Positions 1 through 26,195 of a stretch of DNA of 26,195 nt are shown here, piece by piece. Origin of the DNA: a virus; the IMG/VR virus record IMGVR_UViG_3300050011_000113, positions 1 through 26,195 of that record; one strand, given 5' to 3'. Within the stretch, counting starts at the first letter, position 1. The number at the start of each line of letters is the position of its first letter. The translations under genes were made by a program, and so were the position numbers. The notes beneath the pieces are model-generated. The model did not search any database and had not been told where the DNA came from. It was given only the letters and a program-made list of their open reading frames with translations.

Positions 1-653
1 GCCACCGCGGCCTTCATGGCGCCGCCACCGAGGATTTGCGCAATTGAACTAAATGCGCCGGTCAATGCCGTACTATAATCCTTGTCCTGCTGTAGCTGGG
101 CCTGACCAGCGGCAATCAACGCCTGATTGGCCGCACTCTCAAACCCCAGCGCCTGCCCGGACAATCCCATGCCGGCCTGTGTCTCTCCCAAACCGAGCGC
201 GATTGTGCTTTGAATCTCCTTTTGCGCCATGGCATTTACCATTTCATCGTTGTGCGCCTGGGAACTAATAGCACTCGTATCCTGATTTGCATTTCGCCCC
301 ATGCCGGCATAGGTCTGCGCTGTCTGGTTTTTCAAACCTTGGCTATACAGGTTCAATTCCGACTGCTGAGGGCTGGTCAGTTGCCCGTTCTGGGCCATGC
401 GTAGCGCGTCCGCACCTTGGCCGGTCAATTGCTGGCCTTGACCAAACAACTGTGCCCCCTGCCCCTCCATTGTAGCCGCGTTGCCCGTCACCTGACTAAA
501 TTCGCCCGGCAACGGCGATTCGCCTTGGCCTAATATCGAGCCGAGGCCGATAGCTCCAACGCCTAGTGCACCCAATCCGAGAGCACTGGAGCCGCTAAGG
601 CCGCCACTGCTGGAGCTGCTGCCAGTGTCTAACCCGGTTGTTGGATCGGCCAT
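1..653 (-). CDS. Putative internal virion / ejection-type protein, C-terminus beyond window
   Basis: This reading frame starts at the ATG at 653 and stays open to base 1, giving at least 217 residues; the rest lies outside the window. The N-terminus is Ser/Gly-rich, followed by a hydrophobic Gly/Ala/Leu stretch at about residues 24-41 that could insert into a membrane. The remainder is rich in Gln, Ala and Gly and should be largely helical, ending near the edge with another small-residue stretch. The start codon overlaps the stop of the gene before it (TGATG), so translation is probably coupled. Its place after the tail nozzle gene, and a composition resembling podophage internal proteins such as T7 gp14, suggest a DNA-ejection or core role. 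That role is inference; no family motif was identified. Confidence 0.72.
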   Translation of the reverse strand, partial: MADPTTGLDTGSSSSSGGLSGSSALGLGALGVGAIGLGSILGQGESPLPGEFSQVTGNAATMEGQGAQLFGQGQQLTGQGADALRMAQNGQLTSPQQSELNLYSQGLKNQTAQTYAGMGRNANQDTSAISSQAHNDEMVNAMAQKEIQSTIALGLGETQAGMGLSGQALGFESAANQALIAAGQAQLQQDKDYSTALTGAFSSIAQILGGGAMKAAV

Positions 654-1048
654 CAGAAACCTGTCTTGCCATTGTTGCCGAATTGACTACCCACCCCGGC
701 TGCCGGTGCAGGGTCGGGCTGCTGATTCTGTGGCTGGCCAAAGCTACTGCCGCCGCCCGGCGCCAATGGGCTTGCAAGCGGGCTTGGCTGCGGCGGCTGC
801 TGTTGCGGTCCCGTCACCGGCTGCACGTTGTTGCCGCCGCCCGGCGCGGTTACTCCCGGTGGGGCTTGAGCCGCGCCCGTCACCGGCTGGGTCATGTTCA
901 AGCCCGTGCCGGCGCCGCCCGGTGCGGGTGGGGCGCCGGGTGGTTGCTGCGCAGGCTGTTGGGCATCAGGACCGAACAGCCCGCCTTGGGCATTCGCGTC
1001 TGGCAGTTGGAAATTGAGCCCAAATTGGTCGAGGAAGTTTCCAAACAT
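653..1048 (-). CDS. Pro/Gly/Gln-rich small phage protein of unknown function
   Basis: A 131-residue protein beginning MFGNFLDQFG. After about 20 residues it is almost entirely low-complexity Pro, Gly, Gln and Ala, so it is probably disordered. I chose the ATG at 1048 rather than the GTG one codon upstream because the ATG overlaps the previous stop (TGATG), as at several other junctions here. It also ends in a TGATG overlap with the next gene. It lies between nozzle-associated genes and a probable ejection protein, so it may be a minor virion component or linker. The composition cannot establish a function. Confidence 0.7.
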   Translation of the reverse strand: MFGNFLDQFGLNFQLPDANAQGGLFGPDAQQPAQQPPGAPPAPGGAGTGLNMTQPVTGAAQAPPGVTAPGGGNNVQPVTGPQQQPPQPSPLASPLAPGGGSSFGQPQNQQPDPAPAAGVGSQFGNNGKTGF

Positions 1049-1398
1049 CACACAATCCCTAGCGCCTGCCGTATCTGGGCGTGCGTTGTAGCATGATAGC
1101 CCAGAAAATTATAGAAGTCGTCCTGCTTGCTCAGGTCATAGTCGCTGAAATCCGTGGCCGTAATGCCAAGGATACCACCCAACTGGTCATGGGCTTTCTG
1201 GTGCGAATCCGCAATTGACCGCTGCGCATTGCCGCTGGTCAGGAATTGCAGGAAATCATAGTTTGGAATCAACACCGCCGGCACTTGCTGGGCCAATACC
1301 TCGACAAACTGTTGGTGTTCGCGATGGTGTGAGTCGTCCCATTGCCCTAAACCCGGACCATCATTAAAAGTGCATTGATCTGGCTGGAACTGCGGCAT
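1048..1398 (-). CDS. Hypothetical protein downstream of tail nozzle
   Basis: A 116-residue protein starting MPQFQPDQ and rich in His, Gln and Asp, with probable amphipathic helices (for example the stretch around HREHQQFVEVLAQQVP). The frame is open to 1440, but the ATG at 1398 is preferred: it lies 2 nt after the nozzle stop codon, with an AGGG-type ribosome site contributed by the end of that gene. The upstream alternative would overlap the nozzle gene by 40 nt. The product is not recognised. The tight spacing indicates co-translation with the tail hub, so a tail or connector accessory role is possible. Confidence 0.7.
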   Translation of the reverse strand: MPQFQPDQCTFNDGPGLGQWDDSHHREHQQFVEVLAQQVPAVLIPNYDFLQFLTSGNAQRSIADSHQKAHDQLGGILGITATDFSDYDLSKQDDFYNFLGYHATTHAQIRQALGIV

Positions 1399-1400
1399 TG

Positions 1401-3899
1401 CTATGCGCCCTTCCACAATGATTTCTCTTGATACTCGCAAAGTAGGTTCGTCATAGTCATTCCGGCAAATGTTCCGCTGACGGTTAGCCCAAGATACACA
1501 CCCGAACCACCAATGGCATTGTTGCTGGCGTCGTTGGAACCACCCGTCACATGGAAGCCGGCTGTTATCGCAAGATTGTAATTATTGCTCGCGTTTTCGG
1601 TATCGACCGACATTGTGACGTTGTTGGAACCAAACGCTTGATTATAGGAAAAGCCGGCTCGGATAACCGCCTTGCCCTGCACGGCATTGCCATGGTGCGT
1701 CAATGCCGTCTGGATTTTCCAATTGATGGCTGCGGTACGCGCCACCAGTTGCGTCACATCCGGCCCGGAGCTGCCATAGAGCGAGTTTTGTCCCGTGGCG
1801 AGCGATGCCGACGTGGCAATGGCAGTCAGTGAGCTGCCCTGTTGCAACACCCACCACCGCTTGCCGTCGAATGTCAGCATGATCGAGCGCGTGGTAGATA
1901 GCGGGTCTTTGTACCGGACCAGAAACACCGCGTTGTGAATGGCGTTGATGTCGGCCAAGGCCCCTTGCGGCACCTGGGTAAAGTCAACCAGCTTCCAAAT
2001 GCCGTCCATATCGCCGGACAGTTTTTGCACGCTACTGCCGAACACACCGTAAATGCCGTTGGTGTTGGCAAACATGAACACACGATTGTAGCTGATGCAG
2101 GATTTTGGGTAGATTGTGCCCTGGTCAGATGACAGCGTGAGGATCGTGAACAGCGTTACGTCGCCGGCCTGATTGAGCGAGATATTGCCAATCTGCTTCA
2201 CCGACTGGTCGCCCATGATGAACAGATAATTATTGTACGCGCGTAGTGCGGTTATGGCGTGGATCAAATCGGCATCGGAAATGATAAGCGTACCCGAGGC
2301 ATCGGCCGCGTCAAAATCATCATAGCCGACGTTGCCATAGCTTGCACCCGTGCCGGTCCAAGTCAGCAAGTTGCCGCCGCCTAGCCACACCCGGCCCTGG
2401 AACACGGCCAGCGTTGTAAAGGCATCGCCGACGATGGTGCTGTTGATGAACGGCCAGACGTGGGCAATGGCGGTTGCGCCCGTGCCTGAACCGATAAGAA
2501 CCGATGGCGTCAGGTCGTAACCCGAGCCTTGCGAAGCGATGGTGGCAAGAATTGTCGGATTTGCCGAAAATGTCGCACCAACAACAGCTATGGTTGGCGC
2601 GGTAACGTAGTTCGATCCGCCGGCCGTTATGAAAACGGAAATAACACCAACAGCAGTGGCGCCTGTGTTGTCGGTGTAGTTGCCGATTGTCGCGGTCCCG
2701 GTCGCACCCGAGCCGCCACCGCCCGTGAAACTCAGCGCAAACGTACCGGGAGTGGATGAAATACCCTGAAAGGCAATAGCCAAGGCAGTCACGGCAGAGG
2801 CATTGAGCGCAATAGTATTGACCACGCCGCCAGATATTGTCGTGGTGGCCACTGCACCCGAGCCGTTGCCGTCGCTGGGGGTGATGATGGCCGCGGGCGG
2901 GGCCGAATACAGCGTGCCTCCCGTGTCGAGAACAATCGTCGCGACACTTTCAGTTCCAAGTGTTGCTCCAATAACGGGGGCCGGCCCGCCTGTAGTAACG
3001 AGAAAGAAAGTCGGCGGCGACGTGTAGCCCGACCCTGGCGATGTAAGAACAACTGCCGAAATGTATCGGCCCGAGCCACCAAGCGACGAGACAACACAAT
3101 ACCCTCGCGCGCCCGTGCCACCACCGCCTGTGGAAGTCAAAGTATGAATGCCAACCCCGGCCGGGCCGGTGAAAGTACCCGGATTGATAATTTGCAGCGA
3201 AGCGACAGGCGAACCCGTCATGGTCACATGCGCAGTAGCACCCGAGCCGGGGCTGGTGCCAATCACCACAGTCAGTACATCGGTGACCTGATAGCCGTGG
3301 CCGGGATTGTCCAAGATGATTTGAATGATGGAGCCGTTCTGCACCACCGCATGAGCCGTGGCGCCCGAGCCGCTGCCGCCCGTGATGGTGATTGAAGGCG
3401 CGGCACCATAGCCGCTGCCACCGTTCGTGACAGTGATGTTTGGCGATACCCCGCCCTGACCCACAAAAATCGTGCCGTCGAATGTCGAATAACCGGCCTT
3501 GGAATCGGCAATCAGCAACCGCGATGCCTGCCATGTCGTTACGTCAGGCTGTGCACTAAATGTGCCGTCCGGGGCAAACTGCCCTACCGCACCCGTTGCG
3601 ATATTGAAAAGATACCCAGCGCCAACCGTCGTGAACGCCACGAAATAATCCACGCCGAGTAGTGCGGCGTAAAACATCGTTGAAATGTTTTCGCCAATTG
3701 TCGCGAGCGCAGCCGCGGCCGGTGCCGGAACAGCCGTGAGATTATTGCCGGCAATCGGTTGCAGGTTTTCCAGCCACGCAAGTTCCTTTTCCGACAACGA
3801 TTGCCGGATGGATTGCGTGTTCATCTTCTCGAAGTTCTCGTAAACGATGAACTTCGTCTGATCGCGTTGATCGCCGCCTGGCTGCGGAAGGCCGGCCAT
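1401..3899 (-). CDS. Tail hub/nozzle (packaged-DNA stabilisation, P22 gp10-like) with inserted Gly-rich beta-repeats
   Basis: An 832-residue virion protein. The N-terminus (about 17-60: FENxxxxN...LSEKELAWLENLQPIAGNNL) and the C-terminal part from about 488 (AVFQGRVWLGGGNLLTW... DADLIHAITALRAYNNYLFIMGDQSVKQIG...) match the pattern of short-tailed phage hub/stabilisation proteins, which form a beta-propeller-like ring under the portal-adaptor and hold the packaged DNA. Between about 150 and 483 lies an insertion of roughly seven imperfect repeats of about 45-55 residues, each with a GSGY/GGxxY turn, a short beta segment ending in a GSGATA-like stretch, then a second strand. The gene starts 2 nt after the adaptor stop. 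The family call rests on recognised sequence style; the repeats are seen directly. Confidence 0.78.
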   Translation of the reverse strand: MAGLPQPGGDQRDQTKFIVYENFEKMNTQSIRQSLSEKELAWLENLQPIAGNNLTAVPAPAAAALATIGENISTMFYAALLGVDYFVAFTTVGAGYLFNIATGAVGQFAPDGTFSAQPDVTTWQASRLLIADSKAGYSTFDGTIFVGQGGVSPNITVTNGGSGYGAAPSITITGGSGSGATAHAVVQNGSIIQIILDNPGHGYQVTDVLTVVIGTSPGSGATAHVTMTGSPVASLQIINPGTFTGPAGVGIHTLTSTGGGGTGARGYCVVSSLGGSGRYISAVVLTSPGSGYTSPPTFFLVTTGGPAPVIGATLGTESVATIVLDTGGTLYSAPPAAIITPSDGNGSGAVATTTISGGVVNTIALNASAVTALAIAFQGISSTPGTFALSFTGGGGSGATGTATIGNYTDNTGATAVGVISVFITAGGSNYVTAPTIAVVGATFSANPTILATIASQGSGYDLTPSVLIGSGTGATAIAHVWPFINSTIVGDAFTTLAVFQGRVWLGGGNLLTWTGTGASYGNVGYDDFDAADASGTLIISDADLIHAITALRAYNNYLFIMGDQSVKQIGNISLNQAGDVTLFTILTLSSDQGTIYPKSCISYNRVFMFANTNGIYGVFGSSVQKLSGDMDGIWKLVDFTQVPQGALADINAIHNAVFLVRYKDPLSTTRSIMLTFDGKRWWVLQQGSSLTAIATSASLATGQNSLYGSSGPDVTQLVARTAAINWKIQTALTHHGNAVQGKAVIRAGFSYNQAFGSNNVTMSVDTENASNNYNLAITAGFHVTGGSNDASNNAIGGSGVYLGLTVSGTFAGMTMTNLLCEYQEKSLWKGA

Positions 3900-3901
3900 G
3901 G

Positions 3902-4876
3902 CTACCTCGATACGCGGCGCTGGAATGTCTTGTTGTACGGGTTCGGTATTCGCACCGGACCTTGGCCGTAAATGATCTTGGGCACACGGGCCGAATAGAG
4001 TTTCAGGTAGTATTCAGCCTGATTGAAGTTCTGCAATTTGTTCAAGCAGTAGTGCGCCGCGTAGTACTTCACCGCGTCGGTGAATGGCGGCAAAATTTGA
4101 ACCTCGTAATCGGTCGTGTTCACTAACGGAATTGGCGTCTGCAACACGTCCCATTCGGTCTGGTATGCCTGGTCCGGCGGCGGTTGAATAACAACTGTGC
4201 TGGTGGACGGGTGAATCGTCCAAACCATGCCGCGCTGGTAGAAGCCGAGCTGAGAGCGCATGTAGGCTTGGTACAGCGTGAAGCCACGAAATCGCAGCAT
4301 GTACCGCTGGTTACCCCAGATGTACGAAATGGAAACGACATTGAACACATTGTTGAACATCACCGTGCGAGCAGTGGCTCCACTACCCCCACCCGAATCA
4401 GTAATAGTGATAGCCGGTAGCGCAGCACCCGAAATAAGCGGGATAACCGGCGTGTACCCAGTGCCCCATTGGGTGACGTTGATGGATGTAATGACACCAT
4501 TCGCAATAACCGGGACTGCAAGGGCTGTTGTACCGCCCGCAGGAGCCGCGGGGAATGTCACGGTCGTTGCCGCTGTGTAGTTGGCACCACCTGCGGTAAC
4601 CGTCGCACCAACAATCTGCCCGTTAAGCACACTGCCGGGAGCGCCGGTCATCGGGTAGACTTCCTGCTGGGCAATTGTGCTGACGGGATTATAAGCGCCG
4701 GGATTGGCCACACCATTTGGCGCGGTCAAATAAGCAGTTCGGCAGCATTGAAAATCAAGCGCGGTAACTTCACGCGCATTGTTGATGGCGTTTATCAGTT
4801 CGGCTTGACTGAAATCCGCATTGGTCTGGTCATGCAGCAGGAATTGAAGCTGCGTGATGTAATCGGAGAGTTGCAT
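3902..4876 (-). CDS. Head-to-tail adaptor/connector protein with inserted Gly-rich repeat
   Basis: A 324-residue protein. The N-terminal half-domain (MQLSDYITQLQFLLHDQTNADFSQAELINAINNAREVTALD, in two parts) is typical of phage adaptor proteins that dock below the portal, and the C-terminal section is rich in Tyr and helical (YIWGNQRYML...FTLYQAYMR...ILPPFTDAVKYYAAHYCLNKL). Residues about 86-172 are an insertion with the same GGANY/GTGY and SGGGSGATA pattern as the repeats in the neighbouring nozzle protein, placed within the adaptor fold. It starts 3 nt after the upstream stop. Order portal-capsid-adaptor-nozzle supports the role. The exact homologue (P22 gp4-like or other) is not decided. 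Confidence 0.75.
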   Translation of the reverse strand: MQLSDYITQLQFLLHDQTNADFSQAELINAINNAREVTALDFQCCRTAYLTAPNGVANPGAYNPVSTIAQQEVYPMTGAPGSVLNGQIVGATVTAGGANYTAATTVTFPAAPAGGTTALAVPVIANGVITSINVTQWGTGYTPVIPLISGAALPAITITDSGGGSGATARTVMFNNVFNVVSISYIWGNQRYMLRFRGFTLYQAYMRSQLGFYQRGMVWTIHPSTSTVVIQPPPDQAYQTEWDVLQTPIPLVNTTDYEVQILPPFTDAVKYYAAHYCLNKLQNFNQAEYYLKLYSARVPKIIYGQGPVRIPNPYNKTFQRRVSR

Positions 4877-4879
4877 TCA

Positions 4880-5185
4880 TCACGCGGCAGCCGCCAACTT
4901 TGACCGCAGCAAATAACCCTCAAGCGCCCAAATTTTGCTGCGGGCATTGTCGCGTGCGATCTTGCGGCCGATCCCTTCATCAAAGTTTTCAGGCGAAGCC
5001 GCGGCACTTTCCCCAATCACATGAAACCCGTTGCGCAGAGTGAGCGCACAAACAGTAAGACTTGTGTTTGGGAAAACGTAATAGGCTTCCTTGGCGATTT
5101 GAGCGTCAATGTGCGCCGGGTTGAGCCGCGGTGCATTGAGTCCCTTGTCCTGAATTTCTTTCTCGATAGCCTGTTCGTCACGCAT
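4880..5185 (-). CDS. N4 Gp49 / Sf6 Gp66 family phage protein
   Basis: A 101-residue protein whose central and C-terminal sequence (FPNTSLTVCALTLRNGF then VIGESAAASPENFDEGIGRK, ending KIWALEGYLLRSKL) matches the well-known small phage family named after N4 Gp49 and Sf6 gene 66. The family is common in tailed phages; its biochemical function is unknown. The length fits. The ATG at 5185 has an AGGA-type ribosome site upstream. It lies just ahead of the adaptor gene, with 3 nt between them, within the structural block, so it may be expressed late despite not being an obvious virion protein. Confidence 0.88.
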   Translation of the reverse strand: MRDEQAIEKEIQDKGLNAPRLNPAHIDAQIAKEAYYVFPNTSLTVCALTLRNGFHVIGESAAASPENFDEGIGRKIARDNARSKIWALEGYLLRSKLAAAA

Positions 5186-5220
5186 GGCATTCTTCCTCTT
5201 CGGGTTGCCAAAGTTAAGTT

Positions 5221-5658
5221 TTAACCCCCCACCTGACTGCGCGCTTTTGTCACACGCGGCACGTCCCGCATAAGGCCCTCGGTAGGGACATCCTGTTCGG
5301 CCGGCACCGGCACTTTCGGGTCCGGGTCGGTGGCCGGCACCAGCTTGAACGCAATGGCCTCGATCTTGAGCTTGTCGAAATACTCCTGCGCCAGCGTCTT
5401 GTTGGTTTCGGCATTCTGCTGCACATGCTTGGGCGTATTCCAGCCCTGCCGGCGGCAGATATAGCGGAACATGGTTTCCGGATCCACATCGGGATGGTAG
5501 CCGAGAATGTGCGCGGCCATGTCCAGCGGCAGGTTGTCGGACTGCCCCGGCATAAGTCTAAACGGCACGCCATCGGCCATATCGGTAAATGGCGTCTCAA
5601 GGCCGTTCGTGACCTTCACATAGCGGACGCGCTGCTGTGCGAGTTCGGCTGGGTTCAC
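5221..5658 (-). CDS. Hypothetical protein of the structural block
   Basis: A 145-residue protein, MNPAELAQQRVRYVKVTNGL at its start, with a compact N-terminal half that includes a short beta-rich region (PFTDMADGVPFRLMPGQSDNL) and a helical middle, then a Pro/Glu/Val-rich tail from about residue 108. The start overlaps the stop of the upstream gene (ATGA), so translation is coupled. No family is recognised. Its place between the capsid cluster and the adaptor suggests a head-completion or minor capsid accessory role, but this is inference from position. Confidence 0.68.
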   Translation of the reverse strand: MNPAELAQQRVRYVKVTNGLETPFTDMADGVPFRLMPGQSDNLPLDMAAHILGYHPDVDPETMFRYICRRQGWNTPKHVQQNAETNKTLAQEYFDKLKIEAIAFKLVPATDPDPKVPVPAEQDVPTEGLMRDVPRVTKARSQVGG

Positions 5659-5975
5659 GGCGTTATCGGAGTCGTGGTTGCGGGGTTTGTGCCGAAAATG
5701 CCCGTAGAGGGCGCCGGGGTTACCGGGATTACAGCCGGCTTGGGCGGCGCTACCGGCGGCGGCGCGGCACTCGGAACCGCACCAATCGGCAGCGGCGTCG
5801 AGCCAGCAACAACCGCAGCATGTAACACATCGGCAAAGGTCAGCGGACGCAACTTGCCGTCCATGAGCTGATACACCTTGGTCTTGGTGACGATGTAGAC
5901 GTTGCCGTTTTTCAGTTCCGTCACCGACAAAATCTCTGCCGGCGCGGTAGTTACATCAACTGTAGAGGTTGCCAT
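5655..5975 (-). CDS. Small protein with Pro/Ala-rich C-terminus
   Basis: A 106-residue protein. The first half looks folded and beta-rich (EILSVTELKNGNVYIVTKTK, VYQLMDGKLRPLTFADVLHA). The second half, from about residue 60, is Pro/Ala/Thr-rich and probably flexible. The ATG at 5975 has a good AAGGA ribosome site about 8 nt upstream, and the end overlaps the next gene by ATGA. No family is recognised. It directly follows a probable capsid-associated repeat protein, so it could be a minor head component or decoration anchor; this is unproven. Confidence 0.68.
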   Translation of the reverse strand: MATSTVDVTTAPAEILSVTELKNGNVYIVTKTKVYQLMDGKLRPLTFADVLHAAVVAGSTPLPIGAVPSAAPPPVAPPKPAVIPVTPAPSTGIFGTNPATTTPITP

Positions 5976-5986
5976 TGCGATTTTCC

Positions 5987-6895
5987 TTATTGTACGCGCG
6001 GCTGGATAAGACAGGTCGAATTGGCGTTGGAAGTAACGGCCACAAGAGCCGTTGACGCCACACCACCCGCACCACCCGTAAATGTCACGGCCGGGGCCGA
6101 GGTATAACCACCGCCAGACTGATACATATGGATGCCAAGGAGCGTGCCCGAACCAGTGAGCGCAATCGACGTGAGCTGTGCGCCCGTGGCCGACGTGTTC
6201 TGATTGCCCGACAAGGCATTACCCGGATAGACAAGACCCGGAGCCGGAACAGCACCAGCGGCGACGCCGCCTGACGGGCCGCCCTGGTAGATCGGCGTCT
6301 GCGGCACGATCCAGAAATTCGGGGTGGCCGCATAGCCAGCACCGGCATTAACCATCGTGACCGACGCAATGCCCGACGAACCGGCTGCGGTCATCACGGC
6401 AATGGCCGTGGCCTGAATACCGCCCGGCGGGGGCGGATCAATGACCAGAACCGGGGGCACAAGGAAGCCCGAACCAGCCTGCGTCACGGTCGGGGCAGCT
6501 ACGCTGCCACCAATGATGGCATAGCCAAGTGCGGTCGGGTAGCCGGTGGTGTTGGAAGCCGCGAAAGCAATGGATACGCCCGTTGCCGCGGAACCAATAC
6601 CGTTGGTCATGCCCGAGCCGGCCGTCAATGTGTTGCCGCTGACCACACCAGTGATGTTGTGGCAACGGAAATTGAAGCCATCGCAGTTGATAAAGCCGCC
6701 GGTCGAGGCCGCCTGGAAGGTCGCCCAAGTTTGCTCAATCGGGTCCCAACGCTCGATGGTGCAACTGGCATCCGTCAACACGACATACTGGCCGGGCGGG
6801 AAGTACCACACGCCACCAGAGCCGAGACAGACCTTGTTGGTGCTCTCGGAAACCTGACCGAGAGGAAGGGGAAATGCGCCGCCTATGCGAGCCAT
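5987..6895 (-). CDS. Gly-rich repeat structural protein next to major capsid gene
   Basis: A 302-residue protein. Residues 1-75 form a non-repetitive part containing VWYFPPGQYVVLTDASCTIE and several aromatic residues. From about 130 to 200 and 245 to 288 it carries the same module seen in the adaptor and nozzle: QAGSGFLVPPVLVI, NAGAGYAATPNFWIV and QSGGGYTSAPAVTF, each followed by small-residue beta segments. It starts 7 nt after the major capsid stop, with GAGGA from the junction as ribosome site. The position suggests a capsid decoration, head fibre or minor structural protein made in large amounts. No named family was recognised. Confidence 0.72.
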   Translation of the reverse strand: MARIGGAFPLPLGQVSESTNKVCLGSGGVWYFPPGQYVVLTDASCTIERWDPIEQTWATFQAASTGGFINCDGFNFRCHNITGVVSGNTLTAGSGMTNGIGSAATGVSIAFAASNTTGYPTALGYAIIGGSVAAPTVTQAGSGFLVPPVLVIDPPPPGGIQATAIAVMTAAGSSGIASVTMVNAGAGYAATPNFWIVPQTPIYQGGPSGGVAAGAVPAPGLVYPGNALSGNQNTSATGAQLTSIALTGSGTLLGIHMYQSGGGYTSAPAVTFTGGAGGVASTALVAVTSNANSTCLIQPRVQ

Positions 6896-6902
6896 GGTGT
6901 CC

Positions 6903-7913
6903 TCAGATGTTCAAGTACGCGAGGCCGTCGAACTTCCCGTGAGCCTTGCACTTCACGTCCACGAGTTCGAGCAGCGAAAGGATGGCGCCGATGTAGCCGA
7001 GCTGGTTGTTCGGGAGAGTAGATTCGAACCCAGTGAAAGAGAATGCGGCTCTCTCATGCAGGTACAGCGACAGATAGTTGGTATTGATGAGGTACAGCAC
7101 GCCCTCTGGGCAGTACGGGTCGGCATAGAACGGCACGCCGGCCACATCCAAGGCCCGGAACAGGCTGGATGCCTTTTCGTCGGCACCGAAAGCATTGCCC
7201 GGGGTGATGTTGTAGCGTTCCTGCGACGTGAAATCCTGCGCCAGCAACGTCCAAGTGCCGAATCCCATGACGCCAATGGACGGCATTTCGCCGGTGGTCT
7301 TGGAAACCTGCGAAATATATTGGAGCATCAGGTTCCGGGTCGGCGTGACGTTGCCGTTGCCGTGAACGTAGGTCGATTTCCAGAACGTGTTGGTGTTGCG
7401 GTTGATGCCGCCGTAGGTCGCCGAGAACGTGCCGTCGTCAATTGCGGCCGGCAACCCGATAAGCTGCTGGGTATTGGCGACGTTGTTGTAGAGGGAGTTG
7501 GCGAAAGTATCGATTGTGACGTTGGTGGAGTCGTTCATGCGCGCTTCGATCAGCGGCACCACCGAATAATCGAGCTGCACCAGCCCTTCCATACCCAGAA
7601 ATGGGATGGTCGAGACGAAAGCCTTGAGGTCAAATTCGGCGTCCTGAATGCCGGGCATCACACCAGGCTGTTCGAAGCTGCCCGAGTAATCCACCCACTG
7701 GCCGGACACCATCGGAGTGCCCTGGACCGGCGCCGTGATGGGCGACAGACCGCCCGTGGCGACTTGTGCCGAGGCGAGAAGGGCCGAAATCAGCGGGGCC
7801 GATTTCCAGATTTGCACGTATACTTTGTTCATGAACGCCCGCCTAACAACAGCGGACAATTCTGAGGCTATAGCGCCACTTGCTGGCACAATCCCTTGGC
7901 CGAAGATCGGCAT
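6903..7913 (-). CDS. Major capsid protein
   Basis: A 336-residue protein placed directly after a charged helical scaffold gene and before structural repeat proteins, the usual location of the major head subunit. The sequence has the style of phage capsid proteins: an N-terminal helix (ASELSAVVRRAFMNKVYVQI), a long central region with VVPLIEARMNDSTNVTIDTFANSLYNN, a substrate-like loop region, and a C-terminal part with VLYLINTNYLSLYLHERAAF. The ATG at 7913 has AAGGA about 8 nt upstream, giving a strong start. The HK97 fold is expected for tailed phages but cannot be proved by eye. No protease gene is seen beside it, consistent with an unprocessed capsid as in P22-like phages. Confidence 0.85.
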   Translation of the reverse strand: MPIFGQGIVPASGAIASELSAVVRRAFMNKVYVQIWKSAPLISALLASAQVATGGLSPITAPVQGTPMVSGQWVDYSGSFEQPGVMPGIQDAEFDLKAFVSTIPFLGMEGLVQLDYSVVPLIEARMNDSTNVTIDTFANSLYNNVANTQQLIGLPAAIDDGTFSATYGGINRNTNTFWKSTYVHGNGNVTPTRNLMLQYISQVSKTTGEMPSIGVMGFGTWTLLAQDFTSQERYNITPGNAFGADEKASSLFRALDVAGVPFYADPYCPEGVLYLINTNYLSLYLHERAAFSFTGFESTLPNNQLGYIGAILSLLELVDVKCKAHGKFDGLAYLNI

Positions 7914-7944
7914 TTTGTCAATCCTTTCAACGACTTAGCGGGAT

Positions 7945-8490
7945 TTAGGCCCGCCTTCTGCGAAACTCGTCAATCACCGCATACGCATTATTGCGCGCGG
8001 CCTTGTTCGGGTCTTTCGAATACTCGGCAAACGCCGGCAATTCCCACGTCGCGCCCGGCGGGGTTTCGCCGCTGGGCTTTTGATTGGCCGGCGGCGGGTT
8101 GAGCGCGGCATACAGAATGCGGCCGTCCTCGTAGTCGCTGATGCCCTTCTTTTGCATCAGGTCCTCGATTTTCTTGACCGTATCCTCATCGTATTTCGGA
8201 GCCGAACCATCATCGCTACCGGCCAGCAGCCGTTGCCGGTCGCGGTTCAGCTTCTCGACAATAGCGTTCTGCTGGTCTTGGATTCGGCTCTGCTCAAATT
8301 CGGACTTGAACGCCTCGAATTTGTCCTCGACTTCCACATCGGCAAAGGCCGCGGCGTGAGCCGAATCAGGCTTGGCTTCGCGCACGATCTTGGCGAATGC
8401 CTTGCGGGTCTTTTTGTCGTGCGACAGATCGAGTGCGAGCCGCGCCAAATCCTGCGCGACGTTCGGATCAATCGGCTTGGGGGCGTCCAT
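7945..8490 (-). CDS. Head scaffolding protein
   Basis: A 181-residue, highly charged and mostly helical protein, with long Asp/Glu/Lys-rich stretches such as FADVEVEDKFEAFKSEFEQS and likely coiled-coil in the middle (about 45-120), and a basic C-terminal helix ending VIDEFRRRRA. A basic C-terminal helix that binds the capsid subunit is characteristic of P22 and phi29-type scaffolds. It is the gene immediately before the major capsid gene, the usual place for a scaffold. Translation is coupled to the upstream gene by a TGATG overlap. The role follows from composition and position; there is no catalytic motif. Confidence 0.78.
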   Translation of the reverse strand: MDAPKPIDPNVAQDLARLALDLSHDKKTRKAFAKIVREAKPDSAHAAAFADVEVEDKFEAFKSEFEQSRIQDQQNAIVEKLNRDRQRLLAGSDDGSAPKYDEDTVKKIEDLMQKKGISDYEDGRILYAALNPPPANQKPSGETPPGATWELPAFAEYSKDPNKAARNNAYAVIDEFRRRRA

Positions 8491-8699
8491 CAGATTGGCT
8501 TGCCGCGCTGAGCAGACGGGCCGCCGCGCTCAAGGCCCATGCCGCCGATCTTGTTGCGCTTGCCGGTCGGATCGGTGAGCTTTTGTTCGGACGTGAAGCC
8601 GCCAAGCACACTGTACGTGGGCGGATTGCGGAAAATCCCGTTTTCCATCTTGCGCGTGCGCGCGGGAGCGGATGCTTTCGGGCGAAGAAAATCGGTCAT
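8490..8699 (-). CDS. Small basic hypothetical protein
   Basis: A 69-residue basic protein rich in Gly, Arg and Lys (for example FLRPKASAPARTRKMENGIF and NKIGGMGLERGG), probably with little regular structure. It overlaps both neighbours by a few bases (ATGA at its start, TGATG at its end), so it is part of a translationally coupled chain leading to the scaffold. No family is recognised. A minor structural or assembly role is possible from context only. Confidence 0.65.
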   Translation of the reverse strand: MTDFLRPKASAPARTRKMENGIFRNPPTYSVLGGFTSEQKLTDPTGKRNKIGGMGLERGGPSAQRGKPI

Positions 8700-9145
8700 G
8701 CTGCCTCCATTTCCGGACCGGGCATTGACATACCGGGCGGGGGTTCGTTGGTTGGTTTGATGCCGGGCGGGGGAGCGGCTGACATACCCCCGCCTTTCTG
8801 CGCATTCATCGCCATGTTGGCGATACCGGCAGGGACCATGTTGGAACCTTCGGCCTTACCAAATATCGGGGTAAGCGCGCGATAGGCGTTGATGAGGGCC
8901 TGTTGTTCTTTTGAGCCGACCGTGAACGCCAGCGCCGCATGTAACAGCGTTGGCATGGCGACTTTGACGGATTGCATTGCCGCGGCTTGATTGCCAGCGC
9001 CGCCGCCGGGTGAAAGCATCGGCGAAGCGCCTGGGCCGCCTGGCCCCCCGGCCGGCGATTTGGGCAAACCGGGAGGTGCAGCACCGGCACCGGGAGGTGC
9101 ACCAGGAGCGGCAGGCGGCGGTGGTTGGTCCATTCCCATCGGCAT
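8696..9145 (-). CDS. Pro/Gly/Met-rich hypothetical protein
   Basis: About 149 residues from the ATG at 9145. A Pro/Gly/Ala-rich N-terminus (to about residue 55) is followed by one apparently folded helical part (about 60-110: AAAMQSVKVAMPTLLHAALA, then EQQALINAYRALTPIFGKAE) and a second Pro/Gly-rich tail. The frame extends 3 codons further to a TTG, but the ATG at 9145 or 9139 seems more natural; no strong ribosome site distinguishes them. It ends in an ATGA overlap with the next gene. Unknown function; flexible arms around a helical core resemble several minor phage head proteins. Confidence 0.66.
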   Translation of the reverse strand: MPMGMDQPPPPAAPGAPPGAGAAPPGLPKSPAGGPGGPGASPMLSPGGGAGNQAAAMQSVKVAMPTLLHAALAFTVGSKEQQALINAYRALTPIFGKAEGSNMVPAGIANMAMNAQKGGGMSAAPPPGIKPTNEPPPGMSMPGPEMEAA

Positions 9146-9258
9146 AGGATTCAATTCATAGGACTAAAAGCCGTTGGGCGTCAACTAGGCGAAAAGCAAT
9201 TGGCCCCGGCAGTGCGGTGCCGAGGCCAAAAGGTTCGTGCGAGTTGAGGTTTGTACGC

Positions 9259-9309
9259 TTACCGGCGCGACTTGCGACGGCCGCGCTTGTGACTTTTACG
9301 TCTCCGCAT
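9259..9309 (-). CDS. 16-residue arginine-rich mini-ORF with strong Shine-Dalgarno
   Basis: The reading frame MRRRKSHKRGRRKSRR is only 16 residues, of which 11 are Lys or Arg and one is His. It is preceded by a textbook AAGGAG ribosome site 7 nt upstream of the ATG, better than most genes here, and it is followed directly by TAA. It lies between an acidic helical protein gene and the genes leading to the scaffold and capsid. A possible role is a nucleic-acid-binding or DNA-condensing peptide, or a translated leader controlling the downstream capsid genes. Neither is shown by the sequence alone, but the ribosome site makes chance unlikely. Confidence 0.5.
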   Translation of the reverse strand: MRRRKSHKRGRRKSRR

Positions 9310-9392
9310 AATGAGGCTCCTTCCAGTTATGGTTGGCGGGCGCCAACACAGCGACTATCGCCGTATCCCGCCCATGAGTGCCTAACCCTGTA

Positions 9393-9421
9393 AATGTGCG
9401 CGCGGGATTTTGGTTTGTCAA
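9393..9421 (-). promoter_or_regulatory. Weak candidate promoter before the scaffold/capsid genes
   Basis: A minus-strand TTGACA (9421-9416) is followed, after 17 nt, by CACATT (9398-9393), a poor but possible -10. It lies in the gap before the 16-residue mini-ORF and could give extra transcription of the capsid cluster. A TTGGCG-GG-CGCCAA near-palindrome (9333-9346) sits downstream. This rests on consensus matching alone. Confidence 0.25.
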
Positions 9422-9422
9422 A

Positions 9423-9617
9423 TCAGCGTGGCGGCCAATTACCAGTTTCCTTGGCGCGGTCTTTGAGCCTATCCGCCATGTCGGCAAGATTGTCGGTCAT
9501 GCGGTCATAAGCGCGGTCGGCGGTCGCGTCATATGCCTCGGCATCAGTTGCGTCCTGATGCATTGCCAAATATTCCTCAATCAATTGTTCATGCGCCGCG
9601 ATAAATAGTTCCTTCAT
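9423..9617 (-). CDS. Small acidic helical protein after portal
   Basis: A 64-residue protein starting MKELFIAAHEQLIEEYLAMH, predicted to be almost wholly helical and strongly acidic in the middle (DATDAEAYDATADRAYDRMTDNLADMADRL). The frame continues 6 codons upstream to a GTG, but the ATG at 9617 is preferred: a GAGGGCGGA ribosome site lies just before it. It follows the portal gene with a 42-nt gap. No family is recognised; a small assembly or regulatory protein is possible. Confidence 0.68.
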   Translation of the reverse strand: MKELFIAAHEQLIEEYLAMHQDATDAEAYDATADRAYDRMTDNLADMADRLKDRAKETGNWPPR

Positions 9618-9659
9618 TGTTCCGCCCTCGTTCACGTTGCTACGTCAGAATTGGACGTA

Positions 9660-11423
9660 TCACGGATGTGCGTGTCCGTTCTTTTTCGGCTTCTCGCCTT
9701 CCGGCGGCATTCCCATCTGCGCACGCTTGGCCGCGGCTTCGGCGGCTTGTTTCTTGCGAGCGCGCAACGAGTGGATGAGGTTGTTCTTGTTGGGCGGGTT
9801 CATCATCCGCAGGAATGCTTCCTCGTCAATCGCCTGCGCCTTCTTGAGTAGCGTTGCCAACTCCCTACTGTCGTCGGCAAACAACGGGCTGTGGCTATGT
9901 CCGGCAACGGACAGAGAGTAATCCGACGATAGGTTATGGTAGAAAAATTCATCCCCCGGCTTGCCGTCCTCTTTCGGGTCCGGCTTTATCGGATTGTCGT
10001 TGTTCCGCATATTTAGTTTCATCACTAAATCGCCCATGCGGACTAATGGCGCCTCCAACTTGGTTGCGGTCTTTTTGATGCGGCCGGTGCCGGTGGTGAG
10101 CAATTGCTTGGCGTGGCCGGTCGAGCGAACATCCTTGGTGCCCTTGCCTTCCGCAGTGGCTGTCAGCCCTGACGCCTCCAACATCAACCCGGCAATTTGC
10201 TGGTAATCCGCAAAAATGTCCGGCGGCATTTGCGGGGCCAGTTCCTTGATGGCCGCCTGCGGCAACTGATCCATCACCCACGTATCGGCCCCGCCAAAGG
10301 CCTCCATCTTATCCTCGGTCATGCCAAGGAAGCCACTACCGACGCGGGGCGGGTAAGCCTGCTTTTCGAGGATGTCGTGTATCTGGTCCAGCCGTTCATT
10401 CGACCATTGCTGCAACGGGATCAACGATTCGATGTGTGCCTTGCCCCAGAAATACTTGTAGATGCTGTAGGGCGTGATTTGGACGTAAGGGTGATCTTTG
10501 GGGAAGAACGGATTGCATTGCGTGTTGTAGAACTGCTCCTGATCCTTGCTCGGAACCCTGTACCCCTTGGCCTTTTTCAGGACTTCGATGGTTTTTTTGG
10601 AGTCGGAGAGGATGATTCCGGGATCAACGGCGAAAAATACTCGGTAGTCCTCGCATACGTCGTCCCACACCGTAAGTTCGTGGAAAGCGACCAGCGGACG
10701 ATTGATTTTGGCCACGTAGCTAGGCCTTGCGACATAGCTGGGATTGACCGATCCGGTGACGTTTCCACTTAAATTCTCCCCTGACGTGGACGCAATAATC
10801 ATCCGCGTAACCATTTCGGGAAATGGCGACTCGAATGGGGTATTGACCACGCTCAACTGGTCGATTTTGTTGGCCAGCCCAGCCCGAATCAGCCGCTGGC
10901 AGGCATTGTCATAGTCGATGTAGTAGGTGTGGACGAACGCAGGCTGGCTTTCCAGGTCGGTGATTTCCTCGGCAAATACCCCGAACTCCCACGGCATGAC
11001 CATGGTGAAAGTTTCTTCCTCTTTCACGTCGGACCAGCCCATTTTGCCGACAACGGTATCCATCACCGTTGACCATTTCAGCGCCTCGCCAAAGAAATCA
11101 AACAGACCGGCATCGCGAAAATCGTTGTTGAAGGCGTCCTGCGCGGCCATAAACTGTTTCACTTCAGCATCACTAGCGTTAGCGGGTGCAGAAAGTGAAA
11201 ATTCAGCATGGTCCGGCGAGTAGAGAAACGAGCAGACCAAATCGAGATGCGATTCGATTCGGTTGTAGATGATGTCGCTATCGCCGCTTGTGCCGTACAG
11301 GAAGAATTGCCGGCGGCGGTCGTACAGGGCTTTGCGTTCTTCTTTCGAGTCGAGACACGTCGATAGCACCCAATTTAGGTACTCATCTTTGAGACTTGAG
11401 CTTTCAGGAATGATCATGAACAT
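9660..11423 (-). CDS. Portal protein
   Basis: The 587-residue portal subunit forms the dodecameric ring at one capsid vertex, through which DNA is packaged and ejected. Evidence: size and style match short-tailed phage portals, with an acidic helical N-terminus (SSSLKDEYLNWVLSTCLDSK), a central wing region, a stretch KAHIESLIPLQQWSNERLDQ that resembles the conserved portal stem/clip helices, and a charged Lys/Ala-rich C-terminal helix. It lies downstream of the large terminase with three small genes between. The ATG at 11423 (MFMIIPESS) is preferred to the GTG at 11465, which would overlap the previous gene. Family assignment is by style and position; it is not in doubt to me, but no strict motif proves it. 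Confidence 0.82.
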   Translation of the reverse strand: MFMIIPESSSLKDEYLNWVLSTCLDSKEERKALYDRRRQFFLYGTSGDSDIIYNRIESHLDLVCSFLYSPDHAEFSLSAPANASDAEVKQFMAAQDAFNNDFRDAGLFDFFGEALKWSTVMDTVVGKMGWSDVKEEETFTMVMPWEFGVFAEEITDLESQPAFVHTYYIDYDNACQRLIRAGLANKIDQLSVVNTPFESPFPEMVTRMIIASTSGENLSGNVTGSVNPSYVARPSYVAKINRPLVAFHELTVWDDVCEDYRVFFAVDPGIILSDSKKTIEVLKKAKGYRVPSKDQEQFYNTQCNPFFPKDHPYVQITPYSIYKYFWGKAHIESLIPLQQWSNERLDQIHDILEKQAYPPRVGSGFLGMTEDKMEAFGGADTWVMDQLPQAAIKELAPQMPPDIFADYQQIAGLMLEASGLTATAEGKGTKDVRSTGHAKQLLTTGTGRIKKTATKLEAPLVRMGDLVMKLNMRNNDNPIKPDPKEDGKPGDEFFYHNLSSDYSLSVAGHSHSPLFADDSRELATLLKKAQAIDEEAFLRMMNPPNKNNLIHSLRARKKQAAEAAAKRAQMGMPPEGEKPKKNGHAHP

Positions 11424-11461
11424 GCTTATCCGGTTTAGACACACAGCCCTACATCTTGTGG

Positions 11462-11830
11462 TCACGTAGCGGGCCGCTCGTCGCCGTCGGCAACCTGCTC
11501 TTCCGAAATCTCGAAAGTTGCTTTGGCCGGGTGGGGCAAATAGAACGACTTTTCGCCGCTGCCGCCGTTGTAGTTGCCCTCGACTGTCACAGGGTCGTGG
11601 CCGATTTGCTTCACGGTTGCGCGATATTTTCCGTTGACGTGAACCTTTACGGAGGTGGTCATGGGTTTTTCCTTGTTGATCGTGAAAAACGGCTGCCGGT
11701 GCCGTTCAATTGGCGGAATTTGCCAGTCCGGCTCTGGCTCGCGGTAATCAGGATCAGGACCGAAGCGCCGCTTGCCTGCCTCAGTCTCTACGTCGGGGTC
11801 GCTGGCGATCTTTCGCCGCAAATCATTCAT
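11462..11830 (-). CDS. Hypothetical protein between terminase and portal; internal start possible
   Basis: The full frame is 122 residues from the ATG at 11830, which overlaps the stop of the upstream gene (ATGA). An internal ATG at 11662 begins MTTSVKVHVNGKYRATVKQI and has a clear AAGGA ribosome site 7 nt upstream; it would give a compact 66-residue beta-rich protein (VTVEGNYNGGSGEKSFYLPH). The N-terminal 56 residues are Asp/Pro/Arg-rich and flexible-looking. Both products may be made. No family is recognised; a cupin-like or small beta-barrel phage accessory fold is conceivable for the C-terminal part. Confidence 0.68.
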   Translation of the reverse strand: MNDLRRKIASDPDVETEAGKRRFGPDPDYREPEPDWQIPPIERHRQPFFTINKEKPMTTSVKVHVNGKYRATVKQIGHDPVTVEGNYNGGSGEKSFYLPHPAKATFEISEEQVADGDERPAT

Positions 11831-12303
11831 CGTAGTGGCCTATGAGTATATTCAATCGCGGTGTTGGAATGCACCCCCGGCACGGAACGGGAGTGGGGCA
11901 ACGCATTACCTGTGCCCACCCGCGCCTTGAAATTCACATTGGTTGTGGATGGCAGACATGTGGCCACTGGCCGGCCGTTCTGGTCCCGCACGATAGGTGA
12001 GGTAAAGCCCGGCCCAAACTGCATATTCGGCACGTTGCGGCCGGGGTTGGGTGGGGTCGGCAGCTTGGGCATTGCACGCTCGCCACGCTGCGCGGAGTTC
12101 ACGTCGGTCATCTTGAACACGTCCACTAGGTGCCGCAGCTCGGCATCGGCCGCCTTGGCCGTACCCGCGACGTGCCCGCCACCGGGTATCCACTGCACGC
12201 GAATGCACTTACAGCCGGGACAGCTAGGATTTCTTTCCCATGCGTCGAAGGTTTGCAGGCAGTTGCCGTTGAGACATTGCCAGGATCGGATAACGCCGCT
12301 CAT
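11827..12303 (-). CDS. Zinc-ribbon phage protein with flexible C-terminus
   Basis: A 158-residue protein. The N-terminal 35 residues hold a probable zinc ribbon, with Cys10, Cys15, Cys28, Cys31 and Cys33 in WQCLNGNCLQTF...PSCPGCKC, the arrangement seen in FmdB-like small regulatory zinc ribbons. The rest is Pro/Asn/Gly-rich and probably disordered. The start overlaps the previous stop (ATGA), and the end overlaps the next gene by 4 nt. It sits between terminase and portal. A DNA- or protein-binding accessory in packaging is possible, but no function is established. Confidence 0.72.
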   Translation of the reverse strand: MSGVIRSWQCLNGNCLQTFDAWERNPSCPGCKCIRVQWIPGGGHVAGTAKAADAELRHLVDVFKMTDVNSAQRGERAMPKLPTPPNPGRNVPNMQFGPGFTSPIVRDQNGRPVATCLPSTTNVNFKARVGTGNALPHSRSVPGVHSNTAIEYTHRPLR

Positions 12304-12611
12304 TGAAATGGCCCATAATATTCGTGAAACCCGCGGATTTTGCGCCAGAACTCAATCGGGCGATCATCCGAGTACACCGCCAACTCGTACTCCCCCGGCT
12401 CCATATTCTCAAGTTTTATGGGCCTAATCTCGATAGTGTGCTGCTCTACAGAACCGGCCGCAGGCACCGGCTCAAGATTTTTGTGGTCCCAAATCGGAGT
12501 GGAAGGGACGAAAGACAAAACCTCGAAATGAGTCTTGGCACCCGCGGGCACGTCAATGTAGCCAAAAATCTTCGTGGGCTGACAGCAACAGCGAACGGGA
12601 TAGGTCGTCAT
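12300..12611 (-). CDS. Hypothetical protein following terminase
   Basis: A 103-residue protein, MTTYPVRCCCQPTKIFGYID at its start, with a Cys-rich N-terminus (three consecutive Cys) and a beta-sandwich-like rest (THFEVLSFVP, HTIEIRPIKLENMEPGEYEL, IEFWRKIRG). The ATG overlaps the terminase stop codon (ATGA) and its own stop overlaps the next ATG in the same way, so the chain is coupled from terminase onwards. No family is recognised. Confidence 0.7.
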   Translation of the reverse strand: MTTYPVRCCCQPTKIFGYIDVPAGAKTHFEVLSFVPSTPIWDHKNLEPVPAAGSVEQHTIEIRPIKLENMEPGEYELAVYSDDRPIEFWRKIRGFHEYYGPFQ

Positions 12612-14479
12612 GCAGGCACCTTGATGTTCTGCTTGCGCAGGAAATTCACAATTAGCCTATCCACCGGCTCAGTTCCACCCCTTTGATCTATCTCGGCCGA
12701 CCGGGCCAGGGTCAGCCCCATGGCCTTGAGCATCGGCAAGGCATAAAGATTATAGCCCTGATAGGCCAGGGCCGCGGCCATAACGCGATCATCCTTGGAC
12801 CGGCCCTCGCCGCCAATCTGGCCTTCGTCGTTGACGATGCGGCGCATTTCTTCGATCAACGGCACGGAACGCGGGATGATGCGGCCAAGTTCTATTCCGT
12901 CCTTAAACTGATTCATCATACGCTGTTTTAATTCGTGTGTGGTTTTCCATTGGTAGGCCAGGGAGCTGCCACCCGGAGTATCCATGCGGCGATAAAAGAA
13001 ATGCCGCATATTTCCCAAGATATTGCGAATGCCGAATGCGTCGTCCTGTGGCCGCATTTCGGCTGACAATTTCTGTATCTTTTGCAATTCGTCAAACACA
13101 GCCTGTCCCGGTCCAGTAATTTCAAGAACAGGCTGTATCCACGTCAAACCGTAGTAACCGGCCAGATGTGCCAATATCCAAGCATTCTGATAGGTGGACG
13201 GCTCGGGCGAACAATACTCGACAACTTGCACCATACAGTCGGAGTAACAGCGCCAGCCCGACATAACCGAACGGTCGGCTTCGTCCGACGAACCGTAAGC
13301 CGGATCATCGCCCATAACGTAATAGCCAAATCGCGATGCTTCCTCCCACACCCGCAAAGGACTTCTAGGGTCCCTCGTCTGCTGCAATTTAGTTTCTTCC
13401 CACTTGTGCGTGAGCTTGTAGCGGTAGGTCAGGAACGGATGTTTTTTGGCTTCTCGGATACAGTTGGTAAGAGCTTCCGCAGTGAAGAACTGTGAACCTG
13501 TCGCCTGAAAAGCGTCCTGGTCGGTCCATGGGTATTCCTGGTCCATCAGGGATTGGTCGTTGATCTTTTCGCTTTCAAGGTGCCAGCGATACCAAGCTAT
13601 TTGTTGAAGGCTAATTTCAAACCCATAAACTTCACGTACCTCGCGGACCCGTTTGCGTTCGAGGGGAGCAAGCGACGATGAGATACCGTCCGGCATGTAC
13701 TTGGTGAAGAACGGATGGTCCAATGGGAATTGGTTCCGCTCATCGCGCCACCAGCCGATAAATATAGCGGCCTTCGTCGGGTCTTTTTTGGCAAGGTCCC
13801 ATGCTTCTTCGTAATGATTGAAGCCGTTGGCAGTAGATTCGTAAATCTGTAGCCGGTGGGGGTAGAGAGAACTCGTTTGGCTCCGAAATTCCGCCAAATC
13901 GTCATCATTGCCATAGAATGCCACCTCCGTTGCATGAACGAAATTCGCACTACCAGACCGGCCCAAGCCACCCTTGCGGCCGCTCGATGTGCCGGCAATC
14001 AGGTAGCGGAACTTACTAGCATTCTTAAGTATGAGAAGATTTCTGTTATGCCGAACGTAATTGACTTTATGGGTCTTAGGAGTTTCTGCAAAAAATACTT
14101 CAATGGCTGACCTGAAATCGTCACGTGAACCTTCCTCGTGCGTAATGAACACCCCGAGGAGTCCCTTATGCTCAAAGGCCCAAAATAAATCCAGAGCGAG
14201 TAGGAAGGTGGATATTCCGGCCTGTCTGTTTTTGAGGACGTAGAATACCGTGATGCCATTGTCCAACCCCTTGCATATCTCGTCCAGCAAATAGACCTGA
14301 CTGCCCAGCAACCGGAACGGCACCAGCCCGTAGTCCTTGGACTGCACCTTGAGCTGCTTCAAAAACGCAATGAACTTGGCCCGCGGGAATGGCGCAACCG
14401 CGCTACTGCGCAGCTCGAACTTCTCAATCTCGTCCGGCGGTGGTTCCGATTTGAGAGGGACGTGGGCGGCGTCAGGCAT
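12608..14479 (-). CDS. terL: Terminase large subunit (packaging ATPase/nuclease)
   Basis: A 623-residue motor that cuts and packages phage DNA. The N-terminal ATPase has a Walker A-like KNRQAGIST (about 83-91) and a Walker B-like NFVHATEVAF (about 179-188) with the catalytic Glu in the TEV step. The C-terminal RNase H-like nuclease has GDDPAYGSSDEADRS (about 390-404), an acidic residue in VLEITGPGQAVFDEL (about 451-465), and a terminal KDDRVMAAALAYQ. EYPWTDQDAF fits the terminase EyP linker region. The ATG at 14479 overlaps the previous gene by 8 nt; the TTG at 14497 is less likely. I am confident of this call. Confidence 0.95.
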   Translation of the reverse strand: MPDAAHVPLKSEPPPDEIEKFELRSSAVAPFPRAKFIAFLKQLKVQSKDYGLVPFRLLGSQVYLLDEICKGLDNGITVFYVLKNRQAGISTFLLALDLFWAFEHKGLLGVFITHEEGSRDDFRSAIEVFFAETPKTHKVNYVRHNRNLLILKNASKFRYLIAGTSSGRKGGLGRSGSANFVHATEVAFYGNDDDLAEFRSQTSSLYPHRLQIYESTANGFNHYEEAWDLAKKDPTKAAIFIGWWRDERNQFPLDHPFFTKYMPDGISSSLAPLERKRVREVREVYGFEISLQQIAWYRWHLESEKINDQSLMDQEYPWTDQDAFQATGSQFFTAEALTNCIREAKKHPFLTYRYKLTHKWEETKLQQTRDPRSPLRVWEEASRFGYYVMGDDPAYGSSDEADRSVMSGWRCYSDCMVQVVEYCSPEPSTYQNAWILAHLAGYYGLTWIQPVLEITGPGQAVFDELQKIQKLSAEMRPQDDAFGIRNILGNMRHFFYRRMDTPGGSSLAYQWKTTHELKQRMMNQFKDGIELGRIIPRSVPLIEEMRRIVNDEGQIGGEGRSKDDRVMAAALAYQGYNLYALPMLKAMGLTLARSAEIDQRGGTEPVDRLIVNFLRKQNIKVPA

Positions 14480-14696
14480 CGAGAACACCACGGGCAATAT
14501 CGCCGATGCCTTTCAGACAGTGGCGCCCCATGCTCGCGCTGAAAGCATCCAGCGTCATGCCGTTGGCCGTCAGTAATTTATGGGCACGATGGCTTTCTTC
14601 GGCAGACGGTTCGTGAAAAATATCAGTTGGGTAGGCATCAGCCCACTGCACAATGCGCTGTAGGGCGTCTTCCAAATCCTCGCACCGCTCGCACAT
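14472..14696 (-). CDS. Small conserved phage protein upstream of terminase
   Basis: A 74-residue protein from the ATG at 14696, which has a good GGAGG ribosome site 5 nt upstream; the frame also reaches 14726 without such a site. The C-terminal stretch (GMTLDAFSASMGRHCLKGIG, then DIARGVLDA) resembles a recurring small protein of alphaproteobacterial phages with the form 'G.TLD..SA...RH...G...I.R.AL'. It overlaps terL by 8 nt. By position it could be mistaken for a small terminase subunit, but it shows no helix-turn-helix and is shorter than usual for that role. Confidence 0.65.
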   Translation of the reverse strand: MCERCEDLEDALQRIVQWADAYPTDIFHEPSAEESHRAHKLLTANGMTLDAFSASMGRHCLKGIGDIARGVLDA

Positions 14697-14732
14697 TGCA
14701 GCCTCCGAACAAATCAGTAGAGGCAACCTATG

Positions 14733-14849
14733 TCAGCAGCAACAGCCGTACAATCCCGTTCCCGGCCATATCCACGCGCTGATTTCAGTGAGCATGACCG
14801 CGGCAATCAACCCGCTGGCAATAACGTAGCCCAGCAACAGGCGGCTCAT
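14733..14849 (-). CDS. 38-residue single-pass membrane peptide
   Basis: The frame begins MSRLLLGYVIASGLIAAVML, one predicted membrane segment of about 18 residues, and ends with three cysteines. Its ATG overlaps the stop of the preceding membrane protein gene (ATGA at 14849-14846), which supports co-translation. A small, cysteine-tailed peptide directly downstream of a hydrophobic holin-like gene could be an antiholin or accessory lysis protein, or simply a membrane anchor. Function is inferred only from hydropathy and context. Confidence 0.5.
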   Translation of the reverse strand: MSRLLLGYVIASGLIAAVMLTEISAWIWPGTGLYGCCC

Positions 14850-15088
14850 CCCATGCCGTGCAGAAGGCCGCCGGGGCCGCTCAGAATGCAGCTAAAAAGC
14901 ATGAAGATGATTTTCACCGCCATGATCGCAACAATGGCCCACAGGATGATGTTGATGATGCCGGTGATGAGTGGGCTGCCAATCCAACCCAGCAAAATCG
15001 GCATGACAAGCCGAATGACGGCGATAACCGCAAATACGATGATGAGCCAAATGCAGAGCGTTTCAGCCCAGGCGAGAGAAAAGCACAT
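14846..15088 (-). CDS. Small integral membrane protein, possible holin
   Basis: An 80-residue protein with very hydrophobic segments at about residues 11-33 (LCIWLIIVFAVIAVIRLVMP) and 42-70 (LITGIINIILWAIVAIMAVK and IIFMLFSCILSG), and a short Gly-rich tail. Two or three membrane passes are expected. I chose the ATG at 15088, which overlaps the upstream stop (TGATG), over the GTG at 15091. Holins are typically small proteins with two or three membrane segments and often lie near the terminase or structural genes. No endolysin is visible in this window, so the assignment is tentative. Confidence 0.55.
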   Translation of the reverse strand: MCFSLAWAETLCIWLIIVFAVIAVIRLVMPILLGWIGSPLITGIINIILWAIVAIMAVKIIFMLFSCILSGPGGLLHGMG

Positions 15089-15483
15089 CACAGCCCCGTG
15101 GGGTTAGGCACGGGCGGCACAGGACCCGGGGCCGCTGGTGCAGGTGTGGCTGGAGAAGGGCCAGTATTGAAAACATCGAACCTGACCGGCTGACCAGGCG
15201 GTGGCACAATCGCAGCCTCGGCCTTCTTCTCGGCCTTGAGTTCCGCCTCCAACTTGGTCGGCGCCACCACAGACCACGTTGCCGCCTTGAACGTAATCGC
15301 CGGCACGCGGCTGGCGTGGCCCGAGGCCACATCAATCAGCAAATACTCGGCATCCAGCGGCTTATGCTCCACCCGGTAGCGTCGAGCCGGCTGGTCCTTC
15401 ACAATGGCCGGGATCAAACTCCCAGCCGGAATAACCGAAAATTCAATCACATCGCCGTCGTCGGGAAGGGTCTGGTCGGGCAT
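15088..15483 (-). CDS. Hypothetical protein with Pro-rich tail
   Basis: A 131-residue protein starting MPDQTLPDDGDVIEFSVIPA. The first 90 residues look folded, with beta-strands (RYRVEHKPLDAEYLLIDVAS, ITFKAATWSVVAPTKL) followed by a Lys/Ala/Glu helix. The last 40 residues are Pro/Ala-rich. The ATG at 15483 is preferred over the frame start at 15501; an AAGGA site lies about 9 nt upstream. The end overlaps the membrane protein gene (TGATG). No family is recognised. Linkage to the membrane protein could mean a cell-envelope-related role, but this is inference. Confidence 0.63.
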   Translation of the reverse strand: MPDQTLPDDGDVIEFSVIPAGSLIPAIVKDQPARRYRVEHKPLDAEYLLIDVASGHASRVPAITFKAATWSVVAPTKLEAELKAEKKAEAAIVPPPGQPVRFDVFNTGPSPATPAPAAPGPVPPVPNPTGL

Positions 15484-15519
15484 GGGCGTCAATCCTTGCA
15501 AGGGTCCACTGTGGCAACA

Positions 15520-16059
15520 CTACGGCGACGGCAAAGGTTCCGCAACGGGTAATGTTGGGAAGTTCAGGCAAGCAAACTCGCCGTGGTATTTGCGAGCCGC
15601 GACATCATAGGCAACTGCCGCAGAAGCCTCATCCGGGTAGAACCCAAGGTAAATCTTCTTGCGGTCAACCGTTACTATAGCCCGCCACGGCCGGCCCTTA
15701 ATCGGCTTCCCGTGTCTAGTTATGTGCCGGGAAACACCCTTAAACCGCGACGTTCCGCGGCCAGTTGGCTGCTGGTTCTTTGAATTTTGCCCCTGCGTGG
15801 CAAGCCGCAGATTGGTCGAGCGACGATTATCAAGAGTATCGCCGCTCTCGTGGTCAACCGTACACGGCGGTTCCTGCATAAGTAACCGAGCCAAGTAGAT
15901 TTTTTTCTTCCACTTACGGCCGCCAATTTGCGCGTAAACACGAGGCTTTTTGGTTTTCCGGCCCTGCAAACAGACCATCCAAGTAAATTGGCCGACTATT
16001 GCCAGGTCCTCGTCGTCAACCTGCACGTCATGTCCGGTTTTGGTGCGGAAAACAGCCAT
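15520..16059 (-). CDS. HNH endonuclease with AP2/ERF DNA-binding domain (homing-type)
   Basis: A 179-residue protein. Residues about 60-90 carry the HNH pattern VDHESGDTLDNRRSTNLRLA, with His70, Asp77 and Asn78 as likely metal and catalytic residues. Residues about 105-168 match an AP2-type DNA-binding domain: SRFKGVSRH, WRAIVT, KKIYLGFYPDEASAAVAYD and KYHGEFACLNFP. Such enzymes are typical free-standing homing endonucleases of phage genomes; they nick or cut a target and spread by recombination. I selected the ATG at 16059; no clear ribosome site is seen. It lies at the edge of the late gene block next to a gene-poor gap, a common place for these elements. No intron or split gene was found around it. 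Confidence 0.93.
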   Translation of the reverse strand: MAVFRTKTGHDVQVDDEDLAIVGQFTWMVCLQGRKTKKPRVYAQIGGRKWKKKIYLARLLMQEPPCTVDHESGDTLDNRRSTNLRLATQGQNSKNQQPTGRGTSRFKGVSRHITRHGKPIKGRPWRAIVTVDRKKIYLGFYPDEASAAVAYDVAARKYHGEFACLNFPTLPVAEPLPSP

Positions 16060-16404
16060 AACAAAACGTGTACTACATACATTTGGCAATGTCCACCCCT
16101 AGTCAAGCCATTGACCTAAAAATCTTTTTGGGGGGAACCGAGGATGGGGAGCACCGATTCCTAACTCAGGCCCCATCGCGCCCGCGCCAGCTCCAGCGCG
16201 CTGGGCCGGGGCGGTCACCAACCGGTCCGCAACCGGTTGGTCTGGGCACGTAACCCATTGGTATTGCTAGGGTCAGCTATAGACCACACTCGATTTGGCA
16301 GCACATTGGCAGCAATCAGCACGGTCCACAGCCACACCAGGCGCCAGAAATGCCCGTAGAATGGCCCTCAGTGGGGCTGTAGTGGCTCAGGGTGAGCGAC
16401 GGTT
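16060..16404. other. Gene-poor gap between HNH endonuclease and HTH gene
   Basis: A 345-bp stretch in which I see no convincing gene on either strand. It contains a perfect 9-bp inverted repeat, listed separately, and a run of GGCCGGGGCGG-type sequence. No tRNA-like fold was recognised. It may be a control or recombination region flanking the mobile endonuclease gene. Confidence 0.5.
16217..16241. repeat. Perfect 9-bp inverted repeat (hairpin or operator)
   Basis: The arms ACCAACCGG (16217-16225) and CCGGTTGGT (16233-16241) are exact complements, separated by a 7-nt loop TCCGCAA. No T-run follows on either strand, so a rho-independent terminator is not suggested. It could be a protein-binding site or a structured RNA element in the leader of the endonuclease gene. 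Confidence 0.55.
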
Positions 16405-16602
16405 CTAGTACGCCTTACATGTCCCACGTTGGATAGCAGCCACCACAGCCGACGCTACGGCCGCTGACACGGTTCCTGTATTGATTGCACGATACAGCGT
16501 CTTACGGGTTACCCCAGCAGCAGCAGCCACCCTATTGATGCTCGGCGGCCGGTCAAACCGTAGCTTGCGCAGCTCGGTTATTGCCTGTTGCTCGATTGTC
16601 AT
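16405..16602 (-). CDS. Small helix-turn-helix DNA-binding protein
   Basis: A 65-residue protein. SINRVAAAAGVTRKTLYRAI (about 21-40) has the pattern of a helix-turn-helix: a first helix, a Gly turn, and a recognition helix beginning TRKTLYRA. The remainder is two short helices. It may bind DNA as a regulator, either of this late region or of the phage switch. The next gene upstream on this strand also encodes a small HTH protein, separated by about 310 bp without a convincing gene. A distant AAGG is the only candidate ribosome site. Confidence 0.6.
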   Translation of the reverse strand: MTIEQQAITELRKLRFDRPPSINRVAAAAGVTRKTLYRAINTGTVSAAVASAVVAAIQRGTCKAY

Positions 16603-16913
16603 GTCAGGGAAAACCTTACACGGCTCAAGGTCCTACTCCGCTCTCACTTCGTTTCACGATAGGCTCAGTGTCCCTAGCGGAATGAAGATAGAGCAAAGCG
16701 GCTTAGCATTGAAGGGGTCTTGATGCGAGATGGACTGCGGCTTGCCGGCCCCTTAACCTTGCCGGGCTGAACCATCGGTTTCTTTACCGATCCACTCCGC
16801 TCGCAATACAGACTGTGATTAAGACCGCGCGACTTAGACACATGCAAAATTGCCGTGTCAATGGGGTAGTTAAGCATTTGATATTGTTTATGCGGCAAGA
16901 ACTGAATGTCAAT
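16603..16913. other. Non-coding gap with control-like sequences
   Basis: A 311-bp region between two HTH genes. It holds a good candidate minus-strand promoter (listed separately), an inverted repeat ATCGGT-6 nt-ACCGAT (16774-16791), and paired CCGGCAAG/CTTGCCGG motifs. An open frame on the minus strand here (16674-16898) looks non-coding. I saw no tRNA. Confidence 0.45.
16833..16861 (-). promoter_or_regulatory. Candidate promoter for leftward genes
   Basis: Minus-strand TTGACA (16861-16856) and TCTAAG (16838-16833) are spaced by 17 nt. The -35 is a perfect consensus match and the -10 is weaker. It points toward the 16405-16602 HTH gene and then the late region, so it could start a leftward transcript. 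Consensus match only. Confidence 0.35.
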
Positions 16914-17192
16914 TCAAGGAATGAATCTCAGTTCACTCGCCGCATTGCGAATCTTGATATTCAACTCGCGTTGCCTGGCGAGTAGCTTTTTGAACCTGCC
17001 GAAGCTCATATCGCGTGGCTTGCGGGCAATGATGATTTCCCCGCGACGTGGTAGGCCTGCACGCTCGGCTATTCTCGACACGGCGCTTTCGGTTAATCCA
17101 AATGCCGCGGCCGTGGACATCAGCTTAATGCCAGCCCGATATTCCTCAATAACGGCAAGCCTCTCATCTGGGGTCAGGTTTTTCCGTCTCAT
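16914..17192 (-). CDS. Small HTH (homeodomain-like) DNA-binding protein
   Basis: A 92-residue protein. Its N-terminal half (LTPDERLAVIEEYRAGIKLM then STAAAFGLTESAVSRIAERAG) reads as a three-helix DNA-binding domain of the resolvase/transposase-HTH type, in which LTESAVSRI is the likely recognition helix. A basic helical C-terminus follows (MSFGRFKKLLARQRELNIKI). AAGG lies 7 nt upstream of the ATG at 17192. It is the first gene on the leftward side of the strand-switch region, so a regulator acting on the adjacent divergent promoters is plausible. It is not a transposase on its own: the length is too short and no catalytic region exists. Confidence 0.65.
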   Translation of the reverse strand: MRRKNLTPDERLAVIEEYRAGIKLMSTAAAFGLTESAVSRIAERAGLPRRGEIIIARKPRDMSFGRFKKLLARQRELNIKIRNAASELRFIP

Positions 17193-17202
17193 GGCACAGC
17201 CT

Positions 17203-17214
17203 TGTCAATTGACA
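17203..17214. promoter_or_regulatory. 12-bp palindrome of back-to-back TTGACA motifs
   Basis: TGTCAATTGACA is a perfect palindrome placed 11 nt upstream of the leftward HTH gene, and each half is a -35-like TTGACA on one strand. It may be an operator. The leftward -10 would fall inside the gene, so a simple promoter reading is doubtful on that side. Confidence 0.4.
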
Positions 17215-17278
17215 TTGCTATACTATTGGCTTTGTTCCCGGTTTAGTCAACTATTATCCACATCCTCTCAACTAGCAC

Positions 17279-17306
17279 TTGACACCATATGGGACTGTGA
17301 TAGGTT
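17279..17306 (+). promoter_or_regulatory. Candidate rightward early promoter
   Basis: TTGACA (17279-17284) is followed after 16 nt by TAGGTT (17301-17306). Transcription would start around 17313 and lead into the plus-strand early genes beginning at 17357. The TCAACTA motif occurs twice just upstream (17247 and 17268 regions) and could be a binding site. The -10 is imperfect. Confidence 0.45.
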
Positions 17307-17356
17307 GTGAATGCAAGCCGGGTTGGCGCTCGGCTCTAACAGCGAAGGAACATCAG

Positions 17357-17752
17357 ATGACCATTACCGAATTTGTCACGTCGCTCGGTGCCACGATGAC
17401 CGTGAAGCCGATCGACAGTAATCCGAACATGCCCGATGCCGACGTGGCGATGTCGCATTACGCTTGCCTGATCCGGGTCGGCAAATCCCGGCTTACCGTG
17501 CCGTTCTCAATGGGCTCGGGTCTGTCCGGTGAGCCGCAGATCGGCGACGTGCTCGATTGCATGGCCTCAGACGCCAGCACGATTGAGAACGCGCGTTCGT
17601 TTGAAGCGTGGTGCGCCGAGCTCGGCTATGACGAAGATAGCCGCAAGGCCGAGCGCACATTCAAGATTTGCCAGCGTCAGGCCGTGAAGCTCAAGCGCCT
17701 ATTGAGCCAATCGGCTTACGACACGCTGCTCTGGAACACGGAGCGCGCGTGA
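17357..17752 (+). CDS. Conserved-looking early phage protein of unknown function
   Basis: A 131-residue protein, the first of the rightward genes. I chose the ATG at 17357, which has AAGGA 7 nt upstream; the frame begins earlier at 17279 but without support. The central sequence HYACLIRVGKSRLTVPFSMG followed by EPQIGDVLDCMASDASTIEN and FEAWCAELGYDEDSRKAERT, then a helical tail LKRLLSQSAYDTLL, resembles a frequently seen early-region phage and mobile-element protein whose function I do not know. The position, directly behind a candidate promoter, fits an immediate-early role such as host takeover or anti-defence; that is speculation. Confidence 0.75.
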   Translation: MTITEFVTSLGATMTVKPIDSNPNMPDADVAMSHYACLIRVGKSRLTVPFSMGSGLSGEPQIGDVLDCMASDASTIENARSFEAWCAELGYDEDSRKAERTFKICQRQAVKLKRLLSQSAYDTLLWNTERA

Positions 17753-17753
17753 C

Positions 17754-17993
17754 ATGCCCACACACTCAATCGACTATCTCAACGCCAGGCGAGCACGGTT
17801 AGCCGCGTCTGGCGGCACAAACTACGCTCGCACGGTCAATCCGGTTGATATCCGCGCACGCGATGCCGAAATGGATGCCGGCGAGTTGCTGCACGAACAA
17901 GTGCGGCTGGTGTTCGCCGATTTCCGGGCATGGTTTGCCGAAAGCACCAATGCACTGCGCCAGGGCAATATCGCCGATGGACTGCCCAAATGA
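17754..17993 (+). CDS. Small hypothetical early protein
   Basis: A 79-residue protein with an N-terminal basic section (YLNARRARLAASGGTNYART) and an acidic, amphipathic helical C-terminus (AGELLHEQVRLVFADFRAWF). It starts 1 nt after the previous stop codon, so it is co-translated. No family is recognised. Confidence 0.62.
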   Translation: MPTHSIDYLNARRARLAASGGTNYARTVNPVDIRARDAEMDAGELLHEQVRLVFADFRAWFAESTNALRQGNIADGLPK

Positions 17994-18147
17994 TGCCACA
18001 CGGTGTCAGTTCACGGACAGGGGCGATTGTGCGGCTAAAGCTGATAATGCCTGCGTATGTGGAAAGCCGCAGCCTTACTCACGGGGATGTGAGGCACGCT
18101 ACATTCCGGGCGCAACATGTCAAAGGCCAAACTGCGGTTGCGATTGA
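17977..18147 (+). CDS. Cys-rich 56-residue protein, probably metal-binding
   Basis: This frame starts at the ATG at 17977, inside the end of the previous gene, and reads MDCPNDATRCQFTDRGDCAA then further Cys residues (CVCGKP, RGCEAR, TCQRPNCGC). Nine or so Cys in 56 residues suggest a zinc-binding or disulfide-knotted peptide. The 17-nt overlap with the preceding gene and lack of a clear ribosome site lower certainty, but no alternative frame in this stretch looks more coding. Confidence 0.42.
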   Translation: MDCPNDATRCQFTDRGDCAAKADNACVCGKPQPYSRGCEARYIPGATCQRPNCGCD

Positions 18148-18238
18148 ATCCGCCGTGATGTGGCCGGCCCAGCCCCTTCGCGGGCATGGCCTGCACAGCG
18201 GTAGACCCGGGGCGGGCGCCAGACTGCCCCGGGTCGCA

Positions 18239-18448
18239 CTACTGCACCGTCACAGCCGCGTCCGGCACAACCCCATGCTCAATCGCATCATCCACCAGCA
18301 AATCCACCACCATCGACCGGCATATCGCATCGCAGCTCGGCTCACTACCCGGATCGCCGCTGGCGTGCTTCGCGTGTGTCCGTATATGCGCGGCCAGGCG
18401 CAGCAGCAGACTGGCCGCGGGGTCGGGGAGGTCGAAGGTTATGCGCAT
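18239..18448 (-). CDS. Ribbon-helix-helix-like small regulator, opposite strand
   Basis: A 69-residue protein on the strand opposite to its neighbours. It begins MRITFDLPDPAASLLLRLAA, a pattern of beta-strand, Pro turn and amphipathic helix like RHH regulators, followed by a second helix-rich part (CDAICRSMVVDLLVDDAIEH). Two palindromes (GGGATTTAATCCC directly before the ATG, and TCCGAATCGGA) lie between the start and a candidate promoter, consistent with autoregulation. It is isolated within the plus-strand early block, as small repressor genes often are. Similarity to antitoxin-type RHH proteins is possible, but no toxin partner is seen. Confidence 0.58.
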   Translation of the reverse strand: MRITFDLPDPAASLLLRLAAHIRTHAKHASGDPGSEPSCDAICRSMVVDLLVDDAIEHGVVPDAAVTVQ

Positions 18449-18475
18449 GGGATTAAATCCCTATTCCGAATCGGA
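18449..18475 (-). promoter_or_regulatory. Two palindromic operator candidates before RHH-like gene
   Basis: GGGATTTAATCCC (18449-18461, minus strand) is a 13-bp palindrome around a central base, directly adjoining the ATG at 18448. TCCGAATCGGA (18465-18475) is an 11-bp palindrome just downstream of the candidate -10. They are likely binding sites for an autoregulating repressor. Confidence 0.5.
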
Positions 18476-18526
18476 TGTGTACAAAACTAGGCTGTCGTTG
18501 ACAATGTTCAATTAGCAATTTAGGGA
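18476..18526. promoter_or_regulatory. Divergent promoters with overlapping -35 hexamers
   Basis: On the minus strand TTGTCA (18504-18499) and TACACA (18481-18476) are 17 nt apart, pointing at the RHH-like gene. On the plus strand TTGACA (18498-18503) is followed 17 nt later by TAGGGA (18521-18526), pointing at the 18578 gene; its -10 is weak. The two -35 hexamers share five base pairs, so polymerase could not use both at once. Confidence 0.45.
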
Positions 18527-18577
18527 TTTGCACACCTACCGCGCGCCTCGGTGGCATTCAGGGGCAGGAGAAGGCAA

Positions 18578-18886
18578 GTGATAAACCATCCCAACCGCAG
18601 CAAGAAAAATGTCGAACGGGCCGTGCTGGTGACAACCTCTCACCGCGGCGTGTTTTTCGGCTATGCAACTGAGACTGACGGCGCGACAATCAAGCTCCGC
18701 GCTGCACGAAACTGCATCTATTGGTCGGCCGACGTTAAGGGCTTCCTCGGTCTTGCATCAACTGGCCCAACTAAAACCTGCAAGATCGGACCAGCCGCCA
18801 ACATCGACGTTCGCGATATTACTTGCGTTGCGGAATGTCTGCCGCAGGCCGTCGCAGCGTGGGAGGCAGCGCCGTGGACGCGATAA
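18578..18886 (+). CDS. DUF6948-like small phage protein
   Basis: About 102 residues from a GTG at 18578, which is preceded by AGGAGAAGG, a strong ribosome site. The pattern ERAVLVTTSHRGVFFGYATE, then LRAARNCIYWSADVKGFLGL and GPTKTCKIGPAANIDVRDIT, matches my memory of the DUF6948-type small phage proteins, in which a conserved 'GVFFG...AR..WYWSGA/SADV...L...G.....I' runs through a beta-rich fold. Function is unknown for the family. The frame also reaches 18551, but that start lacks support. It overlaps the next gene by 13 nt. Confidence 0.78.
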   Translation: MINHPNRSKKNVERAVLVTTSHRGVFFGYATETDGATIKLRAARNCIYWSADVKGFLGLASTGPTKTCKIGPAANIDVRDITCVAECLPQAVAAWEAAPWTR

Positions 18887-19476
18887 TTCTTAGAGGCAAC
18901 GCACCTTACGGCTACGGCTCCGGCTACGGCTCCGACTACGGCTACGGCTACGGCTCCGGCTACGGCGACGGCTACGGCTCCGGCGACGGCTACGGCTCCG
19001 GCGACGGCTACGGCGACGGCTCCGGCTACGGCTCCGGCTCCGGCTCCGGCTACGGCTCCGGCTCCGGCTACGGCGACGGCTACGGCTCCGACTACGGCTC
19101 CGGCTACGGCTCCGACTACGGCTCCGGAGAGTATTGGCTGTCCGCCGTCGACTATCTCGTGGTGAAGTGGCCCGAGAGTATCCAAAAGAGATTTGCCGAG
19201 ATTCTCGCGCTTGGGGTAACCATCGCGTTCTGGCGATCAGACAAGAATGCTCTACCGGCAAATGGTGGCAAGAAGATCGAACCCGCAGCGCCGGGCGTTA
19301 TTCACACCGCGCCCGGCCCGCTCAATCTCTGCCATGCCGGCACATTGCACGCCACGCTATTACCGCCGAAATGGAAAGGCGAGCGATGGTGGGTTGTGGC
19401 CTTGCACGGCGAGGTTATTGGCGACGAGGAAAAATATGGCTGCCTCAAACGCGAAATCATTGCCGAGGCTTTATGA
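18874..19476 (+). CDS. Protein with Gly-Tyr/Ser/Asp repeat arm and conserved C-terminal phage domain
   Basis: A 200-residue protein from a GTG at 18874, with GGGAGG about 7 nt upstream. Residues about 12-86 are a low-complexity arm made only of Gly-Tyr, Gly-Ser and Gly-Asp dipeptides, plus a few Ser-Asp. The rest is a folded domain: EYWLSAVDYLVVKW, then KRFAEILALGVTIAFWRSDK and LCHAGTLHATLLPPKWKGER with WWVVALHGEVIGDEEKYGCL, which matches a recurrent phage domain often linked to such arms (my recollection, no database check). Function is unknown. The gene ends with an ATGA overlap with the next. Confidence 0.75.
   Translation: MDAIILRGNAPYGYGSGYGSDYGYGYGSGYGDGYGSGDGYGSGDGYGDGSGYGSGSGSGYGSGSGYGDGYGSDYGSGYGSDYGSGEYWLSAVDYLVVKWPESIQKRFAEILALGVTIAFWRSDKNALPANGGKKIEPAAPGVIHTAPGPLNLCHAGTLHATLLPPKWKGERWWVVALHGEVIGDEEKYGCLKREIIAEAL
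18910..19127 (+). repeat. Tandem hexanucleotide array (GGCTAC / GGCTCC / GGCGAC)
   Basis: About 218 bp made almost entirely of the hexamers GGCTAC, GGCTCC and GGCGAC, with a few CGACTA junctions, in the coding frame of the preceding feature. The units encode Gly-Tyr, Gly-Ser and Gly-Asp. Such arrays can change length by slippage, which here would keep the reading frame because each unit is two codons. Confidence 0.9.
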
Positions 19477-19691
19477 ACAGCTGCCCTACATGCGGCCGGG
19501 AATACCCGCCCAAGATCGTTGTGCGCGGCATTATCCGGCAACGGATCGTGAATGCTTTGGCCGCGGCACCGGATGGCCTGAGCCATGCACGCATACGGAC
19601 CCATAGGCGACATGCCCAAACATCACGACTACCTGTTCCTAGCCGAGATAGGCCGGCGCCTGACCGCCAAACGGCAGGATATGGGGTTTAG
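19473..19691 (+). CDS. Possibly truncated zinc-knuckle / HTH-type protein
   Basis: A 72-residue frame whose ATG overlaps the previous stop. It begins MNSCPTCGREYPPKIVVRGI followed by RQRIVNALAAAPDGLSHARI, which is the N-terminus of a common phage family: a CxxC knuckle, then a helix 'R..IV.AL...P.GLS...I'. After about residue 46 the sequence is Arg/His-rich and lies over the start of the next gene in another frame, so the family's C-terminal part is missing. It looks like a shortened or frame-broken copy that still supplies the zinc-knuckle end. Confidence 0.48.
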   Translation: MNSCPTCGREYPPKIVVRGIIRQRIVNALAAAPDGLSHARIRTHRRHAQTSRLPVPSRDRPAPDRQTAGYGV

Positions 19692-19860
19692 CCAACAGGC
19701 GGTCGCGGACGCGTCCGGGCTTACGCCCCAGATGCTGTCGCGGTATGAAATGGGCTTGGCAGACCCGCCGCTGTCCACGCTGATCCGCATTACCGCCGCG
19801 TTGCAAATGTCGCCTATGGCGTTGCTGATGCAGGCGGCAGTACTTTCGGAGCAGGACTAA
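19612..19860 (+). CDS. XRE-family (Cro/CI-type) helix-turn-helix regulator
   Basis: An 82-residue regulator. LFLAEIGRRLTAKRQDMGFS followed by QQAVADASGLTPQMLSRYEM, then PPLSTLIRITAALQMSPM, is the canonical five-helix XRE domain with recognition helix around TPQMLSRYE. The ATG at 19612 begins close to the first helix and is preferred; the earlier ATG at 19585 would give a 91-residue form. Likely a Cro- or CI-like repressor dimer acting at early operators. The gene overlaps the next by one base. Confidence 0.85.
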   Translation: MPKHHDYLFLAEIGRRLTAKRQDMGFSQQAVADASGLTPQMLSRYEMGLADPPLSTLIRITAALQMSPMALLMQAAVLSEQD

Positions 19861-19973
19861 TGGACCCCCGGCACCCGCTCTACGACCCCAAATGCCGGCA
19901 CCTGTCCAACTGGGCAACGCTGGTTGAGTTCGTGCGGTGGTATTTGCCGCGGCTGCGAGGTCGGCTGCGATGA
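19860..19973 (+). CDS. 37-residue small basic peptide gene
   Basis: The frame MDPRHPLYDPKCRHLSNWAT continues into an aromatic-basic end (LVEFVRWYLPRLRGRLR). Its ATG shares a base with the stop of the XRE gene (TAATG) and its own stop overlaps the next ATG (ATGA), a pattern expected for translated genes. No family is recognised. The amphipathic, positively charged end could contact membrane or nucleic acid. Confidence 0.45.
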   Translation: MDPRHPLYDPKCRHLSNWATLVEFVRWYLPRLRGRLR

Positions 19974-20185
19974 AAACCTGCATCACATGCAGCCACTACC
20001 TGCACAGCCTGACCAAAGCTGGCGACATCAACATTATTGAACATCGTTGCGCTGTCAAACAGTTAGACCCGGTTACTGGCACCGAGGGTGAGCCGGAATG
20101 CCTATGGGCGCGCACCTGGCCGCACCATTGCGGCTGGGAAGGCAGATACTGGAAAGTTAAAACATTACCTGGCTTGGGAGGTTAG
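19970..20185 (+). CDS. Small Cys/His zinc-binding protein
   Basis: A 71-residue protein beginning MKTCITCSHYLHSLTKAGDI, with further Cys at about 27, 44 and 54 and the closing motif HHCGWEGRYWKV. The spacing C-x2-C ... C ... C ... C suggests a zinc-stabilised fold. The ATG at 19970 overlaps the previous stop; an in-frame GTG lies earlier but is less likely. Unknown function; similar small Cys proteins recur across this early region. Confidence 0.62.
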   Translation: MKTCITCSHYLHSLTKAGDINIIEHRCAVKQLDPVTGTEGEPECLWARTWPHHCGWEGRYWKVKTLPGLGG

Positions 20186-20187
20186 AT

Positions 20188-20400
20188 ATGAGCGATACCC
20201 CGTTGAACGCACAGCAGATTCAGCAAATACAAAACGCAGCCGAGCGTCGGATTGCGGAATACATACGCGACACTCAACTGCGAAAATGGGCGATAGAACA
20301 GGCAATTACACGGTTTCCCGGTCAAGATGATTTAATAACCCGCGCCAGCCAGATATTCGATTTTGTCGCGCAACCGTTTAACTTGGACATCAAGCCATGA
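20188..20400 (+). CDS. Small helical hypothetical protein
   Basis: A 70-residue protein, mainly one long amphipathic helix (NAQQIQQIQNAAERRIAEYI) and a second near the end. A GGAGG site lies 6 nt upstream of the ATG, so this is well translated. The stop overlaps the ATG of the next membrane peptide (ATGA). No family recognised; a coiled-coil adaptor is possible. Confidence 0.65.
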   Translation: MSDTPLNAQQIQQIQNAAERRIAEYIRDTQLRKWAIEQAITRFPGQDDLITRASQIFDFVAQPFNLDIKP

Positions 20401-20558
20401 TTACCGTCATCGCCTGCACCATCGGTGCAATAGCCCTGTGCTGCCTTGGCGTGGTCTGCTGGTGCGGTTGGCGTGGGGCAGACGATGATATGGCCGCCGA
20501 CCGGGCCGGATCATGGATGGTCAATTATGACCCGCGGGGACGTAAGCGGCGGCGTTAG
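20397..20558 (+). CDS. Single-pass membrane peptide
   Basis: A 53-residue frame: MITVIACTIGAIALCCLGVV is a membrane segment with a second short hydrophobic Trp/Cys-rich part, followed by an acidic then strongly basic tail (PRGRKRRR), so the basic tail would face the cytoplasm. The ATG overlaps the upstream stop. It ends against the convergent replication gene, sharing three bases with its stop. Confidence 0.5.
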   Translation: MITVIACTIGAIALCCLGVVCWCGWRGADDDMAADRAGSWMVNYDPRGRKRRR

Positions 20559-21154
20559 CGCAGTTGCTGCCACGAATCCTTGTCGGCTGCCGGCAGATTG
20601 TCCCATGCCTCGTCCCCGACTGCGGCGCGCAACTCGTCTACGCTCGGTGGCTTCCAAGCGTTGCGTCGCTCGGCGCCCAGCCCCCATCCACCTTGCCCGT
20701 CGCCGTACTTGGCTTTGAGTTCGTCGTAGGTTAGGCGCCGAGTGGCGTCATGAGCGGCGTTGGTCTCGCGCTCCCGCAGCTGGGCTGCAACTCTCCCCTC
20801 ACGCTCGACGGCCCGCGCCAACGGCTCGGTCTTGCGCTCGCACCACGCCACGAGGTCCGCAACGGTCGGGAGAAACTTGCAATCCCGCGTGATGCCGTTG
20901 ACACGATCCGCACACGCGGTAGCCGTCTGCCGCGGATAGCTCACCACCACCGCCGCCAGAGCGCCCAGATAGCCCTTGCCGGCGTCGCGGCCGCCGTTCG
21001 GGTAGGCATCAACGATCCGCACCGCGGCTTCAATGCCTTCCGGCATCGTCATGTGGTCGCTGAGAGCTCGCTGTAAGCTCGAACTCTCGCGCGTGTTCGG
21101 CCATTCGGCGCCCGAGGTCGCCAAGGCTTTCCCCTGGCCGTCGATCAAATTCAT
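20555..21154 (-). CDS. Replication-block protein (possible helicase-loader-like)
   Basis: A 199-residue protein; the ATG at 21154 has GGAGG 5 nt upstream, and the frame's extra codons to 21166 lack support. The central section (EAAVRIVDAYPNGGRDAGKG then YLGALAAVVVSYPRQTATAC and KFLPTVADLVAWCERK) is typical of phage proteins lying after a replication initiator in alphaproteobacterial prophages. It overlaps the preceding replication gene by 125 nt. The arrangement resembles lambda O-P, where the second gene is a helicase loader. No ATPase motif is seen, so the function remains open. Confidence 0.6.
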   Translation of the reverse strand: MNLIDGQGKALATSGAEWPNTRESSSLQRALSDHMTMPEGIEAAVRIVDAYPNGGRDAGKGYLGALAAVVVSYPRQTATACADRVNGITRDCKFLPTVADLVAWCERKTEPLARAVEREGRVAAQLRERETNAAHDATRRLTYDELKAKYGDGQGGWGLGAERRNAWKPPSVDELRAAVGDEAWDNLPAADKDSWQQLR

Positions 21155-21716
21155 TGCCGCCTCCATTTTTTTGCTTTCCTGTTAATAACTGCCGCACGCG
21201 ATTACGCCACGTCGCCGACCAGTTGAGTTTGCAGCCGCGCTGACCCGGAACGGCAATCCAGTAGTCCACAAACTCAACCCAATGCTGGGTTGCCGCGTGA
21301 CCGTCAAAGCCGGCGGCTAACGCAAACTCGAATGCTTCCGCAGGCATTGTCGCGCCCGGCTCCATCCGCGTGCCCTTCCGCAGAGAGGCTTGCTCCCTCT
21401 TAACCTTCCTTACTTCCGTAGAAGGGCTTTCCAAAACAGAAGAAAGGGAGGGAGTAAGACTACAGTGATTTTTAGAGTCGGCCGATTCGTCGGCAGACGA
21501 AAATTGCTCACCGGACATCGTTTGCTTTCCGGTTTTACGTTGTAAACGCTTGGCTTTTTGGTATTTCAGATCACGATCGCGTCGTGTGTCTGCCGATTCG
21601 TCGGCAGATATCTGCCGACTCTGAGCGACGGACACTAGCGCCCCCGAAACACGGCCAACGAGTTCCGGGGCGGTGCCCGCCCGGATCAAATCGGCAATTA
21701 AACTATCGTCGGTCAT
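21030..21716 (-). CDS. Phage replication protein with initiator-like C-terminus
   Basis: A 228-residue protein. The C-terminal half (about 118-180: MPAEAFEFALAAGFDGHAAT then HWVEFVDYWIAVPGQRGCKL and NWSATWRNRVRQLL) matches the 'F..YW...PG..G...NW..TWRNW.R' motif of phage replication/primosomal proteins. The first half is a low-complexity linker rich in Ser, Asp and Lys, containing SADESAD twice. It overlaps the following gene by 125 nt. The repeat-bearing linker DNA looks like an origin (separate feature), as in lambda O. The exact mechanism is unproved. Confidence 0.7.
   Translation of the reverse strand: MTDDSLIADLIRAGTAPELVGRVSGALVSVAQSRQISADESADTRRDRDLKYQKAKRLQRKTGKQTMSGEQFSSADESADSKNHCSLTPSLSSVLESPSTEVRKVKREQASLRKGTRMEPGATMPAEAFEFALAAGFDGHAATQHWVEFVDYWIAVPGQRGCKLNWSATWRNRVRQLLTGKQKNGGGNEFDRRPGESLGDLGRRMAEHAREFELTASSQRPHDDAGRH
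21477..21619. repeat. Iteron-like repeats and palindromes within the replication gene (candidate origin)
   Basis: GCCGATTCGTCGGCAGA occurs at 21481-21497 and 21592-21608, each preceded by GTC plus one variable base, giving 20 of 21 matching positions 111 bp apart. Each copy contains a GCCGA-TTCG-TCGGC hairpin. A perfect 20-bp palindrome, GTCGGCAGATATCTGCCGAC, lies at 21600-21619. The 111-bp distance is a multiple of 3, so the coding frame repeats SADESAD. Repeats in the middle of an initiator gene are how lambda-type origins are laid out. Confidence 0.62.
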
Positions 21717-21805
21717 GCCCTGTCACGGGGGCTAGAGGAAAGGGGGCCGGTAAGCCCTGTGACGAAGGCAATGGTAGCGAGCCACTGTCCCGGCTGGTTT
21801 GCAGA

Positions 21806-22201
21806 TTAGCGTATCAGTCCCCAAGATGTCAAAATCATCAACGCCCGGTCGAGGCTATCCGTCCATGCCGCATAACCGCCCGCGGCGTTCACGTCGTCCA
21901 TGAAGTTGTGCTGCTCATCCGTGGGCCGGCCGCCGGTGCTTTTGAGTTCAAGGACAAACATGATTCCATCCGGCCGCAGGAATACCAGGTCGGATACACC
22001 CGCGCGCAGACCCATCTTTTTCGCGCGGATGGCAGATAATGGGACGCCTGATTTTGTGACCTTGCCACCCATCTTGGATGAGTTTGGAACGTAGAAATAA
22101 ACCAGCCCCAGCACCTTTCGCAGCTCGATATGCTGCACGAGGGCCATTTGGAATTGATCTTCCTCGTATCGGTTTTTCTTGCGGGCGAGCGTGGGTGTCA
22201 T
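21806..22201 (-). CDS. VRR-NUC domain nuclease
   Basis: A 131-residue protein with the PD-(D/E)XK arrangement of VRR-NUC enzymes: an early Glu (ED at about 13-15), then KKMGLRAGVSDLVFLR (Asp71) followed by MFVLELKSTGGRPTDEQHNF (Glu85, Lys87, Gln97). Such small nucleases, common in phages, are thought to act as Holliday-junction or structure-specific nucleases in replication and recombination. The ATG overlaps the stop of the upstream HTH gene (ATGA), linking it to that promoter. Length fits the family. Confidence 0.92.
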   Translation of the reverse strand: MTPTLARKKNRYEEDQFQMALVQHIELRKVLGLVYFYVPNSSKMGGKVTKSGVPLSAIRAKKMGLRAGVSDLVFLRPDGIMFVLELKSTGGRPTDEQHNFMDDVNAAGGYAAWTDSLDRALMILTSWGLIR

Positions 22202-22395
22202 TTCCGCTCCGCAAACTCAAATGCCATCCCGGCTAGTTTCTCGGTGATAAATTGCTGTGCATAACTTGTGCGGGGCGGCCCGGTCTTTTCCCAATTGTAG
22301 ATGGTGGGCCGTGATACTCCGAACCGGGCAGCAAACTTGGCGTGGCTTTCGCCCATCCTTTTCCGCGTTTGCTGAATTTGTTTTGCGGTTATCAT
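22198..22395 (-). CDS. XRE-type HTH regulator starting the replication block
   Basis: A 65-residue regulator: MITAKQIQQTRKRMGESHAK, then FAARFGVSRPTIYNWEKTGP with recognition helix around SRPTIYNWE. It is followed by a short C-terminal helix. I chose the ATG at 22395; the frame upstream to 22440 would run through the operator. No ribosome site precedes it; the first base of the operator touches the start codon. The gene heads the leftward replication unit and probably represses its own divergent promoter. Confidence 0.82.
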   Translation of the reverse strand: MITAKQIQQTRKRMGESHAKFAARFGVSRPTIYNWEKTGPPRTSYAQQFITEKLAGMAFEFAERK

Positions 22396-22440
22396 TTGAC
22401 AGCTATTGACACGGTGCGGCGTTGCTGTCAATAGTGTCAA
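22396..22440. promoter_or_regulatory. Symmetric bidirectional operator-promoter
   Basis: TTGACA occurs twice on the plus strand (22396, 22406) and twice on the minus strand (22431-22426 and 22440-22435). CTATTGACA (22403-22411) and TGTCAATAG (22426-22434) form a perfect 9-bp inverted repeat with a 14-nt spacer. -10-like CAATAG/AATAGT sites fall 17-18 nt from an inner -35 in each direction, and place each transcription start within a few bases of the two ATGs (22395 and 22443). Consensus matching only. Confidence 0.62.
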
Positions 22441-22442
22441 CT

Positions 22443-22553
22443 ATGAACAACACGGCAAACCATATCGGCGACATCCCACTGGCGCTAATCATCATTGGGC
22501 TAGCCGCGTGGGCCGTGTGCATCATCATCAAAAGGCAAGCCAATGAGCCGTGA
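22443..22553 (+). CDS. 36-residue membrane peptide
   Basis: The frame MNNTANHIGDIPLALIIIGL continues hydrophobic to AAWAVCIIIK, one membrane segment, then a short charged tail. It is the first gene on the plus side of the symmetric operator, has no ribosome site, and its last bases overlap the ATG of the following gene. Being controlled by the same operator as the XRE gene suggests a real early product. Function unknown. Confidence 0.5.
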   Translation: MNNTANHIGDIPLALIIIGLAAWAVCIIIKRQANEP

Positions 22554-22803
22554 CGAGTTTTTGGCAATCGAGGTCGCCCGCTACATCGGCCTCGGCATGG
22601 ACCTGCAAGCCGCCCGCAGCTTGGCTAATGCCGATTGGGGATGGGCCGACGGTCGAACATACGACATGCGCGTGGCCGAGGCGCGGGAGCGGCTAAAGGC
22701 ACGCCGGCGGCAGCGACGACTTGAGCCGACTGTGGACGATCTGTTGGACGATGAGTTCCAATGGGACCGGCACAGCCCGGAGAATCAGCGATGGCATGAA
22801 TGA
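22543..22803 (+). CDS. Small hypothetical early protein
   Basis: An 86-residue protein, acidic at the ends and basic in the middle (RVAEARERLKARRRQRRLEP), predicted mostly helical. The ATG overlaps the previous stop, with AAAGG upstream, and the end overlaps the next gene (ATGA). The N-terminal MSRDEFLAIEVARYIGLGMD is not a family I can name. Confidence 0.62.
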   Translation: MSRDEFLAIEVARYIGLGMDLQAARSLANADWGWADGRTYDMRVAEARERLKARRRQRRLEPTVDDLLDDEFQWDRHSPENQRWHE

Positions 22804-23072
22804 CCGATTATCCAGCGGACTACCCTGTTCACCCGGACTACCCTGTTCACAAACTCTGCAACGCTATTCACCAGCGCACGAATCTTTACGAGGCCGACAT
22901 TAAACATTGGTTGCGCGATTTGGCCGAGCTGAAAGAACAAGGATTTTCGCCCGAGACTACCCCAATGTTACAGCTGTTTGCCGATACCGGGATTTTGCGG
23001 CAATTGGCTAATGCGTTGGACGAACAACGAAAACAACTCACACAACCGGAGCCGCTAAATGAAAATATCTGA
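22800..23072 (+). CDS. Hypothetical protein with duplicated DYPVHP unit
   Basis: A 90-residue protein. Residues 3-17 contain two copies of DYPVH made by an 18-bp tandem duplication in the DNA. The rest is helical (YEADIKHWLRDLAELKEQGF, then LQLFADTGILRQLANALDEQ). The ATG overlaps the upstream stop. The unusual duplicated N-terminus suggests recent slippage or selection for a repeated motif. No family is recognised. Confidence 0.62.
   Translation: MTDYPADYPVHPDYPVHKLCNAIHQRTNLYEADIKHWLRDLAELKEQGFSPETTPMLQLFADTGILRQLANALDEQRKQLTQPEPLNENI
22816..22850 (+). repeat. 18-bp-period tandem duplication
   Basis: CGGACTACCCTGTTCAC appears at 22816-22832 and again at 22834-22850, exact in all 17 bases, one base apart. 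It doubles a coding segment in frame. Confidence 0.9.
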
Positions 23073-23433
23073 TGCCTTCCCGCGTGAATTTCTTGCTGCA
23101 CCCGACATCGGCAACAACGAGATTCGTGTGCTCATAAGCCATGTCGAAATGCGTGACGTGGGTGACGACCACAAGCCTGTCGTGTTTTTCCAGAACAAGA
23201 AGAAGGGGATGGTCCTTAATCTTGTAAACGCGAAGGCCATCGAACAATACTGCGGCGATGAAATGGACCTTTGGGCTGGCAAGGAGATTATCCTGTTCAC
23301 AATGCCGGTCACATTCAATGGCCGCACAGCACCGGCTATTCGTGTCCGCGTGCCGATGCCGACCGAGCGATCCATTGGACCGGGAGCGCCTGCTGCGCCG
23401 GCAAAGCAAAGCGAGGACCCGGCTGACTTTTGA
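23059..23433 (+). CDS. Conserved-type phage protein with beta-rich fold
   Basis: A 124-residue protein starting MKISDAFPREFLAAPDIGNN, with strands around EIRVLISHVEMRDVGDDHKP and VVFFQNKKKGMVLNLVNAKA, then EQYCGDEMDLWAGKEIILFT and INT-like tail APAIRVRVPMP. This matches a frequent small phage protein form ('MKISD.FPS.YLKA.DL... I..V..E.VG....KPVL.F....KG..LN..NA..I....G.....W.GK...L'). Its function is unknown to me; the beta-rich layout near replication genes would fit an OB-fold-like nucleic-acid binder, but that is speculation. GGAG lies about 7 nt upstream of the ATG. Confidence 0.75.
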   Translation: MKISDAFPREFLAAPDIGNNEIRVLISHVEMRDVGDDHKPVVFFQNKKKGMVLNLVNAKAIEQYCGDEMDLWAGKEIILFTMPVTFNGRTAPAIRVRVPMPTERSIGPGAPAAPAKQSEDPADF

Positions 23434-23462
23434 TCCGCGTGTCACTCCGCGGATTGGACCGG

Positions 23463-23512
23463 GCCGGCTCCTGCCACAACACAGCCCCTCACACGCCCCG
23501 GCAGGGGCCGGC
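23463..23512 (+). other. GC-rich long hairpin in an intergenic gap
   Basis: Arms GCCGGCTCCTGCC (23463-23475) and GGCAGGGGCCGGC (23500-23512) pair at all 13 positions if one G-U wobble is allowed, with a 24-nt loop. It lies in the 121-bp gap between the 23059 and 23555 genes and lacks a T-run, so it may stall polymerase, protect or process mRNA, or bind a protein. Confidence 0.6.
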
Positions 23513-23554
23513 AAGGTCAAGCGGCGATAGACGACAGGTTAACAGGGGAAAACC

Positions 23555-23857
23555 ATGACCCATGATGAAGAAAACGACCGCAATGAAGCGTGGCTTCGTT
23601 CGGTCCTGGATGGTCTGACGGCATCCAATTCGTCAGCGGAGGCGATAGCACAGAAGCTATATGCCTTCACTCATGGTGGAGCGGTAGCGGCGCTGCCGGC
23701 CTCCGTGTTGCGGTTTGAAACTCTGCTCAATGAACCAACAGAGTTTGAGGATCAAACCCGCGTGCGCGAGTACCGGCACCAGATGTGGCCGCGTTGGCAG
23801 GAAGTCGTGACCGACGTCCGGCGGCTGACAACAAGTATGTCGGGAAATGAACGATGA
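23555..23857 (+). CDS. Helical hypothetical early protein
   Basis: A 100-residue acidic N-terminal protein (MTHDEENDRNEAWLRSVLDG) with several amphipathic helices (EAIAQKLYAFTHGGAVAALP and VREYRHQMWPRWQEVVTDVR). A GGGGAAAACC stretch precedes the ATG as ribosome site. It overlaps the next gene by ATGA. No family recognised. Confidence 0.63.
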   Translation: MTHDEENDRNEAWLRSVLDGLTASNSSAEAIAQKLYAFTHGGAVAALPASVLRFETLLNEPTEFEDQTRVREYRHQMWPRWQEVVTDVRRLTTSMSGNER

Positions 23858-24186
23858 TCGAGCACACACTTGGACCTTGGGAATTTATTGAGGATGACGG
23901 GCGCCAGGTTGACGATTGCCTTGGGCCTTATACGATTTGCGACCCGGCGCGCAATGATCTTGCATCCGTCTATAGCCGCGAAAATGCGACGGTGGCTATA
24001 TCTCGCCGTTGCGCTGTCGCTAATGCTCGCCTAATTGCCGCCGCGCCAGACTTGCTCGCCGCGCTTCAAGATGCGCTCTTGTGCATGGAATCTGGCAACA
24101 AGATCAAAAATCCAGATTGGGACGGATCGGCCACCCCGGAATCTTCTATTGGCAAAGCCCGCGCGGCTATCGCAAAAGCAAGTTGA
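23854..24186 (+). CDS. Conserved phage protein of the 'NARLIAAAPDLLAAL' family
   Basis: A 110-residue protein with the very common phage pattern: a GPW start (MIEHTLGPWEFIEDDGRQVD), the middle 'SVYSRENATVAISRRCAVAN', then ARLIAAAPDLLAALQDALLC and a closing helix with KARAAIAKA. Such proteins are widespread in phage early regions; their function is not established. The ATG overlaps the upstream stop. Confidence 0.88.
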   Translation: MIEHTLGPWEFIEDDGRQVDDCLGPYTICDPARNDLASVYSRENATVAISRRCAVANARLIAAAPDLLAALQDALLCMESGNKIKNPDWDGSATPESSIGKARAAIAKAS

Positions 24187-24198
24187 TACGGAATTAAC

Positions 24199-24375
24199 AT
24201 GGATTTTTTCAAACGACTTTGGTGCGCCCTTCGCGGCCATCCCTATCCGACACAGACGGATCGGGGTGCCTACCAAGATTGGCTTGATGGTCGCGATCCA
24301 TTTGCTCCGCTATCGTATTGTTCCAATTGTGGGGCAGAAATTAAAAGCCGAAAGCACGGCGCGGGTTGGGGGTAG
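24199..24375 (+). CDS. Small zinc-knuckle protein
   Basis: A 58-residue frame beginning MDFFKRLWCALRGHPYPTQT and ending in SYCSNCGAEIKSRKHGAG, a C-x2-C zinc-ribbon half with a basic tail. Only one clear knuckle pair is visible, plus Cys9 and His14, which could complete a zinc site. It starts 12 nt after the preceding stop, without a clear ribosome site. Function unknown. Confidence 0.5.
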   Translation: MDFFKRLWCALRGHPYPTQTDRGAYQDWLDGRDPFAPLSYCSNCGAEIKSRKHGAGWG

Positions 24376-24376
24376 C

Positions 24377-24586
24377 ATGGAAAATCGAGACACATTGCTG
24401 GTCGCCTATGGCTATCTCTGGCTGTTCCAGGGCGACGCCGAGGCCGACAACAACGCTCGCTTTGCCTTTGAGGCTCGGCGGCAACTGTTGTCGCTCTTAA
24501 CCAAAGAGGACCGACTGATCGAACGGCTGCGATCTGGCGAGGGAATCTCGCTTAGCATTCTGTCGCCCAAGGTTGAAACAGAATGA
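24377..24586 (+). CDS. Small helical hypothetical protein
   Basis: A 69-residue protein: MENRDTLLVAYGYLWLFQGD, then helical EADNNARFAFEARRQLLSLL and KEDRLIERLRSGEGISLSIL. Aromatic residues in the first helix and a leucine-rich second helix suggest a compact helical fold or dimer. The ATG lies one base after the previous stop, and the end overlaps the next ATG (ATGA). Confidence 0.55.
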   Translation: MENRDTLLVAYGYLWLFQGDAEADNNARFAFEARRQLLSLLTKEDRLIERLRSGEGISLSILSPKVETE

Positions 24587-24819
24587 CGCGAGGATATTAC
24601 CGCAAGCACGAAGTGAATGGCGCTGGCTGGACCAAATGGATTCCAGCCGCGCGGCGTCACAAAATCCGGTGCTGCGACTGTGGGCTAGTTCATCAATTTG
24701 TTTTCCATGTGAACAAGCACGGGGTCATCCACTTCAAGGCGCGGCGCTTGGCTGGCGAGACAAAAAAAGCGCGGCGCAAAAGCCGACTAACTTCTGCAAT
24801 GTCGGGAAATGCGACATGA
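24583..24819 (+). CDS. Basic zinc-binding small protein
   Basis: A 78-residue basic protein with RCCDCGLVHQFVFHVNKHGV, a CxC/CxxC-plus-His site typical of short zinc knuckles. The C-terminal half is Lys/Arg-rich (FKARRLAGETKKARRKSRLT), suited to nucleic-acid binding. The ATG and the end overlap neighbours (ATGA). The product could be a DNA- or RNA-binding protein; no family name is certain. Confidence 0.62.
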   Translation: MTRGYYRKHEVNGAGWTKWIPAARRHKIRCCDCGLVHQFVFHVNKHGVIHFKARRLAGETKKARRKSRLTSAMSGNAT

Positions 24820-25043
24820 GCGATAAATTATATGGTCCTTGCCAATGGTGCGGCGCGCTGGCCGGTGCGCCCTGCGTGACCCGTAGTGGGAAAATATATG
24901 TCTACGTTCACACTTGCCGCAAAGGTTCATTGATTGGCGAGCCGCCGGGGTTTTCAGCTCTCTATCCTGTGGAAGAGAGTGGGCCCGGCGGTGACGTTGG
25001 GCTAGACGGCGGCTCACCTATCAATGAAACAGCCGACGAGTAA
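24816..25043 (+). CDS. Phage zinc-binding protein (CxxC...PC...H..R type)
   Basis: A 75-residue protein: MSDKLYGPCQWCGALAGAPC then VTRSGKIYVYVHTCRKGS, giving C-x2-C ... PC ... H-x2-R/C, the arrangement of a widely found phage zinc-binding domain thought to bind DNA. The remainder is Gly/Pro/Asp-rich and probably flexible. The ATG overlaps the previous stop. The family call rests on spacing and the surrounding conserved 'GA..G.PC..RSGK' pattern. Confidence 0.68.
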   Translation: MSDKLYGPCQWCGALAGAPCVTRSGKIYVYVHTCRKGSLIGEPPGFSALYPVEESGPGGDVGLDGGSPINETADE

Positions 25044-25054
25044 CGGAGGTGAAA

Positions 25055-25168
25055 ATGGCTTGGTATGTATTGGCGTTGTGTCTCAGCTTTTGGGCTGGCG
25101 CGATTGTTGGGACCACCAACGAGCGGTGCCGATGGTTTCGCAGGCCCGTACAAAAGCCGACATACTGA
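25055..25168 (+). CDS. 37-residue membrane peptide with strong ribosome site
   Basis: The frame MAWYVLALCLSFWAGAIVGT continues into a basic end RCRWFRRPVQKPTY: one membrane segment with a positively charged tail. GGAGGT lies 4 nt upstream of the ATG, an excellent Shine-Dalgarno. Function unknown; the strong ribosome site makes translation likely. Confidence 0.58.
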   Translation: MAWYVLALCLSFWAGAIVGTTNERCRWFRRPVQKPTY

Positions 25169-25180
25169 GGTTTTCACGGA

Positions 25181-25297
25181 ATGACCCTTCCCTACCCGCC
25201 ACCCTTCCAAGACCTCAAGACGCTCGCAGCGCATTGCTGCCTGAGAAATTCAAAGAGGACAACGCGCAATGTCCGCAGTAACACGGGGATAGCATGA
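25181..25297 (+). CDS. Truncated HTH-type regulator remnant
   Basis: A 38-residue frame beginning MTLPYPPPFQDLKTLAAHCC, which is the first part of phage helix-turn-helix regulators of the 'PPPFQDL.TLA.H.C.S..TV' type. After the first helix the sequence becomes basic (LRNSKRTTRNVRSN) and does not show a recognition helix, so the gene looks broken after about residue 20. GAGG lies about 9 nt upstream. A frame change may explain the loss of the rest. Confidence 0.42.
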   Translation: MTLPYPPPFQDLKTLAAHCCLRNSKRTTRNVRSNTGIA

Positions 25298-25584
25298 CAA
25301 TGCAAATCATCTGCTTCGTGATCGGCATGTGGGTGGGTGGGTTGCTTGTCTATTTTCACCGCTCACGAAATAGCACGGGGCCAGTTGTGACAAGATTAGC
25401 AGGCTACTTCATGGCTCTTTCCCGACGCTTTAACTCCCGCTCGACGGCCTTCCGGATGAGGTCGGCCCGCTTTTCGCCGTCCCCGAGGGCCGCGTCTATG
25501 CGCTCCATGGTCCCAGCCGGCAAACGGGCCGGAATTTGCTCGAAATTGACCTGTTTTCTGCCCATAGGGCCAGAATATACATGA
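25294..25584 (+). CDS. Membrane peptide running antisense into RHH repressor gene
   Basis: The first part, MTMQIICFVIGMWVGGLLVY then FHRSRNSTG, is a convincing membrane segment with a basic flank, and the ATG overlaps the previous stop. The frame stays open to 25584 (96 residues), but from about residue 38 it runs antisense to the repressor gene at 25404-25565, where the Arg/Pro-rich sequence is probably incidental. The membrane part is likely real; the true C-terminus is uncertain. Confidence 0.42.
   Translation: MTMQIICFVIGMWVGGLLVYFHRSRNSTGPVVTRLAGYFMALSRRFNSRSTAFRMRSARFSPSPRAASMRSMVPAGKRAGICSKLTCFLPIGPEYT
25404..25565 (-). CDS. 53-residue ribbon-helix-helix (Arc/CopG-type) repressor
   Basis: The minus-strand frame MGRKQVNFEQIPARLPAGTM then ERIDAALGDGEKRADLIRKA and VERELKRRERAMK has RHH architecture: a beta-strand (VNFEQIPARL), helix A (AGTMERIDAALG), a Gly-rich turn and helix B (RADLIRKAVERELKRR). 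Dimers of such proteins bind palindromic operators through the paired strands. A perfect inverted repeat starts 16 bp upstream, and the predicted transcription start coincides with the ATG; no ribosome site is seen, so the mRNA may be leaderless. It likely represses itself and the rightward genes from 25647. Confidence 0.8.
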   Translation of the reverse strand: MGRKQVNFEQIPARLPAGTMERIDAALGDGEKRADLIRKAVERELKRRERAMK

Positions 25585-25621
25585 TATCACCTATTGACAA
25601 GGGCAAAATAGGTGATATCAT
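25572..25621. promoter_or_regulatory. Divergent promoters overlapped by a perfect 15-bp inverted repeat operator
   Basis: ATGATATCACCTATT (25581-25595) and AATAGGTGATATCAT (25607-25621) are exact inverted copies, separated by 11 nt. Plus promoter: TTGACA (25594-25599), 16 nt, TATCAT (25616-25621). Minus promoter: TTGTCA (25600-25595), 17 nt, TATTCT (25577-25572). The -35 hexamers overlap, and the right arm covers the plus -10 while the left arm lies within the minus promoter spacer, so a bound dimer would block both. Confidence 0.8.
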
Positions 25622-25646
25622 CTACCCATCAAAACGGGAGACGGAC

Positions 25647-25865
25647 ATGACCAAGAATCAGCCAATCACCTACACCTTCACCAAGGGCATTTTCACCATT
25701 TCCGTCCATGCCCAGAAGGGCCTCATTCGCGAATCCATCCGCAACTCGGATGGTCGCGAACTTTCATATCAAGCCTTTCGCAGTTCATGCGCGTCTAATC
25801 GCGATCTCGTTACCTCTTACGCGGAGGGCCGCTTGGCAGACCTTGCGCGGAGCACCCACGTATGA
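25647..25865 (+). CDS. Hypothetical protein under RHH-operator control
   Basis: A 72-residue protein, MTKNQPITYTFTKGIFTISV with a beta-hairpin-like N-terminus (TFTKGIFTISVHAQKGLIRE) and a helical second half (CASNRDLVTSYAEGRLADLA). GGGAGACGG precedes the ATG at 25647; the frame reaches back to 25536 but the operator lies there, so the later start is right. No family is recognised. It is the first gene of the rightward unit controlled by the operator. Confidence 0.7.
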   Translation: MTKNQPITYTFTKGIFTISVHAQKGLIRESIRNSDGRELSYQAFRSSCASNRDLVTSYAEGRLADLARSTHV

Positions 25866-26029
25866 GCACAGATGATATGCACCTAAATCGCGCCGTCATC
25901 TGCGAGGGTTGCGCGTGGGCAGGCATCAATGGCGAACTTATTGCCAAGGACAAACTGCGCTGCCCTAGATGCGATGGCGATCAAATTCACTACGTGGGAG
26001 TAGTTGATGCGCCGCCCGGCGTGCAGTAG
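25862..26029 (+). CDS. Zinc-ribbon small protein
   Basis: A 55-residue frame, MSTDDMHLNRAVICEGCAWA then GINGELIAKDKLRCPRCDGD and a short tail. Two CxxC pairs (CEGC and CPRC), about 20 residues apart, form a classic zinc ribbon. The ATG overlaps the previous stop (ATGA). Such small ribbons in phages may bind DNA or host transcription proteins; the target is unknown. Confidence 0.62.
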   Translation: MSTDDMHLNRAVICEGCAWAGINGELIAKDKLRCPRCDGDQIHYVGVVDAPPGVQ

Positions 26030-26056
26030 CCGATTCATAGAGTGGGAACAAGGAAG

Positions 26057-26195
26057 ATGCGCGACAGCATTGCAGAGGCGCTAAAGCCTTTTGGATACGA
26101 GTGGCTAGTTTCGGCGACAGGCATCTCTGGTCCAGGTAGTCTTATAGTCGTATTCGCGGGGCCGGGCGACTTTTACACGGCCTGTCTGACTCGCG
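26057..26195 (+). CDS. Hypothetical protein, runs off right edge
   Basis: A frame of at least 46 residues, MRDSIAEALKPFGYEWLVSA then TGISGPGSLIVVFAGPGDFY, open at the window end. A GGGA/AAGGA-rich stretch lies just upstream of the ATG. Too little is visible for a family call. Confidence 0.45.
   Translation, partial: MRDSIAEALKPFGYEWLVSATGISGPGSLIVVFAGPGDFYTACLTR

Follow-up and report, generated by a model that had tools for sequence, protein, structure and literature searches.

A beta-repeat module shared by the tail nozzle, the tail adaptor and a capsid-neighbour protein of one phage

Sequence profiles confirm that three virion proteins of one short-tailed phage carry the same module, more alike between the proteins than chance would make glycine-rich segments. 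The genes lie in a viral DNA stretch of 26,195 nucleotides (IMG/VR record IMGVR_UViG_3300050011_000113, positions 1 to 26,195; hereafter the window). A profile trained on tail-nozzle units alone (E-values at Z=1000) matched eight half-repeats in the nozzle, two in the adaptor (whole-protein E 9.2e-6) and three in a 302-aa capsid-neighbour protein (whole-protein E 3.2e-9), and a six-frame scan of the whole window gave no fourth carrier (Table 1). The initial annotation had proposed such a shared module and was borne out; its count of about seven for the nozzle becomes eight, two of them weak.

Table 1. Coordinates of the module-bearing proteins and their half-repeats in the window (res, residues of the protein).
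Feature	Position	Strand	Basis
Tail nozzle protein, 832 aa; core about 490 aa (platform + beta-propeller), module array inserted	1401..3899	-	model, Foldseek, VIA
Nozzle module array, res 154-481: 8 half-repeats, probably paired into 4 domains	2457..3440	-	profile matches
Nozzle half-repeat 1, res 154-186, clearest copy	3342..3440	-	i-E 2.2e-10
Nozzle half-repeat 2, res 193-227	3219..3323	-	i-E 1.6e-9
Nozzle half-repeat 3, res 253-270, weak	3090..3143	-	i-E 2.5; predicted strands 250-257, 262-272
Nozzle half-repeat 4, res 281-305	2985..3059	-	i-E 6.4e-5
Nozzle half-repeat 5, res 319-355	2835..2945	-	i-E 2.7e-5
Nozzle half-repeat 6, res 389-405, weak	2685..2735	-	i-E 0.085
Nozzle half-repeat 7, res 419-454	2538..2645	-	i-E 2e-5
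Nozzle half-repeat 8, res 453-481	2457..2543	-	i-E 1.3e-4
Tail adaptor protein, 324 aa, SU10-adaptor type, module pair inserted	3902..4876	-	homologues reach PF24175 SU10_adaptor
Adaptor half-repeat 1, res 92-121	4514..4603	-	i-E 0.0069
Adaptor half-repeat 2, res 129-169	4370..4492	-	i-E 0.025
Capsid-neighbour protein, 302 aa, predicted jelly-roll, modules before last strand	5987..6895	-	model, VIA
Putative jelly-roll carrier, main part, res 17-91	6623..6847	-	model + VIA
Putative last jelly-roll strand, res 293-300, after modules	5996..6019	-	model + VIA
Capsid-neighbour half-repeat 1, res 136-168	6392..6490	-	i-E 2.7e-5
Capsid-neighbour half-repeat 2, res 177-211	6263..6367	-	i-E 0.0026
Capsid-neighbour half-repeat 3, res 261-285	6041..6115	-	i-E 3.7e-6
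Major capsid protein (context)	6903..7913	-	phrog_9953 major head protein E 9.8e-28

Each half-repeat of ~40 residues runs through an N-x-GSGY turn, a strand, a GGxGATA turn and a second strand (consensus VTSVVITNAGSGYTSAPTVTITPSGGGGTGATATAVI), with about three strands per half-repeat predicted in the nozzle model. Conservation in the profile is strongest at residues of the turns and the core (G, Y, V/I), and no charged residue is conserved; the modules are rich in Ser, Thr and Gly, and charged residues make up 0.5-2.7% of them versus 10-14% of the carriers. Nozzle copies are even-numbered in 117 of 125 cases, a count that depends on the score threshold and comes from related sequences, which suggests that the unit is probably a pair of half-repeats forming one domain of ~80 aa. 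Neither Pfam nor NCBIfam supplied a name for the module, the Pfam matches of the three proteins at E<=1 included no Ig-type family, and no paper naming it was found in the open-licence PMC literature. PDB sequence searches with single proteins gave no useful match, and no solved module structure was found; the PDB profile search with the nozzle alignment returned a single match, 2x5r (E 0.047, spanning the nozzle array), which was judged a probable chance match.

Pairwise alignment of the three segments was suggestive but insufficient (z 4.9, 4.5 and 3.1; the adaptor versus 302-aa score was equalled by 3 of 500 shuffles), and the profile was used instead. HMMER bias scores for the module matches are high. 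Composition shuffles reached E<=0.01 in 0/3260 cases for adaptors, 1/2880 for capsid-neighbour proteins and 0/3320 for nozzles, and reversed sequences in 0/163, 0/144 and 0/166, respectively. Among 362 unrelated ORFs with a Gly/Ser/Thr/Ala-rich stretch, the one match (L001) is a cut fragment of a capsid-neighbour protein. A 1086-aa frame of another genome (G003) gave no profile match at E<=0.05 in the part examined.

By profile match, the module is not private to the window phage and occurs widely in phage structural proteins. It was detected in 294 of 50,697 phage records, mostly cyanophages, under the annotations gp7, gp8, gp14 and fibre; many of these cyanophages are oceanic and bear its relatives in proteins of the tail and neck. 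Gp14 of P-SSM2 contains four copies (whole-protein E 6.3e-23) and part of P-SSM4 gp7 matches at E 2.7e-9, while P-SSM2 gp13 and gp15 gave no profile match. PHROG matches, down to 1.1e-15, comprise 460 (head closure), 701, 19630, 708, 438, 719 and 2885.

In the adaptor and capsid-neighbour families, comparison with relatives identifies the modules as insertions, both families also existing without them. The window adaptor has no Pfam match at E<=1, yet belongs to the same profile family as homologues that pass the gathering cut-off of PF24175 SU10_adaptor (8 of 8 tested), among them adaptors without modules, with another insert and with modules. The module pair falls near PF24175 model position 55, where the model has nothing. 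The adaptor alignment comprised 57 of the 79 selected homologues. Across 150 distinct adaptors, this one loop region has no insert in 13, another insert in 81 and modules in 56. In a second group of adaptors (8 loci), the modules score 168-192 against their own nozzle, a best-of-several-pairs value and hence biased upward, versus medians of 95-113 against window-group adaptors, suggesting that they arose separately.

The fold of the 302-aa protein was predicted from all 64 selected homologues (pLDDT 86.8, pTM 0.77) and is nearly all-beta by DSSP, as is the nozzle model. The closest VIA neighbours are jelly-roll or cupin-type chains (~75 residues aligned, in ranges reaching residue 299-302), and the jelly-roll label is tentative because the tool treats values such as the best Z, 7.6, as common; Foldseek against the PDB returned nothing at E<=0.001. 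In this model, the modules seem to interrupt the jelly-roll, lying between residues about 17-91 and the last strand. A structure search with the model also returned nozzle, cyanophage structural and baseplate proteins. The position of the gene after the capsid gene and the weak jelly-roll resemblance would fit a head decoration protein, and from gene position and fold the protein may sit on the capsid surface. Its family profile also takes in short, module-free relatives of about 92-139 aa; modules are present in 64 of 144 members. Over aligned positions in 21 relatives, conservation is higher in the modules than in the jelly-roll (median 65 vs 45%), which speaks for structure rather than host-range variation in this protein and leans towards a structural role.

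The nozzle gene directly follows the adaptor gene on the same strand, an order shared by loci L004 and L005. Its product, modelled from 63 of 64 selected homologues (L107 left out; pLDDT 86.1, pTM 0.68), has the platform and beta-propeller fold of the P22 gp10, T7 gp12 and SU10 gp17 nozzles. Foldseek matched the nozzles of A4 (E 9.8e-19), SU10 (5.7e-15) and T7, together spanning 9.8e-19 to 2.9e-11, as well as P22 and crAss001. VIA gave Z 18-24 over 395-477 residues against phage nozzles overall, including Z 24.2 for Pa223 (446 aligned) and, for the core against P22 gp10 (471 aa), Z 21.1 (411-415 aligned). The array lies inside the propeller, preceded in the model by strands worth about two blades. 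The module region is less conserved than the rest (40 vs 60%, all window positions), a pattern that would also fit exposure or contact with the host.

Whether anything was inserted into the nozzle in this lineage is less clear than for the adaptor. That the segments are the family's native nozzle domains is a serious minority view, held up by the modules in 156 of 158 family nozzles and by SU10 nozzles, which bear domains within the propeller (PMC9509320). It is countered by two relatives with an empty site (L217, L224), by P22-type nozzles of 445-521 aa, the size of the core, by a half-repeat number that varies from 2 to 8 (0 at the empty sites), and by adaptors and capsid-neighbour proteins that clearly exist without modules. 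The initial claim that the modules were gained as insertions thus stands for the adaptor on its module-free relatives; in the nozzle, either gain or loss may account for the pattern, because the array occupies the site of T7/SU10-type nozzle domains and nearly all family nozzles are modular.

We hypothesize, at somewhat better than even confidence, that the module is an architectural arm domain, promiscuous in its carriers, with its counterpart in the Ig-like domains of phages. It would be a small, almost uncharged beta domain of two half-repeats inserted into exposed loops of the three proteins; we infer both its architectural role and its exposure at the surface. An arm of one to four domains would hang off the nozzle propeller at the tail tip, at the site that in SU10 is taken by the Ig-like nozzle domains, which swing out at ejection. 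The adaptor would present one domain, probably close to the fibre dock, in the loop region that holds another kind of insert in other relatives, and two or so domains would lengthen the jelly-roll carrier of the capsid-neighbour protein.

It is rather unlikely that the modules are an assembly brace, in which those of neighbouring subunits or different proteins pack together or on the capsid and stiffen the vertex. Their presence in three parts of one particle and their conservation in the capsid-neighbour protein agree with a brace, as do the contacts of SU10 nozzle domains with neighbouring nozzle subunits and short fibres (PMC9509320). However, presence is uncoupled among the three proteins: adaptor modules accompany a 121-124 aa capsid-neighbour protein at 8 loci, modules occur in the adaptor and the capsid-neighbour protein but not the nozzle at 2 loci, and in the nozzle alone at 78 of 129. 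Nor are same-genome modules clearly more alike, own-genome likeness being reached by 214/2000 permutations for adaptor-nozzle and 1146/2000 for adaptor-head; head-nozzle is weakly positive (40/2000). Recent copying between the three genes is unsupported: the DNA repeats between them are short and 60-86% alike, adaptor modules score 148.5 against the same protein in other genomes versus 105 against other proteins of their own genome, and there is no own-genome excess for adaptor-nozzle or adaptor-head.

Slightly less credible still is an adhesive decoration, whose modules would bind glycans of the host or another surface and let the phage linger before committing. Many phages carry the module in proteins of the tail, baseplate, neck and fibres, which would suit it, as would the adaptor loop region that also takes another kind of insert, and a low-charge, Ser/Thr/Gly-rich surface could still bind glycans; carbohydrate binding has been proposed for Ig-like domains (PMC5292684). 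Against adhesion, the most conserved positions are turn and core residues with no charged one, and the capsid-neighbour modules are conserved rather than diversified. We give little credence to a like-to-like connector, in which the uncharged two-repeat domains on capsid-neighbour, adaptor, nozzle and cyanophage gp14 or baseplate proteins would pair homotypically, stitching parts or particles, and nozzle copy number would set tail-tip reach at ejection. Chance likeness without common descent, to which the Gly/Ser/Thr/Ala-rich composition, high bias and low pairwise z would lend themselves, is highly improbable given the shuffled, reversed and natural controls, the ordered motif with fixed spacing and the structure search with the 302-aa model.

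If the architectural arm reading is correct, phages of different tail types reuse an unnamed domain alongside the Ig-like ones, in nozzles and adaptors as well as in neck, baseplate and fibre proteins, and it would provide a common part for many hypothetical structural proteins. It would also point to the loops in which phages accept inserts, and nozzle copy number (0 to 8 half-repeats) would be a natural experiment on tail reach.

Among known systems, T4-like cyanophages are contractile-tailed, and their GSGY/GATA repeats are the same module by profile, in other carrier proteins and equally unnamed. Homologues of the window adaptor pass the cut-off of the SU10-type adaptor family, from which the window protein differs by its inserted module pair. 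In the SU10 nozzle, four Ig-like nozzle domains lie between blades 2 and 3 of the propeller and straighten at ejection (PMC9509320); several small beta domains are inserted in the propeller of SU10 gp17, as in the T7-type tip domain, and the window's eight half-repeats would make four domains, the same number. Unlike the SU10 gp17 nozzle domains, the window domain recurs in the adaptor and the capsid-neighbour protein, and neither the SU10 nor the T7 nozzle was matched by sequence in the PDB profile search. Phage Ig-like domains differ from these two short GSGY/GATA half-repeats in tandem, which have no Pfam Ig match. The module resembles them in being added to virion proteins that are not related to one another, three here and gp7, gp8, gp14 and fibre elsewhere. 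For T4 Hoc, T5 pb10 and the lambda tail tube protein, PMC5292684 describes such small beta domains, attached to unrelated virion proteins and exposed on the particle.

A profile was seeded with repeat units from the nozzles of the window and MW202825 and refined on nozzles only, with the window adaptor and the 302-aa capsid-neighbour protein kept out of training. This nozzle-trained profile nevertheless matched both, at E-values of 9.2e-6 and 3.2e-9, respectively. At E ≤ 0.01, it matched 0 of 3260 shuffled adaptors, 1 of 2880 shuffled capsid-neighbour proteins and 0 of 3320 shuffled nozzles, and no reversed sequence of the three families. Among natural ORFs with Gly/Ser/Thr/Ala-rich stretches outside these families, a single one (1/362) matched, itself a cut capsid-neighbour fragment from locus L001. 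With controls essentially negative, including this comparison with unrelated Gly-rich proteins, the proposal of the initial annotation that three virion proteins share one β-repeat was borne out. Across 11,914 ORFs from the window plus 252 loci (253 sequences), further carriers at E ≤ 1e-6 amounted to three ORFs, all reducing to the L001 fragment sequence; the window, a virus record of 26,195 bases, contains exactly three carrier frames.

Module carriers and other elements of the window
Feature	Position	Strand	Remarks
Nozzle	1401-3899	-	module carrier
Adaptor	3902-4876	-	module carrier
Capsid-neighbour protein, 302 aa	5987-6895	-	module carrier; adjoins major capsid gene
Major capsid gene	6903-7913		phrog_9953
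Portal protein	9660-11465	-	weak SU10_portal match, E 0.00064, below cut-off
Free-standing HNH-type protein	15520-16089	-	presumably a homing endonuclease; HNH_3, E 0.0004, below cut-off; adjoins packaging genes
217-aa frame	18823-19476	+	reads as Gly-Tyr-Gly-Ser/Asp repeats; holds the tandem array
Tandem array	18907-19127		12-base unit, 18.2 copies

IMG/VR searches returned at least 80 loci each for the adaptor and nozzle queries and 80 for the capsid query; the counts that follow are among the matches listed. Both flanks were present in 150 distinct adaptors: the loop region was without an insert in 13, held modules in 56 and a different insert in 81. Modules were detectable in 64 of 144 distinct capsid-neighbour proteins, and 76 of the 80 others were shorter than 180 aa. 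Given these module-free adaptors and short capsid-neighbour relatives, insertion is plain in both carriers. It had been proposed for adaptor and nozzle alike; it holds for the adaptor, while two empty sites among 158 distinct nozzles (loci L217 and L224) would fit gain as well as loss in the nozzle. In both, the propeller strand before the array runs directly into the strand after its site, which the L224 nozzle includes despite ending at a contig edge.

The different adaptor insert spans about 70 aa (W..G..V..G.YVFSNIFIYQV; for example, locus L005), and Pfam gave five such adaptors no name beyond the adaptor itself. The L217 nozzle bears a DUF4082 domain in its C-terminal part (residues 516-621, E 5.1e-17). 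The nozzle of locus L003 has an additional C-terminal Gly-rich insert (residues ~770-850), absent from the window nozzle, and that of L023 (1226 aa) two more long inserts in the propeller half, alike by eye and without a Pfam match.

Module presence is independent among the three carriers. Among the matches listed, 129 distinct loci contained all three genes: modules were restricted to the nozzle in 78; 40 had them in adaptor and capsid-neighbour protein together (two with a module-free nozzle), and in another 11 the adaptor had them but the capsid-neighbour protein did not. In three of these 11 (L108, L197, L215), the capsid-neighbour protein is long but drew no profile match, so only eight are clear cases. 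At a permissive threshold, nozzles had 2 (16 nozzles), 3 (1), 4 (33), 5 (5), 6 (64), 7 (1), 8 (4) or 9 (1) half-repeats; the even numbers in 117 of 125 are a pattern rather than a test, since the sequences are related and the counts threshold-dependent. Nearly all module-bearing adaptors have two copies and P-SSM2 gp14 has four; the unit is probably a pair of half-repeats.

Charged residues make up 0.5-2.7% of the modules versus 10-14% of the carriers. For 21 selected relatives in the window's group, median identity over all window positions was 40% for modules versus 60% for core in the nozzle, 61% versus 64-70% in the adaptor, and 64% versus 45% for the jelly-roll in the capsid-neighbour protein. 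The last difference speaks against rapid host-driven change in that protein; the nozzle values lean neither way. We favour the module as an architectural arm. Bracing, which overlaps with this reading, is a possible but less probable role, and adhesion, overlapping with both, is slightly less probable again.

Neither Pfam nor NCBIfam has a name for the module; in PHROG, it is matched by profiles for head, neck, baseplate and fibre proteins. With the four-module block of MW202825, tblastn over 50,697 phage records matched 294, of which 284 bear the name Synechococcus, Prochlorococcus or Cyanophage. As for the host, one capsid relative (72%), whose locus also has all three module proteins, lies on a contig binned, perhaps wrongly, into an Acidobacteriaceae genome. 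Domain shuffling is documented for phage structural proteins generally (PMC10684548).

The predicted 302-aa model (pLDDT 86.8) tentatively places the modules between residues 17-91 and the last strand of a jelly-roll; among predicted viral structures, it matches best those carrying P22 gp10 or cyanophage structural protein annotations, and baseplate wedges rank lower. The nozzle model (pLDDT 86.1) resembles the nozzles of A4, SU10, Pa223, VP1, crAss001, P22 and T7, its core being covered by P22-type nozzles of 445-521 aa. The weak portal match is in keeping with an SU10-like tail. For P-SCSP1u, fibre docks are described on both adaptor and nozzle (PMC10575957). In SU10, blades 2 and 3 of the propeller are separated by four Ig-like nozzle domains, which straighten on ejection, lengthening the nozzle (PMC9509320).

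Follow-up and report, generated by a model that had tools for sequence, protein, structure and literature searches.

The window, that is, the whole 26,195-nt stretch of viral DNA analysed here (IMG/VR record IMGVR_UViG_3300050011_000113), carries at its right end a short minus-strand gene and a run of small plus-strand genes that diverge from a shared intergenic region (Table 1). The ATG-started 53-aa ORF described in an earlier note on this DNA is present in the ORF list of the window, and the exact 15-nt inverted repeat reported beside it was also recovered, with arms at 25581-25595 and 25607-25621 and an 11-nt loop. There is no other perfect inverted repeat (minimum arm 12 nt, maximum loop 60) in the 26-kb window, and the longest arm among 12 shuffled windows, one of them shortened, was 12. 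The sequence TGATATCA occurs at two places only in the window, both of them at the repeat.

The earlier note took the repeat for one perfect 15-bp operator. Its arms are not half-sites, however: each falls within its own 18-bp quasi-palindrome, and relatives carry two to four such units. The repeat is better read as two predicted 18-bp operators, ATA-N2-TGATATCA-N2-TAT, than as one, and it looks like a single large inverted repeat because two neighbouring units are each nearly palindromic. Putative promoters for both directions lie where they had been proposed, but their -35 hexamers cross the boundary of the left arm, so the loop does not contain them entirely. Promoter-like sites numbered three in the window, against 1.0 expected from shuffles. 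The minus-strand -10 hexamer ends 6 nt before the repressor ATG, hence a leaderless start is plausible; the predicted start site falls at or next to the ATG.

Table 1. Features at the right end of the window
Feature	Position	Strand	Observations
53-aa ribbon-helix-helix protein, MGRKQVNFEQIPARLPAGT...	25404..25565	-	ORF, NF041551 score, fold matches, 112 distinct relatives; Q10, P12, and R14 are the predicted DNA-reading residues; G2-R3 arm conserved
Putative repressor promoter, TTGTCA-17-TATTCT	25600-25572	-	9/12 consensus matches
Predicted operator O2, ATAGGTGATATCATGTAT on the minus strand	25577..25594	-	Occupies the spacer between -35 and -10 in the repressor promoter; adjoins the plus-strand -35; similarly placed unit in relatives
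Perfect 15-bp inverted repeat, 11-nt loop	25581..25621	.	O1 and O2 facing each other
Putative divergent promoter, TTGACA-16-TATCAT	25594..25621	+	11/12 matches; TG before the -10
Predicted operator O1, GTAGATGATATCACCTAT on the minus strand	25608..25625	-	Covers the plus-strand -10 hexamer
Divergent operon gene 1, 72 aa, ORFan	25647..25865	+	GGGAG precedes
Divergent operon gene 2, 55 aa, zinc-ribbon-like, two CxxC pairs	25862..26029	+	Weak matches only
Divergent operon gene 3, cut by the window edge	26042..26195	+	100 aa in L001

The first divergent gene, at 25647, has no significant Pfam or PHROG family, and a link to DUF1398 was rejected as a probable coincidence (E 0.057, far below the cut-off, and absent at E 0.001). 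In contig L001, which encodes an identical repressor, the operon runs about 3 kb past the window edge: gene 3 is followed by about eight more small ORFs in the same direction, and none of the nine downstream L001 ORFs matched PHROGs (0/9). Elsewhere in the window, positions 18850-19190 hold a long run of short repeats, an unusual low-complexity region of which one frame is Gly-Tyr-Ser rich (YGSGYGDGYGS).

A family of small ribbon-helix-helix proteins

The window protein is a member of the ribbon-helix-helix (RHH) family. It scores 34.0 bits against NCBIfam NF041551 (YlcI/YnfO family), above the curated cut-off of 30 bits. In an AlphaFold2 model of the 53-aa protein (mean pLDDT 88), residues 19-26 and 33-52 form helices, and the strand is not formed in the monomer. 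The fold matches of this model were RHH proteins only (ParD, Reg576, and NikR; Z 2.5-4.6), with the ParD antitoxins as the best of them, which bears out the RHH assignment in the earlier note. A remote relative, L040, exceeds the Pfam RHH_1 cut-off; together with the model and its fold matches, this points to the strand-helix-helix domain of ~45-50 residues that marks the RHH superfamily. For the second hallmark, alternating strand residues that read the DNA major groove, the one line of evidence is covariation, in which columns 10, 12, and 14 came out on top.

A homology search had been expected to return Arc/CopG-type proteins. Instead, a Pfam search with the window protein gave no match, PHROGs returned families of unknown function (phrog_949, E 6.5e-5), and only the remote relative reached RHH_1; a DNA search of the locus against phages found nothing. 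Nor was the gene overlooked, as had been claimed: databases list its relatives as hypothetical proteins or as YlcI/YnfO family members, and the window protein itself passes the NF041551 cut-off. None of these names comes with a known function, and the literature we searched, which included few subscription journals, contained no description of the function or operators of this family.

By scanning viral contigs and bacterial species genomes, and adding annotated phages, we assembled 112 distinct usable members. Their carriers are temperate phages and plasmids, mainly of Alphaproteobacteria, the class to which most of the named hosts or sources belong (Sinorhizobium, Caulobacter, Methylobacterium, Bradyrhizobium, Sphingobium, and Bosea). 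G2 and R3 were identical in 112/112 members, though the membership rule required both; they were also invariant in an alignment of 28 members chosen without that rule.

A Shine-Dalgarno-like motif was absent from 106/112 repressor genes, and the -10 most often ended 7-9 nt before the start codon in the 43 scorable family promoters. The leaderless start suggested for the window gene is therefore probably general across the family. The repressor gene was monocistronic in 96/104 loci (no same-strand follower within 80 nt) and commonly faced a convergent gene. In both StopSmel (OR786374; L161) and L313 (1965-2001), the gene is annotated as starting within the operator region, ahead of the conserved and probably leaderless MGR start; in StopSmel the two starts, at 876 and 912, are 12 codons apart. 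Start sites of genes of this family are thus probably misannotated repeatedly.

Operator arrays across the family

A search that assumed no motif found a 14-mer repeated with at most two mismatches in 82/94 upstream regions, compared to 2/60 shuffles. The registered unit is 18 bp long, ATA-N2-core(8)-N2-TAT. Almost every relative has 2-4 copies in front of its gene, often starting ~106, 88, 63, and 28 nt ahead of the start codon. Because the script that assigned the registers favours ATA/TAT ends, part of the flank conservation is a product of the method, and the register is wrong at a few loci. Relatives carry direct as well as inverted copies of the unit. The comparison of operators among related phages that the earlier note had called for thus yielded units built alike but differing in their 8-bp core (CGATATCG, TCATATGA, CGGGGACG, CGGTACCG, GTACATAC, and more), with at least a dozen clearly different natural cores. 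Asymmetric cores such as CGGGGACG and CGATTGCG do not fit one symmetric dimer.

In seven phage records (~300 kb), the operator pattern was found at the repressor promoter only, and the reversed control gave zero matches; control therefore appears to be local. Five phage contigs carry paralogue pairs (L310, L311/L312, L304/L305, L306/L307, and L308/L309), and cores differ in 4/5 pairs. Orthogonality of paralogues as a rule was rejected, since the cores of the G036 pair, which also shares its strand residues, are identical.

Strand residues and operator cores

Differences in the core accompany differences at residues 10, 12, and 14. The window type, Q10/P12/R14, goes with TGATATCA, D10/Q12/R14 with TCATATGA, P10/L12/R14 with CGATATCG, and R10/T12/P14 with GTACATAC. 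Further pairings are E10/K12 with CGGGGACG, P10/Q12 with CGATACCG or CGGTACCG, M10/G12 with CGTTAACG, and N10/N12/T14 with cores of the GTACAT type. Within the R14/P4 subfamily, CGATATCG was found in 30/32 members with Leu or Val at position 12 and in 0/32 with other residues. A pair that comes close to a natural swap is L104 and L203, which are 90% identical: Leu12 is changed to Gln, and CGATATCG is changed to CGATACCG.

To rank the positions, we scored every variable column by the operator difference seen when that column differs, among pairs of proteins with similar helices. The columns most tied to operator difference were 14, 12, and 10 at a helix identity of at least 0.55 or 0.6, and columns 10 and 12 led the ranking at 0.7. 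These are alternate strand residues, as an RHH reading would predict. When the core was taken from the member with the most similar strand triple, excluding neighbours of helix identity of at least 0.6, residues 10, 12, and 14 predicted it within one mismatch in 47% of cases, whereas the opposite strand face did so in 18% and the 33 helix residues in 5%. Shared ancestry was controlled in these residue-core tests, though not fully removed. A tree-based independent-pairs (sign) test on supported branches had one usable pair, the 33 columns of the helices being too few to resolve the tree. Column 34, at the start of helix B, also followed operator type, leading a partial ranking and coming fourth in another; this residue may touch the backbone or may mark a subfamily.

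Among loci fetched later, 4/5 with a precedent fit the residue-core pairing: Pam5 phage (K12, CGGGGACG), an element of S. meliloti pSymA (L12, CGATATCG), a plasmid of Methylobacterium (Q10/P12, TGATATCA), and one of S. americanum (N10/N12/T14, GTACAT type). The misfit is a protein from an Azospirillum plasmid, whose arm is altered. L317 breaks the rule, having D10/V12 yet AGATATCT. Taken with the arrays, the pairing amounts to strong comparative evidence that the protein would bind these sites and repress both divergent promoters.

Regulatory model, alternatives, and precedents

The 53-aa protein is very probably an autoregulating RHH repressor that acts through O1 and O2, and this upholds, at the level of sequence, the earlier proposal of an operator at two divergent promoters. 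One dimer, possibly two, would bind each 18-bp operator. Strand residues 10, 12, and 14 would read TGATATCA at its centre through the major groove, and the flanking ATA/TAT would probably be contacted by the conserved Gly-Arg arm at the N-terminus. Where the operators lie implies that both promoters are repressed: occupied O2 would block the repressor's own leaderless promoter, while occupied O1 would cover the divergent -10 and keep the 25647 operon of small accessory genes off, which agrees with the control of that operon proposed in the earlier note. On entry into a cell that contains no repressor, both promoters would be active at first and then close as repressor accumulates. The simplest reading that joins these observations is a short burst of accessory-gene expression on entry, which we rate as an even call; such a pulse would parallel Reg of p576 (PMC8708921) and the Aca proteins (PMC9410906).

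Three other readings of the locus were weighed. The repeat might be a hairpin, a terminator, or a host-factor site with the small ORF unrelated to it, and it could indeed fold as RNA from either strand. Yet a hairpin predicts neither direct and inverted copies in numbers of 2-4 nor a core that tracks the strand residues, and a search for a terminator-like site at the repeat found none; the covariation of protein and operator already largely refutes this reading, to which we attach next to no probability. That the protein is an orphan or degenerate type II antitoxin, with an RHH domain acting on its own promoter, would suit both the ParD matches of the model and the autoregulation known from RHH antitoxins. 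We consider it very unlikely, because the 53-aa protein has no C-terminal toxin-binding tail, a same-strand follower that could be a toxin in the same operon lies within 80 nt in only 8/104 loci, and the divergent genes are unrelated across 74 loci, leaving no conserved toxin.

A lysogeny (immunity) repressor, whose core diversity would reflect superinfection-immunity groups, is somewhat less improbable, though still unlikely. The range of operator specificities here is striking and resembles that of immunity repressor families, and an integrase is present in 10/16 family records tested. Against this, StopSmel, a transposing phage, encodes a separate c repressor, the window carries an HTH_3 repressor-like gene at 19585-19857, and the operator is confined to one divergent promoter pair. 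Shared specificities also speak against immunity groups, since two paralogues in a single phage share their core, and L110 and L112, two prophage contigs of one IMG genome, have a core in common; plasmids, moreover, bear the cassette beside parA-parB.

RHH autorepression is textbook knowledge (Arc, MetJ, and antitoxins). Arc and Mnt of phage P22 are RHH repressors of ~50-80 aa in which alternating N-terminal strand residues set specificity, and Q9, N11, and R13 of Arc are the equivalents of residues 10, 12, and 14 here; unlike this family, they have other operators and another regulatory role, and there is no detectable kinship beyond the fold. We know of no general recognition code for RHH proteins. 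The nearest precedent for specificity is SmpO of the staphylococcal pWBG749-family plasmids, an RHH protein with GNNNNC sites in which F7K switches specificity (PMC8136818). As appears to hold in our family, an N-terminal residue sets specificity, central bases vary between subtypes, and there are two sites per region; however, SmpO serves oriT and conjugation and has five site types, whereas the sites here lie at promoters and their natural cores are many more. The R14 classes with G-NNNN-C cores fit the SmpO geometry, while the D10/Q12 (C-NNNN-G) and P14 classes go beyond it.

Reg of p576 is a small RHH autorepressor on a mobile element, with establishment genes expressed transiently on entry (PMC8708921), and our model matched its structure (6gyg). 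Its operator is a dual TTATCCC heptamer and its regulon comprises several promoters with conserved ardC (PMC8708921), as opposed to one divergent promoter pair and unrelated cargo here; the architecture of the family would nevertheless fit an establishment regulator of this type. The Aca repressors, small phage repressors that precede operons of variable small ORFs (PMC9410906, PMC11065993), resemble this family in heading such operons; they are helix-turn-helix proteins, whereas the family has the RHH fold and no helix-turn-helix. E. coli YnfO/YlcI (DLP12 and Qin prophages) share the NCBIfam name but have neither the MGR (GR) arm nor an operator array, and the different N-terminus and lack of such repeats led us to reject ynfO/ylcI as a model case. 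The E. coli ynfO/ylcI genes lie near DUF1398 genes (L272, 6757-7458; L273, 9185-10446).

RHH autorepression and specificity switches by strand residues (Arc/Mnt, SmpO, and Reg576) were hence already known. In the literature searched we found no account of natural diversification this wide in so small a protein, nor of the cassette design. Only tentatively, and as less likely than not, do we advance a broader view: that in these ~50-residue phage and plasmid repressors the operator is largely predictable from three strand residues, a natural RHH code, and that the repressor forms a portable head before exchangeable entry or anti-defence genes. Each core adjoins the protein that apparently reads it and three positions carry most of the difference, so such a code is testable. 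The model also offers a function for a family, akin to phrog_949 and YlcI/YnfO, that lacks annotation, and small repressors with distinct sites could be usable as parts. If the broader view is true, the repressor gene could mark entry or anti-defence genes, as aca genes do, and the divergent operons are flagged as candidates.

The divergent genes, mutually unrelated across the 74 loci, are yet preceded by similar ribosome-binding regions, a likeness partly built in by gene calling that preferred starts with an RBS-like motif. This suggests that the regulatory head is kept while cargo is exchanged, i.e., a portable "regulator plus cargo" cassette. When 138 divergent-operon proteins were searched against Pfam, PHROGs, NCBIfam, and PADLOC, the only ones to stand out were three cytosine methyltransferases, some HNH nucleases, and one integrase; the NCBIfam scan recognised no anti-CRISPR family, most acr genes being without a model. 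Entry or anti-defence genes are candidate cargo. On the sphingomonad plasmids L315, L318, and L320, which have sites of the TGGTATC type, a family member is divergent from the partition operon parA-parB and lies beside a gene for a single-stranded DNA-binding protein; the cassette therefore appears to serve plasmids too.
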